Below are positions 1 to 55,500 of a stretch of 55,500 nt of DNA, in pieces. The notes under the pieces were generated by a model. The model saw nothing but the letters and a program-made list of their open reading frames with translations. It had not been told where the DNA came from and ran no database searches. This DNA comes from Prochlorococcus sp. AG-418-I21. GTDB taxonomy: Bacteria; Cyanobacteriota; Cyanobacteriia; PCC-6307; Cyanobiaceae. A program made the translations under genes and the position numbers. The DNA is taken from positions 1-55,500 of the forward strand of contig QCMA01000006.1 in assembly GCA_003214115.1 (NCBI GenBank). The letters run 5' to 3'. Each line of letters opens with the position of its first letter. The first letter of the stretch is position 1.

Positions 1-1011
1 CTTCTTACCAATGACATAGGTATAGTTGCCTTTACTTCTAAAGATGGAAACTTAGAAGGGTGCAACTTCTATGTTGGAGGTGGTATGGGTCGCACACATA
101 ATAATGAAGAGACCTTTGCCAGAATTGCAGATCCACTTGGATATGTTGAAAAACCTGATGTTTATGAACTAATACAAAGCATTGTGGCTATTCAAAGAGA
201 TTATGGCGATAGAAAATCAAGAAAAAATTCGAGAATGAAATATCTTCTTCATAGGAAAGGTATTAAATGGTTCAAAAAGATACTTTCTGATAAGTATTTC
301 AAAAAAGAAATTAAAAAAATCAGAAAAGAACCCGATAAGGTTCTTATTGATTACCTAGGTTGGCATAAACAAAATAAAACCTCCTATTTCGTAGGTTTAC
401 CATTATTATCAGGGAGATTATCTGGAGAGAAAAAGAATACCATCACAAGTATTGTTAAAAAATATAATTTAGATTTAAGACTCACACCTAATCAAGATAT
501 TTTACTTTGTAATATCGCCAATAAAAACAAAGGTGAAATTCAAAAATCACTATCAAAAATTGGATACGAAAATTTAGAAAACATTAATGAAATACAAAGA
601 CATGCTTTAGCTTGTCCTGCTTTACCACTTTGTGGCCTTGCGATGACTGAAGCTGAAAGAATATTGCCTGATGTATTAAAAAGGATTGAAAATTTACTAT
701 TAGATCTAAAAATACAAAAGACAATATTATTTAGAATGACAGGATGTCCGAATGGATGCACCAGGCCTTATATGGCCGAATTAGCACTAGTTGGAAGTGG
801 GCAAAACAAATACCAATTATGGTTGGGGGGAAGTAAAAATTTACAAAGGCTGGCTAAACCATTCTTACAAAGAATGGAACTTAGCGATTTAGAAGAAACT
901 CTTAAACCATTATTTGATAATTGGAAGAGTAATTTGGATTTGGATTTCGGAGATTTTATAAATACTCAAGATGAAAATTATATATTGAATTTACTAGATA
1001 AAAATCAATAG
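1..1011 (+). CDS. sir: Ferredoxin-sulfite reductase, C-terminal part (5' end outside window)
   Basis: This frame is open from base 1, so the gene enters from the left; about 336 residues are visible. It would reduce sulfite to sulfide with electrons from ferredoxin in assimilatory sulfur metabolism. The four cysteines that hold the siroheme-linked 4Fe-4S cluster are visible as ACPALPLC and then TGCPNGC (CX5C...CX3C), followed by the conserved RPYMAELALVG. The CX3C block and the cyanobacterial setting favour sulfite over nitrite reductase, but the two families share this fold and the missing N-terminus would help decide. The gene faces the minus-strand gene to its right tail to tail, with only 4 bases between their stops. 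Confidence 0.88.
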   Translation, partial: LLTNDIGIVAFTSKDGNLEGCNFYVGGGMGRTHNNEETFARIADPLGYVEKPDVYELIQSIVAIQRDYGDRKSRKNSRMKYLLHRKGIKWFKKILSDKYFKKEIKKIRKEPDKVLIDYLGWHKQNKTSYFVGLPLLSGRLSGEKKNTITSIVKKYNLDLRLTPNQDILLCNIANKNKGEIQKSLSKIGYENLENINEIQRHALACPALPLCGLAMTEAERILPDVLKRIENLLLDLKIQKTILFRMTGCPNGCTRPYMAELALVGSGQNKYQLWLGGSKNLQRLAKPFLQRMELSDLEETLKPLFDNWKSNLDLDFGDFINTQDENYILNLLDKNQ

Positions 1012-1015
1012 AATT

Positions 1016-1699
1016 TTAAATTTTTCCATAAAGTGCATTTGCTTTTTTATTTTTCCATGCCCATAGTTGATCACCATAGCTAAAATGCCACCATTCATTA
1101 GGATGTTGAGCAAATCCGAATTTAGTCATAATTTCCCTTAATAAATTTCTTCTACTATTCCAAATAATTGCTTCTTCATTCTTTATGTTTGCATAAAAAT
1201 CAGGATTTGAGGTCTCATCCATTTGATCAACCATGCTTCCCATTTCAACAAGATTTCCTTCTTTATCTGATAAACAAACATCCAAGGCTCCCCCAGTTGA
1301 ATGAGGGGGAGGACACCTAGTGTCATAAGAAGGAAATGCCCAAAATTTTTCAACTTTTTTTAAAATGGACGGATAAGATTTTATATTTTCAAAAGAAATA
1401 TCAATATCAGATTTTTCACATTCTAATAAAAATGCTCTTTTAAACATAAATTCCTGGACTTCTAAAGGTCGCCAGCTGTCATAAATTAAAAGGTTAAAAC
1501 TACTTTTAGATATCAAATAATTATTTACTTTAACTAATCTATTTACGACCTCCTCTCTTAATTTCCAAATAGAAGTTTTTTCTTTGTAAGGTGCTCCTAA
1601 ATGCGAGTAAGGGTGGGGATTGAAAAACTTTAAGCAGCTAGGTATAGCTATTAATTTATCTCCATTATCTTTAATTGGTATTTTATTCCAAATTTTCAA
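1016..1699 (-). CDS. VanX-like D-alanyl-D-alanine dipeptidase (peptidase M15D)
   Basis: The 227-residue protein carries the zinc site of the M15D family: PPHSTGGALDVCL (the SxHxxGxAxD pattern, supplying His and Asp) and NEWWHFSYGDQ near the C-terminus (catalytic Glu and the third zinc ligand His). An Arg in the DSWRP segment matches the substrate-binding region of VanX. Members cleave D-Ala-D-Ala; in bacteria that are not vancomycin resistant the role is probably peptidoglycan turnover or D-Ala recovery. No signal peptide is evident, so it is probably cytoplasmic. The start is TTG; no ATG lies near. No van regulatory genes are nearby. Confidence 0.8.
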   Translation of the reverse strand: MKIWNKIPIKDNGDKLIAIPSCLKFFNPHPYSHLGAPYKEKTSIWKLREEVVNRLVKVNNYLISKSSFNLLIYDSWRPLEVQEFMFKRAFLLECEKSDIDISFENIKSYPSILKKVEKFWAFPSYDTRCPPPHSTGGALDVCLSDKEGNLVEMGSMVDQMDETSNPDFYANIKNEEAIIWNSRRNLLREIMTKFGFAQHPNEWWHFSYGDQLWAWKNKKANALYGKI

Positions 1700-1756
1700 T
1701 TGAAATTTGCAATTGATTTATAGTGGCACATATATAAAAAATTACAATGATAGTTT

Positions 1757-4213
1757 TCAATTTAAGAAATCATGAATGAATTTATTATCAGAATTATCAA
1801 TAAGTAAATTCCTTAAAATAATATTTTCTTTTAAATCAGGATCGTCACTAACAATCTTAATAGCCTCTTCACGAGCCTTATCAATAAGAAATTTATTGTT
1901 AGGTAAATTGTCTAGGACAAAATCAGGCAATCCGGATTGCCTATATCCTAAAATCTGGCCTGGACCTCTAAGCTCCAAGTCTTTTTCAGCAATATAAAAG
2001 CCATCATTAGATTTTTGCAAAACACAAAGTCGTTTATTTTCTAATCCATTTTTATCGGGGGTTACCAGATAACAAAAAGATTTTGTTGATCCTCTACCAA
2101 CTCTCCCCCTTAATTGATGTAGCTGGGACAATCCAAATCTGTCCGAATTATAGATAATCATAATACTGGCGTTAGGCACATCAATGCCAACCTCAATTAC
2201 AGTGGTTGAAACCAATATATTAATTTCATTCTTTAAAAAAGAATTAATCACCTCATTCTTTTCTTGTGAACTTAATTTGCCATGTAATAATCCAACTTTT
2301 TTATTAAAAAAGACCTCTTCTGATAAATGTTTGAATGTTTTCTTTGCAGAGCTTAAATTCATTTTTTCTGAATCTTCTATAAGTGGCAAAATCACATAAG
2401 CTTGCTTTCCTTTATTTATCTCATCTTCAACAATCTTGAACAAGTTAGTTAAATCATCTTCTGAAATTAATTTTGTGGTTATAGGAACTCTCCCAGGAGG
2501 GAGTTCTGTAATTTGACTAACATCTAAATCACCATAAATAGAAAGCGCAAGAGTTCTTGGAATTGGTGTTGCTGTCATTGATAACAAGTTAGTATTTTCT
2601 CCTTTATTTAGTAATCTATTTCTTTGAGTAACTCCAAATCTATGTTGTTCATCAATTACGACCATCCCTAATGCATTAAAGATTACTTTATCTTCAAATA
2701 GTGCATGAGTACCTACGAGGATATCAACTAAACCATTGTTCAAATTAGAGAAAATTTCTTTTCTCTTTTTTTGAGGAGTATTCCCAGTAAGTAGTTCAAC
2801 AGAAACTAAAAGGGGGTTCAAATATTTTAATAAATTTTTATAATGCTGTTCTGCCAATACCTCAGTTGGGACCATAAATGCACCTTGCAGGTTTTTTTCA
2901 ATGACAAGTAAAAGAGACGCTATTGCAATTATGGTTTTACCGCTTCCAACATCTCCCTGAAGCAATCTAGACATTGGTACGGGATTAGATAAATCTTTCT
3001 TAATTTCATTTAAAACATTTTCTTGAGATTTTGTTAATTCAAAAGGAAAAGTATTTAAAAATTCTTTTAATAAAGATTTCTTTTTAGGTAATTGATGGGA
3101 AGTTACATTTTTATTCGTCTTTCTTTTTCTAAGTAGGAACTTTATTTGAAGCAGGAACAACTCATCAAAAACCAAACGTTTTTTTGACTCAATAAGTGCC
3201 TGTTGAGTTGGTGGAAAATGAATATTAATCAACGAATCTCCTTTTGATAATAAAGATAATGAATCAAGTTGTTTTTTATTTAAAATTTCTGGATATTGCT
3301 TAGCGTAAATTAGTACCTTTTTCATAAGTTTTATAAAACTCATATTTGATAATGCTTCACCTAATGAATACAAGGGTAATATTTTGCCTGAGAAATTAAA
3401 ATTATCATTGTTATCCTTTAGAATTTCAATCTGCGGATCTACAAAAGTTTTGCCATACTCTGTCAATTTAACCTTACCGGAAATTGCTAATTTAGTTCCA
3501 GGAGTATACAAAGATTTTTGAGATGTGAAGAAGGAGTAAGATCTAAATCTTCTTCCTAAAAAAAATTTTGTAACCTTTATTGAAGACGTTTCATCAAAAA
3601 CTACAATATTCATTATTGATAAATTACTATTCTTTTTACTCTTATGAATATAAAATCTTTTAACGTTTGCGATGCACGTGTATAAATTATCTGGTTTTAA
3701 ACTTATTATCTTAACTCTATTAGTATAGTCTAGATATGTTCGTGGGAAATAATTAATTAGATCTCTTATGTGAAATATCCCTAATTCATTAAGCTTATTT
3801 TTATAAACTTTTCCAACATTTTTTATTAAAGAAATATCTGAATCAAAAGACAAACTTGAATCAGCTTTATTCAAAAAAACATTATTAGAACAATTATAAG
3901 AGCTTTCTATTTCTAACGTTTTCCCTAGTTTATAAAGATTTTTTCTTGTATCTATAATTAACCTTTTTCTTTGATTTTCGTCTAATTTATTATATTCATT
4001 ATATTTTTTAGAAAATTCATAAAATATCTTTAAATACTCTTCTGAGATATTTAGATTATCTAGTTTTTGCAATGATTCATGCAAATAATCATTAAAATAC
4101 TTTTCTCTCCCTAATGTATTAATAAATTTGTTTTCAGTTTCAATAGTAAGAGACTTTTGAAGAGGTCTTATCCAATCTTTAATTAATTTATTATTATTCC
4201 CGCTAATAGTCAC
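1757..4213 (-). CDS. recG: ATP-dependent DNA helicase RecG
   Basis: An 818-residue superfamily 2 helicase that remodels stalled forks and branched DNA. Visible are an OB-fold wedge region (roughly residues 150-270, after an HIRDLINYFPRTYLDY segment typical of RecG), Walker A QGDVGSGKT, the Walker B box DEQHRFG, motif III TATPIPRTLA, motif V STTVIEVGIDVPNA and motif VI QLRGRVGRG. The FxxLxxRGPGxxxGxxQSG segment near the C-terminus is also RecG-like. About 110 N-terminal residues are an extension seen in cyanobacterial RecG. The start is GTG. It is the last gene of a minus-strand run rpsB-tsf-unknown-recG, 21 bases behind its neighbour. Confidence 0.93.
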   Translation of the reverse strand: MTISGNNNKLIKDWIRPLQKSLTIETENKFINTLGREKYFNDYLHESLQKLDNLNISEEYLKIFYEFSKKYNEYNKLDENQRKRLIIDTRKNLYKLGKTLEIESSYNCSNNVFLNKADSSLSFDSDISLIKNVGKVYKNKLNELGIFHIRDLINYFPRTYLDYTNRVKIISLKPDNLYTCIANVKRFYIHKSKKNSNLSIMNIVVFDETSSIKVTKFFLGRRFRSYSFFTSQKSLYTPGTKLAISGKVKLTEYGKTFVDPQIEILKDNNDNFNFSGKILPLYSLGEALSNMSFIKLMKKVLIYAKQYPEILNKKQLDSLSLLSKGDSLINIHFPPTQQALIESKKRLVFDELFLLQIKFLLRKRKTNKNVTSHQLPKKKSLLKEFLNTFPFELTKSQENVLNEIKKDLSNPVPMSRLLQGDVGSGKTIIAIASLLLVIEKNLQGAFMVPTEVLAEQHYKNLLKYLNPLLVSVELLTGNTPQKKRKEIFSNLNNGLVDILVGTHALFEDKVIFNALGMVVIDEQHRFGVTQRNRLLNKGENTNLLSMTATPIPRTLALSIYGDLDVSQITELPPGRVPITTKLISEDDLTNLFKIVEDEINKGKQAYVILPLIEDSEKMNLSSAKKTFKHLSEEVFFNKKVGLLHGKLSSQEKNEVINSFLKNEINILVSTTVIEVGIDVPNASIMIIYNSDRFGLSQLHQLRGRVGRGSTKSFCYLVTPDKNGLENKRLCVLQKSNDGFYIAEKDLELRGPGQILGYRQSGLPDFVLDNLPNNKFLIDKAREEAIKIVSDDPDLKENIILRNLLIDNSDNKFIHDFLN

Positions 4214-4234
4214 ATTTGAAAAATGATTTATTTT

Positions 4235-5320
4235 TCAACGTATCTTATTCAAAGTTATTTCTTTTTGCCTCCAATATGTCTCTTTTTTAATCAAACGCTG
4301 AAATTGATTTTTTATCTCATTTATTTTGTTCCTTTGAATAGAAAGATTTAAATTTTTAAACTCTAACTCTACAGTAGATATATTGAAGAAAATAATGCTT
4401 GGAAAATTATTGCCGATTGATGATGACCGATTCAAGTTTAATTCGAAATTAATAACAAAAGGATATGGATGTTTTATCATAAATTTTTTGCCTACTAAAT
4501 AATCAAAGGAATCTTTAGATATCATCTTTTTTATTAGATTTGCCTTGAATAATTCTTGGTTAATATTGTATGAAAGATTCAATAGTAAATTTTCCAATGA
4601 CTTGTCTATTAAATCAAAATTATTAAGAGTCTGATTTTTTGGTAAATTATCCATTTGATTGATATTTTCTTTTTCTGGATATCTTGGTTTTTCCACCTTT
4701 TCTTCTCCTATTAATTCAATTAGGGAGGAAATAAATTGTTTTTCAACTCCTAAATTTTCAAAAATATTGTTTTTAGATAAATAATTATTATGGTAGTTAT
4801 CATCTAGATCAAGTGATCCAAATTTCTCATAATTATGCGCTTGATAATATTCAGAAGTATTTGAAAAGTCTTCACTAATCTCAAACTGAGTGGGTTCTTT
4901 TAATTGAGAACCATCTTCATATTGAAATTTTTCTTTTTGATCATCATTTGTTTTTGTGGAACTATCAATAAAAGTTAAATTAATTTCCTTATTTATATTT
5001 TTTTCAATTTCATTTATCTTTAATTGTTCTACTGTTAAAAAGGGCAAATTCGTAAATATTAATTTACTTATTTTTTTTTCAAAAAGACTACAGAATTCAT
5101 TTTCATTTAAGAAATTATCATTAATTCTTGGAAAGCTATATATTTGATTAAGGCCTTTTTCTACAGAGATAAAAAGTAGATCTCTTACAAGATTAAGATA
5201 AAGTTCATATTCCCTATGGATATTTTTAATTAATATTCTTTTTTGTATGTCTGCTCTCTCTAATTGAGAATTAATTTTATCTATTTCTATGTAATTATTG
5301 AAATTATTCAAATCATTCAA
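4235..5320 (-). CDS. Unrecognised protein behind tsf
   Basis: A protein of about 361 residues with no family that I recognise. It is rich in Asn, Lys, Glu and Ile. The N-terminal third is helical and the middle (about residues 130-250) is low-complexity and probably disordered. The C-terminal 130 residues look more ordered (DYLVGKKFMIKHPYPFVINFELN), followed by helical NEIKNQFQRLIKKETYWRQKE. I place the start at the TTG at 5320, just after the tsf stop, because the longer frame starting with GTG at 5389 would overlap tsf by 65 bases. The position between tsf and recG suggests co-transcription with rpsB-tsf, not a function. Confidence 0.65.
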   Translation of the reverse strand: MNDLNNFNNYIEIDKINSQLERADIQKRILIKNIHREYELYLNLVRDLLFISVEKGLNQIYSFPRINDNFLNENEFCSLFEKKISKLIFTNLPFLTVEQLKINEIEKNINKEINLTFIDSSTKTNDDQKEKFQYEDGSQLKEPTQFEISEDFSNTSEYYQAHNYEKFGSLDLDDNYHNNYLSKNNIFENLGVEKQFISSLIELIGEEKVEKPRYPEKENINQMDNLPKNQTLNNFDLIDKSLENLLLNLSYNINQELFKANLIKKMISKDSFDYLVGKKFMIKHPYPFVINFELNLNRSSSIGNNFPSIIFFNISTVELEFKNLNLSIQRNKINEIKNQFQRLIKKETYWRQKEITLNKIR

Positions 5321-5324
5321 GTGA

Positions 5325-5981
5325 CTAGTTTGTTTGCATTGATGCAACCTCTTCAGCAAAGTCCATCTGATTTTTTTCAATACCTTCACCCAATGTATAT
5401 CTTGTAAAGCGTCTTACTTTGATATTTTCTCCAATTTTTGCAGCTGCTTGTTTAACAAGGTCCTCTACTGTTAAAGAACTATCTTTAATGTAGGGTTGTG
5501 AAAGCAAAACAAGCTCATTAAGTCTTTTTGCTATTCTCCCTTCAACTATTTTTTCTTTAATTTGTTCTGGTTTCCCTGACAAATCATCCCTACCCATTTC
5601 AATCTGTTTTTCTTTTTTAACAACATCTTCTGGTATTTCATCAATTGATACGTACTCAACATTTGGGCATGCTGCTACTTGCATTGAGACATCTTTCAAC
5701 AGAGATTGGAATATATCACCTCTAGCGACGAAATCAGTTTCACAATTTAACTCTAGTAAAACTCCCACTCTTGATCCAGTATGTATATAACTTCCAATTG
5801 ATCCTTCGGCGGCTACTCTTCCCGATTTCTTCTCAGCACTAGCTATGCCTTTCTTTCTTAACCATTCCAAAGCTTTATCTAGATTTCCTTCAGTTTCGTT
5901 AAGTGCTTTTTTGCAGTCCATCATTCCTGCGCCAGTTTTGTCTCTAAGATCTTTTACAAGTTTTGCTGTAATGTTTCCCAT
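5325..5981 (-). CDS. tsf: Elongation factor Ts
   Basis: A 218-residue EF-Ts, the nucleotide exchange factor that regenerates EF-Tu-GTP. The N-terminal UBA-like module is clear: [19 protein letters not shown], with the conserved TGAGMMDCK. It is followed by [11 protein letters not shown], where the TDFVA loop contacts EF-Tu. The length fits the single-core form of cyanobacteria. It lies 45 bases downstream of rpsB in the usual rpsB-tsf order, so the two are almost certainly one transcript under the rpsB leader. Confidence 0.97.
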
Positions 5982-6026
5982 TTGAAGTAATAAAAAAATA
6001 GTGATTAGTAAGTTTTAAATTTGAAT

Positions 6027-6731
6027 TTAATTTTTTCTTTCGGCATTAGAGCCCTTTCTACCCTCATTTATGGCATCTGCAAGTCTTCCTAAAATAAGTT
6101 GCACAGATCTAACAGCATCATCATTACAAGGAATTGGAACTTCACACAAATCCGGATCGCAATTTGTATCCAACATAGATACTAATGAGATATCTAATTT
6201 TCTAGCCTCTAATACTGCATTAGATTCTCTTCTCTGATCAACCAATACAACTACATCTGGTAGTCTTCTCATTCCCTTAAGTCCTCCTAAGTATTTTTGT
6301 AATCTTTCAAGTTCTCTTCTTAATACTGCAGCTTCTTTTTTAGGCCTCATTGCTATTGAACCACTACTTTCCATTCTTTCTAGATCCTTTAATCTTTCAA
6401 TCCTAGCTTTCATTGTTGTCCAATTAGTCAACATTCCTCCAAGCCACCTTTGATTTACATATGCAGCTCCACAACGTGTAGCTTCCTGAGCTACTACATC
6501 TGATGCTTGTTTTTTTGTACCGACAAATAGGAAACGTTTACCGCTTTTTGCTGCGTTTCTAGTCCATTTATACGCATTATTCATACATAATGCTGTTTTT
6601 ACAAGATCAATAATATGAACTCCATTTCTCGCGCAATATATATACTTAGACATCTTGGGGTTCCAACGTCTAGTTTGATGCCCAAAATGAGCACCAGCTT
6701 CCATCATTTCTGATAGTGATACAACAGCCAT
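6027..6731 (-). CDS. rpsB: 30S ribosomal protein S2
   Basis: The 234-residue protein begins with [19 protein letters not shown] and continues [23 protein letters not shown], the signature of S2. [14 protein letters not shown] and [11 protein letters not shown] are also diagnostic. S2 binds late to the 30S head and platform and is needed for S1 binding. The ATG at 6731 is fixed by homology. No Shine-Dalgarno lies at normal distance; a GGAGG sits about 22 bases upstream in sequence, between two halves of a possible pseudoknot (separate entry), so initiation is probably structure dependent. Confidence 0.97.
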
Positions 6732-6742
6732 AATTTAGAAAG

Positions 6743-6806
6743 AGTTTCGGGTTAGCCTCCATCTGACGGGGATTTATATTAATAGATCACCCGAAACTGT
6801 CAGATG
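6743..6806 (-). promoter_or_regulatory. rpsB leader with two interleaved perfect helices (probable pseudoknot)
   Basis: Read on the minus strand, the 75 bases before rpsB hold four blocks in the order A, B, A', B'. A is CATCTGAC (6806-6799) and A' is GTCAGATG (6767-6760), 8 perfect pairs. B is AGTTTCGGGT (6798-6789) and B' is ACCCGAAACT (6752-6743), 10 perfect pairs. A and B abut, A' and B' are 7 bases apart, and the crossing order is that of an H-type pseudoknot. A GGAGG (6761-6757) overlaps the end of A' and the short loop, and B' ends 11 bases before the ATG. Inference: S2 may bind this leader and control rpsB-tsf translation, as S2 does in other bacteria. The two helices might instead be alternative hairpins. 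Confidence 0.8.
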
Positions 6807-6859
6807 TGCGGATTTAATTTCAACTATTCTAGCAAGTGATGTGTATTTCTAAAAGTTTT

Positions 6860-7771
6860 TTATCTTGATTTGGTTAACTGTTTAATGTAAATCATATTTA
6901 GAGGGATCCTAAGTATCTCAAGTGCAAGTCTATTCCTTTTTATATTTACAAGGAATCTTAATAAAGGAAGGATTCTATCAACACTGATTAGTCCTCCCAA
7001 GCAAAGAATTTGCCAAAGTAAATTATGAAGAGGAGTTAATTGAATCATAAATCTAACCCTTAAATTTGGATGTTTCTTATAAAACACTAAAGCCATTTTT
7101 GCTCTCTCTTTTTCTTGAGCTATTAATGAATCTATTTGCTCGCAATTAAATGGCGGATGCCAATGAAAACCTACTGCATTTGGACATTTAATTAATTTTG
7201 TCCCAATTTTTTTTAATCTTTCTCCAAGTTCTAAATCCTCCCAACCGTAAAGACTAAAAGAAGTATCAAATAATCCCACACTTAAAATCAATTCTTTTGA
7301 TATCGCAACGTTCCCAGTAGCAAAGTAAGCAAAAGAAGTATCCATTATTTTATGTTTTTCACTCTGAGGATTTAGAAAATTAGATGTATTGACTACCGAT
7401 CCATAGGTAAAACATTTTCTATCATTTTTTCTCCAGGAGGCAAGTAATTTTTCTACGTGGCAATTTATAAAATTGTCTAAAACAATAAGATCACTATCAA
7501 TAAATATAATAATTTCATATTTTGATTTAATTACTCCTAGATTTCTTCCAAGTGCTGGCCCTCCATGTTCTTGTTGAAATAGAATAACGTGTGGGAGATT
7601 AGCTTTGTTTTTATTTATCCATGAGGTTGTACCATCAGTTGATCCATCATCAACTACTATTACTTCATAATTACTGATATCTGTATTTAATTTTTGATTC
7701 TCAAGCGCAAAAAGACATTTCTCCAATATAGGTAATCTATTGTAAGTCGGTATAACAATACTTACATTCAT
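6860..7771 (-). CDS. Family 2 glycosyltransferase
   Basis: A 303-residue GT-A fold enzyme. The N-terminal strand VSIVIPTYNRLPILEKCL and VVDDGSTDGT form the nucleotide-sugar site; the DxD-like metal motif is FIDSDLIVLDN. A C-terminal YGWEDLELGERL matches the [ED] catalytic region of the galactosyltransferase-like subgroup. The last third has hydrophobic helices (TPLHNLLWQILCLGG) that may touch the membrane. Donor and acceptor cannot be read from the sequence; surface polysaccharide or glycolipid synthesis is the usual role. It follows a 49-residue small gene and the devA gene on the same strand. Confidence 0.88.
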   Translation of the reverse strand: MNVSIVIPTYNRLPILEKCLFALENQKLNTDISNYEVIVVDDGSTDGTTSWINKNKANLPHVILFQQEHGGPALGRNLGVIKSKYEIIIFIDSDLIVLDNFINCHVEKLLASWRKNDRKCFTYGSVVNTSNFLNPQSEKHKIMDTSFAYFATGNVAISKELILSVGLFDTSFSLYGWEDLELGERLKKIGTKLIKCPNAVGFHWHPPFNCEQIDSLIAQEKERAKMALVFYKKHPNLRVRFMIQLTPLHNLLWQILCLGGLISVDRILPLLRFLVNIKRNRLALEILRIPLNMIYIKQLTKSR

Positions 7772-7831
7772 GATTATGTCTTAAATATGCATAATATATT
7801 AAACTCCAAAAATAAAAATAAAAGATATTCG

Positions 7832-7981
7832 CTAATCAGCTGCACCGCCATTATTTGCTGTACCTGTAACGTTTCCACCATCAGGTCTTCCATCAGTTCT
7901 TAATTTCCTTTTTTTAAATTTTCTAGCATAGGCCCGATTACGTTCCTGCTTTTCTTTTTTTAGATTTCTTCTCTTAGACAT
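7832..7981 (-). CDS. Small basic protein with glycine-rich tail
   Basis: A 49-residue frame starting MSKRRNLKKEKQERN. The first 28 residues are mostly Lys and Arg and the tail is RTDGRPDGGNVTGTANN followed by GGAAD. The strong base composition (RNA-like binding surface) and clean start and stop make it a likely real gene, of unknown function. It starts 18 bases after the devA stop and so could be the last gene of the pcyA-devBCA run. Confidence 0.6.
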   Translation of the reverse strand: MSKRRNLKKEKQERNRAYARKFKKRKLRTDGRPDGGNVTGTANNGGAAD

Positions 7982-7999
7982 GAAATTTTTAATTCTTAA

Positions 8000-8728
8000 T
8001 TATACTAGCTCACTATGAGCACTATATATTTTACCATCTTCCATATTTAATATCCTATCAGCCATATCAGAAATTCTTGGATCATGCGTCACCATAAGTA
8101 CAGAACAATTTTGCTCTTTTGCTAGTTTTCTTAAAAGAGTTACTATTTCTCTTCCAGTAACACTATCTAAAGCAGAAGTGGGCTCATCAGCTAATAAAAG
8201 TTTTGGGTTAGCAGATAAAGCTCGAGCAATTGCTACTCTCTGTTTCTGCCCACCAGATAAGTCATTTGGCAACTTTTTATGATGCTCTTCTAATCCTACT
8301 GCTGACAACCAATTACGTGCTATTTCACGTCTTTGCAAATATGTTAAACCTTTTATTAAATCGGCACCCATCTGAACATTTTGTTCTGCTGTTAAACATC
8401 TCAGAAGATTATGACCTTGAAAAATCATTCCAATACTTCTTCTAAGAATCTGACGCGTTTTCCTTGATGCTCCATTTAACTGATTATTTAACACAGTTAA
8501 ATCTCCACTTTGACAGGTTCTCAAGGCACCAATTAATGTTAAAAGAGTTGTTTTACCACATCCAGAAGGTCCTTTTAAAAGAACCAATTCTCCTTTATCA
8601 ATATTTAGATTAACGTCATTTAGAACTTGTTTTTTATTCTCATTTTTTCCATAAAAGTGGCTCAAATTATTTATTGAGACTGTTTTAAGGTTTTTTACAT
8701 TATTTTTTATTTTATTAGCTTTAACCAT
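8000..8728 (-). CDS. devA: ABC transporter ATPase, DevA/MacB type
   Basis: A 242-residue ATPase with Walker A GPSGCGKTT, Q-loop FQGHNLL, signature LSGGQKQRVAIARAL, Walker B LLLADEPTSALD and the switch histidine MVTHD. It lies right behind a DevC-like permease and a DevB-like membrane fusion protein, which marks it as the ATPase of a DevBCA exporter. In filamentous cyanobacteria DevBCA exports heterocyst glycolipids through TolC; this unicellular genome has no heterocysts, so the cargo here is unknown, perhaps a lipid or an envelope component. Confidence 0.88.
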   Translation of the reverse strand: MVKANKIKNNVKNLKTVSINNLSHFYGKNENKKQVLNDVNLNIDKGELVLLKGPSGCGKTTLLTLIGALRTCQSGDLTVLNNQLNGASRKTRQILRRSIGMIFQGHNLLRCLTAEQNVQMGADLIKGLTYLQRREIARNWLSAVGLEEHHKKLPNDLSGGQKQRVAIARALSANPKLLLADEPTSALDSVTGREIVTLLRKLAKEQNCSVLMVTHDPRISDMADRILNMEDGKIYSAHSELV

Positions 8729-8741
8729 TTATCTTTAATTG

Positions 8742-9914
8742 TTAAAAAATTTCGGCAGGATCAGCATCAACTAATTTACGCATCGCAACGGCGGCGGACC
8801 CCATACACATAACTAAAACCAATACGAAAATTAAAATAGTTTTATCTGCGTCCATTATTATTGGGAGTTTTGTAGAACTTCTTATAACTGAGTAAAGTAT
8901 TTGACCAGAGAAATAAGCAGGTAAATAACCAAACAATGCCAACAAAAACCCCTCTCTGGCAACGACAAAGAAAAGGGACTTAAGTCTATATCCCATTGCC
9001 AATAAGGTGGCGTACTCTGGAAGGTGATCTGTAACGTCACTATAAAGAATTTGATAAACTACGACACACCCCACAACAAAACCCATCAAGGCTCCCAAAC
9101 TAAAAATAAAACCTATTGCAGTACTATTTTTCCAATAATTCTTTTCAAATTCTATAAATTGTTTTTTTGTAAGAATCCTAACATCATTAGGGAGTGAGTT
9201 ATTTAATATCTTTGAAATCAATTCAGGATCAGATCCTCTTTTTAGCTTTACCAAACCAATTTCTATACTGCCAGGAGGATTAGCAGGAAAAAGTCTTAAG
9301 AAGGTTTCTCGACTAGTTATCAAATTACCATCTGCACCAAAAGATGGTCCCAACTCCACAAGGCCCTCAACAATTACTCTTTTCCCAGCAACCTCAGTCT
9401 CAACTTTTTTTTCAGATAAGAACCATTCTTCAATCGGTCCAAATTCAGGTCTAGATAGTTTATCAAAAAGAACTCTTGATGGATTTCTCAATTTATAAGC
9501 TTTCCTTGAGAATCCCTCATCTAAAAGAAGTGAATCTGAGGGATTAAAACCTAATGCAAGTATTGATCTAGTTTTAAGATTTTCAGGATTTCTCCAAAGT
9601 AAATAATTCAGATTAACGGGAGCAGTTTTTTCGACATCTTCTACTGCGAGAGTCTGAATTAACCTTCTTTTTGGGAATCCACTCATGCTTATAGAACTTT
9701 TTGATCTGGGACTTATCAAAACAAGATCAGCATCTAGAAGTTTATGAATAGTTACACTCGTGTCAAATAAACCATCTCTAAAACCTAATTGCATAAACAT
9801 TAAAATCCCTGCGAAACAGATCCCAGCTATGGCAACAGCTAGCCTCAATGGTTGCCTAGTTAATAACAACCAGGCTAATGGTATTTTTCTAAATTTTAAA
9901 AAAGAAAAACTCAT
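8742..9914 (-). CDS. devC: ABC exporter permease, DevC family
   Basis: A 390-residue MacB/FtsX-type permease. A first membrane helix (PLRLAVAIAGICFAGILMFM, about residues 22-41) is followed by a long periplasmic domain, then three helices at the C-terminus (SLGALMGFVVGCVVVYQILY; EGFLLALFGYLPAYFSGQIL; ILIFVLVLVMCMGSAAVAMR). This one-plus-three layout and the final ADPAEIF are typical of DevC. Its ATG overlaps the devB stop by 4 bases, so the genes are translationally coupled. Confidence 0.88.
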   Translation of the reverse strand: MSFSFLKFRKIPLAWLLLTRQPLRLAVAIAGICFAGILMFMQLGFRDGLFDTSVTIHKLLDADLVLISPRSKSSISMSGFPKRRLIQTLAVEDVEKTAPVNLNYLLWRNPENLKTRSILALGFNPSDSLLLDEGFSRKAYKLRNPSRVLFDKLSRPEFGPIEEWFLSEKKVETEVAGKRVIVEGLVELGPSFGADGNLITSRETFLRLFPANPPGSIEIGLVKLKRGSDPELISKILNNSLPNDVRILTKKQFIEFEKNYWKNSTAIGFIFSLGALMGFVVGCVVVYQILYSDVTDHLPEYATLLAMGYRLKSLFFVVAREGFLLALFGYLPAYFSGQILYSVIRSSTKLPIIMDADKTILIFVLVLVMCMGSAAVAMRKLVDADPAEIF

Positions 9915-10824
9915 TGGGGAATAAATTTTGCAATTACTTTCATTCCTGCATAGTTTTGAACGATATCTATAGAATCTTGATCTAGTTTTACTAGTACCTC
10001 GATAATTCGCGAATCAGCATCCCCTGTTGGATCAGTCGATAAAACTTTTCTTTGTTTTACCTGGGGACTAATCCTAATCACCTTTCCCTTAAGATTTTTT
10101 TGGAAACCTCCATTCTCACTGATCAATTCAACATTCTGAGAGATAAAGACTCTATCGATGTCAGATTCATAAACCTCTATCAAGGCTTCCATTTTTTGAC
10201 TAGAACCAATATCCAAGATTCCTTCATTTTTAGGCCTCTCACCAACCCTCGAGTTTATTCCAAGGATAAAACCATCAATTGGACTCCTTAATTTTGAATT
10301 AGATAGATCTATCTTGATATTTTTTTGATCTCCGATAAGGTTTATTTTCTGTTTTTGCAATTTTAATAATTCATCTTTTCTCTGTGAAAACTGTACAAAA
10401 GAATATACATCTTTGCTCAAAGCTAACTCATATCTTTGAATTTGATCTTTCTTAAGGGAAATTTCATCGTTAATAGTTTTAATTAGATTTTCATTTCTCT
10501 CAAGATCAGCAATTAACTTTTCTCCATTTTCAAAGATTGCAAGAATATCACCTTTTTTTACAAAATCTCCTTCATTTACTAAAATTTCGACAATTCGAGG
10601 GGAAGAGCCAAACTGACTTATTGGCGCTGCCAATTGCCTAATCTCTCCCGAAGGAATAAGTTGGCCTAGTGCTGCCACAGCTGTAATAGGCGGAATGAAA
10701 TCTGAAGTTATTACCTCTTTTAATTTTGAACTAGATTTATTATTTCCAGAACAGGAAATAACCCCAAGAGTTAATGGTGTAAATAATAAGTAAATAAATA
10801 TATTTTTAAATATTTTTAATTTCA

Positions 10825-10825
<1 letters not shown>
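9911..10825 (-). CDS. devB: HlyD-type membrane fusion protein, DevB family
   Basis: A 304-residue adaptor with an N-terminal signal of the lipoprotein type (LFTPLTLGVISCSG, with the Cys near residue 25). The lipoyl-like half-motif VNEGDFVKKGDILAIFENGE is followed by a coiled-coil hairpin (about residues 110-165) and the return half-motif SKLRSPIDGFILGI. It would link the DevCA complex to an outer-membrane TolC. The lipid anchor in place of a membrane helix is worth noting. Its start codon overlaps the last base of the pcyA stop. Confidence 0.87.
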
Positions 10826-11553
<728 letters not shown>

Positions 11554-11591
11554 TTAAAAGTACCAAAATAGAATTTAAAGAGAGAACTTAA

Positions 11592-12842
11592 ATGAAATTA
11601 GGAGATGTTAACTACTACACCCATTCAAGCAAAACTAGATGTGTATTTGTGGATAATAAAGAATTGCCGCTTGTAAGCATTGATATTTGGTGCAAAGCAG
11701 GTTCTTCATTTGAGGAGGTTGATAAAAACGGCACTGCTCATTTTCTAGAACATATGATTTTTAAAGGATCATACAAAATAATGCCAGGTGAGTTTGACCA
11801 TAAAATTGAATCACTTGGAGGATTAAGTAACGCTTCAACAGGTTATGATGATGTACATTACCATGTCCTAGTTCCACACTGTAACTTTAGAGAATCACTT
11901 GCTCTTTTGACAAATATTGTCGTTGCTCCAGATTTTAATCCTGAAGAGTTTACAAAAGAAAAAGGGGTAGTTATTGATGAAATAAAACAACAAAATGATC
12001 AACCTGAAGAAAGATTATTTAATTATTTTTTGAAAAGGGTTTGGCTAAGTCCTAATTATGCCAATTCGATTCTGGGAACTGAGCAAAGTATTAAAAACTT
12101 GGAGATAAATGACCTTGAGAAATTTCATAGCAAACATTACACTACCGAAAAAATTTGTATTGCAATTGCTGGGAATCTCACTAAAGAAATTTATAAAATT
12201 TTTGAAAAAAGTGATCTATCTGGCATAAAGAATAGTCCAAATTTAATAAATCAAAAAAATAAACCTTCTTTAAAAATTAGGAATGGTAAAGAATTAGTTA
12301 AGTTTGATAGTTTAGAGTTTTCAAGAATATTTATGGCTTGGTTTATCCCAAACCTCAATGATCAAAAAAATATTATTGGACTGGAGATACTAGCATCAAT
12401 ACTCTCTGTAGGAAGAAACAGCAGATTAGTTAAAATTTTAAAAGAAGATAGTAATCTGGTTGAATCGGTTTATGTAGATGTAAATGCTGGAGAATTAGGC
12501 GGTTTATTTATAGTGGAAGCAAGTTGTGAGTCCAATGATATTGATATAGTAGAAAAACAAATTAATAAAACATTAGATGAGATCTCAAATTGTAAAACCT
12601 TGACTTTGAATGAAATAAAAAAAGCAATAAATATTGTGAAAAGTAATTATATCTTTAATTTAGAGACATCTACACAACTTTCTTCATTCTTTGGGAATGA
12701 ACTTCTATGGGGGAGAAAATCTTCAATCAAAAATTTAGAGAGACATTTAAATTATTGGAATGATTTGGATAATTTCAAAGAAATCACAAAATATATCCGT
12801 GGAGAAAAATTCACTTTAGTTGCATCCCCTGGTAAATGTTAA
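11592..12842 (+). CDS. M16 zinc metallopeptidase (processing-peptidase-like), active subunit
   Basis: A 416-residue insulinase-family protein. The inverted zinc motif HFLEH (in AHFLEHMIFKG, about residue 49) and the downstream Glu in GVVIDEIKQQ are present, so it should be active. The two-lobed M16 pattern continues with the RRY-like region SRIFMAWFIP and SRLVKILKEDSNL. The gene directly after it encodes an M16 homologue lacking the zinc motif; the two overlap by 7 bases. Active and inactive M16 partners usually form a heterodimer. No signal peptide is evident. The substrate is unknown; peptide or transit-sequence degradation is typical. Confidence 0.9.
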   Translation: MKLGDVNYYTHSSKTRCVFVDNKELPLVSIDIWCKAGSSFEEVDKNGTAHFLEHMIFKGSYKIMPGEFDHKIESLGGLSNASTGYDDVHYHVLVPHCNFRESLALLTNIVVAPDFNPEEFTKEKGVVIDEIKQQNDQPEERLFNYFLKRVWLSPNYANSILGTEQSIKNLEINDLEKFHSKHYTTEKICIAIAGNLTKEIYKIFEKSDLSGIKNSPNLINQKNKPSLKIRNGKELVKFDSLEFSRIFMAWFIPNLNDQKNIIGLEILASILSVGRNSRLVKILKEDSNLVESVYVDVNAGELGGLFIVEASCESNDIDIVEKQINKTLDEISNCKTLTLNEIKKAINIVKSNYIFNLETSTQLSSFFGNELLWGRKSSIKNLERHLNYWNDLDNFKEITKYIRGEKFTLVASPGKC

Positions 12843-14053
12843 AAAAATATTTTTTAAATAATAAAAAAAGGAACTTTTCAACTGCTTCAATTTGGATCAA
12901 AGGGGGTAGTGATATGGATAGGGTTGGCAAAAAAGGTATTAACAAGATTCTCAGTTCATTGCTTACCAGAGGATGTGAGGGTTTTAATAATTTCACCCTT
13001 GCGGAGTATATTGAGTCCTATGGAGCAGAATTAAATCAAGAAGTATTCGAAGATGGTATTTCAATAAGCATTAAATCCATAAATGAACATTTCAGCAAAT
13101 TATTTCCCTTATTAGATTTAATAATTAATAAACCAATTCTCTCAGAAATTGAATTTCAAAAAGTAAAAAAATCCTCCATTGATTTTATAAAAAAAGATAA
13201 AGAGAATCCATTTAATATCTGTTTTGAAAAATGGAGAAGAATTGTTTACTCAAATCATCCCTATGCCTTTAATACAAATGGCAATGCAAACGATGTTTCA
13301 AAGATTAATCATAAAGATGTTTTATGTGAATTTAAAAATTTCAAATTTCGAGAAAAGTATTTAATTTCAAATAATTTAGAAATAAATGGAGTGAATATAG
13401 AAACATTAGAAAAAAAAACCTTTGAAGAAAAATCAAGACCTATAAACCGTGATTTAAGTACTAATAATAGATTTGATTTTAATAGTAATGATTCAAATCA
13501 AACAATAATAATGATGGGTAACCAAACTTGCTCTCGTAGAAGTAATGAATATTTGCCTCTTAAGGTTTTGGAGTCATATTTATCTTATGGAATGAGCGCT
13601 GCTTTGTTTAAACTTTTCAGGGAAAAAAATGGAATCACCTACGATTTAGGTGTTTACTATCCCGTTAGGAGTGGGAACGCTCCATTTTTAGTTTATTTAT
13701 CAGTATCAAATAAAAAAGCCCTTTTGGCTTTTGAACTTTTATCAACTTTATGGAAAGATTTACTTTTAAATCCTTTGATTGACGCTGAAATATTTTTGGC
13801 TAAAGAGAAGCTAAAAGGTTCTTTTCTATTGGGAAATCAATCGCTAGATGAAACTTTACAGCGAAAGATACAATTAATTAGTTATGGTATTGCTCCAATT
13901 TCTGAACTCAATTTAAATTCTAAAATAGACAAAATATCTTCATTAGATGTTCATAAATTAACTAATAAGTATTTTTCAAAACCTTTTCTAAGTATTGCTG
14001 GAAATAAAAAAATATGTTTGGAAATTTCTAAAAGGTGGAAGAAAAACTTTTAA
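12836..14053 (+). CDS. M16 peptidase-like protein, inactive partner
   Basis: A 405-residue M16 homologue. Where HxxEH should be there is no such motif (NKILSSLLTRGCEGFNN), so this is the non-catalytic subunit. The R/Y substrate-binding signature of M16 proteins is kept in the second half: AALFKLFREKNGITYDLGVYYPV. Its ATG lies inside the last codons of the upstream gene (7-base overlap), which supports coupled production in equal amounts. It ends 1 base before the convergent sipA-like gene. Confidence 0.88.
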   Translation: MLKKYFLNNKKRNFSTASIWIKGGSDMDRVGKKGINKILSSLLTRGCEGFNNFTLAEYIESYGAELNQEVFEDGISISIKSINEHFSKLFPLLDLIINKPILSEIEFQKVKKSSIDFIKKDKENPFNICFEKWRRIVYSNHPYAFNTNGNANDVSKINHKDVLCEFKNFKFREKYLISNNLEINGVNIETLEKKTFEEKSRPINRDLSTNNRFDFNSNDSNQTIIMMGNQTCSRRSNEYLPLKVLESYLSYGMSAALFKLFREKNGITYDLGVYYPVRSGNAPFLVYLSVSNKKALLAFELLSTLWKDLLLNPLIDAEIFLAKEKLKGSFLLGNQSLDETLQRKIQLISYGIAPISELNLNSKIDKISSLDVHKLTNKYFSKPFLSIAGNKKICLEISKRWKKNF

Positions 14054-14054
14054 G

Positions 14055-14264
14055 TTAGTTTTTCTCAATTTTATCAATATCTATCAAAAACGAACCTCTT
14101 CTAAACTTTACTTCAACAGTATCTGGAGATTTGATCGAAAGGATTTCTCCAATTTCATCAATTGCCACTAAATCAGGTGGTCTTAACATTGGCATATTAT
14201 CTGAAGTTTTTAAGTAGGAAACTGGAGCAATCAACTTAACCTTATCTTTGATCTCAAATTTCAT
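14055..14264 (-). CDS. sipA: SipA-like small regulator (DUF3148)
   Basis: A 69-residue SH3-like protein. The stretch YLKTSDNMPMLRPPDLVA, followed by GEILSI and VKFRRGSFLIDIDKIE, matches the DUF3148 family that includes SipA. SipA binds the cyanobacterial sensor kinase NblS/Hik33 and raises its activity in light and nutrient stress control. I start at the ATG at 14264; a TTG one codon upstream is less likely. Family assignment is from memory of the motif, not an alignment. Confidence 0.68.
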   Translation of the reverse strand: MKFEIKDKVKLIAPVSYLKTSDNMPMLRPPDLVAIDEIGEILSIKSPDTVEVKFRRGSFLIDIDKIEKN

Positions 14265-14348
14265 CAATAAATCTCACATATACAAGAGTAATATAAGCAT
14301 AAAGTTAGAGAAAATATCAACGAAATGCACTGATTCAGTCTAGAATCG

Positions 14349-14354
14349 TATAAT
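14349..14354 (+). promoter_or_regulatory. Possible -10 box of ftsH
   Basis: A perfect TATAAT lies 16 bases before the ftsH ATG. No convincing -35 box is found 16-18 bases upstream, which is common for promoters in this genus. A start site here would give a leader of only about 10 bases. Confidence 0.35.
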
Positions 14355-14370
14355 TATCTTCTGCAAATTA

Positions 14371-16284
14371 ATGAATCAGAAATTTAAAACATTAATTTTA
14401 TGGGCCTTACCTATACTTTTAGTAATTGCGCTTTCCTACCAATTTTTATCTTCAAGCAATGTTGATTCACTAAAGTCTAATGGGACTACTATTGCACCAA
14501 GAAATTCTGCGGTAGCAAGAGTTAGTTACGGTAGATTTTTAGATTACATTAATTCAGGAAGAGTTACATCGGTTGATATTTTTGAGGGAGGAAGAAATGC
14601 TGTTATAGAGACAATAGATTCGGATTTAGATAATAAAGTTCAAAGGTTACGTGTAGATCTCCCTGGCTTGACACCAGAACTTATTAACATTTTAAAAAAT
14701 GAGGGAATCAGTTTTGATGTGCATCCAGTTAAAACAGCCCCTCCTGCACTAGGAGTTTTGGGTAATTTACTTTTTCCAGCAATTTTAATTGGAGGTTTGA
14801 TTTTATTAGCAAGGAGATCAAATGGTATGCCTGGAGGCCCTGGCCAAGCAATGCAATTTGGGAAAACAAAAGCAAGATTTGCTATGGAAGCTGAAACAGG
14901 AGTTGTTTTCGACGATGTTGCAGGTGTTAATGAAGCAAAACAGGATTTACAAGAAGTTGTCACTTTTCTAAAGAAACCTGAGAAATTTACTTCTGTAGGA
15001 GCAAGGATTCCGAAAGGTGTCCTTTTGGTAGGTCCTCCTGGTACCGGTAAAACCCTCTTGGCAAAGGCAATCGCGGGTGAAGCAGGGGTACCATTCTTCT
15101 CACTATCAGGCTCTGAATTTGTTGAGATGTTTGTTGGTGTTGGTGCTAGTAGAGTAAGAGACCTCTTTAAAAGAGCTAAAGAAAATAGTCCTTGTTTAAT
15201 TTTTATTGATGAGATTGATGCTGTCGGGAGACAAAGAGGAGCCGGTATTGGTGGAGGTAATGATGAGCGTGAACAAACTCTCAACCAGTTGCTTACTGAA
15301 ATGGATGGATTCGAAGGTAATAGTGGCATAATAATAATTGCTGCAACAAACAGGCCTGACGTCTTAGACTCAGCTCTCATGAGACCTGGCAGATTTGATA
15401 GGCAGGTAACTGTAGATGCACCTGACATCAAGGGCAGATTATCAATATTGGAAGTTCATGCTAGGAACAAGAAACTTCAGGATGATTTAACACTTGAAAG
15501 TATCGCGAGAAGAACACCAGGTTTTACTGGAGCAGATCTAGCCAATTTATTAAATGAGGCTGCTATTTTAACTGCCAGGAGGAGAAAGGAATCTATCAGT
15601 ATTTCAGAAATTGACGACTCTGTAGATAGGATTGTCGCAGGAATGGAAGGTTCACCATTAACAGATGGAAGAAGCAAAAGATTAATTGCTTATCATGAGG
15701 TAGGTCATGCTCTCATTGGATCATTAGTAAAAGCTCATGATCCTGTACAAAAAGTGACAGTGATTCCTAGAGGCCAAGCTAAAGGATTAACTTGGTTCAC
15801 TCCAGACGATGAACAAACCCTTGTTAGCAGAGCCCAACTAAAAGCTAGAATAATGGGTGCTTTAGGAGGAAGAGCTGCTGAAGATGTAGTTTTTGGAAAA
15901 GGAGAGATTACAACAGGAGCGGGAGGTGATTTCCAACAAGTTGCATCAATGGCACGCCAAATGGTTACCAGATTTGGAATGAGTAATTTAGGTCCGATAG
16001 CTTTAGAAAGTGGTAATCAGGAAGTATTTGTTGGTAGAGATTTAATGACTAGAAGTGAAGTTTCAGACTCAATCTCTAAACAAATAGATGAAAGTGTAAG
16101 AGTAATGGTTAAGGAATGTTATAAAGAGACATACGATATAGTCAGCAAGAATAGAGAAGCTATGGATAAGATAGTTGACTTGTTAATCGAAAAAGAAACC
16201 TTAGATGGTGAAGAATTTGTAAGTATTCTTTCCGAATTCACCACTATTCCTAAAAAAGAGAGAACACCTCAATTATTAAGTTAG
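14371..16284 (+). CDS. ftsH: ATP-dependent zinc metalloprotease FtsH
   Basis: A 637-residue membrane AAA+ protease. It has an N-terminal helix ([20 protein letters not shown]), a lumenal domain and a second helix ([16 protein letters not shown]). Walker A is GPPGTGKT, Walker B IFIDEID, the second region of homology has RPGRFDR, and the zinc site is HEVGH. In cyanobacteria FtsH hexamers remove photodamaged D1 protein. The gene sits near clpP and thf1/psb29, and Thf1 is known to act with FtsH. It converges on clpP with a 4-base overlap of the two 3' ends. Confidence 0.97.
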
Positions 16285-16868
16285 ACTTTGATAGGTTTCT
16301 TATCCAATACAACATCAATTAATCCATATTCAACGGCCTCGTTTGGAGACATATAAAAATCTCTGTCAGTGTCTTCTTTGATAGTGTCATAATCTTTTCC
16401 AGTTCTTTCTGATAATTCGGTATTAAGTCGCTCTTTTAAGAACAAAATTTCATCTGCTTGGATTCTTATGTCACTAGCTTGACCTCTAGCACCTCCAAGT
16501 GGTTGATGAATCATTATTCTTGAATGTCTAAGGCTGCTTCTTTTACCTTTAGTACCTGCTGCAAGCAAAAATGCACCCATACTAGCTGCTAAACCTACAC
16601 ATACTGTATGAATGTCGGGCTTAACATGTTGCATTGTATCAAAAATACCCAACCCATCATAGACGGATCCGCCCGGTGAATTTATATACATATAAATGTC
16701 CTTATCTGGGTCCTCTGCTTCAAGGAATAATAATTGAGCAACAATTCTATTAGCAGTTTCACTAGTTACTTGTTCTCCCAAAAAGATTATTCTCTCTCTT
16801 AATAGTCTCGAATAAATATCAAAGACTCTTTCACTGCCACCGGATTCTTCTAATACTAAAGGGATCAT
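16281..16868 (-). CDS. clpP: ATP-dependent Clp protease proteolytic subunit
   Basis: A 195-residue ClpP with the full catalytic triad: Ser in [11 protein letters not shown], His in RIMIHQPLG, and Asp in [10 protein letters not shown]. It forms a 14-subunit barrel that degrades unfolded proteins fed by Clp ATPases. The intact triad shows that it is an active ClpP and not the inactive ClpR of cyanobacteria. Cyanobacteria hold several clpP copies; this one, standing alone without clpX, looks like a ClpP1/ClpP2-type copy, but I cannot say which. The start region lies 80 bases from divergent thf1. Confidence 0.94.
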
Positions 16869-16948
16869 AATAATATTTATCTGTTTATTAGATATTAACG
16901 ATATTGAGTCAACATACGCTAACCTTATTAAGGTTTACATATAAAAAA

Positions 16949-17560
16949 TTGAAAGAAAAATTGACTGTTTCAGATAGCAAAAAGTTATTTCATCAAAAAT
17001 TCCCTTACGTAATTCCAGGTTTATACAAAAGAATAGTTGATGAAATGCTTGTCGAACTAAATCTTCTAAATCATCAAAATGAATTTATGCAAGAACATCT
17101 CTTTTGTGTTGGTCTTACTGAAACATTCAAAGAATTAATGAAAGGATACAAACCTGAGAAAAATTTGAATCTTCTTTTTGAATCTTTATGCAGTTCTACA
17201 AATTTTGACGCGAAGGAAATTAAGGAAATATCCCAAAAGTTTCAAATGGAATTCAAAAATAAAACATATGAAGATACATTGAAATTATTAATAGAAAAAA
17301 GCAATTCTAAACTTTATCCTTCAAGAATACTAAACTTGGGAATTTATATTTTAATTTTAAACTCACAAGATATTAATGATAAAAAAGAATCAGAGACAAT
17401 AAAGATTATCTCTGATATTTTTGATAAGTTAAACTTATCGTCCAACAAAGCAGAAAAAGATATTGGTATTTACAAAAGTACTATATCTAAGATGGAACAA
17501 GCAAAAGAATTAATTGAAGAATTAAGGATAAAAGATAAGAAAAAACAAGACAAACAATAA
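16949..17560 (+). CDS. thf1: Thf1/Psb29, photosystem II biogenesis protein
   Basis: About 203 residues. The pattern KLTVSDSKKLFHQKFPYV, then LYKRIVDEMLVELNLL, CVGLTETFKELMKGYKPE and LYPSRILNLGIYIL is that of Psb29/Thf1, a cyanobacterial and plastid protein that stabilises FtsH complexes and supports photosystem II repair. The C-terminus is a lysine-rich helix. No ATG is available; I choose the TTG at 16949 because homology begins right after it, although an in-frame TTG at 16904 would add 15 residues. The nearby ftsH fits the known partnership. Confidence 0.88.
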   Translation: MKEKLTVSDSKKLFHQKFPYVIPGLYKRIVDEMLVELNLLNHQNEFMQEHLFCVGLTETFKELMKGYKPEKNLNLLFESLCSSTNFDAKEIKEISQKFQMEFKNKTYEDTLKLLIEKSNSKLYPSRILNLGIYILILNSQDINDKKESETIKIISDIFDKLNLSSNKAEKDIGIYKSTISKMEQAKELIEELRIKDKKKQDKQ

Positions 17561-17563
17561 ATG

Positions 17564-17704
17564 CTATTTTTTCAACCTTCTTTTATCTTTCCAGGAGACG
17601 TAGGATATATAAATTACAGCAAATGTTATGAATATGAGTAAAACGAATGATGTTAAGATAAGAAATTTACTTAAATAGACTTCATCTGTTAAAAACGAAA
17701 TCAT
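17564..17704 (-). CDS. Small single-helix membrane protein behind petN
   Basis: A 46-residue frame: N-terminal [13 protein letters not shown], one membrane helix ([20 protein letters not shown]) and a basic tail [10 protein letters not shown]. Its ATG overlaps the petN stop in an ATGA, so it is translated with petN. This suggests a small membrane subunit or assembly factor, but I recognise no family. Confidence 0.6.
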
Positions 17705-17802
17705 ATATCAATAGAACCGTCACCATTTCTTCCCCAAACAACCATTGCAATCGAAAAAGTAAAAATCGCCGCTAAACCAGCCCAGCCTAATTGAAAGATC
17801 AT
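17701..17802 (-). CDS. petN: Cytochrome b6f complex subunit PetN
   Basis: A 33-residue membrane peptide: [20 protein letters not shown] and then [13 protein letters not shown]. The VVWGRNG end is the hallmark of PetN (subunit 8), a one-helix subunit needed for stability of the cytochrome b6f dimer in thylakoids. It is about 4 residues longer at the C-terminus than many PetN proteins. Confidence 0.92.
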
Positions 17803-17850
17803 TAACTTTAAGTCATTTTTTTCAAATATAGCAGAACTTCAAAGTTTTTA

Positions 17851-18201
17851 ATGATTTTAAAGCTAAATTTAATTTCTCAGAAACAAATTTTTTTAAATAT
17901 AATAAATAAAAAGTCAAAATTGGGTAGGTTAGTTTTAAATCATAGTACAAATATTGAAGGTCTAATTCCAATACTCCAAAAATTAGCCTTAAATATAAAT
18001 ATCAAAACCATAACCCCAGCTGTAATATCCAGGTCTAGAGGGAGTTCCTCTAAATTGATAATTAGATTGTCTGTTAAAACAATAAACGGATATAAAGCAA
18101 TAGCAAGAAAGGGCAAAACAGCTCAAGAAGTTTTTATTTCAACGGACTTAAGTAAAGATGAATTAAAACAAATTATAGAAAGTTACCATAACAGGAATTA
18201 A
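17851..18201 (+). CDS. Conserved protein, probably DUF2103
   Basis: A 116-residue basic protein with GRLVLNHSTNIEGLIPIL, TITPAVISRSRG and LSVKTINGYKAIARKGKTAQEVFI. The pattern resembles DUF2103, a family annotated as putative metal binding in cyanobacteria; function is unknown. The segment RSRGSSSKLIIRLS is basic and might bind nucleic acid. It starts 48 bases from divergent petN. Confidence 0.6.
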   Translation: MILKLNLISQKQIFLNIINKKSKLGRLVLNHSTNIEGLIPILQKLALNINIKTITPAVISRSRGSSSKLIIRLSVKTINGYKAIARKGKTAQEVFISTDLSKDELKQIIESYHNRN

Positions 18202-18238
18202 AGTTAAAGAGAACAAGATTTCAAGCAGCAAAAAATTA

Positions 18239-18445
18239 ATGAAATTAGTATTAAATTTATCTTTGCTTTTATTTTATATGTTCATATTTGGTGATAGCGC
18301 ATTCTCACTTACTGACTATCAAATAAAAAGAATTTGTGAAAAAAAGATAATGAGATCTAAATGTATGGAAAATTTACGAGAGAAAAGATCTAATCTCCAA
18401 AAAGGCAAAGTAATTGAAATACCTGTAAGACCCTTTAGAAGATAA
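18239..18445 (+). CDS. Small exported protein
   Basis: A 68-residue protein with a signal peptide (LVLNLSLLLFYMFIFGDSAFS), then a short basic mature part of about 44 residues with two cysteines (RICEKKIMRSKCMENL) that could form a disulfide in the periplasm. No known family. Confidence 0.6.
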   Translation: MKLVLNLSLLLFYMFIFGDSAFSLTDYQIKRICEKKIMRSKCMENLREKRSNLQKGKVIEIPVRPFRR

Positions 18446-18459
18446 TTTAGAAATATAGT

Positions 18460-18729
18460 TCAAATTTCAAATTCTTCTTCAAAAAGATTAAAAGCATTTT
18501 CATAGTTAGATTGAAGCTTTTTCGAATTATCATTGAATCCTAGTTGATCATAGTCATCTTTTAGTTCATCGTATAAATTAACAACTCCTCTAAACGCGCT
18601 CATATATTCTTTTTGTATATCCTCATCCTCAATATCATAGATTTTGGCCAAAACTAGTTCAACATTTTTTTTTGATGAATATATTTCCTTTTCAAAATCT
18701 TTATTTAACTTTCTTCTTTTTTTTGCCAT
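18460..18729 (-). CDS. Hypothetical acidic helical protein
   Basis: An 89-residue protein. It begins MAKKRRKLNKDFEKEIYSSK and is then mostly acidic helix with repeated aromatic residues (VNLYDELKDDYDQLGF). No membrane segment or known motif. Codon use is like that of its neighbours. Role unknown. Confidence 0.55.
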   Translation of the reverse strand: MAKKRRKLNKDFEKEIYSSKKNVELVLAKIYDIEDEDIQKEYMSAFRGVVNLYDELKDDYDQLGFNDNSKKLQSNYENAFNLFEEEFEI

Positions 18730-18858
18730 CTAAAATTGATTAAACACAAATTAACAATACTCAAATTCATAGAAAAATTAAATTAAAACTTATAAAATAA
18801 AAATATAGTTTCCAAATCAAAATAAAACTTCTATATTCCAAATAAGTTATTCAATGAT

Positions 18859-19296
18859 ATGAGTAAAGATGAAAAAATCAATCCAAATGAGGTTAAAAAC
18901 CAAAATAATGAAGCTAAGAAAATGAATACTTCTGCAAACCCAAAGAAAAATAAAGATAAAGATCTTCCATGGTGGGTTGAGTTGTTATTTGTTCAAATAG
19001 GATTACCAGACAAGTTATTAATAAAAATATTAAAAACCAAAAAAAAAGCTAACGATTTAATTAAAAATGATAAAAAATCTTTGATAACATTTTTGTTTTT
19101 CATTATTGCATTAGCATACTTTTTTCCAGTTATTAAACATGCAAAAAACAAACTAGATTGTGAAGCTGTTGCCAAAAATTACATTATTAGAAATAAAAAT
19201 ACAATAGGAATTAATAAAAGGGAAATAAAAATGTTATCTACAAATTTTTGTTATGGCGGTGACGAAATTTATGAAATAGAAAATTCAAAAATTTAA
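18859..19296 (+). CDS. Hypothetical single-span membrane protein
   Basis: A 145-residue protein with a disordered Asn/Lys-rich N-terminus (about residues 1-35), an amphipathic DLPWWVELLFVQIGLPDKLL, one membrane helix (LITFLFFIIALAYFFPVI) and a small C-terminal domain with two cysteines (LDCEAVAKNYI and NFCYGGDEIYE). If the tail is outside, the cysteines could pair. No known family. Confidence 0.58.
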   Translation: MSKDEKINPNEVKNQNNEAKKMNTSANPKKNKDKDLPWWVELLFVQIGLPDKLLIKILKTKKKANDLIKNDKKSLITFLFFIIALAYFFPVIKHAKNKLDCEAVAKNYIIRNKNTIGINKREIKMLSTNFCYGGDEIYEIENSKI

Positions 19297-19373
19297 TTTT
19301 TTAATCTTTAGCATTAATCACCTTTTTATTATAATAATAACTTTAAGTTTAATTAATTTTTAATTTCAACCCT

Positions 19374-19550
19374 ATGACTGATATAAAACAAAAGAAAGAA
19401 AACGTAAAAATGCATTTAAAAGATTTAAGGCAAAACTTAAAAAAAATGCACTTAGAAGTTACAGAAGAATTAAGATTACCTCAGCCAGATGATGTAAAAA
19501 AATTGATGAAAGAAATGGATCAGTTACTAAAAGTAATAGAATCAAATTAA
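19374..19550 (+). CDS. Small helical protein
   Basis: A 58-residue frame, all charged helix (DIKQKKENVKMHLKDLRQNL), with a heptad-like spacing of Leu and Met, so it may form a coiled coil. The break ELRLPQPDDVKKLM separates two helices. Clean ATG and a TAA stop; no known family. Confidence 0.5.
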   Translation: MTDIKQKKENVKMHLKDLRQNLKKMHLEVTEELRLPQPDDVKKLMKEMDQLLKVIESN

Positions 19551-19590
19551 ACTATAATTTGAATAACTCGAATCATCAAAAGTATAAATA

Positions 19591-19941
19591 ATGATAAGAA
19601 TAAAAAGATTTCCACAATTACTTTTAATTGCAATTTTCTTAAGTTCTTGTAAGACATCAATCAAACAAGAATATCCCATTAATAATATTAAAGAAAATAT
19701 TAATCAGAATAATAATTCAGAAAAGAAGAGAATGGAAATAAAATTTTCCTGTGGAGAAGATGGTATTTCAGAATACTTAAATGACGGATGGATTATCTTA
19801 AAAGAAGACTCCCAAGAAAAAATATGTACTTGGAAATCTGTTCCTGCCTCAAAAGATTGTGATATGGAAAAAGATAAAGGATGTAGAATAACAAAGCCTG
19901 ATAAAATTGGGGAAGAGAAAATCTATCTATTAGAAAAATAA
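19591..19941 (+). CDS. Small lipoprotein
   Basis: A 116-residue protein with a lipoprotein signal (FPQLLLIAIFLSSC, lipid Cys about residue 20). The mature part contains five further cysteines (KFSCGEDGIS, KICTWK, KDCDMEKDKGCR), a density that suggests disulfides in the periplasm. No known family. Confidence 0.6.
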   Translation: MIRIKRFPQLLLIAIFLSSCKTSIKQEYPINNIKENINQNNNSEKKRMEIKFSCGEDGISEYLNDGWIILKEDSQEKICTWKSVPASKDCDMEKDKGCRITKPDKIGEEKIYLLEK

Positions 19942-19948
19942 ATTTTTT

Positions 19949-20077
19949 ATGACTAAAAAATTAGAGTATTTAGTAGATTTAATTTTTAAGAAATTAAAAA
20001 ATTACAAGTCAAAAAAACTATTATTAGAAAAAAATGAGTTTAATAAATTTATTTCTTCACTTTTTAAAGAGAACTAA
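19949..20077 (+). CDS. Very small basic protein
   Basis: A 42-residue frame beginning MTKKLEYLVDLIFKKLKNYK, all helix with regular Leu/Ile spacing. It follows the lipoprotein gene by 7 bases and may be co-transcribed. Reality is uncertain because of its size. Confidence 0.4.
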   Translation: MTKKLEYLVDLIFKKLKNYKSKKLLLEKNEFNKFISSLFKEN

Positions 20078-20150
20078 ATTTAAGGGGAATTTAATTCAAG
20101 GAGAATTTAATTAAAATTGCTATAGTTTAAATATCTTTCTAGATAATAAT

Positions 20151-20246
20151 ATGTATAATTTTTCTTCACTAACATTAATTCTAATAATTACTTTTATTTT
20201 AAGCCTCTATTTTTTGTTTAGGGTTACTTCAAATACAAAGAATTAA
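20151..20246 (+). CDS. Membrane microprotein
   Basis: A 31-residue frame that is one membrane helix with a short tail: MYNFSSLTLILIITFILSLY, then FLFRVTSNTKN. Such one-helix proteins are common in this genus, both as photosystem subunits and as unknowns. No family recognised. Confidence 0.42.
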   Translation: MYNFSSLTLILIITFILSLYFLFRVTSNTKN

Positions 20247-20265
20247 AAATAATTCTTATATTATT

Positions 20266-20448
20266 TTAGATTATTGGGTCTTCCCTAAGTAGCAATATTG
20301 TATGTTTTTTTAAACCATCATTAAGCCATTCTTTATATTCTTCAAAGACGCAATTTTTATCTGAATTATCTAGTAGATTAATTCTTTTTTTTGCATTATC
20401 TAAAGCTACTTTGATACAGAATTCATAGCTTTTTGAATTTTCTTGCAT
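20266..20448 (-). CDS. Small hypothetical protein
   Basis: A 60-residue protein (CIKVALDNAKKRINLLDNSD, then CVFEEYKEWLNDGL) with helical character and two cysteines. Convergent with the microprotein gene to its left. No known family. Confidence 0.48.
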   Translation of the reverse strand: MQENSKSYEFCIKVALDNAKKRINLLDNSDKNCVFEEYKEWLNDGLKKHTILLLREDPII

Positions 20449-20587
20449 ATGTTTTTTTCAAATTTTAGTAAAAATAATTCTCTATTCTGTAATGAAAATA
20501 ACAATAATAAGCTTTGATATGATAAGAGTATCAAGCAATACGGAAGAATATTTTATATATTTGTGATAATGAGATTTTAAGAACATT

Positions 20588-20782
20588 ATGTCATACGAAG
20601 CAGGCAGTAAAGAATGTAGACATTTGATAGAAGCAAAAGAGAGTCTTCTATCAGCAATGTATGCTTTAAGCAATATAAATTCAACAGATCTAATCCAAAG
20701 CCAAATTAAAGAAATTTACAATGAATTAGAACAAATGCACGATAACCGAAAAAAAATAGAATCAGCTACTAATTATAGATAA
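20588..20782 (+). CDS. Small helical protein
   Basis: A 64-residue protein with alternating charge and Leu/Met (LIEAKESLLSAMYALSNINS, then QSQIKEIYNELEQMHDNRKK), suggesting a helical hairpin. The minus-strand neighbour just downstream is of the same size and style, and the two end tail to tail. No known family. Confidence 0.5.
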   Translation: MSYEAGSKECRHLIEAKESLLSAMYALSNINSTDLIQSQIKEIYNELEQMHDNRKKIESATNYR

Positions 20783-20805
20783 TTTATTCAAATTAATTAA
20801 AACTT

Positions 20806-21003
20806 TCAGAATTGGTTCTTTATCTTCTTTACTCTTTTATCTGATAATAAATCCAATAAAGCATTTAATTGTGCATGAACTTCTTTAGCTTCATTTAGAT
20901 CTGGCAACAAATCTTCCTTGATAAGCATTTGATGCATTTCTCTAAGCTCTAACCTTATATATCTGAGGTGAGAACATACTTCCTCTCTCTTAGTTGCACT
21001 CAT
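20806..21003 (-). CDS. Small helical protein
   Basis: A 65-residue protein with two predicted helices (CSHLRYIRLELREMHQMLIK and NEAKEVHAQLNALLDLLSDK). It is convergent with a similar small helical protein 23 bases away. No known family. Confidence 0.5.
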   Translation of the reverse strand: MSATKREEVCSHLRYIRLELREMHQMLIKEDLLPDLNEAKEVHAQLNALLDLLSDKRVKKIKNQF

Positions 21004-21138
21004 ATTTGCTTTATAATTATCATATTATACAATATTGTCTTTTTAGATTCTAATTAATTTGGTCTTCACTAAAAAACTAATTAAGACTCTAAAACATATT
21101 AAAATCTTTTAAAGTTAAGTTTCAGTGATATATCTTTT

Positions 21139-21312
21139 ATGAAAAAGAAAAAGTCAAAAAAAATTCAAACTAATAAAAATTTCAAAAATCAGGAACTAGG
21201 TCAAACAAAAAATTCTGCAAAATTAGTTCTTTTTGTATTTGGAATAGGTCCAATAATTGGGATAATAATATTTTTATACACTAAGGGATTTTTCAATTCA
21301 CCAACTATTTAA
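21139..21312 (+). CDS. Small single-span membrane protein
   Basis: A 57-residue frame with a very basic N-terminus (MKKKKSKKIQTNKNFK) and one membrane helix (LVLFVFGIGPIIGIIIFLYT). The positive-inside rule places the N-terminus in the cytoplasm. No known family. Confidence 0.5.
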   Translation: MKKKKSKKIQTNKNFKNQELGQTKNSAKLVLFVFGIGPIIGIIIFLYTKGFFNSPTI

Positions 21313-21370
21313 TTCTTAATTTTAAAAGATTAAAAGAAAGTGATTTATTTCAACAAAAATCTAAAAATAA

Positions 21371-21574
21371 TTATTGAAACTTTTTTAATGAAAATATTCT
21401 GAATTCAACCATTTTTCTGGCATTTTCTGGATGAGAGATTAAAAAAGGGTGGTCTGATAAAAGTTCAAATACCTTATCTATCTTAAATCGTAAATCATCA
21501 CAATCAATATTTTCCCATTCCTCATCAAATGACATTGCAAAGCTATCAGCATTATCATAAAGTTTATTTTTCAT
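21371..21574 (-). CDS. Small hypothetical protein
   Basis: A 67-residue acidic protein (SFDEEWENIDCDDLRFKIDK, then ELLSDHPFLISHPENARKMV). Clean ATG start, no membrane segment, no known family. Confidence 0.48.
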   Translation of the reverse strand: MKNKLYDNADSFAMSFDEEWENIDCDDLRFKIDKVFELLSDHPFLISHPENARKMVEFRIFSLKKFQ

Positions 21575-21790
21575 AATATTTAGATTTTAAATTAAGAAAA
21601 TTTCAGAAATAGGACCTAATAGGAGAGATTTATTATAAGAAGAATAAAACAATCATCAAGTTTATTTCAGAAATACTTCTTTTATGAGTATTCCTTAAGA
21701 ATTATACTTTAATCTCCTTTTTTAAAATTGAACAAGGTACTAATTATAAAATTCTAATTTCATTTGACAGAAGTGTTACAATATCGACAT

Positions 21791-22171
21791 ATGTTAAGAT
21801 TCATGGAAACTAAAGTAAAAAGGATAGGATATCTCCCAAGAAAGAGAGTACTTGAAATTATTGATGAGATATCCAAGAGCGAATCTATAAGTAGATCCAA
21901 GGTAGTTGGAATATTAGTTGAGGAAGCATTAGATGCTAGAGGAATTGCTAATTTTGGATATAGCAATATAAGTAAGTCAACTATATACAAATCGGATAAT
22001 TATAAAGATCTTCAAAATGAGAATAACCACTTAAGAGATTCAGAAGATGAATTTGTTGATGATAGTGGTTACACTGTTTCTTCTCACAAAACTTTAGATC
22101 GCTCAATATCTTCTGCAGATATTGAATTAGCAAATAAAATTAATATACTTAAAGAATCTGGATTAATATAA
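21791..22171 (+). CDS. Possible small DNA-binding protein (ribbon-helix-helix-like N-terminus)
   Basis: About 126 residues. The segment KVKRIGYLPRKRVLEIIDEI and then SISRSKVVGILVEEALDARG has the strand-helix-helix layout of CopG/Arc-type dimers (short basic strand, helix, turn with Ser-x-Ser, helix). The second half is polar and probably disordered. The start could be ATG at 21791 or 21803, or a TTG at 21764; I take the first ATG. It may control neighbouring genes; this is a fold guess from layout only. Confidence 0.5.
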   Translation: MLRFMETKVKRIGYLPRKRVLEIIDEISKSESISRSKVVGILVEEALDARGIANFGYSNISKSTIYKSDNYKDLQNENNHLRDSEDEFVDDSGYTVSSHKTLDRSISSADIELANKINILKESGLI

Positions 22172-22302
22172 CTTTCATTGGGTAATTATTTTATTTTTTA
22201 ATGCATAACATCTGTTCTTTGTTTATTCTTAGTCCAGAAGAATATTCTTTTTCCATAATTCGAATATTAAATCCTTTCTGATATTAATTTTGAAATAAAA
22301 AA

Positions 22303-23622
22303 ATGAAAGATATTAAATGTCCTTCCTGCGGCAAAACTTTCCGAATTGATCCCAGCAGCTTTGAAGAAATACTTCTTCAGATAAAAGATGAGGAATTTAA
22401 CAAACAAATAAAAGAAAGACTTCTTTTGGTTGAAGAAGATAATAAAAAAGCTTTGGAAATCTTAAAGAGCGAATTAAAAATAAAGTTAATAGAGCAAAAT
22501 CGCATTAAAGAGTCTGAGATCCAAGCTCTTGAATCTAAATTAAAAATAGCTGAAGAGAAGAAAACAAACTCACTGAATGATTTAAAAAATCAAGCAGCAA
22601 ATAAAATTAATTCTCTGAATAATGAATTAAACAAATTAAAGGACGAAATTAAAAACCAATCTATAATTTCAGAATTATCTTTAAAAAACAAAGTCAATGA
22701 AGCTGTTATTAATTTAGAGAAAGAAAACTCATCATTAACAAATTCTATTGAAAAGCTGAGACTTGAACATTCAATTAATGAAAAATTAATTGAAGAAAAG
22801 TTTAAAAGCAAAATTAGTGAAAGGGATCTGACTATTCAGGAATTAAGAGAAATGAAGTCTAGATTATCTACAAAGATGGTAGGGGAAACCTTAGAAATCC
22901 ATTGCGAAACTCAATTTAATCTTAATCGTGCGTCTGCGTTTAAAAACTCATATTTCGAAAAGGATAATGATGCCTCATCGGGCAGTAAAGGGGACTATAT
23001 ATTTAGAGAATTTGATAAAAATAAAACAGAAGTAGTATCAATAATGTTTGAGATGAAGAATGAAAGTTTAAATGGAACTAATAAAAGAAAAAACGAAGAT
23101 TTCTTAAAAGAATTAGATAAAGATAGAAAGCAAAAATCATGTGAATACGCAGTGCTCGTATCGCTTCTAGAACCAGATAGTGAACTTTATAATGCAGGAA
23201 TAGTAGACGTGTCTCATAGATTTCCAAAGATGTATGTCATAAGACCGCAATTTTTCTTGCCCATTATTTCTCTGTTAAGAAATGCATCTATGGAAACCTT
23301 AAAATACAAATCACAAATTGATTTAATGAGAAGAGAGAATTACGACATAACTAATTTTGAAAGTACTCTTGAGCAATTCAAAAGTGCAGTAGGTAAAAAT
23401 GTTTCACTTGCCCAGGATAGATTTAATGATGCAATTTCAGAAATTGACAAATCAATAACCCATTTACAAAAAACCAAAGAAGCTTTAATTCTTTCGAAAA
23501 AACATCTTTTATCTGCTGACAGCAAATCTCAAGATTTGACAGTAAAGAAATTAACTAGAAATAATCCAACCATGAAGAAAAAGTTTAATGATTTAAATAA
23601 TTTCGAAGATGAAGTTGCCTAA
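22303..23622 (+). CDS. DUF2130 protein with zinc ribbon, long coiled coil and nuclease-like core
   Basis: A 439-residue protein. Residues 1-12 hold CPSCGK, a zinc-ribbon half. About residues 30-190 are a long coiled coil. The C-terminal domain is the DUF2130 core: KMVGETLEIHCE, YFEKDNDASSGSKGDYIF, SIMFEMKNES, KNEDFLKELDKDRKQKSCEY and the tail LTVKKLTRNNPTMKKK. GDYIF followed about 20 residues later by EMK matches the D...ExK pattern of PD-(D/E)XK nucleases. The family occurs patchily in many unrelated bacteria, which suggests transfer. Its job is unknown; a nuclease role is my inference. Confidence 0.8.
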   Translation: MKDIKCPSCGKTFRIDPSSFEEILLQIKDEEFNKQIKERLLLVEEDNKKALEILKSELKIKLIEQNRIKESEIQALESKLKIAEEKKTNSLNDLKNQAANKINSLNNELNKLKDEIKNQSIISELSLKNKVNEAVINLEKENSSLTNSIEKLRLEHSINEKLIEEKFKSKISERDLTIQELREMKSRLSTKMVGETLEIHCETQFNLNRASAFKNSYFEKDNDASSGSKGDYIFREFDKNKTEVVSIMFEMKNESLNGTNKRKNEDFLKELDKDRKQKSCEYAVLVSLLEPDSELYNAGIVDVSHRFPKMYVIRPQFFLPIISLLRNASMETLKYKSQIDLMRRENYDITNFESTLEQFKSAVGKNVSLAQDRFNDAISEIDKSITHLQKTKEALILSKKHLLSADSKSQDLTVKKLTRNNPTMKKKFNDLNNFEDEVA

Positions 23623-23717
23623 TTAAAAAAGTTTTTGAAATTAATAATAGTTAAAAATATATTTAATTTCTAATTTATAAATATAGTATAAATAATAAAT
23701 TACATGGTAAAAAAATA

Positions 23718-23999
23718 ATGTCCATCAACACTCCTATTTTTAGTATTGCCAAAGATCTTAACGTCGAAAGTAATAGAATATTATTAGCCTGCAAGAAACT
23801 TGGAATCAACGCAAAAGGTGCGACAAAAAGATTAAATGAAGAAGAATTAGAAAAAATTAAAAGTTATTTTGAAACAGGCAAAAATGTGTCAGATGAAGTG
23901 ATCAATTTAAATAAAGTTAAAACCAAAAGTAGTTCTAAAAAAATTATAGAAAAGGTAAAGATAAAATATTTTGCAAACAGACTTATTCGCAAATCTTAA
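23718..23999 (+). CDS. Stand-alone IF-2 N-terminal-domain protein
   Basis: A 93-residue protein. Residues 5-55 (IFSIAKDLNVESNRILLACK, then KLGINAKGATKRLNEEELEK) match the IF2_N domain found at the front of bacterial translation initiation factor IF-2. Here it is free, followed by a lysine-rich tail. IF2_N is a small three-helix module thought to help IF-2 bind the ribosome or other partners. The full IF-2 must be encoded elsewhere, so this is either a domain copy that became a separate gene or an RNA/ribosome-binding regulator. Confidence 0.62.
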   Translation: MSINTPIFSIAKDLNVESNRILLACKKLGINAKGATKRLNEEELEKIKSYFETGKNVSDEVINLNKVKTKSSSKKIIEKVKIKYFANRLIRKS

Positions 24000-24083
24000 A
24001 TAAAAATAATTTTTTCTAATTACTTAAAGGAATAAGCCACCGATGAAAAAAATAATAATTTATCATAAGTAAAAATACTTAAA

Positions 24084-24497
24084 ATGAGATTAAGCAAAAT
24101 TTTAAATTCTCTTGAAAACTCTTGGGAAAGAGATCGTATTCTTTTAAATATAAAGAGAGGATTAGGAACAGATGAGATAGTTAATGAATTTCTTGTGAAA
24201 AACGAAAGCCAAATTAAAGAATTAAACTCTTTATTAAGACCTGAAGATATTGATTTATTAAATCAAGTAGAAAAACTATCAACTTGTGAATCTAAATTAA
24301 TAAATGAAATTAAAAATTTAAATTACTTAGAAAATGATGAAAATAATCACATTCTAAATGAGAAAAAAATTGCGCCATCTAATAGAGTTTCTCATAACAA
24401 AATAAGTTCATTCATGATTAATTGGAGTAACAAATTTGTAGTTATTGCTTTACTAACAATTTCAGCCATAGCTTTATCAAAACAAGCGTGGGCATAA
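24084..24497 (+). CDS. Hypothetical tail-anchored membrane protein
   Basis: A 137-residue protein. A helical N-terminal part (ILNSLENSWERDRILLNIKR) and a polar middle end in one membrane helix at the very C-terminus (FVVIALLTISAIALSKQAWA), so it is probably tail-anchored with the bulk in the cytoplasm. It stands 35 bases before the repair cassette on the same strand. No known family. Confidence 0.55.
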   Translation: MRLSKILNSLENSWERDRILLNIKRGLGTDEIVNEFLVKNESQIKELNSLLRPEDIDLLNQVEKLSTCESKLINEIKNLNYLENDENNHILNEKKIAPSNRVSHNKISSFMINWSNKFVVIALLTISAIALSKQAWA

Positions 24498-24532
24498 TTA
24501 GCTAAATTAACTTCATTAAAAGAGATGAAGTT

Positions 24533-25519
24533 TTGAGAACTAAACAAGAATATTTAATTAGATATAAAGATAGAAATCTTTATTGTGAACTTGCTGATAT
24601 CTGGATTGATCCAAGCAAGCCAGTAAAACAGGCATTAATAACTCATGCTCATTTTGATCACTTTACATTTGGCTGCGAAGAATATATTTCTACTAGGGAA
24701 ACTGCGATACTTCTTAAAGAAAGAGTTGGAGATAATATCAAAATTAAGACTTTTGAATATGGAGAGGAATTTAAGATAAATGGCATTAATATTTCTTTTC
24801 ATCCATCCGGTCACATTCTTGGATCTAGTCAAATAAGGTTTATTTTTGCTGAAGAAAAATGGCTAATTTCAGGTGACTATAAGCTTCAAAAAGATGAGAC
24901 TTGCAAACAATATGAAATAGTAAAAACTGATTATTTAATAAGTGAATGTACTTTTGGTTTACCAATATTTAAATGGGATGAAACAAATAAAATAGCAAAT
25001 GATATTTCAAAATGGATAACTAATTCACCGGAAAAAACATCTTTACTTTTCTGCTATTCACTAGGAAAAGCTCAGAGATTGTTAAACGAAATAAGTCAAA
25101 CAAATTTTAAAGGCAATATTTATTCCCATGACAGTATTCATAAAATGAACAATATTTATAAAAAACTTGGAATTGATATTAAAGATACTATAAAAATCGA
25201 AAATAAAAAAAAAATTGATGAACTTAAAGGAAGTTTAATATTATTACCCCCATCTCTGAGTAAGGGCTCTTATTTAAAAAATTTCAAAAATATTCAAACA
25301 GCTTTTGCAAGTGGATGGATGTCAATAAGAGCTCTCAGAAAAAGATCAGGATATGACAAAGGATTCGCAATTTCTGATCATGCAGATTGGGAGGGAATTC
25401 TGGAAGTAGTAAAAAAGTCCGAAGCAAAAAATGTATTTTTTCATCATGGAGATAGTGAAGCCTTAAGTAAATATTTAGTTGAAAAGGAATCAATAAATGT
25501 CCTTTTATTCGGTAAATAA
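24533..25519 (+). CDS. Ligase-associated DNA exonuclease, metallo-beta-lactamase fold
   Basis: A 328-residue enzyme of the MBL/beta-CASP type. The zinc-binding THAHFDHF (HxHxDH), GHILGSSQIRF, the DY in ISGDYKLQ and AISDHADWEG are all present. Members of the ligase-associated group act as DNA exonucleases beside an ATP-dependent ligase. It starts with TTG at 24533 after an AGAGATGAAG ribosome site, and ends 2 bases before the ligase gene. First gene of a four-gene repair cassette. Confidence 0.88.
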   Translation: MRTKQEYLIRYKDRNLYCELADIWIDPSKPVKQALITHAHFDHFTFGCEEYISTRETAILLKERVGDNIKIKTFEYGEEFKINGINISFHPSGHILGSSQIRFIFAEEKWLISGDYKLQKDETCKQYEIVKTDYLISECTFGLPIFKWDETNKIANDISKWITNSPEKTSLLFCYSLGKAQRLLNEISQTNFKGNIYSHDSIHKMNNIYKKLGIDIKDTIKIENKKKIDELKGSLILLPPSLSKGSYLKNFKNIQTAFASGWMSIRALRKRSGYDKGFAISDHADWEGILEVVKKSEAKNVFFHHGDSEALSKYLVEKESINVLLFGK

Positions 25520-25521
25520 AT

Positions 25522-27162
25522 ATGAGCTTAAAAAAGTTTTCAGAATTATTTGGAGATCTAGATTCAATTAATAGTACAAATAATAAAATTGAAGTATTAA
25601 AGAACTATTTTTTATCTAATGATCCAATAGATAATTCATGGGCAATATATTTACTAACTGGAAAAAGTAATAAGAGATTTATTAGTGGAAGATATTTAAA
25701 AAATCTTTTTTCTCATATATACGATTATCCTCAATGGTTAATTGATAAATGTTATTTAAAAGTTGGTGATTCTGCTGAGGTAATAACGTTATTACTTAAA
25801 AATAAAACTGATTCTAGAAAAAAGAAATTATCAAATATAAGTCTCAATGAATTACTAAGTGAAACAATACCTTCATTATCAAAACTTAATGAGGAGGAGA
25901 AAAATTTAGAAATTAAAAATCTTTGGGAAAGATTACCTGAAGATAACCATCTAATTTTTAATAAAATTCTTACAGGAACTTTTAGAGTAGGAGTATCTAT
26001 CGGTTTAATCACAAAATCAATATCAAAACTAATTAATATTGAAGAAGAGATTATTTCTCATAGGTTGATGGGTGATTTTAAACCTTCAATTGATTCATAT
26101 GAATTTTTAATTAACAAGAATATCAATCTTCAAGAGTTAAATTCCAAACCATTTCCATTTCTTCTAGCAAATACTATTGAAAATAAAATCTTCAAAAATT
26201 CAATAAATGATTTTCAATTTGAATGGAAATACGACGGAATAAGGATGCAATTAATTAAAAGATCAGGCAATGTTTCGTTATGGACAAGAGGGCAAGAATT
26301 AGTAAATGAATCTTTCCCAGAATTAATAGAGAAAATGTCACATATAAAAGATGATTTTGTTCTTGATGGGGAATTATTAGTATGGAATTTTAAAGAACAA
26401 ATTGCCTTTGATTTTTCTTTACTTCAAAAAAGAATAAATAGAAAGTCTCCTTCTAGGTCAATCCAAATAAAATATCCAATTATTTTTATTGCTTATGATC
26501 TTTTAGAGATTAATGGGATAGATATAAGAGAAATAAAATTAGAAAATAGAAGAATTGAGTTAGAAAAACATTTTTCAAAATGGCAAAATAAAACTGAGAA
26601 TAATATCTCTTATATTTTCAAAATATGTGATTTGATCTTTCCTAAAGATTGGCCTGATGCTCTAACTTATAAAGAGAAATCTCGAGAAAATAATACTGAA
26701 GGATTAATAATTAAGAAAAAGACTTCTATATACTCCTCTGGTAGAAAGAAAGGTATTTGGTGGAAATATAAAGTTGATCCTATGCAGCTGGATGCTGTTC
26801 TAATTTACGCTAAGGCGGGGAGCGGTAGACGAGCTGGTCTGTATACAGATTACAGTTTTGCATTATGGAAAGACCAAGAATTAATTAAATTTGCAAGTGC
26901 ATATTCTGGTTTAACGAATATAGAGATTAAAGAGTTAGACAAATGGATAAGGAAAAATACAATAGAAAAATTTGGTCCTGTTCGATCGTTAAAACCTGAA
27001 ATGGTATTCGAAATATCTTTTGAAAAAATACAAATTTCAAAACGTCATAAGTCTGGCATTGCAGTAAGATTTCCAAGAATAACAAAATGGAGAAAAGATA
27101 AAAAAATCAATGATGCAGATAGCCTCGAGAATGCTTTTGAATTGATGAAAAAAATATCATGA
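25522..27162 (+). CDS. ATP-dependent DNA ligase (ligase-associated repair type)
   Basis: A 546-residue ligase. The adenylated lysine is Lys236 in KYDGIR (motif I, KxDGxR). Motif III is FVLDGELLVW, motif IV TEGLIIKK, and motif V WWKYKVDP. An N-terminal all-helix DNA-binding domain covers residues 1-200 and an OB domain follows the catalytic core. Bacteria normally rely on NAD-dependent LigA for replication, so this ATP ligase is an accessory repair enzyme. It lacks the Ku-linked polymerase and nuclease domains of LigD. Its stop overlaps the helicase start (ATGA). Confidence 0.92.
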   Translation: MSLKKFSELFGDLDSINSTNNKIEVLKNYFLSNDPIDNSWAIYLLTGKSNKRFISGRYLKNLFSHIYDYPQWLIDKCYLKVGDSAEVITLLLKNKTDSRKKKLSNISLNELLSETIPSLSKLNEEEKNLEIKNLWERLPEDNHLIFNKILTGTFRVGVSIGLITKSISKLINIEEEIISHRLMGDFKPSIDSYEFLINKNINLQELNSKPFPFLLANTIENKIFKNSINDFQFEWKYDGIRMQLIKRSGNVSLWTRGQELVNESFPELIEKMSHIKDDFVLDGELLVWNFKEQIAFDFSLLQKRINRKSPSRSIQIKYPIIFIAYDLLEINGIDIREIKLENRRIELEKHFSKWQNKTENNISYIFKICDLIFPKDWPDALTYKEKSRENNTEGLIIKKKTSIYSSGRKKGIWWKYKVDPMQLDAVLIYAKAGSGRRAGLYTDYSFALWKDQELIKFASAYSGLTNIEIKELDKWIRKNTIEKFGPVRSLKPEMVFEISFEKIQISKRHKSGIAVRFPRITKWRKDKKINDADSLENAFELMKKIS

Positions 27163-29669
27163 AAAATATTATGCAAAATAGTAAGCAAAATAGTAAGCAA
27201 AATAGTAAGCAAAATAATTTAATTTCTAAAATTAAACAGTTTTTCTTCTCAAATGGATGGGAGCCATTACCCTACCAAGTAGAAACTTGGAAAGCATTTT
27301 TAAATGGAGAGAGTGGAATAATACAAGTTCCTACTGGATGCGGCAAAACTTATGCTGCATTAATGGGACCTTTATCACAGATAGAAGATCCCAAAAATAA
27401 TAAAAGTGTGAATATATTATTAATAACCCCTTTAAAAGCACTAAGTAGAGATCTAAAAAATTCTATACAATTAGCAGCTTTGCACTTTAATAATGAAATC
27501 ACTGTTGAAATTAGGAACGGGGATACAACCCCATATGAAAAGAAAAAGCAACTAGCTAAACCACCTAATATTCTTATTACCACTCCAGAGTCCTTATCTC
27601 TTTTACTTTCTAATAAAGAATCTAATAATCTGTTCAAGGAGTTGTCATCAATAATTATTGATGAATGGCATGAATTGATGGGTAGTAAAAGGGGAAACCA
27701 GTGCGAGTTATCTTTAAGTTGGCTAAGAGGTAATATAAAAAATTTACAAATTTGGGCAATGTCTGCAACTATTGGAAATATTGAAGATGCAGGAAGAGCA
27801 ATAGTTGGGATGAGCGCAATTAAACCCAAAATTATAAGTACAAATATTCAAAAAGAGATAGAAATTATAAGCGTTTTACCAGAGGAGGAAACGACCTTTC
27901 CATGGAGTGGTCATCTAGGAATAAGAAGTCATTCTTCACTTTTAAAAATCCTAGATGAAAATAAAAGCACGTTATTATTCACCAATACAAGAAACCAATC
28001 TGAAAGATGGTATCAATGTCTAAAATTCTTCCTCCCAGAGATGGAAGACAAAATTGCACTTCATCACGGCTCCCTCGATAAAGAAGATAGAAAAAGAGTT
28101 GAAGAAGGGGTTAAAGACGGATTAATAAAATGGGTAGTCTGCACCAGCTCATTAGATTTGGGAGTTGACTTCCAACCTGTAGATCAAATAGTTCAAATTG
28201 GTAGTGCAAAGAATTTAGCTAGACTAATCCAAAGAGCGGGGAGAAGTGCTCATAGACCAGGCGCAAAATCAAAAATAATTTTTATGCCTACTAATTCTTT
28301 GGAGCTATTAGAGATTAGTGCAATGAGAAGAATAATAAAAAGTGGAATATCTGAAGAAATTAGACTTCCTGAATTATCTTATGATGTTCTTCTTCAACAT
28401 TTAATAAGTTTGGCATGCGGAAATGGCTTTGATCCGACAATTGAGAAGGAAAGAATTAAAAATTGCTGGAGTTATAGAAACTTAAAAGATCAAGATTGGA
28501 ATTGGTGTCTTGACTTTTTAGAATATGGAGGAAAATGTCTTAAAGCATACCCAAAATATAAAAAGATAGTTAAAGAAAAATCACAAAATAATAATGAAAA
28601 CTTTAAATATTTTGTAAAAGACAAATCTTTAATAAGAATGCATAAGTTTAATATTGGGACAATTACAAGTGACAAATTTGTGAATGTTAAATATGTGAAA
28701 GGTAAATCCTTAGGTAATTTAGAAGAGAATTTCGCTTCAAAATTAAATCCTGGAGATACCTTTTACTTTGCCGGTAAAATGCTTCAATTTGTAAGAATCA
28801 GAGATATGATTTTATACGTTAAAAAATCATCCAAAAGAAGTTCTCTTATTCCTGCATGGGTTGGAGGTCAAATGGCAATTTCTGATCTACTTTGTGAAAG
28901 TTTGAGAAAAGAAATAGATATATGCAATGAATTAGAAAATTATGATTACTTAAATCCTGAACTAAATTCATTACGCCCAATATTAAAGAAACAAAAGTTT
29001 CTTTCAAATATTCCAAAAAAAGGCGAATTCCTTATAGAAATATATAAAACTAAGGATTTATCAAGTCTTTTTGTTTTTACACTTGATGGTAAATTTGTGA
29101 ATGAAGGGATTGCATTTCTATGGGCTTTAAGATTAACAAAATTAAAACAATCTACATTTAGTATTACTGCTAATGATTTTGGATTCAGCTTAACCACCTC
29201 AGAAGATTATGATTTTTCCATAATAAAAAAAGAAGCTGATTACTTTCTGGATAACAAAAAATTAGAAGAAGATCTAGAAAATGCAATTAATTTTTCAGAA
29301 TTAACAAAACGTAGATTTAAAAATATTGCCCAAATAAGTGGACTAGTAAATCAAAATAATCCAACCAAAACAAAAACTTCTTCTCAACTTCAAATAAGTT
29401 CAAGTCTTTTCTACGATGTCTTTACTAAATATGAACAAGGACATCTTTTGATAAAACAATCGCATCAAGAAGTAAAAGAATATCAACTAGAAAATAAAAG
29501 AATATCAAGATCATTAGAAAGATTAAAAAATTTAAAAATGCTACTTAACAAGATAAAAACTCCAACTCCTTTTGCATTCCCTTTGTTAGTTGAGAGACTT
29601 AAAAATACTTTAAGTAACGAACCAATAGAAAAAAGAGTAGAAAAACTTATAAAAAAATATAGTGATTAA
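27159..29669 (+). CDS. Ligase-associated DEXH-box helicase, Lhr-core type
   Basis: An 836-residue superfamily 2 helicase. Motif I is VPTGCGKT, motif II DEWH, motif III SATIGN, motif V SSLDLGVDF and motif VI QRAGRSAHRPG. After the two RecA-like domains come a winged helix and the Lhr core module (about residues 430-800). Lhr-core enzymes unwind DNA 3' to 5' and prefer DNA-RNA hybrids. The N-terminus carries a tandem peptide repeat from a 12-base repeat (separate entry) that may vary between strains. Its first codon is in the ligase end and its stop abuts the next ATG. Confidence 0.9.
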   Translation: MKNIMQNSKQNSKQNSKQNNLISKIKQFFFSNGWEPLPYQVETWKAFLNGESGIIQVPTGCGKTYAALMGPLSQIEDPKNNKSVNILLITPLKALSRDLKNSIQLAALHFNNEITVEIRNGDTTPYEKKKQLAKPPNILITTPESLSLLLSNKESNNLFKELSSIIIDEWHELMGSKRGNQCELSLSWLRGNIKNLQIWAMSATIGNIEDAGRAIVGMSAIKPKIISTNIQKEIEIISVLPEEETTFPWSGHLGIRSHSSLLKILDENKSTLLFTNTRNQSERWYQCLKFFLPEMEDKIALHHGSLDKEDRKRVEEGVKDGLIKWVVCTSSLDLGVDFQPVDQIVQIGSAKNLARLIQRAGRSAHRPGAKSKIIFMPTNSLELLEISAMRRIIKSGISEEIRLPELSYDVLLQHLISLACGNGFDPTIEKERIKNCWSYRNLKDQDWNWCLDFLEYGGKCLKAYPKYKKIVKEKSQNNNENFKYFVKDKSLIRMHKFNIGTITSDKFVNVKYVKGKSLGNLEENFASKLNPGDTFYFAGKMLQFVRIRDMILYVKKSSKRSSLIPAWVGGQMAISDLLCESLRKEIDICNELENYDYLNPELNSLRPILKKQKFLSNIPKKGEFLIEIYKTKDLSSLFVFTLDGKFVNEGIAFLWALRLTKLKQSTFSITANDFGFSLTTSEDYDFSIIKKEADYFLDNKKLEEDLENAINFSELTKRRFKNIAQISGLVNQNNPTKTKTSSQLQISSSLFYDVFTKYEQGHLLIKQSHQEVKEYQLENKRISRSLERLKNLKMLLNKIKTPTPFAFPLLVERLKNTLSNEPIEKRVEKLIKKYSD
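27174..27216 (+). repeat. 12-base tandem repeat in the helicase N-terminus
   Basis: CAAAATAGTAAG occurs three times head to tail (27174, 27186, 27198), with a fourth partial copy. Each unit encodes QNSK, and the period keeps the frame, so copy-number change by slippage would lengthen or shorten the disordered N-terminus without breaking the gene. Confidence 0.9.
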
Positions 29670-30320
29670 ATGCAAAAAAGTTCTTTTAAATTTTATTGGG
29701 AAGATACATTATTAGAGATGCTTCCTTCGAGAGCATTATTTATACCGCAAAGAAAAGAGTTGTTAATATGCGATATTCATCTTGGCAAAGCAGAATATTT
29801 TCAACAAAATGGTATCCCTCTTACTAATAATTCAGATGAAAATAATTTTGCAAGAATAAAAAAAATAGTAAAAAAATATAGTCCTGAAAAGTTAATAATT
29901 CTGGGAGATTTATTCCACAATATTTATTCAATAGATAAAACTCTTCAAAAAAAAGTTGAGGGTCTTCCTGAACTACTTAAAACTAATATTGAACTTGTCT
30001 TAGGAAATCATGATGAAGGCTGTGATATTAAAAATATAAAAGTTTATAACATTAGAAAAACTAAAAATATTATTTTCAGCCATGAGCCTGTTAATTTAGA
30101 AAACAATAAAACCTTAAATATTTGTGGACATTATCATCCAAAAATCTATTTAAAAAATAAAGGAGATAACTTATCTTTAAGTTGTTTTGCAATGGATATG
30201 AATAAAAATATTTTATATCTTCCTGCATTTGGAGACTTAACAGGAGGTTATCCTTGCAAAAAGTCATTTAAAAAATGGGCAGTTGTTTCCGAAGAAAAAA
30301 TTATCGAAATAAAATCTTAA
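29670..30320 (+). CDS. pdeM: Ligase-associated phosphoesterase (PdeM-like)
   Basis: A 216-residue calcineurin-type metallo-phosphoesterase. The metal-binding motifs are in order: DIHLGK, GDLFHN, GNHD, SHEP and GHYHP. It is the fourth gene of the cassette and its ATG directly follows the helicase stop. Homologues in this cassette are Mn-dependent nucleases/phosphodiesterases on DNA. The cassette of exonuclease, ligase, Lhr-core helicase and this protein is a recognised repair group in bacteria. Confidence 0.88.
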   Translation: MQKSSFKFYWEDTLLEMLPSRALFIPQRKELLICDIHLGKAEYFQQNGIPLTNNSDENNFARIKKIVKKYSPEKLIILGDLFHNIYSIDKTLQKKVEGLPELLKTNIELVLGNHDEGCDIKNIKVYNIRKTKNIIFSHEPVNLENNKTLNICGHYHPKIYLKNKGDNLSLSCFAMDMNKNILYLPAFGDLTGGYPCKKSFKKWAVVSEEKIIEIKS

Positions 30321-30468
30321 GAAAAATCTTATTGAAGTGACTTAAATTTTTCATTTAGATTTACCAATTTATACTTAAAAGTCTCGTTAAGTTTTTTTAT
30401 CAATTAAGTTAAGTTAGTTAATCTATTCTCTACAAGTCATAGTAGATAATAAAAAATTTATACAGCTA

Positions 30469-30525
30469 ATGACCCTTCCCTTAGCAAACAATCCACGTTA
30501 TAAAAAAAATAAACGAATTTTATAG
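30469..30525 (+). CDS. Possible leader-like microORF
   Basis: An 18-codon frame (MTLPLANNPRYKKNKRIL) ends 2 bases before the next gene's ATG. It could be a leader peptide or chance; there is no further support. Confidence 0.15.
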   Translation: MTLPLANNPRYKKNKRIL

Positions 30526-30527
30526 AA

Positions 30528-30830
30528 ATGAAAAATTTAATAGCCTTTATTCTGTTTCCATTTCTTGTCATCCCTTTTGAAGCAAAAGCAAATGATAATT
30601 TTTCCGTTGAGATAGAAGCACTTACACTAGTAATGGAGAAATATAAGGAAGATACTGAATCAAGTCTTGAATTAAATTTGGAAGATAAAAAGCCAAGTTA
30701 CATGGCTCTTAAACAAGACGAATGCAATGCTACTGTTGAAGTTACCGAAAAATCAGGATTAGAAGTTATAAATACTGAATTTTTTGATGTAAACGTCTGC
30801 TTGAAAGAAATCTATAAAGTAATCAACTAA
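30528..30830 (+). CDS. Small exported protein
   Basis: A 100-residue protein with a signal peptide (MKNLIAFILFPFLVIPFEAK, cut near AKA-ND) and a mature acidic part of about 78 residues with two cysteines (ECNATVEV and VNVCLKEI) spaced to form a disulfide. No known family. Downstream on the same strand nothing coding is seen until the next island. Confidence 0.58.
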   Translation: MKNLIAFILFPFLVIPFEAKANDNFSVEIEALTLVMEKYKEDTESSLELNLEDKKPSYMALKQDECNATVEVTEKSGLEVINTEFFDVNVCLKEIYKVIN

Positions 30831-30871
30831 ATAAGCAGATTATAAAAATAAAATAAAAACAAAAAATTAAA

Positions 30872-30968
30872 GAGGTCTTTTACTTAAAGAAGGTAAGACC
30901 TCGAGACCTAACAGAAAACTTTGGAACGGGTTCTGCATAACCAATTAATAACTACAATGGAAATGTAG
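30872..30968 (+). ncRNA. Candidate small structured RNA with three hairpins
   Basis: A locally less AT-rich stretch has three inverted repeats in a row: GAGGTCTT (30872-30879) with AAGACCTC (30895-30902); GGTT (30929-30932) with AACC (30939-30942); CTACA (30952-30956) with TGTAG (30964-30968). The first stem is 8 perfect pairs with a 15-base loop. An open frame with no start codon (ending TENFGTGSA) crosses the first part, so a broken gene is the alternative. No Shine-Dalgarno or start is evident. Confidence 0.3.
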
Positions 30969-31012
30969 AGGTGTGATTAAAAGTACAAAACCTAAAATTA
31001 TTTTTTAAATAA

Positions 31013-31159
31013 TTATTTTTTCTTCGATAATGCTTGTGATTCTTCTCTAGACATTAAAGCTTCAATTTGAGCAAGAACTTTTTGAAGTTCATCCGTTTTT
31101 GTAAGAGATGCTTCTGCTACTTCTCTTAATTTTTCTAACTGTTCTTTAGTTTTATCCAT
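31013..31159 (-). CDS. Small helical protein
   Basis: A 48-residue frame: MDKTKEQLEKLREVAEASLT, then KTDELQKVLAQIEALMSREE and a basic end. Regular heptads of Leu/Val/Ile suggest a coiled coil. It has an ATG start and TAA stop and no membrane segment. No known family. Confidence 0.52.
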   Translation of the reverse strand: MDKTKEQLEKLREVAEASLTKTDELQKVLAQIEALMSREESQALSKKK

Positions 31160-31169
31160 GATAAATAAA

Positions 31170-31325
31170 TTAGAAATTAACCACTTTAATAAATGGTTTT
31201 AATACAGATTTTTCACTCCCACACAGATTCATATTCTCTCTTTTTTTTATAAAGTCAAATAAATTTCCCTTTATTAAGGTTTTATGAGGACTTCCAATTA
31301 ATTCTTTATTTATTATTGAAACCAT
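31170..31325 (-). CDS. Possible small protein
   Basis: A 51-residue frame (MVSIINKELIGSPHKTLIKG, then FDFIKKRENMNLCGSEKS) with an ATG start, placed 10 bases upstream of the 48-residue gene. Composition is like that of real genes here but nothing else supports it. Confidence 0.33.
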   Translation of the reverse strand: MVSIINKELIGSPHKTLIKGNLFDFIKKRENMNLCGSEKSVLKPFIKVVNF

Positions 31326-31354
31326 AAGATTACCCGCAATAAAAAACTTTTAAA

Positions 31355-31444
31355 TTATGAAGTGAATACAGGTAAACCTATTGTTGCAGTTGTTATGAGA
31401 GCCCCTGCAAAAATCAAGAAAGGTAAAAAAGGATAGTTTTTCAA
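31355..31444 (-). CDS. Possible membrane microprotein
   Basis: A 29-residue frame from a TTG start: MKNYPFLPFLIFAGALITTA, then TIGLPVFTS, one clear membrane helix. The frame stays open upstream for another 18 codons, with helical character (KYLYSYFQLVSLSL) but no usable start codon, so the true N-terminus may be longer or the gene decayed. Confidence 0.35.
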   Translation of the reverse strand: MKNYPFLPFLIFAGALITTATIGLPVFTS

Positions 31445-31551
31445 TGATAAACTTACTAATTGGAAATAACTATATAGGTATTTATACTGTTTGTCTACCC
31501 CTTACCAGCCTCAAAGCTAAAAATTTTTCTTTTAAAAGTAAAAATTAAACA

Positions 31552-32361
31552 TCAACCAAATTTACCTGATATGTATTCCTGAGTAGTTTTTTCTTTTGGA
31601 GAATTAAAAATTTTCTTAGTTGAATTAAATTCTGCAAGATAACCGACTTTACCTCCATCACCATCTTCATACTCAATTGCATTAAAAAATGCTGTCATAT
31701 CACTTACTCTTAATGCCTGTTGCATATTATGAGTAACAATTATTATTGTGTAATTCTTCTTAAGTTCATGCATCGTCTCCTCAATTTTTAAAGTAGAGAT
31801 TGGATCTAAAGCTGAACACGGCTCATCCATTAAAATTATTTCAGGCTCAATTGCGATGGTTCGAGCAATACATAATCTTTGTTGTTGTCCGCCAGACAAA
31901 GAGTAACCACTATCATTTAATTTATCCTTACATTCGTCCCATAAAGCAGCTTTTCTAAGTGAACTTTCCACTAATTCATCCATAATTCCCGTAAAGCCAT
32001 TAATTCTTGCCCCAAATGCAATATTTTCATAGATAGATTTAGGAAAAGGATTAGGTTGTTGAAAAACCATACCAATTCTTCTTCTCACTTCAACTGGATC
32101 TACTCTTTTATCGTAAATATTAGTTCCATCAAACAGCACAGTTCCTTTCAGTGAACAATTGGGAATCAAATCGTTCATCCTATTTAGAGATCTAAGAACA
32201 GTTGATTTACCACAACCTGAAGGTCCAATAAGGGAGGTTATATTACCTTTTTTAAAGGTACAAAAAACATTTCTTACAGCTTCAAAAGTTCCATAACTAA
32301 TAGAGACATTTTCTAGAGATAAAATGATATTCTTCGGTGTATTTTTATTAGTTTTAATCAT
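31552..32361 (-). CDS. pstB: Phosphate ABC transporter ATPase
   Basis: A 269-residue ATPase with Walker [10 protein letters not shown], the PstB-specific [12 protein letters not shown], the Q-loop VFQQPNPFP, signature [16 protein letters not shown] and Walker [13 protein letters not shown]. It powers high-affinity phosphate import with PstA and PstC. Last of the minus-strand run pstC-pstA-pstB, and its start is 1 base after the pstA stop. PstS is encoded about 7 kb away in the same island. Confidence 0.95.
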
Positions 32362-33255
32362 TTATACTCTTTTGGTTTTCTCAGTAAAAGCGGCCAATAT
32401 CCTTGAAAATATATTTACTGATAGTATCGATAAAACAAGAATAAAGGAAGCTGCCCAGGCTAGTTTATTTTGAGCGTCGTATGGTTCTAGAGCAAAGTTA
32501 TATATCAATACGGCCAATGAACCCATCTCATAAAACAAGTCTCCAAAACCAGTTATGTAGTAGTAAGAGAATAAAGCAGTAAAAATCAAGGGTGCTGTTT
32601 CACCTGCAGCTCTTGCGATACCAAGAACCACACCAGTAGCAATAGATCTAAATGCAGAGGGCAAAGTAACTTTCAATATTGTTGTATACATACTTGCTCC
32701 AACACCAAGAGAAGCATATCTCAACTCATTAGGCACCAGCTTTAAACCTTCGTCAGTGGTCTTAATCACAGTAGGCAACATCAATATTGAAAGAGCCATT
32801 CCTCCTGCCAAACCACTATACATGCTTCCAAACAAAATTTTTGTTGAGACAATCAAGGCATAAATAAATACTCCAGCAATAATTGAAGGGACTCCCGCTA
32901 GAACATTAACTCCAAATCTAATAAACCTAGTAAAAGCACCACCTTTAGAGTATTCAGCTAGATATATGCCACCGCCAACACCTACTGGTATTGCAATAAT
33001 TGAAGCAATGGTAGTAATTATTAATGTCCCAATTAATGCAGGATTAATACCACCTGCATCTAAATCATCTCCAGGAGGATTTGGTTCCAAAGTAAATAGT
33101 TCTGGTGTAATTTGAGATCCACCTTTATAAAGGATATAAGTCACTAGAAAAATCAAAGGAAGTATTGCTATCAATGCACAAATTACTGATAAAGAAGTAA
33201 AGAATTTATCTCCTATATTTCTTGATAATCTTTTCTGGTAATAGAGTGAATTCAT
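32362..33255 (-). CDS. pstA: Phosphate ABC transporter permease PstA
   Basis: A 297-residue permease with six membrane helices and the EAA-type cytoplasmic loop ASLGVGASMYTTILKVTLPS, which contacts PstB. The GIARAAGETAPLIFTA block is the PstA signature. The gene lies 6 bases behind pstC and in the usual order. Confidence 0.95.
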   Translation of the reverse strand: MNSLYYQKRLSRNIGDKFFTSLSVICALIAILPLIFLVTYILYKGGSQITPELFTLEPNPPGDDLDAGGINPALIGTLIITTIASIIAIPVGVGGGIYLAEYSKGGAFTRFIRFGVNVLAGVPSIIAGVFIYALIVSTKILFGSMYSGLAGGMALSILMLPTVIKTTDEGLKLVPNELRYASLGVGASMYTTILKVTLPSAFRSIATGVVLGIARAAGETAPLIFTALFSYYYITGFGDLFYEMGSLAVLIYNFALEPYDAQNKLAWAASFILVLSILSVNIFSRILAAFTEKTKRV

Positions 33256-33261
33256 AATTAT

Positions 33262-34209
33262 CTAATATTTGAGACTAAATTTCTTAACTAGCCACTGCGC
33301 AAAGATATTTACTACCAAAGAAAGGATCATCAGTACAAAAGCCGCATAAAAAAGTGATGAAACCTGACTTCCATCAGCCTCACCAAACTGGTTTGCAAGC
33401 ATGGAGGAAATGGTATATCCAGGAGATAATAGAGACCAGCTAAATGCATTGGAATTACCAATAATCATTGTCACAGCCATTGTTTCTCCCATGGCCCTAC
33501 CTAAAGCCAATAGAACACCTGCCATAATTCCTGATAACGCTGCTGGCAAGATTACTGAAAATATTGTTTTCCATCTACTTGCTCCAATTCCATATGCTGC
33601 ATTTCTTAGCTTTTTAGGAACTTGATTAAGAGAATCTCTTGCTATAGCAGTCACTATTGGCAAAAGCATTACCACTAAAATCAATATTGCTAACAAAGAA
33701 TTCCTGCCAGTAGGTTCTGTACTAAATAAAGGTATCCAACCAAAGAAATTATGTAAAAAGACAAAAAAGGCTCTAAAAAAAGGTTCCATTACAAATATTG
33801 CCCAAAGTCCCAATACAACTGATGGAATTGCTGCTAATAATTCAACAAAAGAACCTATTATTTCTCTAAAAACTTTCGGGACAAAGTCCTCGGTAATAAA
33901 TATTGCAGTTCCAACACCCAAAGGGATAGTTATTAATAACGAAAGAAATGAAGTTACCAATGTGCCATATATTGCAGTAAAAGCTCCGTATTCATCTTTT
34001 ACAGGATTCCATTCAGAGGTTACTAAAAACTTCAAGCCATACCTTGAAAAGGATTCAAATGACTGAAAAAAAACTACTAAAATAATTCCTAAAAGTATTA
34101 TTGCTACGAAACTAGACAAGACTAGAGCAGTATTCTTGAAGATAATATCTATATTTTTTTCGATACCGAATCTTTTACGATTCTTGAAAAGAGTTAATTT
34201 CTCTTCCAT
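33262..34209 (-). CDS. pstC: Phosphate ABC transporter permease PstC
   Basis: A 315-residue permease with six membrane helices. The EAA loop AAYGIGASRWKTIFSVILPA and the ALGRAMGETMAVTMIIGN block are PstC signatures; the lysine/arginine-rich start (KLTFLK...) is cytoplasmic. First gene of the pstCAB run. Between it and the plus-strand gene at 34388 lies about 180 bases with TTAA-containing blocks that do not show a clean 11-base period. Confidence 0.95.
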   Translation of the reverse strand: MEEKLTLFKNRKRFGIEKNIDIIFKNTALVLSSFVAIILLGIILVVFFQSFESFSRYGLKFLVTSEWNPVKDEYGAFTAIYGTLVTSFLSLLITIPLGVGTAIFITEDFVPKVFREIIGSFVELLAAIPSVVLGLWAIFVMEPFFRAFFVFLHNFFGWIPLFSTEPTGRNSLLAILILVVMLLPIVTAIARDSLNQVPKKLRNAAYGIGASRWKTIFSVILPAALSGIMAGVLLALGRAMGETMAVTMIIGNSNAFSWSLLSPGYTISSMLANQFGEADGSQVSSLFYAAFVLMILSLVVNIFAQWLVKKFSLKY

Positions 34210-34387
34210 TAAAAAAAGAATATCTCTATAAATCTACTACTAAATGTTGTAAAAGACTTTAAGAGGGGTTAAAGGTATAAGAAAGTCATGAAAAGTAAAC
34301 ATCCTTCAGCTTAATTTCTTCAAAAATTTTTTCTTTAACTGTACTTAACCATAGGTGAATATTATTTACTGAATAACAACTAAGGGA

Positions 34388-34594
34388 ATGTTTAAATATA
34401 AGGAATTCATTGCTCAAATCAAATATAAAGAAGTAATATCTTCCCCTGTATATTTTATTCCTGTTTTGCTTCTATCCATAATGATTATTATTGAAGGTTT
34501 TCACATCTTTAACCACAAACAAAACTGCAAAACTAAAGCTGAGTGGATGGAACAATCAGGAATGACTTATGAAAGGGAATCAGAAGTTAATTAA
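34388..34594 (+). CDS. Small single-span membrane protein
   Basis: A 68-residue protein with a membrane helix in the middle (VYFIPVLLLSIMIIIEGFHI). The rest is short, polar and contains one cysteine (KQNCKTKAEWMEQSG). Its position between pstC and arsR suggests a link to the phosphate/arsenate island, but I recognise no family. Confidence 0.55.
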   Translation: MFKYKEFIAQIKYKEVISSPVYFIPVLLLSIMIIIEGFHIFNHKQNCKTKAEWMEQSGMTYERESEVN

Positions 34595-34612
34595 TAAAAT
34601 CTAAAATATAAT

Positions 34613-34933
34613 TTATTCGCAACAACGTTTTCTATTTGAGGAATAATCTGTCAAAGAAGTTATCCATTCCTTGATCAAAAAGAGAGATTCTTTATTTAGG
34701 CTGTAATACACCCATCTACCTTCTTGCCTGTCTGCGATAAGACCAGCTTCCTTCAAAATTTTTATGTGATATGAAATTCTTGATTGAGATAACTTAGTTA
34801 ATTTCATAATATCGCAAACACAAACTTCTCCCTCCATCATTAAGTCTATTATTTCTAGCCTAAAAGGATCAGAAAATGAAACCATCAACTTAGATATATT
34901 TTCTTTTTTTACTTTGCTAATCTCTTTTAACAC
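34613..34933 (-). CDS. arsR: ArsR-family metalloid-responsive repressor
   Basis: A 106-residue winged-helix repressor. The metal site of ArsR is visible as Cys38-Val-Cys40 (EVCVCDIMKL) in helix 3; a further Cys pair lies at the C-terminus (RKRCCE). The recognition helix is QSRISYHIKILKEAG and the wing is EGRWVYYSLN. It would release DNA on binding As(III) or Sb(III). The start is GTG. It is divergent from gap-arsJ, and a perfect palindrome sits over their promoter. Confidence 0.9.
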   Translation of the reverse strand: MLKEISKVKKENISKLMVSFSDPFRLEIIDLMMEGEVCVCDIMKLTKLSQSRISYHIKILKEAGLIADRQEGRWVYYSLNKESLFLIKEWITSLTDYSSNRKRCCE

Positions 34934-34998
34934 TTATGAGGAAATAAAATTTTCTTTAATATAGCTTAAATAAAAAAGATTTCATCAATCAAACCATC

Positions 34999-35028
34999 TT
35001 GATACATCAAAATATTTTGATGTATAAT
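34999..35028 (+). promoter_or_regulatory. gap-arsJ promoter
   Basis: TTGATA (34999-35004) and TATAAT (35023-35028) are separated by 18 bases, close to the sigma-70 consensus. The start site would lie near 35035, about 15 bases before the gap ATG. The spacer and the -10 box are covered by the ArsR palindrome, so binding would block polymerase. Confidence 0.68.
35002..35025 (+). promoter_or_regulatory. ArsR operator, 24-bp perfect palindrome
   Basis: ATACATCAAAAT (35002-35013) is followed at once by its exact reverse complement ATTTTGATGTAT (35014-35025). The inner part has ATCAA and TTGAT with 6 bases between, the usual ArsR-family operator shape. It lies between divergent arsR and gap and overlaps the -10 box of the gap promoter. 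Confidence 0.85.
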
Positions 35029-35050
35029 TTATATAGAAAATTTCAAAGTT

Positions 35051-36073
35051 ATGAAAATTGGAATTAATGGTTTTGGAAGAATTGGCAGATTAGTTTTCAG
35101 AGCATTATGGGATAGAGCTGATATAGAAATAACTCACATTAATGAGATAGCAGGAGATTCGAATGCCGCTGCGCATTTACTCGAATTCGATTCAGTCCAT
35201 GGCAGATGGGGGAAAGATATAAAGGTTAAAGAAGAAGAAATAATAATTGAGGGAAAGAAATTAGACTACACATCTTTTAAAAATTATCTTGATGTTCCTT
35301 GGGAAAAATCTTCTGTAGATATTATTTTGGAATGTACAGGAAAGAATAAAAAGCCAGACAAACTAAATCCCTATTTTGATTCTCTAGGGATGAAAAGAGT
35401 AATAGTAGCTTGTCCAGTTAAAGGAGTTGTTGCAGAAGCCGAATCACTTAATATTGTTTACGGTATAAATCAAAGTCTTTACGACCCTTCCAAACATAAA
35501 TTAGTAACTGCTGCATCTTGCACTACAAATTGCTTAGCTCCAATAGTAAAGGTAATCAATGAAAATTTTTCTATTAAGCACGGCGCTATTACAACTATTC
35601 ACGATGTTACCAACACTCAAGTTCCTGTAGATTTTTATAAAAGTGATTTGCGGAGAGCAAGAGGATGTATGCAAAGTTTAATCCCTACTACCACTGGATC
35701 TGCTAAAGCTATTGCTGAGATCTTTCCAGAATTAAAAGGAAAATTAAATGGGCATGCAGTAAGAGTTCCTCTACTTAATGGCTCTTTAACTGATGCAGTT
35801 TTTGAATTAAATAAAGAAGTGACAACTGAACAAGTGAATATGGCACTAAAGGAAGCTTCAGAAACTTATTTAAAAGGAATTCTTGGCTACGAAGAAAGAC
35901 CTTTAGTTTCTGCAGATTATGTAAATGACTCTAGAAGTTCAATAGTTGATAGTTTATCAACGATGGTTGTTAATTCAAATTTATTAAAGATATACGCTTG
36001 GTATGACAACGAGTGGGGTTACAGCTGCAGACTTGCAGATCTTACTGAATATGTAATCAAAAAAGAGATTTAA
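35051..36073 (+). CDS. gap1: Glyceraldehyde-3-phosphate dehydrogenase for arsenate export
   Basis: A 340-residue GAPDH with the NAD-binding [15 protein letters not shown] and the catalytic [11 protein letters not shown] (active-site Cys), and [15 protein letters not shown] later. In GapN/ArsJ systems this enzyme uses arsenate in place of phosphate to make 1-arseno-3-phosphoglycerate, which ArsJ exports. The arsJ gene follows 11 bases later and an ArsR operator controls it, so this is not the main Calvin-cycle enzyme; that one (gap2) should be elsewhere. Martiny and others reported gap1 in the phosphate island of Prochlorococcus. Confidence 0.9.
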
Positions 36074-36084
36074 TTTATGTCTTT

Positions 36085-37344
36085 ATGAAGTTATCTAATA
36101 TTCAACAATATAGTGTTGTAACAGCAAACTATTGGGCGTTCACGCTTACTGACGGCGCATTAAGATTATTAGTTGTTGGTCACTTTCATGAGCTAGGTTA
36201 CACAACTCTACAAATTGCTTTACTTTTCCTTTTTTATGAGTTTTTTGGAATAATTACTAATCTTTATGGTGGCTGGATAGGAGCAAGATATGGATTAAGG
36301 CTTACTTTATGGATTGGGACTATCCTTCAAATCATCGCTCTTTTTATGCTTATTCCAGTTAAGGAAGATTGGCCGGTAATTTTTAGTGTCGCATACGTTA
36401 TGGTTGCTCAAGCAGTTAGTGGAATAGCAAAAGATTTAAACAAAATGAGTGCTAAAAGTGCTGTTAAGACAGTAGTCCCAGAGACAAAGGATGGCAATGA
36501 TACTGGCCAAAAACAACTTTTTAAATGGGTTGCTATTTTAACTGGATCTAAAAATGCTCTTAAGGGAGTTGGTTTTTTCTTGGGTGGACTTTTATATAAG
36601 TTATTTGGATTCAATAATGCTGTAGGAATTATGGGTTTTGGACTCTGCTTAGCCTTTTTATTGACATTAATTTTACCTGGAGAAATTGGCAAGATGAAAA
36701 CCAAACCAGCTTTTAATGATCTTTTTTCAAAATCAAATGCCATAAATATTCTTTCTGCAGCAAGATTCTTTCTTTTTGGAGCAAGAGATGTTTGGTTTGT
36801 TGTAGCTCTTCCAGTATTCCTAGATATGGCATTTGGTTGGGACTACATGGAAATAGGATTATTTCTTGGGGCCTGGGTAATAGGTTATGGAATTGTTCAA
36901 GCTTCTGCTCCAGCAATTAGAAAGATATGGGGCCAGAAAGAAAGTCCAGATCGTAAAGCTATCCAATTTTGGAGTGCCGTATTAATGGTAATACCATCTT
37001 TGATAGGAGTCGCATTATGGAGAGAAAGTTCTCCATCAATAGCAATAATTTTAGGACTTACTATTTTTGGATTTGTTTTTGCAATGAATTCCTCTACACA
37101 TTCTTATATGATTTTGGCCTACTCTGATAATGAAAAAGTCAGTTTAAATGTTGGCTTCTATTACATGGCAAATGCTGCTGGAAGACTAGTTGGAACATTA
37201 CTATCTGGCTTACTATTTATGATTGGGAGAAATCCGAGTATTGGTCTTCAATATTGTCTTTATTTTTCATCACTTTTAATATTCTTATCTTGGATTTCGA
37301 GTCTTAAATTACCATCAATCAAACAAAGCTTATCAGCTCCATAA
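36085..37344 (+). CDS. arsJ: Organoarsenical efflux permease ArsJ (MFS)
   Basis: A 419-residue major facilitator protein with about 11-12 membrane helices. The start YSVVTANYWAFTLTDGALRL and the conserved GLLYKLFGFNNAVGIMG and FLFGARDVWFVVALPVFL match ArsJ. It exports 1-arseno-3-phosphoglycerate, giving arsenate resistance together with GAPDH. The central loop (DLNKMSAKSAVKTVVPETKD) is cytoplasmic. It is co-transcribed with gap1. Confidence 0.9.
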   Translation: MKLSNIQQYSVVTANYWAFTLTDGALRLLVVGHFHELGYTTLQIALLFLFYEFFGIITNLYGGWIGARYGLRLTLWIGTILQIIALFMLIPVKEDWPVIFSVAYVMVAQAVSGIAKDLNKMSAKSAVKTVVPETKDGNDTGQKQLFKWVAILTGSKNALKGVGFFLGGLLYKLFGFNNAVGIMGFGLCLAFLLTLILPGEIGKMKTKPAFNDLFSKSNAINILSAARFFLFGARDVWFVVALPVFLDMAFGWDYMEIGLFLGAWVIGYGIVQASAPAIRKIWGQKESPDRKAIQFWSAVLMVIPSLIGVALWRESSPSIAIILGLTIFGFVFAMNSSTHSYMILAYSDNEKVSLNVGFYYMANAAGRLVGTLLSGLLFMIGRNPSIGLQYCLYFSSLLIFLSWISSLKLPSIKQSLSAP

Positions 37345-37374
37345 AGACTAATTTTTAGGAATTAGAATATTTTA

Positions 37375-38601
37375 ATGGCAAAAATATCCTTAATTGAACT
37401 TGCAAAAACTTTCCTAAAAATTGGTATTTTAAGTTTTGGAGGACCCTATGCTCATATTTCCTTATTCGAAGATGAACTTATAAATAATAAAAAATTGATA
37501 TCAAATCAATCTTTTGAAAAAGGTATTGGATTATGTCAAATACTTCCAGGACCAATATCTACTCAATTGGCAATATATATAGGTCTTAAAATCAATGGTT
37601 ATCTTGGTGGATTGATATCAGGTATAAGTTTCATTATCCCAGGATTCATTTCAGTATTAGCTCTTAGTTTTTTTTGGCAAATTGGTTCTGGATCAAAATT
37701 CTTAACAGATTTAATTTATTTTAATCCGCCTATTATTGCAGGGATAATTTTTTCATTCTCATTAGTTCTATTAAAAAAAAGATTAAAGTTTGATCGAATA
37801 TTATTCTCCAGCTCAATATTATTTCTACTTATATTTGCTAAATATAATAGTATTCAATTTCCACTCATAACAATTCTTAGTATTGCAGGATTGATAAATA
37901 TATTTTTAAAGAAATTCAAAAATATTTTTTATAGCTTGGTCCCTTTATCTATATTTTCAACAACCTCATTTTTGATTAGCTCGGTCTTTTTAGATATATC
38001 AAAGTTTTATAATTTTTTAAGAGAGTCTATAACCTCAAAGTTTTTAGTAGATTACCTTAATCTGTTTTTTTTCTTCTTTAAATCGGGACTTTTTATTTTT
38101 GGAGGTGGATTAGTAATCATTCCTCTTATGAGTGATTATGTTATCTCGCAAGGATGGTTAACAAATAATGAATTTATAGATGGAATAATGATTAGCCAAA
38201 TAACACCTGGGCCTGTCTTATTAATTACAAGTTTTATTGGATATAAAGCAGGGTTTTCGATCGGAGGAATAAATGAAGCTTTAAAGTATTCATTTATATC
38301 AACTTTTGCAATTTTTTTACCAAGTTTTATATTGATTTTTGTTTTTGGAAAAGGCTTTATAAAATACAGAATTAAATCAATTAATTACTTTATCGAAGGA
38401 GTGATCAATACAATTCCTGGAGCAGTTATTTTCTCTGGATTTAATTTAATTGAAGATAGTTTTTCATCAAAATTCTTTTTAATTAGCTCTATTTTTATAG
38501 TTTTAATCTCCACACTATTATCTTTTTTAAAAATAGTTCCAACATACATACTCATTCTTTTTTCTTTAATATTAGGCTTGTCAAAATATTTGTTTGCATA
38601 A
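37375..38601 (+). CDS. chrA: Chromate transporter family permease
   Basis: A 408-residue CHR-family protein made of two homologous halves. Half one has [16 protein letters not shown] and [17 protein letters not shown]; half two has [16 protein letters not shown] and [20 protein letters not shown]. Such proteins export chromate or act on sulfate-like oxyanions. It follows arsJ by 30 bases on the same strand and ends at a terminator. Its presence in the phosphate island of Prochlorococcus is known; what oxyanion it moves here is not. Confidence 0.88.
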
Positions 38602-38604
38602 AAA

Positions 38605-38631
38605 AAAAGGAGGAAATAAATTCCTCCTTTT
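38605..38631. terminator. Bidirectional terminator between chrA and pstS
   Basis: AAAAGGAGGAA (38605-38615), a 5-base loop and TTCCTCCTTTT (38621-38631) form 11 pairs. On the minus strand a run of T follows the stem, a good terminator for pstS; on the plus strand it serves the 3' end of chrA, which stops 3 bases before the stem. Confidence 0.85.
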
Positions 38632-38648
38632 AAATATTGTCTTACGGT

Positions 38649-39644
38649 TTATTTACCGATTCTTTTTACAGCAGCTCTTGACTTCTCAAGAATATCTCCT
38701 TTTAAGGGGACAAATCCAAGTGATGGAGCTTTATCTTGATACTCATCACTTAATAATGTATTAAAGGCTTGTTTGATAGCTTTAGTGTTTCTACCATTAC
38801 CCTCTTCATAAGCAAGTATCCATGTTAATGAAGCTATAGGGTATGCTCCTTTTGCAGTTGGATTAGGATTTTTACCAGCAAGATTTTCATCTAGAGTAAT
38901 ACCATTAAGAGCCTTAGCTCCTGCTTCTACAGATGGTTTTAGAAACTCACCTGAAAGATTCTGAAGTGCAGCAGCTTTGACATTACCTTTTATGTAAGAC
39001 TGGTTAACATAACCAATTGTGCCTGGAGTGTTTTGAATAACACCCGCAACACCAGAATTACCTTTTGCTCCAACACCTGCTGGCCACTTAACTGATTTAC
39101 CAGTTCCTAAAGTCCATGTTGGTGAAAATGCTTCCATAGAGTTTGTAAAGGCTTTAGTTGTACCTGATCCATCAGAACGATGTGCCCAAGTTAACTTACC
39201 TGATTTACAGCCTAATTCTTTCCAATTTTTAACCATACCCATAGCAACCCTTACTGCTTGCTCTTGAGTAAGTTTCAAATCACAATCATAGTTATAACCG
39301 AAAGCAATAGTTCCACCAACCATTGGGATTTGAACTAAACCTCTGGTAACCTTTGCTATATCTTTATCTTTCATAGGATCATCTGATGCACCGAAGTTAA
39401 CAGTTTGATCAATAAAAGCTTTTCTTCCAGAGCCAGAACCAACAGCTTGATAATTAACTCTTGGTCCACCTGAAGTGGCTAAATCTTTGAACCAACGAGT
39501 ATAAATTTTGGCAGGAAATGATGCTCCAGCACCACTTAATCTTGTTTTAGCAGAAACACTTGTGCCAGAAACACTTGTACCAGCAGCAATGGCTACTGCA
39601 GAAGTGAAAACCAAAGCTTTCTTAGCTATGTTCATGGATGTCAT
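38649..39644 (-). CDS. pstS: Phosphate-binding periplasmic protein PstS
   Basis: A 331-residue high-affinity phosphate receptor. A signal peptide is followed by two copies of GTSVS and the mature start LSGAGASFPAKIYTRWF. Phosphate ligand segments are SGAGASFP, GSGSGRKAF, GASD and RSDGSGTTKAF. It hands phosphate to PstC-PstA. The operator region to its right carries Pho-box repeats, and it ends at the 38605 terminator. ATG at 39644 fits; a second Met three codons later is possible. Confidence 0.95.
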   Translation of the reverse strand: MTSMNIAKKALVFTSAVAIAAGTSVSGTSVSAKTRLSGAGASFPAKIYTRWFKDLATSGGPRVNYQAVGSGSGRKAFIDQTVNFGASDDPMKDKDIAKVTRGLVQIPMVGGTIAFGYNYDCDLKLTQEQAVRVAMGMVKNWKELGCKSGKLTWAHRSDGSGTTKAFTNSMEAFSPTWTLGTGKSVKWPAGVGAKGNSGVAGVIQNTPGTIGYVNQSYIKGNVKAAALQNLSGEFLKPSVEAGAKALNGITLDENLAGKNPNPTAKGAYPIASLTWILAYEEGNGRNTKAIKQAFNTLLSDEYQDKAPSLGFVPLKGDILEKSRAAVKRIGK

Positions 39645-39719
39645 GATTAAATGAAAGACTACATATATATAGCACCGAATTTATACACAAATACTCATTA
39701 ATTAAAATTTTATCCTGCG

Positions 39720-39749
39720 GTTAATTAGTTCTTAACCCCTTCTTAAACT
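39720..39749 (+). promoter_or_regulatory. Pho box, pstS-side
   Basis: TTAA at 39721, 39732 and 39743 is spaced exactly 11 bases, within the octamers GTTAATTA, CTTAACCC and CTTAAACT, with 3-base spacers. This is the direct-repeat layout of the cyanobacterial PhoB (SphR) site. It lies 76 bases upstream of pstS and about 237 bases upstream of the porin. Confidence 0.75.
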
Positions 39750-39876
39750 TAATAACAGCTGGGCATTATTTCGTTAAGTTTTGAATATATTTAAAAATAA
39801 ATATGTGTCAATTATTAACTCTGATTTAATAAATTTCTAAAGATTAACAAGATTTTTATATTTAATTTAAGACAAG

Positions 39877-39906
39877 TTTAAACTCTCTTTAAATTTTCCT
39901 TATTTA
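39877..39906 (+). promoter_or_regulatory. Pho box, porin-side
   Basis: Octamers TTTAAACT (39877), TTTAAATT (39888) and CTTATTTA (39899) have starts 11 bases apart, the Pho-box layout, 80-109 bases before the porin start. Confidence 0.6.
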
Positions 39907-39914
39907 CTTTATTT

Positions 39915-39933
39915 CTTACACGTTTCTTAACCT
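39915..39933 (+). promoter_or_regulatory. Pho-box half-site pair, porin-proximal
   Basis: CTTACACG (39915) and CTTAACCT (39926) are two octamers 11 bases apart; CTTAACCT is the exact cyanobacterial Pho-box consensus unit. A third copy is not clear. It is 52 bases before the porin ATG. Confidence 0.55.
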
Positions 39934-39985
39934 TTATTCGTTCTCATAAATTTGGATATTTATCCTTTTTTATGTGTTGAGGTTC

Positions 39986-41296
39986 ATGAAACTTTTTCAA
40001 AAATTAATTGCTGCTCCTGCCATCATTTCAATGGCTTCAGGTTTCGCAGTAAATGCAGCTGAGATCAGTTCAACAGATCTTAGTGATTATTCAAACTCTA
40101 ACAATTTAGTATCCTTAGGTGATTTCAAATCAGATACTTTATTCCCAGGAGATTGGGCTTACGATTCATTAAAGGATCTAACAAATAGTCCAAAATTCAA
40201 TGGTAACTCAGTTAGTCGTTTAGAAGCTGCAGCTGAATTAAACACTCTGATTGCAGGTGGTGAAGGCTTAATGAATGGAGTTCAAATAGAAAGATTAAGC
40301 GATGAGCTTGGTTCTGAGTTGGCAATTATGAAAGGAAGAGTTGATGGCCTTGAAGCCCGAGTCAACGGAATTGAAGCTGGTTCTTTCTCTGAAACAACAA
40401 CTATGAAAGGAAAAGCCAAATTCATGATTGGTGGAACTGATGGTGTAAGTGATGAAGCTGTTAGTGCTGCATATTTCTGGGAAGTCGATCTAAACACAAG
40501 TTTTACTGGTGAAGACAACTTAAATGTAGAAATTGAAACAGGAAACACACCTAGTTCTACAGATAATTTCCTAGCAGTTACAGACTTTGGTAAAGACTCT
40601 GGAGATGTACTTAAAGTTTCTGACATAAACTACACATTCCCATTGGGAGGCTGGTCCATAACTGTTGGTGATTCATTGGATGCAAGTAAGCAATTTACTG
40701 GAGCTTGTAGTTATGGAAATACTGTTGATGCTTTAAGTGATTGTGGAACAGGGAACTCTATTGCTGTTGGTGGTGATCAGACAATTAGTGCTGGTTATGA
40801 ACTTGATAATGGGTTTTCATTTGGACTTGGTATTTCAGCTGAAGATGGAGAAAAAGCTGATAAAGGTATGTTCACTGCAGAAGGTGAAGATATCTATGCT
40901 CTAAACGTTGCTTATAGTGGAGACAATTATGGTCTTGCTCTCGCTTACGCTGATGTAGATGTAGCAACCTACTGGGGTATAAATGCTTCTTATTCTCCTG
41001 ATGGTTTTCCAACAATTAGTGGTGGATACGAATTTGGTGACCCAGATACAGGAAATGAGACAACTCAATTTGCAGTTGGACTAAGTTCTGATCTTGGCCC
41101 TGGTGAAATCACAATAGGTATGGGTACCAACGGTGCAATAACCGATGGAGCAGAGGAGTTATATGCCTATGATCTTTCTTATACCTACAAATTTAATGAT
41201 GGTATGAGTTTTACTCCTTTTGCATTTATAGTTGAAGGAGCCAATGGTGGAGATGATACTACTGGTATCGGTGCAGAAATTGGTTTCAAGTTCTAA
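39986..41296 (+). CDS. phoE: Outer-membrane porin of the Som family (phosphate-stress porin)
   Basis: About 436 residues. Signal peptide (LIAAPAIISMASGFAVNA), then an SLH-like peptidoglycan-anchoring domain (LGDFKSDTLFPGDWAYDSLK...VSRLEAAAELNTLI), a short coiled coil (DELGSELAIMKGRVDGLEAR) and a beta-barrel with C-terminal GIGAEIGFKF, whose terminal Phe is typical of outer-membrane proteins. Its place between pstS and the phosphatase, with Pho boxes upstream, matches the porin known as phoE in Prochlorococcus. I take the ATG at 39986; a GTG start 12 bases upstream is less likely. Confidence 0.9.
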   Translation: MKLFQKLIAAPAIISMASGFAVNAAEISSTDLSDYSNSNNLVSLGDFKSDTLFPGDWAYDSLKDLTNSPKFNGNSVSRLEAAAELNTLIAGGEGLMNGVQIERLSDELGSELAIMKGRVDGLEARVNGIEAGSFSETTTMKGKAKFMIGGTDGVSDEAVSAAYFWEVDLNTSFTGEDNLNVEIETGNTPSSTDNFLAVTDFGKDSGDVLKVSDINYTFPLGGWSITVGDSLDASKQFTGACSYGNTVDALSDCGTGNSIAVGGDQTISAGYELDNGFSFGLGISAEDGEKADKGMFTAEGEDIYALNVAYSGDNYGLALAYADVDVATYWGINASYSPDGFPTISGGYEFGDPDTGNETTQFAVGLSSDLGPGEITIGMGTNGAITDGAEELYAYDLSYTYKFNDGMSFTPFAFIVEGANGGDDTTGIGAEIGFKF

Positions 41297-41312
41297 CGAA
41301 ATTAACCACATT

Positions 41313-41345
41313 AAAAGGACCTCCAATTAGGAGGTCCTTTTTTTT
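41313..41345 (+). terminator. Rho-independent terminator of the porin gene
   Basis: AAAAGGACCTCC (41313-41324), loop AATTA, and GGAGGTCCTTTT (41330-41341) make 12 perfect pairs, then a run of T to 41345. It lies 17 bases after the porin stop. Confidence 0.93.
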
Positions 41346-41363
41346 GCTTTCCTTTTTATAAAC

Positions 41364-41404
41364 CTTAAATTGTTCTTAATAAATCTATTTTTTTTTCTTA
41401 ACTT
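41364..41404 (+). promoter_or_regulatory. Pho box of the phytase-like gene
   Basis: CTTAAATT (41364), CTTAATAA (41375) and CTTAACTT (41397) fall on the same 11-base grid; the unit at 41386 (TATTTTTT) is degenerate. The site is 40 bases before the ATG at 41444. Confidence 0.7.
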
Positions 41405-41443
41405 TTTAAAGGGAGCATAAGGTTGTATTTCCTTACGCACTAA

Positions 41444-43726
41444 ATGAAAAAAACATTAGCTGCTGCAAGTTTTTCAGCATTACTTGCAATTGTCGCCTCC
41501 TCTACAAGTAGCGGATTTGCAAATTGGAATACAAAATATTGGGCAAATGAAAAAAACTTCAACAGAATTTCCTCTTTTAATGTAAGTGATAATTTACCAA
41601 AAGGATCAAAATCTACCACCAAAACTTCTTCAGAAGTTGTTACAGCTTCAGAGGATGGTAAGACTTTGATGTATACAGATAGCGATCTAGGAGTAGTAGG
41701 TTTAGTTGATATCTCAGACCCTGCAAAACCTAAAGCATTGGGAGTTGTTGAACTGGAAGCAGAACCCACTGGAATTGCGGCACTTGGAAACAATGCTTAT
41801 ATAGGTTCAAATACATCTGAAAGTTATACAAATCCTTCAGGAGCATTAGTTCAATACAATTTAGAAACAAGAAAAGCAGTAAAAGAATGTGATTTAGGTG
41901 GGCAGCCTGATAGCGTTTTTGTTTCACCAGACGGAACATTTCTAGCTGTCGCTATAGAAAATGAGAGGGATGAAGAATATAAAAATGGATTTATCCCTCA
42001 AATTAATGACAATGGCATTCAAATTAATCCTGCAGGTTATGTTTCTCTTGTGAAGTTAAACAAAAGAGGAAAAATACAATGTAACTCAATTAAAAAAGTA
42101 GATTTAACAGGCTTATCCGAAATAGCTCCTTTTGATCCCGAACCAGAATTCGTTGCTATTAATGATCTTGGTGAAACAGTTGTCTCTCTTCAAGAAAACA
42201 ACCATCTTGCAGTAATTGATAAAGATGGAAATGTAATATCACATTTCTCGGCAGGAGTTGTAAAACAAATGGCAGGAATGGATACAAAGAAAGATGGAGC
42301 ACATAAATTTAAAAGCAAACTAAAGAATGTAAGAAGAGAACCCGATGGTCTTACTTGGATTGATAATGACCATTTTGCAACAGCAAATGAAGGCGATTAC
42401 AAGCATATTGATCCAAATCAGGCAAAAAGAGGTGGTTCAAGATCCTGGACTATTTTTAAAAAAGATGGAACAGTAGTTTATGAAGATGCAAATAGACTAG
42501 AAAGAGCAATTGCACAAATAGGTCATTTCCAAGATGGGAGAGCAGGTAAAAAGGGAGTAGAACCTGAGTCAGTTACATATTCAAAAATTAATGGAACGCC
42601 CTATTTATTTGTTGGTGCTGAACGAGCTGGGATAGTAGCTGTTTACGATATCACAGAACTAAATCAACCTTTGCTTACTCAATTACTTCCATCAGGAATT
42701 GGACCAGAGGGATTTGTCGCAATTCCAGAGAGGGGATTAATTGCCTCAGCAAATGAAAAAGACTACAACAAAAAAGAACCTGGTTTATCTTCTCATGTGA
42801 CTATTTATCAACTACAAGATGCTCCTGCTTCATACCCACATTTAACAAATGAAAATGGCCTCGAATTTGTATCTTGGGGTGCGATAAGCGGAATGTTGGC
42901 TGGTGATGACGGTAAGATTTATGCTGTAAATGATGGGACTTTTAAAACTCAGCCAAGAATTTACGTTATTGATCCTTCATCTTCCCCAGCACTATTAGAA
43001 AGAGCTATAGATATAAAGCTAAATGGTAAGACTGCATTATTTATGGATCAAGAGGGTATTACTACTGATGGTAATGGTGGATTCTACATTTCTACTGAAG
43101 GAATCAAGAAAAAGCTAGATGAACATCCTCCTGCAATCTACCATGTAAGCTCAGATGGTGAAATTTTAGATAAGATAACTCCACCAGCTTCATATCTTAA
43201 TTATGCTAAAAATCCTGGTTTTGAAGGCATAACAAGGAATGGGGATATACTTTATATTGCTCAACAGAAGCCTTGGGGTGATGATACTTTCAATACTACT
43301 AAGATCCTTTCCTATAATTTAAAAACCAAACAGTGGGGGGCCGTAAATTATCAATTAGATAGGATCAAAAAAGGTGGCGTTGGCATTTCAGAATTGACTT
43401 ACCATGACGGGGCACTTTATGTAATCGAAAGAGATAGTTTCTATGGAAAGAAAGCGAAATTGAAAGCTATATATAAAATAGACTTAGATGATGTTATTTT
43501 CGAAGGTCTTCAGACTAATATTCCTCCCAGACTTTATCCTTTAGTTGAAAAAGAGTTAGTTACTGATCTAAAACCAGTAATGAAATCTACGGGTGGTTTT
43601 ATCCTTGAAAAGGTTGAAGGCTTAGCAATAACAAGCGAAGGGCAAGCATGGATTTCAACTGACAACGATGGGACTGGAAAGAAATCAACTGGTGAAACTC
43701 TTTTCCTAAATATTGGAAAAATCTAG
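41444..43726 (+). CDS. Secreted esterase-like phytase-family protein, candidate alkaline phosphatase
   Basis: A 760-residue exported protein. Signal peptide (MKKTLAAASFSALLAIVASS) is followed by a seven-bladed beta-propeller-like half (about residues 55-440; ADDGKT-type blades such as GLVDISDPAKPKALGVVE and VAVYDITELNQPLLTQLL) and a C-terminal phytase/esterase-like domain (AISGMLAGDDGKIYAVNDGT; MDQEGITTDGNGGFYISTEG; FEGITRNGDILYIAQQKPWG). A Pho box and its place in the island point to organic phosphate hydrolysis. In Prochlorococcus a gene at this position has been called phoA/phoX, but this domain plan is not that of classical PhoA, so the activity is not certain. Confidence 0.72.
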   Translation: MKKTLAAASFSALLAIVASSTSSGFANWNTKYWANEKNFNRISSFNVSDNLPKGSKSTTKTSSEVVTASEDGKTLMYTDSDLGVVGLVDISDPAKPKALGVVELEAEPTGIAALGNNAYIGSNTSESYTNPSGALVQYNLETRKAVKECDLGGQPDSVFVSPDGTFLAVAIENERDEEYKNGFIPQINDNGIQINPAGYVSLVKLNKRGKIQCNSIKKVDLTGLSEIAPFDPEPEFVAINDLGETVVSLQENNHLAVIDKDGNVISHFSAGVVKQMAGMDTKKDGAHKFKSKLKNVRREPDGLTWIDNDHFATANEGDYKHIDPNQAKRGGSRSWTIFKKDGTVVYEDANRLERAIAQIGHFQDGRAGKKGVEPESVTYSKINGTPYLFVGAERAGIVAVYDITELNQPLLTQLLPSGIGPEGFVAIPERGLIASANEKDYNKKEPGLSSHVTIYQLQDAPASYPHLTNENGLEFVSWGAISGMLAGDDGKIYAVNDGTFKTQPRIYVIDPSSSPALLERAIDIKLNGKTALFMDQEGITTDGNGGFYISTEGIKKKLDEHPPAIYHVSSDGEILDKITPPASYLNYAKNPGFEGITRNGDILYIAQQKPWGDDTFNTTKILSYNLKTKQWGAVNYQLDRIKKGGVGISELTYHDGALYVIERDSFYGKKAKLKAIYKIDLDDVIFEGLQTNIPPRLYPLVEKELVTDLKPVMKSTGGFILEKVEGLAITSEGQAWISTDNDGTGKKSTGETLFLNIGKI

Positions 43727-43741
43727 TTAAAAATACTAATG

Positions 43742-43773
43742 AAAGTCACCTTTTACATAAGGTGGCTTTTTTT
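43742..43773 (+). terminator. Terminator after the phytase-like gene
   Basis: AAAGTCACCTT (43742-43752), loop TTACAT, and AAGGTGGCTTT (43759-43769) pair over 11 positions with one G-T; T's run to 43773. It is 15 bases after the stop. Confidence 0.88.
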
Positions 43774-43803
43774 GCAGTTCTTATAATTAAAAAAAGTTAA
43801 ATC

Positions 43804-44130
43804 ATGAAATACCTAATATTTATTATTTTATTCATCGCCCCAGTTAAAGCTGAAACAAAATATTATTGGCAGGGTGTAAGGCATTATTTAAATCGACCCA
43901 AACTAATGATAGAAGCATGCAAAGATATGAAAGAAGAAAATGACATTGGAACATCTGCTTTCGAGAGTATGTACATGCCAACATTACCTGATAGGCTTTG
44001 GTTAGCTATTGGCAAAAGAGATTCTTATTGGGCAGATGACTCCAAAGAAGGAAGCATTCTTTTTACAAGAGAAGGGGTTTTGAATTTAAAAAAATTTATT
44101 GCAGAAAAATCATGTCCTAATATTTTTTAA
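43804..44130 (+). CDS. Small exported protein of the phosphate island
   Basis: A 108-residue protein with a signal peptide (MKYLIFIILFIAPVKA, cut before ETK). The mature 92 residues have two cysteines (EACKDMKE and KSCPNIF) and several Trp. It ends 10 bases before the convergent phoR. No known family; position suggests phosphate-stress function. Confidence 0.58.
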   Translation: MKYLIFIILFIAPVKAETKYYWQGVRHYLNRPKLMIEACKDMKEENDIGTSAFESMYMPTLPDRLWLAIGKRDSYWADDSKEGSILFTREGVLNLKKFIAEKSCPNIF

Positions 44131-44140
44131 ATTTTCCCTA

Positions 44141-45298
44141 TTAATCTGTATTAAGACACGGAAAGATAGTTTCAATAATCGCTCCACCATCTTTATGATT
44201 AAATGCCTTTATAAAACCTTTATTGTTATTAATTATTTTTTTTGTAATTGAAAGACCTAAACCACTACCACTTTTCTTAAATTTAGTCCTTGATGGATCC
44301 CCACGATAAAAACGAGAAAAAATGTCATTTGATTCATTTTCTTCTAATCCAATACCTTTATCTCTAACTCTTATAACAACAGAGCTATCTCTCTTAAAAA
44401 TTTCAATTTGTATGCCCTCTTTTGTTGGGGAATAACGAATAGCGTTATCTAAAATATTTATAAATGCTCTTTTTAAATTTTCAATATCCCCAGATATATA
44501 ATATTTTGTTGGAGAAAATAAATTTATTTTTATATCCTTTTTTTCTGCAAGCGGTTTTAGTGTTTGCCAAGATTCCATAATCAAATCTGAAATAGATATT
44601 TTTTTGTTTTTATTAAAATCTTCGCTACTTTCTAGCTTAGAAAGCTCTAAAGTCTCTTCGGCCATTTTTCTTAATCTTTTTGACTCTTTCTTAAGTCTTT
44701 TAACAAGATACCTATCCTTTTTTGATACTACTGATTCAAGTCTTTCCCCAATTAAGATAAGTGATGTAAGAGGAGTTTTCAGTTCATGAGACACATCATT
44801 AATTAATTGATTTTGTCGTTTTTTTATCGATTCAATTGATAATTTACTTTCCAATAATATTAAATAATTCTTTTTCCTTCCTCTAACAATATTTACCGAA
44901 ATGGGTACTCCCGCAATTGTGAAATCAAAGTTGAATGGGAAATCTTTTTTTCTTAAATATAGAATTTTATTACTAAGTACTTCAAGCTCATTAATATCAT
45001 TAATTGCTTTCCCAATAACATCTTTATATTTGATAACCCTAATAAGAGATAAAGCTTTCTCATTGATAAATTTTATTGTTAGATCAGATGATAAGATTAT
45101 CCACCCTTGCGATGAATAATCTAACCAAGACAACACTTCTTGAGGTCTAATTTTATCAAATGGGAAATCAATAGTTTTTTTATACTTATTTTTATCAACT
45201 TCAAATTTTTTTTCTTTTGATTGAGAAAAATGCTTGACTTTTATTTTCCACTTCTGATGTAAAAAAAATAATACTTCTTGTAGTGTTTTCATTTTCAT
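44141..45298 (-). CDS. phoR: Phosphate sensor histidine kinase PhoR
   Basis: A 385-residue kinase. A PAS-like region (about residues 50-130) precedes the dimerisation/phosphorylation helix NDVSHELKTPLTSL with the His. The ATP domain has N box NLKRAFINILDNAIRYSP, G1 RDKGIGLEEN, F FSRFYRGDPS and G2 KSGSGLGLSITKKII. No membrane helix is apparent at the N-terminus (MKMKTLQEVLFFLHQKWKIK is amphipathic), unlike E. coli PhoR. It overlaps the phoB stop by 4 bases (ATGA). Confidence 0.9.
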   Translation of the reverse strand: MKMKTLQEVLFFLHQKWKIKVKHFSQSKEKKFEVDKNKYKKTIDFPFDKIRPQEVLSWLDYSSQGWIILSSDLTIKFINEKALSLIRVIKYKDVIGKAINDINELEVLSNKILYLRKKDFPFNFDFTIAGVPISVNIVRGRKKNYLILLESKLSIESIKKRQNQLINDVSHELKTPLTSLILIGERLESVVSKKDRYLVKRLKKESKRLRKMAEETLELSKLESSEDFNKNKKISISDLIMESWQTLKPLAEKKDIKINLFSPTKYYISGDIENLKRAFINILDNAIRYSPTKEGIQIEIFKRDSSVVIRVRDKGIGLEENESNDIFSRFYRGDPSRTKFKKSGSGLGLSITKKIINNNKGFIKAFNHKDGGAIIETIFPCLNTD

Positions 45299-46023
45299 CC
45301 AAACTTATATCCAAAACCTCTTACAGTTTTAAGAAACTTTGGAGCTGAGGGATCTTCTTCTAATTTCTCTCTGAGCCACCTAACATGAACATCTACAGTT
45401 TTAGTATCACCAATAAAGTCAATTTCCCAAATTTTTTCAAGTATTAAATCTCTTGACCATACCCTTTTTGGATTTTTCATAAATAACTCTAATAATTTAA
45501 ATTCTTTTGGAGATAATGTTATTTCTCTATCAAAAGAAGTTACCCTACATTCTTCCAAATACATTTTTATATGATTAAACTCGAGAACAGTTTTTGATTT
45601 TTCTATATATTTTTTATTACGTTTAGATCTTCTTATTAAGGCTCTAGATCTAGCAATTAATTCATTTAAACCAAAAGGTTTTGTTAAATAATCATCTGCA
45701 CCAACCTCTAATCCAAGAACCCTGTCTGATTCATTATCTTTAGCACTCAAAATTAGTATGGGTGTATAGTCTTCATCATTTCTTATTTTTCTACATAACT
45801 CTAATCCATTTAGTCCTGGCAACATTAAATCTAGAATTATTAGGTCAACATCTTTTTTAATATCATTATTAATAAAATCTAAGGCACTTAAACCGTCTTT
45901 GAAACTTGATACTCTAAAACCTTCGCTGCTCAAGGTTTCACTGACTGTAAGCCTAATACTCTTATCATCCTCTACAAGAAGAATTCTTGAGTCTTGCAAA
46001 CTTTTATGATCTTTAATAGCCAT
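45295..46023 (-). CDS. phoB: Phosphate response regulator PhoB
   Basis: An OmpR/PhoB-type regulator of about 242 residues. The receiver domain has RILLVEDDKSIRLTVSETLS, phospho-acceptor Asp in LIILDLMLPG, and conserved ILSAKD and the Lys in LTKPF. The DNA-binding domain ends KTVDVHVRWLREKLEEDPSA and RGFGYKFG. It drives the Pho regulon from the 11-base-repeat sites found in this window. I start at ATG 46023; a TTG 15 bases upstream is less likely. It has its own Pho box upstream, suggesting autoregulation. Confidence 0.93.
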   Translation of the reverse strand: MAIKDHKSLQDSRILLVEDDKSIRLTVSETLSSEGFRVSSFKDGLSALDFINNDIKKDVDLIILDLMLPGLNGLELCRKIRNDEDYTPILILSAKDNESDRVLGLEVGADDYLTKPFGLNELIARSRALIRRSKRNKKYIEKSKTVLEFNHIKMYLEECRVTSFDREITLSPKEFKLLELFMKNPKRVWSRDLILEKIWEIDFIGDTKTVDVHVRWLREKLEEDPSAPKFLKTVRGFGYKFG

Positions 46024-46119
46024 TGAAAGTTCCAACAATTTTATTTTATATAATCAAAATTATTTGATCTAATTATTTCATAATTAATTTACATTGAATT
46101 ATTATTTTTTTCATTTAAT

Positions 46120-46149
46120 CTTATTTCCTTTTTAATTTTCCCTTAAACC
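46120..46149 (+). promoter_or_regulatory. Pho box upstream of phoB
   Basis: CTTATTTC (46120), TTTAATTT (46131) and CTTAAACC (46142) are octamers on an 11-base grid with 3-base spacers, 97-126 bases before the phoB start. The repeats read as CTTAA on the plus strand, as for the pstS site, although phoB is on the minus strand. Confidence 0.65.
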
Positions 46150-46239
46150 CTTTTATCTATATTTAGATTGTCTCTTTAATCTTCCTCACACAAAATATTA
46201 AAGAGACAAATTTATTGAATTTAATAATAGATATTAAAA

Positions 46240-46407
46240 CTAATATCCCATCGAAGCGTAATAATAATCGTCATCTTCATCTATATTTGTCACTACCCAT
46301 TCTGGCGGAAAGTCACCAATTTTTACATATTGATAAAGCTTATCAACATCTGGATCGTAATAAGTATCGTTGATTTTTGGATCTTTGACTACTTTGCTTG
46401 GATGCAT
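46240..46407 (-). CDS. Small acidic protein
   Basis: A 55-residue frame: MHPSKVVKDPKINDTYYDPD, then VDKLYQYVKIGDFPPEWVVT and the acidic end NIDEDDDYYYASMGY. Rich in Tyr and Asp. Its first 13 codons and the sequence before them recur at 47933-47988 (separate entry), so the region has been partly copied. No known family. Confidence 0.5.
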   Translation of the reverse strand: MHPSKVVKDPKINDTYYDPDVDKLYQYVKIGDFPPEWVVTNIDEDDDYYYASMGY

Positions 46408-46504
46408 AATAAAAAATATTTCTACTCTTTTTTTATAGATTATTTAGTTTAAAGCAGCTTTAAATATCATTTAAATATTTTCATTTGATCTAGTTAACCT
46501 AAGA

Positions 46505-46906
46505 CTAATTTAACTTGTAGTTAGTCTTGATTGTTTTAATTACCGATTTTTTCGGATCTTTATTTGGATAACAATTAACAATTCTATATTTCCCACCTTT
46601 TCTATCTGTCTCAACGAGAGTAAATTGAACAAATTTTTCTTTTTCAGCACTTGAAAAATCTTTGACTTCTATTTTGATGATTTCTTCATTTTCACTTTCA
46701 ATTATTCTGGATTTACCTCCACAAAGACGAACAGCAGTTTCTTTAGTTACATAAAACAATTTTTTTTCATCAGTAATGGATGATTTATCTTTCTTAATCG
46801 AAATTTCATCTTTTGTAATGGATAAATCATCTTGGGTAATGGATAATTCATCTTTTGTACTGCAAGAAGTAATAATAAGGATAAATAAAACTAATAGCTT
46901 TTTCAT
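46505..46906 (-). CDS. Small lipoprotein with heptapeptide repeats
   Basis: A 133-residue protein with a lipoprotein signal (LLVLFILIITSC, lipid Cys at about residue 15). The next segment holds four tandem heptapeptides: KDELSIT, QDDLSIT, KDEISIK and KDKSSIT. The rest (KKLFYVTKETAVRLCGGKSR and IKIEVKDFSSAEKEKFVQFT) looks like a small folded domain with two cysteines. No known family. Confidence 0.6.
   Translation of the reverse strand: MKKLLVLFILIITSCSTKDELSITQDDLSITKDEISIKKDKSSITDEKKLFYVTKETAVRLCGGKSRIIESENEEIIKIEVKDFSSAEKEKFVQFTLVETDRKGGKYRIVNCYPNKDPKKSVIKTIKTNYKLN
46772..46855 (-). repeat. 21-base tandem repeat coding heptapeptides
   Basis: Four in-frame units of 21 bases encode the KDELSIT-like heptapeptides of the lipoprotein. 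They diverge in third positions, so the repeat is old enough to have drifted while its protein pattern was kept. Confidence 0.75.
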
Positions 46907-46912
46907 GATTTT

Positions 46913-47065
46913 TTAAATGATAAATTCACTAATAATTTCTTCTAATTGACTTTTATTTAGTTTAATAAGATAGTTTTGGATTTCCTTTCTAAATAATCTA
47001 TCTTCAACTCTTTTAGTTTGAAGAATCGAAAGAGTGATGAAGTTAACAAGTTGTTTTTTATCCAT
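46913..47065 (-). CDS. Small helical protein
   Basis: A 50-residue frame (MDKKQLVNFITLSILQTKRV, then EDRLFRKEIQNYLIKLNKSQ). Mixed charge, helical, with ATG start. It lies 7 bases upstream of the lipoprotein gene on the same strand and may be co-transcribed. No known family. Confidence 0.5.
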   Translation of the reverse strand: MDKKQLVNFITLSILQTKRVEDRLFRKEIQNYLIKLNKSQLEEIISEFII

Positions 47066-47217
47066 ACATATTTTCTAAATCCCTATTGTTAAATCATATT
47101 TAAATTTTGATTAAGCTAAGAAATAAAAACAAATATCTATTTTTAGAAATTTAAGCCATTTAAAAAAAATTTATTTTTTAATTAATCATTACTTAATCCA
47201 AGAAACCTAAATTTTTA

Positions 47218-47490
47218 ATGTATAAAAATATTGAAATGTCTTTAAAAAACTTATCTTCACAAAGGAATAACCAAAAAAAAATCGGCACAGAATTTTCAAG
47301 AAATTTTTATAAAGGAAGCTTTGAGAATAAAGAAAAATTTTTCTTAAATGATTCAGAATTTATTGAGAATTACAATAACTCCCTAAAATCACCTCAATCA
47401 AGGAGACTATACAAAACATTAGAGAATGAAGTCTATCCAGACACAATCATGGTCCAAGAAATTTTACCTATAGATAAAATTTCTATTTGA
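47218..47490 (+). CDS. Hypothetical protein
   Basis: A 90-residue protein (MYKNIEMSLKNLSSQRNNQK at the start; SEFIENYNNSLKSPQSRRLY in the middle). Polar, probably flexible, with a hydrophobic end (YPDTIMVQEILPIDKISI). No known family. Confidence 0.48.
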   Translation: MYKNIEMSLKNLSSQRNNQKKIGTEFSRNFYKGSFENKEKFFLNDSEFIENYNNSLKSPQSRRLYKTLENEVYPDTIMVQEILPIDKISI

Positions 47491-47673
47491 AATCCTTTCA
47501 CTTAAGAACTACTTTTTAAGATTTTTTACCTACACTCAATAAAAAACATTTTCCTGGGGGGATTAGATCTTAAAAAACTACTTGATTTTTAATTGTTTCC
47601 GAAGTGAAGAACCACAAGATTCAATAATAAAAACTATAAAAACAAATTACAAATTAAATAATTAGAAGATTTT

Positions 47674-47916
47674 TTGAGTGAGAGACTTGCATTTTCAGAA
47701 AATAAAGGGAATATAAAGAAAATGATAATTCCAATGGAATCAATTAAAAAACCAAAAAGAATTATTAAGAAACAGCTTAAAAATGTTAATAAAGCAATTA
47801 TTGAAATTGCAGAAATGAAATTTGTAAATATTGAAGAAAAAGAAGAAAAATTAGATGCGCTTGTTTTTTTAAAAAATCAAATATTGAGGAAGGCGGAGAA
47901 GTTAGAAAATAAATAA
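47674..47916 (+). CDS. Hypothetical basic protein
   Basis: Up to 80 residues. The end NVNKAIIEIAEMKFVNIEEK and NQILRKAEKLENK is helical. The start is TTG at 47674 or, more usual, the in-frame ATG at 47722. No known family. Confidence 0.42.
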   Translation: MSERLAFSENKGNIKKMIIPMESIKKPKRIIKKQLKNVNKAIIEIAEMKFVNIEEKEEKLDALVFLKNQILRKAEKLENK

Positions 47917-47932
47917 CTAAATAATTGTAGAT

Positions 47933-47988
47933 GTTGATTTTTGGATCTTTGACTACTTTGTTTGGATGCATAATAAAAATTACTTCTA
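47933..47988. repeat. Duplicated fragment of the 46369-46424 region
   Basis: About 56 bases here match 46369-46424, including the first 13 codons of the 55-residue gene and bases before its ATG; a central stretch of about 40 bases has only one mismatch. The copied frame runs on into unrelated sequence, so this is a fragment and not a second gene. Confidence 0.88.
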
Positions 47989-48095
47989 TTATGTCTTCTA
48001 GGAAATTAAGTTTAACTTATATTTAAAATCCATTTCAAATTTCCTAACAAATAAAAAAAATATAAATTTTTTTTATTTCAAAAGCCAGCCTTTAT

Positions 48096-48464
48096 TTAGA
48101 ATTTAATTTTTGTTGTTACTCTGTTTTTACTTTGAGATTTGAATTCAAAAATTCCCGTATCAGTAAATATGGTCAACTCATCTCCAGATGTTTCTTCAAT
48201 TGCAATTCCCTCAGACTCTAAATTTTTAACATATACATTACCAATAAGTTTTAGAGATTTATCATCCTTTTCAAAAGAAAGTTTGTCCGAATAAGCCTCA
48301 AAATTACCACTATTACTCTTGATGACTACATTACCCTTAGCCTCTAAATCACCTTCTAAAGTATTTATTTGAGAATCAGATGTAATTGTGTAATTAGTTA
48401 ATTCCTCAGCAAAAGAAAATTCAGCTAATAGAAATAAAAACGATGCAAGAACTATGCTTTTCAT
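48096..48464 (-). CDS. Periplasmic LptA/OstA-like protein
   Basis: A 122-residue protein with a signal peptide (MKSIVLASFLFLLAEFSFA). The mature part shows the repeated beta pattern of OstA/LptA: NTLEGDLEAKGNVVIKSNSG, DKLSFEKDDKSLKLIGNVYV. It could help lipopolysaccharide transit to the outer membrane. It starts 1 base after the cytochrome gene's stop; the coupling is unusual. Confidence 0.6.
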   Translation of the reverse strand: MKSIVLASFLFLLAEFSFAEELTNYTITSDSQINTLEGDLEAKGNVVIKSNSGNFEAYSDKLSFEKDDKSLKLIGNVYVKNLESEGIAIEETSGDELTIFTDTGIFEFKSQSKNRVTTKIKF

Positions 48465-48818
48465 TTATTCCCAACCATTTTCTGCATTTTGAATAATCCA
48501 TTGTGCAACAACCTTATCCTCTCCATCCTTCAATTTATTTTTATAACCCTTCATAAAACCAATCCCATCATTAGCAATTATTGTTATTGAATTTACATCT
48601 GCTATTCCTCTTTTTTCAAGGTCGGAAAGTTTTAATGATTTAGATCCTTTGAGAACGACTGATCCACCTCTTACATGGCATCCTGCACAAACATTTCTAA
48701 AAATTGTTTCTCCATCTCTAATATCAGAAGCCATTAGATATCTATTTTGCACAGAGGTTTGAAAAACAATTATTAAAGTTATTACAGGAATTACAAGTAG
48801 ATATTTAAATATTTTCAT
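48465..48818 (-). CDS. c-type cytochrome, c6-like
   Basis: About 117 residues. A hydrophobic N-terminal helix (YLLVIPVITLIIVFQTSV) exports or anchors it. The heme motif is CAGCH in IFRNVCAGCHVRGG, and the distal Met ligand is probably in GIGFMKGYKNKL. The layout DGETIF...CAGCH...W near the end resembles cytochrome c6, the soluble electron carrier between b6f and photosystem I or oxidase. I start at ATG 48818; a GTG 18 bases upstream is possible. Confirmed petJ status would need alignment. Confidence 0.75.
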   Translation of the reverse strand: MKIFKYLLVIPVITLIIVFQTSVQNRYLMASDIRDGETIFRNVCAGCHVRGGSVVLKGSKSLKLSDLEKRGIADVNSITIIANDGIGFMKGYKNKLKDGEDKVVAQWIIQNAENGWE

Positions 48819-48872
48819 TTGATTTATTTCACTCACAACTAATTTAGCTATTAATTCTTAATCTCGATCTAT

Positions 48873-49928
48873 CTATTTTAATAACTCTACTGCTACAACA
48901 AGATTTCCTAAAAGTCCGTTCAAGATATTTAGTTGTTCTTTACTGCCAAATGCTATTAATACCTGACCTGGTTGAAGTATGAAATTACCTCCAGGGTTAG
49001 TAAACAACTTTTCATTTTCTTTAATGGCTAATATTTTTGCACCACTCTTTTTGCCTATCCCAAGTTCAGAAAGTGATCTTTTCTCTGCTGTTTCAAAAAG
49101 ACTAATATCATTACTTAATTCAAATTCTTCAATTTCACATTCACTTCCAGCAAGTAGATCTAGAAAGTCAATAGCTATAGGTCTTAAAGCCATTGATGCC
49201 ATTGCTCTTCCTGCAGCTATATAAGGGCTTACAACTATACTTGCCCCAGCTAATCTCAATTTACTTGCAGCTTCTTCAGTGCCTGCTCTTGCTATTACTC
49301 TTATAGAACTTCTTATCCCTTTAGCACTTAAAACCACATATAAATTTGCAGCATCATTGGGCAATGTGACAACCAAACTTTTGCATTTTTCTAATCCTGC
49401 CAGTTTTAACGTTTCATCAAGAGTTGCATCAGCACAAAGAACTTCTAAACCATTTTCTTCAGCAATCTTTTTTCTATCTTCATCACTCTCAACAACAATA
49501 ATTGGAATGTTTTGTGTTTTTATTTGGTTAGATATTTCCTGGCCTACCCTCCCATATCCGCACAAAATTACATGATTTTCCATTTTTCTTAGAAGTCTTT
49601 TAAAACGTAATTCGTTTACTCTTTGAAAATAGCCGGATTCGAATAATCTAACAGCTTTTTGAAAGGTAAATTGAATAAAGATCAATCCGCCAACGATTAC
49701 TAAAACAGTTACGATTCTGCCTTCAGGACTTAAAGGTTGAACTTCTCCAAAACCAATTGTGGTTATAGTGATCAGAACCATCCATAAGCAATCACTCCAT
49801 TCCCATCCCTCCGTTATTCGATAGCCAATTGCACCTAAAAAAAACAGAAAGAATAAAGAATAAATAAGACCAAACCAAGGCCTTAAATAATCTTTAATAA
49901 AATAGAACTCAAATAATCTAAGCTTCAT
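48873..49928 (-). CDS. Potassium channel with RCK/TrkA domain
   Basis: A 351-residue protein. Two membrane helices flank the pore loop (WSDCLWMVLITITTIGFGEV; TTIGFGE is the K+ selectivity filter). The Rossmann fold follows: GYGRVGQEIS, VVVESDEDR, LCADATLDE. A TrkA-C domain closes it (LGIGKKSGAKILAIKENEKL and LQPGQVLIAFGSKEQL). The tetramer would be gated by a ligand such as NAD(H), Ca or cyclic di-AMP, not visible here. The start is ATG. Confidence 0.88.
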   Translation of the reverse strand: MKLRLFEFYFIKDYLRPWFGLIYSLFFLFFLGAIGYRITEGWEWSDCLWMVLITITTIGFGEVQPLSPEGRIVTVLVIVGGLIFIQFTFQKAVRLFESGYFQRVNELRFKRLLRKMENHVILCGYGRVGQEISNQIKTQNIPIIVVESDEDRKKIAEENGLEVLCADATLDETLKLAGLEKCKSLVVTLPNDAANLYVVLSAKGIRSSIRVIARAGTEEAASKLRLAGASIVVSPYIAAGRAMASMALRPIAIDFLDLLAGSECEIEEFELSNDISLFETAEKRSLSELGIGKKSGAKILAIKENEKLFTNPGGNFILQPGQVLIAFGSKEQLNILNGLLGNLVVAVELLK

Positions 49929-50111
49929 ATCCCCTATTATCGTTAACTATTCAAAAATTTCAAAAAATTTTTCTATTATGTTCCTAAAACTATTTATTTG
50001 TTTAAGTGAAATACATATTAAGCAGAATAATAATATTTATATTCATAGCTGTATGCCTTAAACAAATGATTACTGTCTCAGGTCTTATTTAATACTTCAT
50101 TAAAAATTAAT

Positions 50112-50243
50112 TCAAGGTTTTACTTGTACTGATTCAATAAGAAAATCAGAAGCTGCTTTTAACCAATCAGCGACTGTAAGACGAAGGTCAGGTTGAGAAT
50201 ATACAAGTGCGACAATAATTCCAACTAAGATTATCTTTACCAT
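50112..50243 (-). CDS. Small single-span protein
   Basis: A 43-residue frame: MVKIILVGIIVALVYSQPDL, then RLTVADWLKAASDFLIESVQ. An N-terminal membrane helix or signal is followed by an amphipathic helix, a pattern of small thylakoid peptides. No known family. Confidence 0.5.
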   Translation of the reverse strand: MVKIILVGIIVALVYSQPDLRLTVADWLKAASDFLIESVQVKP

Positions 50244-50320
50244 GGCAATTCAAATATTCTTATGAATTAAAGCACACCTATTTAGTAAAAAGAACCTTAA
50301 ATTTATAAAAAACAGATTAA

Positions 50321-50674
50321 TTAAAATTTCTCTAATTGATTAAACAAGTAATCCACTCTTCTTAGATTAACGCCTAAATCTGATTGACCTAATCTTGCTG
50401 CAGATCTTATTTGAATGATTCCTTTTGATCTGTCTACATAACTTCTTACATCAAGCTTTAAAATTTCAAGATCATCAGGAAATCGAAAAATCAAGCTTCT
50501 ACAAACACCTCTCCAATAATTCCTTCCACTTTCAATAACTTCTGTCCGAGGTAACCCTTCAGCCAAAGAAACAAGTTGAATAAACTTCTGATCAACATTT
50601 ATTAGTTTCTTTTCTATTAAGACACTGTTTAATGGATTGGTTATTGGAGCAAGACCTTGGATGGAGGAAACCAT
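50321..50674 (-). CDS. DUF1499-like protein
   Basis: About 117 residues from an ATG at 50674, or 132 from a TTG at 50719. The end SYVDRSKGIIQIRSAARLGQ followed by SDLGVNLRRVDYLFNQL matches the DUF1499 pattern (D-R-x-IRSAAR-G-SDLGVNxxR). Function unknown. It lies at the end of a minus-strand run of small genes. Confidence 0.6.
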   Translation of the reverse strand: MVSSIQGLAPITNPLNSVLIEKKLINVDQKFIQLVSLAEGLPRTEVIESGRNYWRGVCRSLIFRFPDDLEILKLDVRSYVDRSKGIIQIRSAARLGQSDLGVNLRRVDYLFNQLEKF

Positions 50675-50795
50675 ATTTTTTAAGAACGATGTAGATGTTC
50701 TAACCGATTTCACATACAAAGTGAGAGAAAAAAGTAAAGAATTTTTCCATAAATTTGATCTCTTTATAAAGATTCCTTATTTTGTGATCAAAATT

Positions 50796-50933
50796 CTAAA
50801 ATTTGAGATTTTTTATTGTTTTTTTTGATAAAGATGGTTGCCTACTTTGTTTTCTATTTAGTTTCCTAACCCATAAAAAAACGCCCACAAACAAAAATAT
50901 TTCAACAATAATTCCAACCTTTATTAAACTCAT
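50796..50933 (-). CDS. Membrane microprotein
   Basis: A 45-residue frame with a membrane helix (MSLIKVGIIVEIFLFVGVFL) and a basic tail (WVRKLNRKQSRQPSLSKKTI). Its ATG overlaps the stop of the 30-residue gene before it (ATGA), so translation is coupled. Confidence 0.55.
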   Translation of the reverse strand: MSLIKVGIIVEIFLFVGVFLWVRKLNRKQSRQPSLSKKTIKNLKF

Positions 50934-51022
50934 TTTTTATCTTCTTTTTTCTTGTTGGTGCCCTCTATATATGGCACAAGAATATTTAATAACCATTTTT
51001 TAAATGCACTTAGAGGTTTCAT
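50930..51022 (-). CDS. Very small protein in the same run
   Basis: A 30-residue frame: MKPLSAFKKWLLNILVPYIE, then GTNKKKEDKK. It has an amphipathic helix and a lysine-rich end, and lies 7 bases after the 127-residue gene and overlaps the next ATG. The coupling supports reality. Confidence 0.45.
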   Translation of the reverse strand: MKPLSAFKKWLLNILVPYIEGTNKKKEDKK

Positions 51023-51029
51023 AATCTAC

Positions 51030-51413
51030 TTACTTGCCTTTTTTCCACATACTCCTTCCTTTAATGAGATCCTCTATATTTGGCCAAGCTGCTATTAATT
51101 CTTTAAGTGCCTTTCTATTAGGAGTATAGAAAACACATGACAATGCACTTATTACATAAAGTATGAACCACAACTTACTTTCTGAATAAGCTAAAAACAA
51201 AGAGAAAAGAAAACTTCCAATAAAGAAAAAGAAAAATGTCCTATTTAGTATTTCTAATGGAGTTCTTTTAAGTCTGTAAAATTTAATCTTTTTACTATCT
51301 TCTTCAGTATCTTTCTGAAATTTACTTTCGTACGAATTAATTATTTCTTCTTCTAGAACTTTCTCGTACTCTAAATTATCAATTGGATCACTACTATCCT
51401 TTTTATTTATCAT
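51030..51413 (-). CDS. Two-span membrane protein
   Basis: A 127-residue protein. An acidic N-terminus (about residues 1-50) leads to two membrane helices (FFFFFIGSFLFSLFLAYS and LWFILYVISALSCVFYTP). The C-terminus KALKELIAAWPNIEDLIKGR is polar. First gene of the small minus-strand run. The 283 bases to its right hold no gene that I can support. No known family. Confidence 0.58.
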   Translation of the reverse strand: MINKKDSSDPIDNLEYEKVLEEEIINSYESKFQKDTEEDSKKIKFYRLKRTPLEILNRTFFFFFIGSFLFSLFLAYSESKLWFILYVISALSCVFYTPNRKALKELIAAWPNIEDLIKGRSMWKKGK

Positions 51414-51696
51414 TGGTATCTATACAGTACAAATATGGTAACTAATTTAGGGTATTTTAAAAAGTACTAAATTTTATCTGTTAACTGGAGCTATACGAAC
51501 AGATCATGGTTTTGAAAATACTTCAAGATTGTCTTATTTATAAAAGATAAATTAGTCAAAATATTCTTTTTGATTTTGCCAAATCTTTCAGTCATTTAAA
51601 ACAATCACTTCTATTAGCTTGATAGCATTAATTAAATTAGGAGGCAATATCTAAATCTAGAGTTAAAATAGTTTAGAGATTTTAATAATAATCTAT

Positions 51697-52008
51697 ATGC
51701 AAAGGTATTTGATTTCCTACGAATTTACTGATGGCGAGGATCAAGAAGAAGGGGCAGAAATGCTAATTAATTGGTATGAATCAGGTGGTCCCCAAAACAG
51801 ACCTGAAAACTATGAGGTTCATTCTTGGATTTTTATGGTTCAAAATGGGATTGGACATTCTGTAGTTAGTGCAGATTCTCTTGAGACAATTTGGAAACAA
51901 TGGCATCCCTGGAGAAGGTTAATGGATATAAGTATTCAGCCGTGTATGGATCTTGATGAGACAGTAGGATTATTCAAAAAACAAAAAATGAATACACGGA
52001 TAGTCTAA
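51697..52008 (+). CDS. Small conserved protein, possibly DUF3303-like
   Basis: A 103-residue protein: MQRYLISYEFTDGEDQEEGA, MLINWYESGGPQNRPENYEV, HSWIFMVQNGIGHSVVSADS. The alternating layout (beta strand, helix, GG loop, strand with IG-H) resembles DUF3303 ferredoxin-fold proteins, but this is a guess. Function unknown. Confidence 0.5.
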   Translation: MQRYLISYEFTDGEDQEEGAEMLINWYESGGPQNRPENYEVHSWIFMVQNGIGHSVVSADSLETIWKQWHPWRRLMDISIQPCMDLDETVGLFKKQKMNTRIV

Positions 52009-52106
52009 AAGTATTTCTAACTTCAGAATATAAATTTCTTTTTAGTAGCACCTAATACTACATACATATTTCACTGCGTTAAAAAGGATAAGATTAATTT
52101 TCCATA

Positions 52107-52298
52107 ATGAATGATTCTTATCACATTTACTTCAAAGGAGAAATTCTTTTCAAGAATTTAAGTAAAGATGAATTTGAATTTGTTTGGGGAAAACTTTACA
52201 CATCTTATATAAATGCCCTAAATCAAGAGCTAACCTACGAATTAATTAGCGAAAATAATATTAAAGAACCGGCCTTTAACCTTGAGCCATCTTACTAA
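52107..52298 (+). CDS. Small hypothetical protein
   Basis: A 63-residue protein (DSYHIYFKGEILFKNLSKDE, then WGKLYTSYINALNQELTYEL). Aromatic-rich; the KDEFEFVWGKL helix and the beta start suggest a small alpha-beta fold. No known family. Confidence 0.5.
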   Translation: MNDSYHIYFKGEILFKNLSKDEFEFVWGKLYTSYINALNQELTYELISENNIKEPAFNLEPSY

Positions 52299-52318
52299 AT
52301 CAAGAACTAAATCCTAGA

Positions 52319-52561
52319 TTATGAATAAAACAAGAAAAGCTGTCTCTCTTTTATTTCAAGATACTCTTTTTCTTCTTTAGTTATATCCAAAGCAATTTTA
52401 TTTGCCTCAATTTCGACATTCGAACTATAAGTTTCAAATTTTTCCTTTTTTTTAAAAAGGGCAACAATTCCAATATCTGTTATGTACCAAATAAAATGAT
52501 TAGTTTCTCCAATTGGCTCCTCTTTTAAAGAATCAATAATCAAATCACAGGTTAAATCCAT
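52319..52561 (-). CDS. Small hypothetical protein
   Basis: An 80-residue protein: MDLTCDLIIDSLKEEPIGET, then HFIWYITDIGIVALFKKKEK and EIEANKIALDITKEEKEYLE. The two halves look like a beta-rich front and a helical end. No known family. Confidence 0.5.
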   Translation of the reverse strand: MDLTCDLIIDSLKEEPIGETNHFIWYITDIGIVALFKKKEKFETYSSNVEIEANKIALDITKEEKEYLEIKERQLFLFYS

Positions 52562-52582
52562 TTAATTTTTCTGTGAGGAATT

Positions 52583-52819
52583 TTAATTGCCCCCATTGCA
52601 ATACCTTACAGCCTCAGGGGTGGTACCACCATCTTCAATAATTTCGGCAACACATTTATTGAAAAGCTTAGATTCTTTTTTTACTGAACAGAACCCAAGA
52701 GCAATTGCAGCTAACGCTACAGCAGATACGAAACTAGATCCAAGTTGTATAAAACCATAGGCAAACATTATTTTTTTCTTTCCAGAACACTTTTTTGAAT
52801 TCTTTTTTTCTTCTATCAT
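52583..52819 (-). CDS. Small protein with one membrane helix and cysteines
   Basis: A 78-residue protein. A basic N-terminus (EEKKNSKKCSGKKKIM) precedes a membrane helix (AYGFIQLGSSFVSAVALAAI). The tail has Cys in GFCSVKKES, NKCVAEIIED and VRYCNGG. No known family; likely membrane or exported. Confidence 0.52.
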   Translation of the reverse strand: MIEEKKNSKKCSGKKKIMFAYGFIQLGSSFVSAVALAAIALGFCSVKKESKLFNKCVAEIIEDGGTTPEAVRYCNGGN

Positions 52820-53350
52820 TTAAAATCTATAACTTACTTGAATCTATTAGATTAATTTTTGGTTTGAGAAATATTTTCATAGAGAAAACCGAATTAAACT
52901 TTTTTATCTGGTAAGGCAAAAATTAAAAATTTCAAGTTTAGATTGATTTTTCTTCACTATAATTTTCAAATTGATACATCATGAAAAATTTTTTTAAAAA
53001 TTCTTTATCAACAAGTGCCCTTGGAATAGATTTTTTTACTTTTTTCAAAAAGTAATGATCCCACAGTTATAACAAGAGATTATGATACTTTTTAAACTAC
53101 ATTTAATTTTTTTTTGATGAAGTATTAATACTTAAAATTTTCCCAAAAAAGCTTGTTTTGATAATGCTCCCGAAGAGTTATCCACTTTTTAAGCGTTTTT
53201 CAACAGGGTTTTCCACAATATGTTGATTAAATTTGAATTTCTATGTGCAAAATAAAATATTATCTTATTTCAAGAAAAAACTATCCACAATTTTTTTTTG
53301 GGATCACTATGATTTCGAATGACTTTTAAATAATTCTAAGTTCAAATCCG
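52820..53350. other. Gene-poor AT-rich stretch
   Basis: About 530 bases without a convincing gene. A 24-residue frame at 52981-53055 (MKNFFKNSLSTSALGIDFFT) has an ATG but no other support. The right half holds three DnaA-box-like sites. Long A and T runs make it bent and easy to melt. Confidence 0.6.
53178..53289 (+). other. Cluster of three DnaA-box-like sites
   Basis: TTATCCACT (53178-53186), TTTTCCACA (53209-53217) and CTATCCACA (53281-53289) all read in the plus direction. The second matches the TTTTCCACA form described for cyanobacterial origins; the others differ by one or two bases from TTATCCACA. The flanks are very AT-rich. No dnaA or dnaN is in the window. Confidence 0.55.
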
Positions 53351-53542
53351 ATGAATCTAAATGAGACAAAAAAGGATTTAAATCCCGGATTCAAAAAAGA
53401 GTTGGAAAAATCTAAGCTCAGAGTTCTTACTAATGAAAATGACTTTTTAGTTAAAAACCTCAGAAAGGCTGGATGATCCACTAGAGCTGAAAATTTTTTT
53501 AAAAAGATGAATTATCTAAACTTCCTTTCTAAGAGAAAATAA
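53351..53542 (+). pseudogene. Reading frame interrupted by one TGA
   Basis: A frame starts with ATG at 53351 (MNLNETKKDLNPGFKKELEK, then SKLRVLTNENDFLVKNLRKA) and meets TGA at 53474-53476. It stays open for 21 further codons (STRAENFFKKMNYLNFLSKR) to TAA at 53540. A TGG-to-TGA change at a Trp would explain it (KAG-W-STRAEN). It may be a recent nonsense mutation, a selenocysteine or readthrough site (unlikely) or chance. The product is unknown. Confidence 0.48.
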
Positions 53543-53766
53543 TATTTTTTGAATGATTCCCCAAACAGTTTTAGTTTATCAAATATAAAATTTCTATTAA
53601 ATATACAAGTTAATACTCTTGATACTAAACATATAAAACAAATCCTGGTTATATTATTTGAATCTCAATAAGAGATCAGATTAGAAATATAAACGGGAAA
53701 TTCAAAGTTTTTTAAATTATTTAAACATTTGGTTTTTCCTGTATTTGCATCATAGTTTCTATAAAA

Positions 53767-54027
53767 ATGAATATTCAAGAACTTAAAGTCAACTACAAAA
53801 AGCTTTTAAACAAAGCTTCTAAAGCAAACGGTCGTAAAGAAACTGTTTTTTACTTAAATCGTGCTGCTAAAATTAAATCCAAAATCTATTCAAATACTAA
53901 AGTAAATTGCTTTAAATGTAATGGAGCAGGTTTTCTAAGACTTTCATTAGATGAGACTAAAACATGTCTATCTTGCTATGGAAAAGGTTATTTAATTAAG
54001 GAAATTCAGCAAGTTGAAAAAATTTGA
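53767..54027 (+). CDS. Small protein with DnaJ-type zinc finger
   Basis: An 86-residue protein. The C-terminal half has CFKCNGAGFLRLSLDETKTC and then LSCYGKGYL, two CxxC(x)GxG motifs, as in the zinc-finger region of DnaJ. The N-terminal half is a basic helical stretch (ELKVNYKKLLNKASKANGRK). It lacks the J domain and so is not DnaJ; small cysteine-rich proteins of this type assist chloroplast and cyanobacterial complex assembly. Confidence 0.65.
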   Translation: MNIQELKVNYKKLLNKASKANGRKETVFYLNRAAKIKSKIYSNTKVNCFKCNGAGFLRLSLDETKTCLSCYGKGYLIKEIQQVEKI

Positions 54028-54033
54028 TTATTC

Positions 54034-54192
54034 ATGATAGATCTCATTCAAGCTCATAAAAAATTAATTAAAACCGTAAAAGAACAAATGGGATTTTCTG
54101 ACTATGGGATGTACTGGTTGGCTTTCCTTGAGGGGGGGTTAACTATATGGTTGCTGGATAGAATATTTTTTCACTGGTTAAAGTTTAATTAA
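54034..54192 (+). CDS. Small membrane protein in microprotein cluster
   Basis: A 52-residue frame: MIDLIQAHKKLIKTVKEQMG, then FSDYGMYWLAFLEGGLTIWL, a short amphipathic helix and an aromatic-rich membrane helix, ending FFHWLKFN. It follows the zinc-finger gene by 6 bases. The clean start and stop and the coherent membrane helix support it. No known family. Confidence 0.55.
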   Translation: MIDLIQAHKKLIKTVKEQMGFSDYGMYWLAFLEGGLTIWLLDRIFFHWLKFN

Positions 54193-54280
54193 GGTTTAAT
54201 TTCAAAAACATTTTTATAATTATTAAATTAAAAATTTATCAAAACCATTTGAAAAGTTGTAGCATGGTAAAAAATCTAAT

Positions 54281-54508
54281 ATGCAATTACTGGGATTAAT
54301 TCTTCTATTAGCTAGTAGCTGGTATTTATGGAAATTAACATCAAACTTTCTTGATGAACCTACAAAAAAAGAACTAACTAATAGTTTAAATAGCCTCAAA
54401 AATAAATTCTCTGAGGGCAAACAAAATTTCTCTAAAGCAAAAATAAGCGAAGCTTGGGAAAAATACAAAGAAGAAGGTGGTGCTTTATCTAATAAAGAAA
54501 AAAGCTAG
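54281..54508 (+). CDS. Small membrane protein with charged tail
   Basis: A 75-residue protein. The N-terminal helix (MQLLGLILLLASSWYLWKLT) anchors it. The tail FLDEPTKKELTNSLNSLKNK and SKAKISEAWEKYKEEGG is amphipathic and probably cytoplasmic. The stop overlaps by one base the GTG of the next gene, so it is coupled. No known family. Confidence 0.55.
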   Translation: MQLLGLILLLASSWYLWKLTSNFLDEPTKKELTNSLNSLKNKFSEGKQNFSKAKISEAWEKYKEEGGALSNKEKS

Positions 54509-54762
54509 TGGATTTTTTTATTATTACAAGTTTCACTAAAGATATTTCTAGAATTGATCTAATTGGTATTTTGTTTGGTCATTTAATTTTTGGTATTGCA
54601 CTTACACAGCTTTTAGATTGGACGTGGTTAAAGAACCTTATGAGTGAAGAAGATAAAACAAAGATGCTTAAAAGTTATACATGGAAAGACTTATTAGTAG
54701 ATGGAGCAATTGTCACGGTAGTTCTAGGAATCATCTTTTTGATAATTAGCATTTTTCTATAA
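54508..54762 (+). CDS. Two-span small membrane protein
   Basis: An 84-residue protein: a first helix (LIGILFGHLIFGIALTQLLD), a polar loop (EDKTKMLKSYTWKDLLVDGA) and a C-terminal helix (AIVTVVLGIIFLIISIFL). The GTG start overlaps the stop of the gene before. Next gene begins at once. No known family. Confidence 0.55.
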   Translation: MDFFIITSFTKDISRIDLIGILFGHLIFGIALTQLLDWTWLKNLMSEEDKTKMLKSYTWKDLLVDGAIVTVVLGIIFLIISIFL

Positions 54763-54852
54763 ATGAACATAACTTACACCCTTTTAGTTTTTTTAATGAT
54801 ATCAATTGTGATTTTCACTCAAATAATCAATTCTTCCGATAAATCAAAATAA
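54763..54852 (+). CDS. Membrane microprotein
   Basis: A 29-residue frame, one membrane helix: MNITYTLLVFLMISIVIFTQ, then IINSSDKSK. Its ATG directly follows the stop of the previous gene, and the next ATG directly follows its own, which supports a real operon member. Confidence 0.5.
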   Translation: MNITYTLLVFLMISIVIFTQIINSSDKSK

Positions 54853-54954
54853 ATGACAGAAGTAACTAGCAATTCTTCAACTGGGTGGTATTTAATCGCT
54901 TTGGTAAGTACTATGTCTTTTCTAGCTTTAATATATTTTGGACAAAAAAGATAG
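54853..54954 (+). CDS. Membrane microprotein
   Basis: A 33-residue frame, one membrane helix: MTEVTSNSSTGWYLIALVST, then MSFLALIYFGQKR. The last gene of the tightly packed run and followed by a terminator hairpin. The size and aromatic start resemble small photosystem subunits, but no family is recognised. Confidence 0.52.
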   Translation: MTEVTSNSSTGWYLIALVSTMSFLALIYFGQKR

Positions 54955-54986
54955 TATGCACTTTGAAAGATTATTTAAATTCAAAA

Positions 54987-55021
54987 AAAAACTCTGCAAC
55001 TTCTTTAGATGCAGAGCTTTT
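54987..55021 (+). terminator. Terminator after the microprotein cluster
   Basis: CTCTGCA (54992-54998) pairs with TGCAGAG (55010-55016) around an 11-base loop, flanked by A's before and CTTTT after. It lies about 37 bases after the last stop. Confidence 0.68.
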
Positions 55022-55073
55022 GATCATTAAGTGACTGATTTATATAAATCTATTGATTATAAAACCTTTTTTC

Positions 55074-55163
55074 TTAATCAAAGAAAAAGAGACCGATGAA
55101 TGGGATGAAGATAAAGAATTCACGGTCCCTTTGATAACCGCATTTTTCGGTAGATACGACAAT
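55074..55163 (-). CDS. Possible microprotein behind a perfect ribosome site
   Basis: An exact Shine-Dalgarno (55164-55177) is followed by ATT or, one base later, TTG. From ATT (55163) the frame gives 29 residues (VVSTEKCGYQRDREFFIFIP, then FIGLFFFD), a charged start and a hydrophobic end. From TTG (55162) a different frame to 55040 gives 40 residues (SYLPKNAVIKGTVNSLSSSH, then SVSFSLIKKKGFIINRFI). I cannot tell which is translated; the first has a more protein-like plan but a rare start codon. Confidence 0.35.
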   Translation of the reverse strand: MVVSTEKCGYQRDREFFIFIPFIGLFFFD

Positions 55164-55177
55164 GAATCACCTCCTTT
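55164..55177 (-). promoter_or_regulatory. Unusually strong Shine-Dalgarno sequence
   Basis: On the minus strand AAAGGAGGTGATTC complements almost the whole 16S anti-Shine-Dalgarno end (GATCACCTCCTTT). It is exceptional here, where most genes have weak or no sites. It ends next to ATT (55163) and TTG (55162). Confidence 0.8.
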
Positions 55178-55294
55178 ACTAATATTTTCTTAAAGATAAC
55201 TAAAAGAATTAAACAAGGGAAGAAATATGTTAAAAATTTAAAATTTTTTTAACAAATCTACGATATAAATCTCTTAAAAATAAAAATATAGATA

Positions 55295-55500
55295 CTACCA
55301 AGGCAAAACTTCTCCGTTTGCATGCCAAAACGTGCCCGAGTTATTTTTATTTAGAGAATCAATACGTTTTAAAAGACCATTCGCTGATTCTTCAGGACAA
55401 ATTCCATTTCTTGTAAAGCCAGTCATTCTTGTACTCACTAACCCAGGATGCAAAATAGCTACATAAATATCTTCTCTTGATAAATCTATGGAAAGTGATT
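55295..55500 (-). CDS. Short-chain dehydrogenase/reductase, C-terminal part (5' end outside window)
   Basis: The last 67 residues of an SDR: SLSIDLSREDIYVAILHPGL then VSTRMTGFTRNGICPEESAN and NNSGTFWHANGEVLPW. The HPGxVxTxM segment after strand 6 is a hallmark of classical SDRs, and GTFWHANGEVLPW is a usual end of the CsgA-like group. The catalytic YxxxK lies outside the window. The substrate is unknown. The gap to its left of about 340 bases holds a terminator and the possible microprotein. Confidence 0.83.
   Translation of the reverse strand, partial: SLSIDLSREDIYVAILHPGLVSTRMTGFTRNGICPEESANGLLKRIDSLNKNNSGTFWHANGEVLPW

Follow-up and report, generated by a model that had tools for sequence, protein, structure and literature searches.

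The window analysed here, a 55,500-nt stretch of Prochlorococcus DNA, carries on its minus strand the gene for ribosomal protein S2 (rpsB, 6027–6731; 234 aa, ATG start), followed as the second gene of the operon by tsf (5325–5981), named from its sequence and position as coding for elongation factor Ts. Many named Prochlorococcus records among the matches listed in a protein comparison have an S2 protein identical to the one encoded here. The leader of rpsB contains, between 6806 and 6743 of the minus strand, two interleaved helices, A (8 pairs) and B (10 pairs), in the order A-B-A′-B′. All 18 pairs are of the Watson-Crick type, as the original prediction had described, and the helices do lie in front of a ribosomal protein operon. 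Strand A, the 5′ strand of helix A or P1 (CAUCUGAC; 6806–6799), is preceded by a conserved CGCA/CACA and abuts strand B, the 5′ strand of the pseudoknot helix (AGUUUCGGGU; 6798–6789), the distance between the two being 0 nt. The 21-nt loop L2 (6788–6768) contains the hairpin P3 and ends in a C-tract (CCCC, 6771–6768) that can also pair, at the base of P3, with the GGG of strand B. Strand A′ (GUCAGAUG; 6767–6760) comes next and is separated from B′ (ACCCGAAACU; 6752–6743) by the 7-nt loop L3 (GAGGCUA, 6759–6753). The conserved GGAGG (6760–6756) was found where it had been predicted to be, A′ ending with its first G and its other four bases lying in the A′-B′ loop. Its end is 24 nt away from the AUG of rpsB (6731–6729), and the 11-nt spacer between B′ and the AUG (CUUUCUAAAUU; 6742–6732) is devoid of any 4-mer resembling a Shine-Dalgarno (SD) sequence. 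The energies calculated for the isolated duplexes were -10.3 kcal/mol for A and -14.6 kcal/mol for B. A promoter-like site, TTTAGA-16-TAGAAT with a TG before the second hexamer, was identified at 6826–6853 of the minus strand by consensus matching only, a procedure that yielded three sites in 301 bases compared with a mean of 1.3 in shuffled sequences. An mRNA starting from this site would begin some 10–15 nt upstream of helix A.

The arrangement had been thought very unlikely to arise by chance, and this was borne out. In 20,000 rounds of dinucleotide shuffling, the 128-nt leader never gave two Watson-Crick helices with 8 or more pairs interleaved within 66 nt, which rules out chance pairing of A/A′ and B/B′; helices of at least six pairs each appeared in 1,039 of the same shuffles. 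The 8 + 10 arrangement occurs only once in the 55.5 kb window. The chance control also brought up another interleaved Watson-Crick helix pair (9 + 8 pairs within 67 nt) at 47999–48065. The sequence of A plus B (18 bases) had a single occurrence in the genome assembly (67.8% complete) when up to two mismatches were allowed. A terminator of the upstream gene was ruled out, no terminator-like site being present between 6700 and 7000.

A search of the leader region against Rfam, one of the checks that had been proposed, found no family reaching its gathering score, t44 (44 bits) included, although the motif itself has been published. When E-values of up to 10 were admitted, two minus-strand matches overlapped the leader, SNORD12 with 17.6 bits against a cut-off of 43 (E 1.4) and Ricks_sRNA10 with 16.7 bits against a cut-off of 97 (E 0.44). 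These scores are far under the cut-offs, and the two look like chance matches. Rfam as searched misses the rpsB leader in cyanobacteria. Elsewhere in the window, at 53062–53326 of the minus strand, the known cyanobacterial sRNA family Yfr17 (RF02365) was matched with 105 bits.

The original prediction had left open whether this form is catalogued. It is: the accessible text of Meyer et al. (2009, PMC2704228) describes an rpsB motif made of P1, P2, P3 and a pseudoknot between the P2-P3 junction and a 3′ extension after P1, names Cyanobacteria among its holders, with P2 absent or very short in them, and gives the pseudoknot five pairs for groups other than Firmicutes. The window element likewise precedes rpsB, has a P1 and a P3 and contains a loop strand that pairs with the 3′ extension of P1; as in the cyanobacterial form reported there, P2 is absent or very short (0 nt between A and B). 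Every feature that could be checked matched, namely the location in the 5′ leader of rpsB, the covariation of P1, the pseudoknot between apical loop and 3′ extension, the absent or very short P2, the presence of P3 and the homology to proteobacterial leaders (the covariation and homology are described below). The window element is thus the cyanobacterial branch of the rpsB motif, or S2 leader. Compared with the motif as set out in the accessible part of PMC2704228, the window's family differs in having a pseudoknot helix of 9–10 pairs, in lacking a downstream SD and in having a P3 that can capture part of the pseudoknot strand.

The conservation of the helices was analysed in 170 cyanobacterial rpsB leaders: that of the window, those of 80 named loci drawn from at least 581 loci encoding a relative, those of 29 loci, and 60 fetched stretches. 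Leaders L050 and L058 were left out because their contigs are truncated, and the 168 others were parsed. Both helices were kept in all 168, so that relatives in which A/A′ or B/B′ no longer pair, the case that would have spoken against the prediction, were absent from this set. A script anchoring on sequence alone found at least 7 of the 8 pairs of helix A in 165 leaders; L088, L160 and L171 were re-anchored by hand, with a shift of 1–2 nt, and helix A then paired in all three. Helix B comprised 4–10 contiguous pairs. The distance between A and B was 1 nt in 136 of the 168 leaders as scripted, a count that takes in leaders with a 10-pair helix B, since the script never returns 0 and these appear as 1. 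The element was followed directly by rpsB in all 89 fetched leaders of class members and in 78 of the 80 named loci, the two others being the truncated L050 and L058.

Compensatory changes, which the original prediction had suggested looking for among relatives, were present in both helices. In the 78 distinct rows of the alignment, 98.2% of the cells of helix A were paired and 8/8 pairs showed changes on both sides. For helix B, 89.5% of the cells were paired and five of the nine pairs had double changes; the other four (GGGU/ACCC) were invariant, partly as a result of their having served as anchors. The covariation score was 0.376, compared with 0.174 in shuffles (0/500 as high); slid controls reached no more than 0.088. 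Strand B formed 7.61 of 9 pairs with its own partner and 7.40 with a foreign one, which is only slightly better. Judged from these alignments, covariation argues strongly for helix A and, within the phylum, moderately for helix B. Between phyla, the pseudoknot core, read by eye, differs on both sides, being CGGGU/ACCCG in cyanobacteria, GGGGU/ACCCC in E. coli, Aeromonas and Catenovulum, and CCGGU/ACCGG in Sinorhizobium and Shinella (Rhizobiaceae).

Homology beyond the cyanobacteria was explored with a covariance model, R1, built from helix A and P3 only of 55 cyanobacterial leaders. R1 found nine leaders of the class that had been left out of its making (E ≤1.7e-7), as well as 5 of 11 non-cyanobacterial rpsB leaders (E 9e-5 to 1.2e-3), all of them proteobacterial: those of E. 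coli (E 2.9e-4), Aeromonas, Catenovulum, Sinorhizobium and Shinella. Of the remaining six, that of Bacillus gave E 1.2 and five gave no match. The decoys gave a single match, of E 2.2, in another part of the window; three 11-kb ribosomal-protein operons gave none. In a search of 292 genomes of the phylum, R1 matched 134 of 139 class members (some of which had supplied R1 training sequences), with one strong match per genome; G272 had a second, weak one (E 0.018). Four of the five missed members (L112, L149, L170 and L211) turned out to have the element when their leaders were searched directly, and the fifth, G243, gave no rpsB match. Among the 153 phylum genomes outside the class, no match was better than E 0.02, and seven weak ones fell between E 0.02 and 0.06. 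When 12 leaders from outside the class were searched alone with R1, L199 was clear (E 8e-6), L201 weak (E 0.017) and the rest had E ≥0.17 or no match.

The Rfam model t44 (RF00127), listed as an sRNA, matches the E. coli rpsB leader (positions 387–473 of L172), ending 27 nt before the ATG. Its cut-off was reached in none of 117 phylum genomes, in a search that did find the E. coli control; four matches below the cut-off had E-values of 1.25–8.8. Read by eye, t44 and the window element have in common the order P1, pseudoknot strand, P3, P1′, GGAGG and ACCCC. The homology of the window element to the E. coli rpsB leader is supported by the R1 match. In E. coli, S2 is an autogenous repressor acting on the rpsB-tsf leader, assisted by S1, according to the accessible text of a 2024 review (PMC10931766). 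The predicted pseudoknot in the S2 leader is real, conserved and homologous to a leader that S2 autorepresses; the further claim, that initiation depends on the fold, found no support, and the position of B′ in other members of the class, described next, points to repression.

The window's leader belongs to a family of 113 leaders (f1) which we take to comprise Prochlorococcus, marine Synechococcus and their kin; the other 55 leaders parsed came from other class members. All 55 of the latter had a separate SD-like sequence of four or more nt, ending 5–13 nt before the AUG, while an SD between B′ and the AUG was found in none of the 113 leaders of the window's family. Helix B had 9 pairs in 110 and 10 pairs in three of the family's leaders, compared with 4–9 pairs in other class members, and L3 was 7 nt long in 113/113 of the family and 8 nt long in 51/55 of the others. 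In those others, the start of the SD lies between -3 and +5 nt relative to the end of B′, and the SD overlaps B′ in 12 of 55, so a formed pseudoknot would block it. This points to occlusion of the SD, i.e. to repression. In the window's family, B′ itself sits where other class members have their SD. In L164 and L211 (G241 and G085; family f18), B′ leads straight into the SD; both helices are kept, with CUACGGGU/ACCCGUAG as B/B′, and GGAUU or GGUUU replaces the GGAGG.

Within the window's family, strand B has a second possible partner. The end of L2, just 5′ of A′, read CCC in 105, ACC in six and CCU in two of the 113 leaders. In the 89 Prochlorococcus leaders, C accounted for 70.5% of the bases at the four counted tract positions, compared with 1.3% of the remainder of L2, which is nearly pure A/T. 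When GGGU plus L2 was folded alone, the GGG paired with the end of L2 in 112/112 family leaders (73 distinct loops), compared with 21% when the loops were shuffled; one over-long loop was omitted from this set and shows the same pairing in another fold. In the six leaders with ACC, the pairing is in another register. Among other class members, 28 of 55 have the competing pairing and 27 lack it, which means that the motif as a whole does not share it. Minimum-energy folds without pseudoknots, computed for a stretch that starts with helix A and runs beyond the AUG, gave GGG-CCC plus helix A in 105 of the 113 family leaders and B/B′ without A in eight. The window leader is among the six Prochlorococcus leaders that favour B/B′ in such folds, and is close to balance: -19.1 kcal/mol with B forced and -18.8 kcal/mol with A forced. 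Other stretches of the leader favoured A plus GGG-CCC, in one of them by a small margin (-18.8 kcal/mol, compared with -17.8 kcal/mol when A was forbidden). The GGG-CCC pairs are unable to covary, since the GGG/GGGU of strand B was invariant in the rows counted. For the P3 helix, covariation within Prochlorococcus was weak (25/500 shuffles scored as high, and a slide of -1 was nearly as good). As modelled by these folds, the competing pairing is a conserved possibility in the window's family.

Taken as a whole, these observations are best explained, with a probability of roughly 0.7, by an S2 leader that acts as a two-state switch, S2 repressing rpsB-tsf through a closed pseudoknot. Helix A would provide a constant scaffold, and strand B would have two mutually exclusive partners, the C-tract and B′. 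In the open state, the GGG of B and the C-tract before A′ would lengthen P3, leaving B′ and the start region single-stranded, and ribosomes would load independently of an SD. In the closed state, B would pair with B′ to form the pseudoknot, its 9–10 bp helix ending, in the window's family, 7–15 nt before the AUG. Such a distance falls inside the usual footprint of the 30S subunit. Free S2, perhaps together with S1 as in E. coli, would bind the pseudoknot with its conserved CAC, GGUG and GGAGG and keep the closed state, thereby repressing rpsB and, by coupling, tsf. That S2 is the ligand, that it represses rather than activates, and that the leader alternates between two states we infer from the homology, the position of B′ and the competing pairing. 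Simple occlusion is not established in E. coli, where, according to the accessible text of the 2024 review, the SD and the start codon lie outside the S2 operator and the mechanism is unclear (PMC10931766). With A and B 0–1 nt apart and helix B 9–10 bp long, classical stacking of B on A would not be expected; the helices may lie side by side or have their end pairs open, and both are perhaps never complete at once.

It is also possible, though less likely, that the S2 leader works without a switch, the pseudoknot being the resting fold to which S2 binds and the C-tract merely lengthening P3. The S2-leader core is common to this reading and to the two-state switch, so the likelihoods given to the two are not exclusive of each other. 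The known motif is described with P1, P2, P3 and a standing pseudoknot in the accessible text of PMC2704228; the stability of the isolated helices and the 27 class members lacking the competing pairing point the same way. Against it stand the retention of the C-tract in Prochlorococcus loops that are otherwise almost pure A/T, and the pairing of the tract with the GGG in every family leader folded, allowing for the other register of the six ACC forms.

The GGAGG was found between A′ and B′ in 112 of the 113 leaders of the family and in 48 of the 55 other class members, where it stands beside a separate SD, and, read by eye, at the same place in 7 of the 11 non-cyanobacterial leaders (E. coli, Aeromonas, Catenovulum, Sinorhizobium, Shinella, Bacillus and Acetoanaerobium). 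Within the window's family, 19–27 nt separate its end from the AUG. L088 and L160 carry a compensated change of the first pair of helix A, from C-G to U-A, that turns the GGAGG into AGAGG, the pairing being kept and the SD-like sequence lost. Since it is kept beside separate SDs and in non-cyanobacterial leaders, and is sacrificed for pairing in L088 and L160, the GGAGG is more likely an element of the operator, perhaps serving in recognition, than an ordinary SD. A GGAGG lying within the rpsB motif is easily mistaken for a ribosome-binding site.

Of the window ORFs of at least 120 aa, 4/40 had an SD, the same number as in a control position; there being no excess, an SD is not required in general. 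The S10-operon ORFs of two Prochlorococcus genomes carried an SD in 10/20 and 9/19 cases (controls, 2 and 2). The figures were less clear for a third family member (7/18; control, 3), and were 10/18, 7/19 and 9/19 for three other class members (controls, 1, 0 and 2). These ORFs were taken mechanically from the first ATG, so some of their starts will be wrong. A genome-wide absence of SDs as the cause of the SD loss in rpsB was rejected as half an explanation, the S10-operon ORFs of the two Prochlorococcus genomes carrying SDs.

Two further readings assign the GGAGG a part in initiation. In the first, which is rather unlikely, the longer pseudoknot helix of the window's family has replaced the SD in an SD-less two-state switch, the operator's GGAGG being the first landing place of the 30S subunit and one fold both recruiting and repressing. 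The second, that of the original prediction, takes the GGAGG for a working SD which the pseudoknot brings to the start codon, the fold being required for initiation. The GGAGG is the sole SD-like sequence near the AUG in the family, none lying downstream in 113/113 leaders, and SDs seem to be used in the S10 operons of the two Prochlorococcus genomes. The retention of the GGAGG in class members with an SD of their own and in E. coli, its distance from the AUG, the AGAGG of one Prochlorococcus leader (L088) and the dispensability of SDs suggested by the window ORFs nevertheless make this reading improbable. Also improbable is a ligand other than S2 (EF-Ts, S1, a small molecule or an sRNA), for although S1 assists S2 in E. 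coli, the relative of the element there is controlled by S2 (both from the accessible text of PMC10931766), and the element precedes rpsB in every fetched class-member leader, each genome having one strong match to the model.

The element and its presence in Cyanobacteria being already known from the rpsB motif of 2009 (PMC2704228, accessible part), the core of the two-state switch proposed here, the S2 leader itself, is not a discovery as such. Among the openly licensed PMC papers listed in the literature searches, no report was found of SD loss or of a competing pairing in the S2 leader. What is added is a natural comparison within one class, in which the same S2 operator is found with an SD (55/55 leaders outside the family) and without one (0/113 inside it), which makes the block of initiation by S2, a mechanism still called unclear for E. 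coli in the accessible text of the 2024 review (PMC10931766), amenable to testing.

Some leaders of more distant organisms show other arrangements. Five of the fetched rpsB leaders from outside the class (L204, L205, L207, L208 and L209; f31) have a different conserved stretch, approximately TTACACTNGTCTGATAGG...GCCCTAGTC...TAGCCCGTAGTACAA or variants thereof, which may be an S2 leader that has diverged, or a different element; the matches of R1 to these leaders were unconvincing (E 0.17 or worse). L183, L185, L199, L200, L201, L203 and L206, from Bacillus, Acetoanaerobium and deep-branching relatives, share, as read by eye, a CACAC preceding P1 and either GCGGAGG or GACGGAGG following it; their pseudoknot strand is short or not clearly recognisable. 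CAC and GGAGG may be older than the long pseudoknot.
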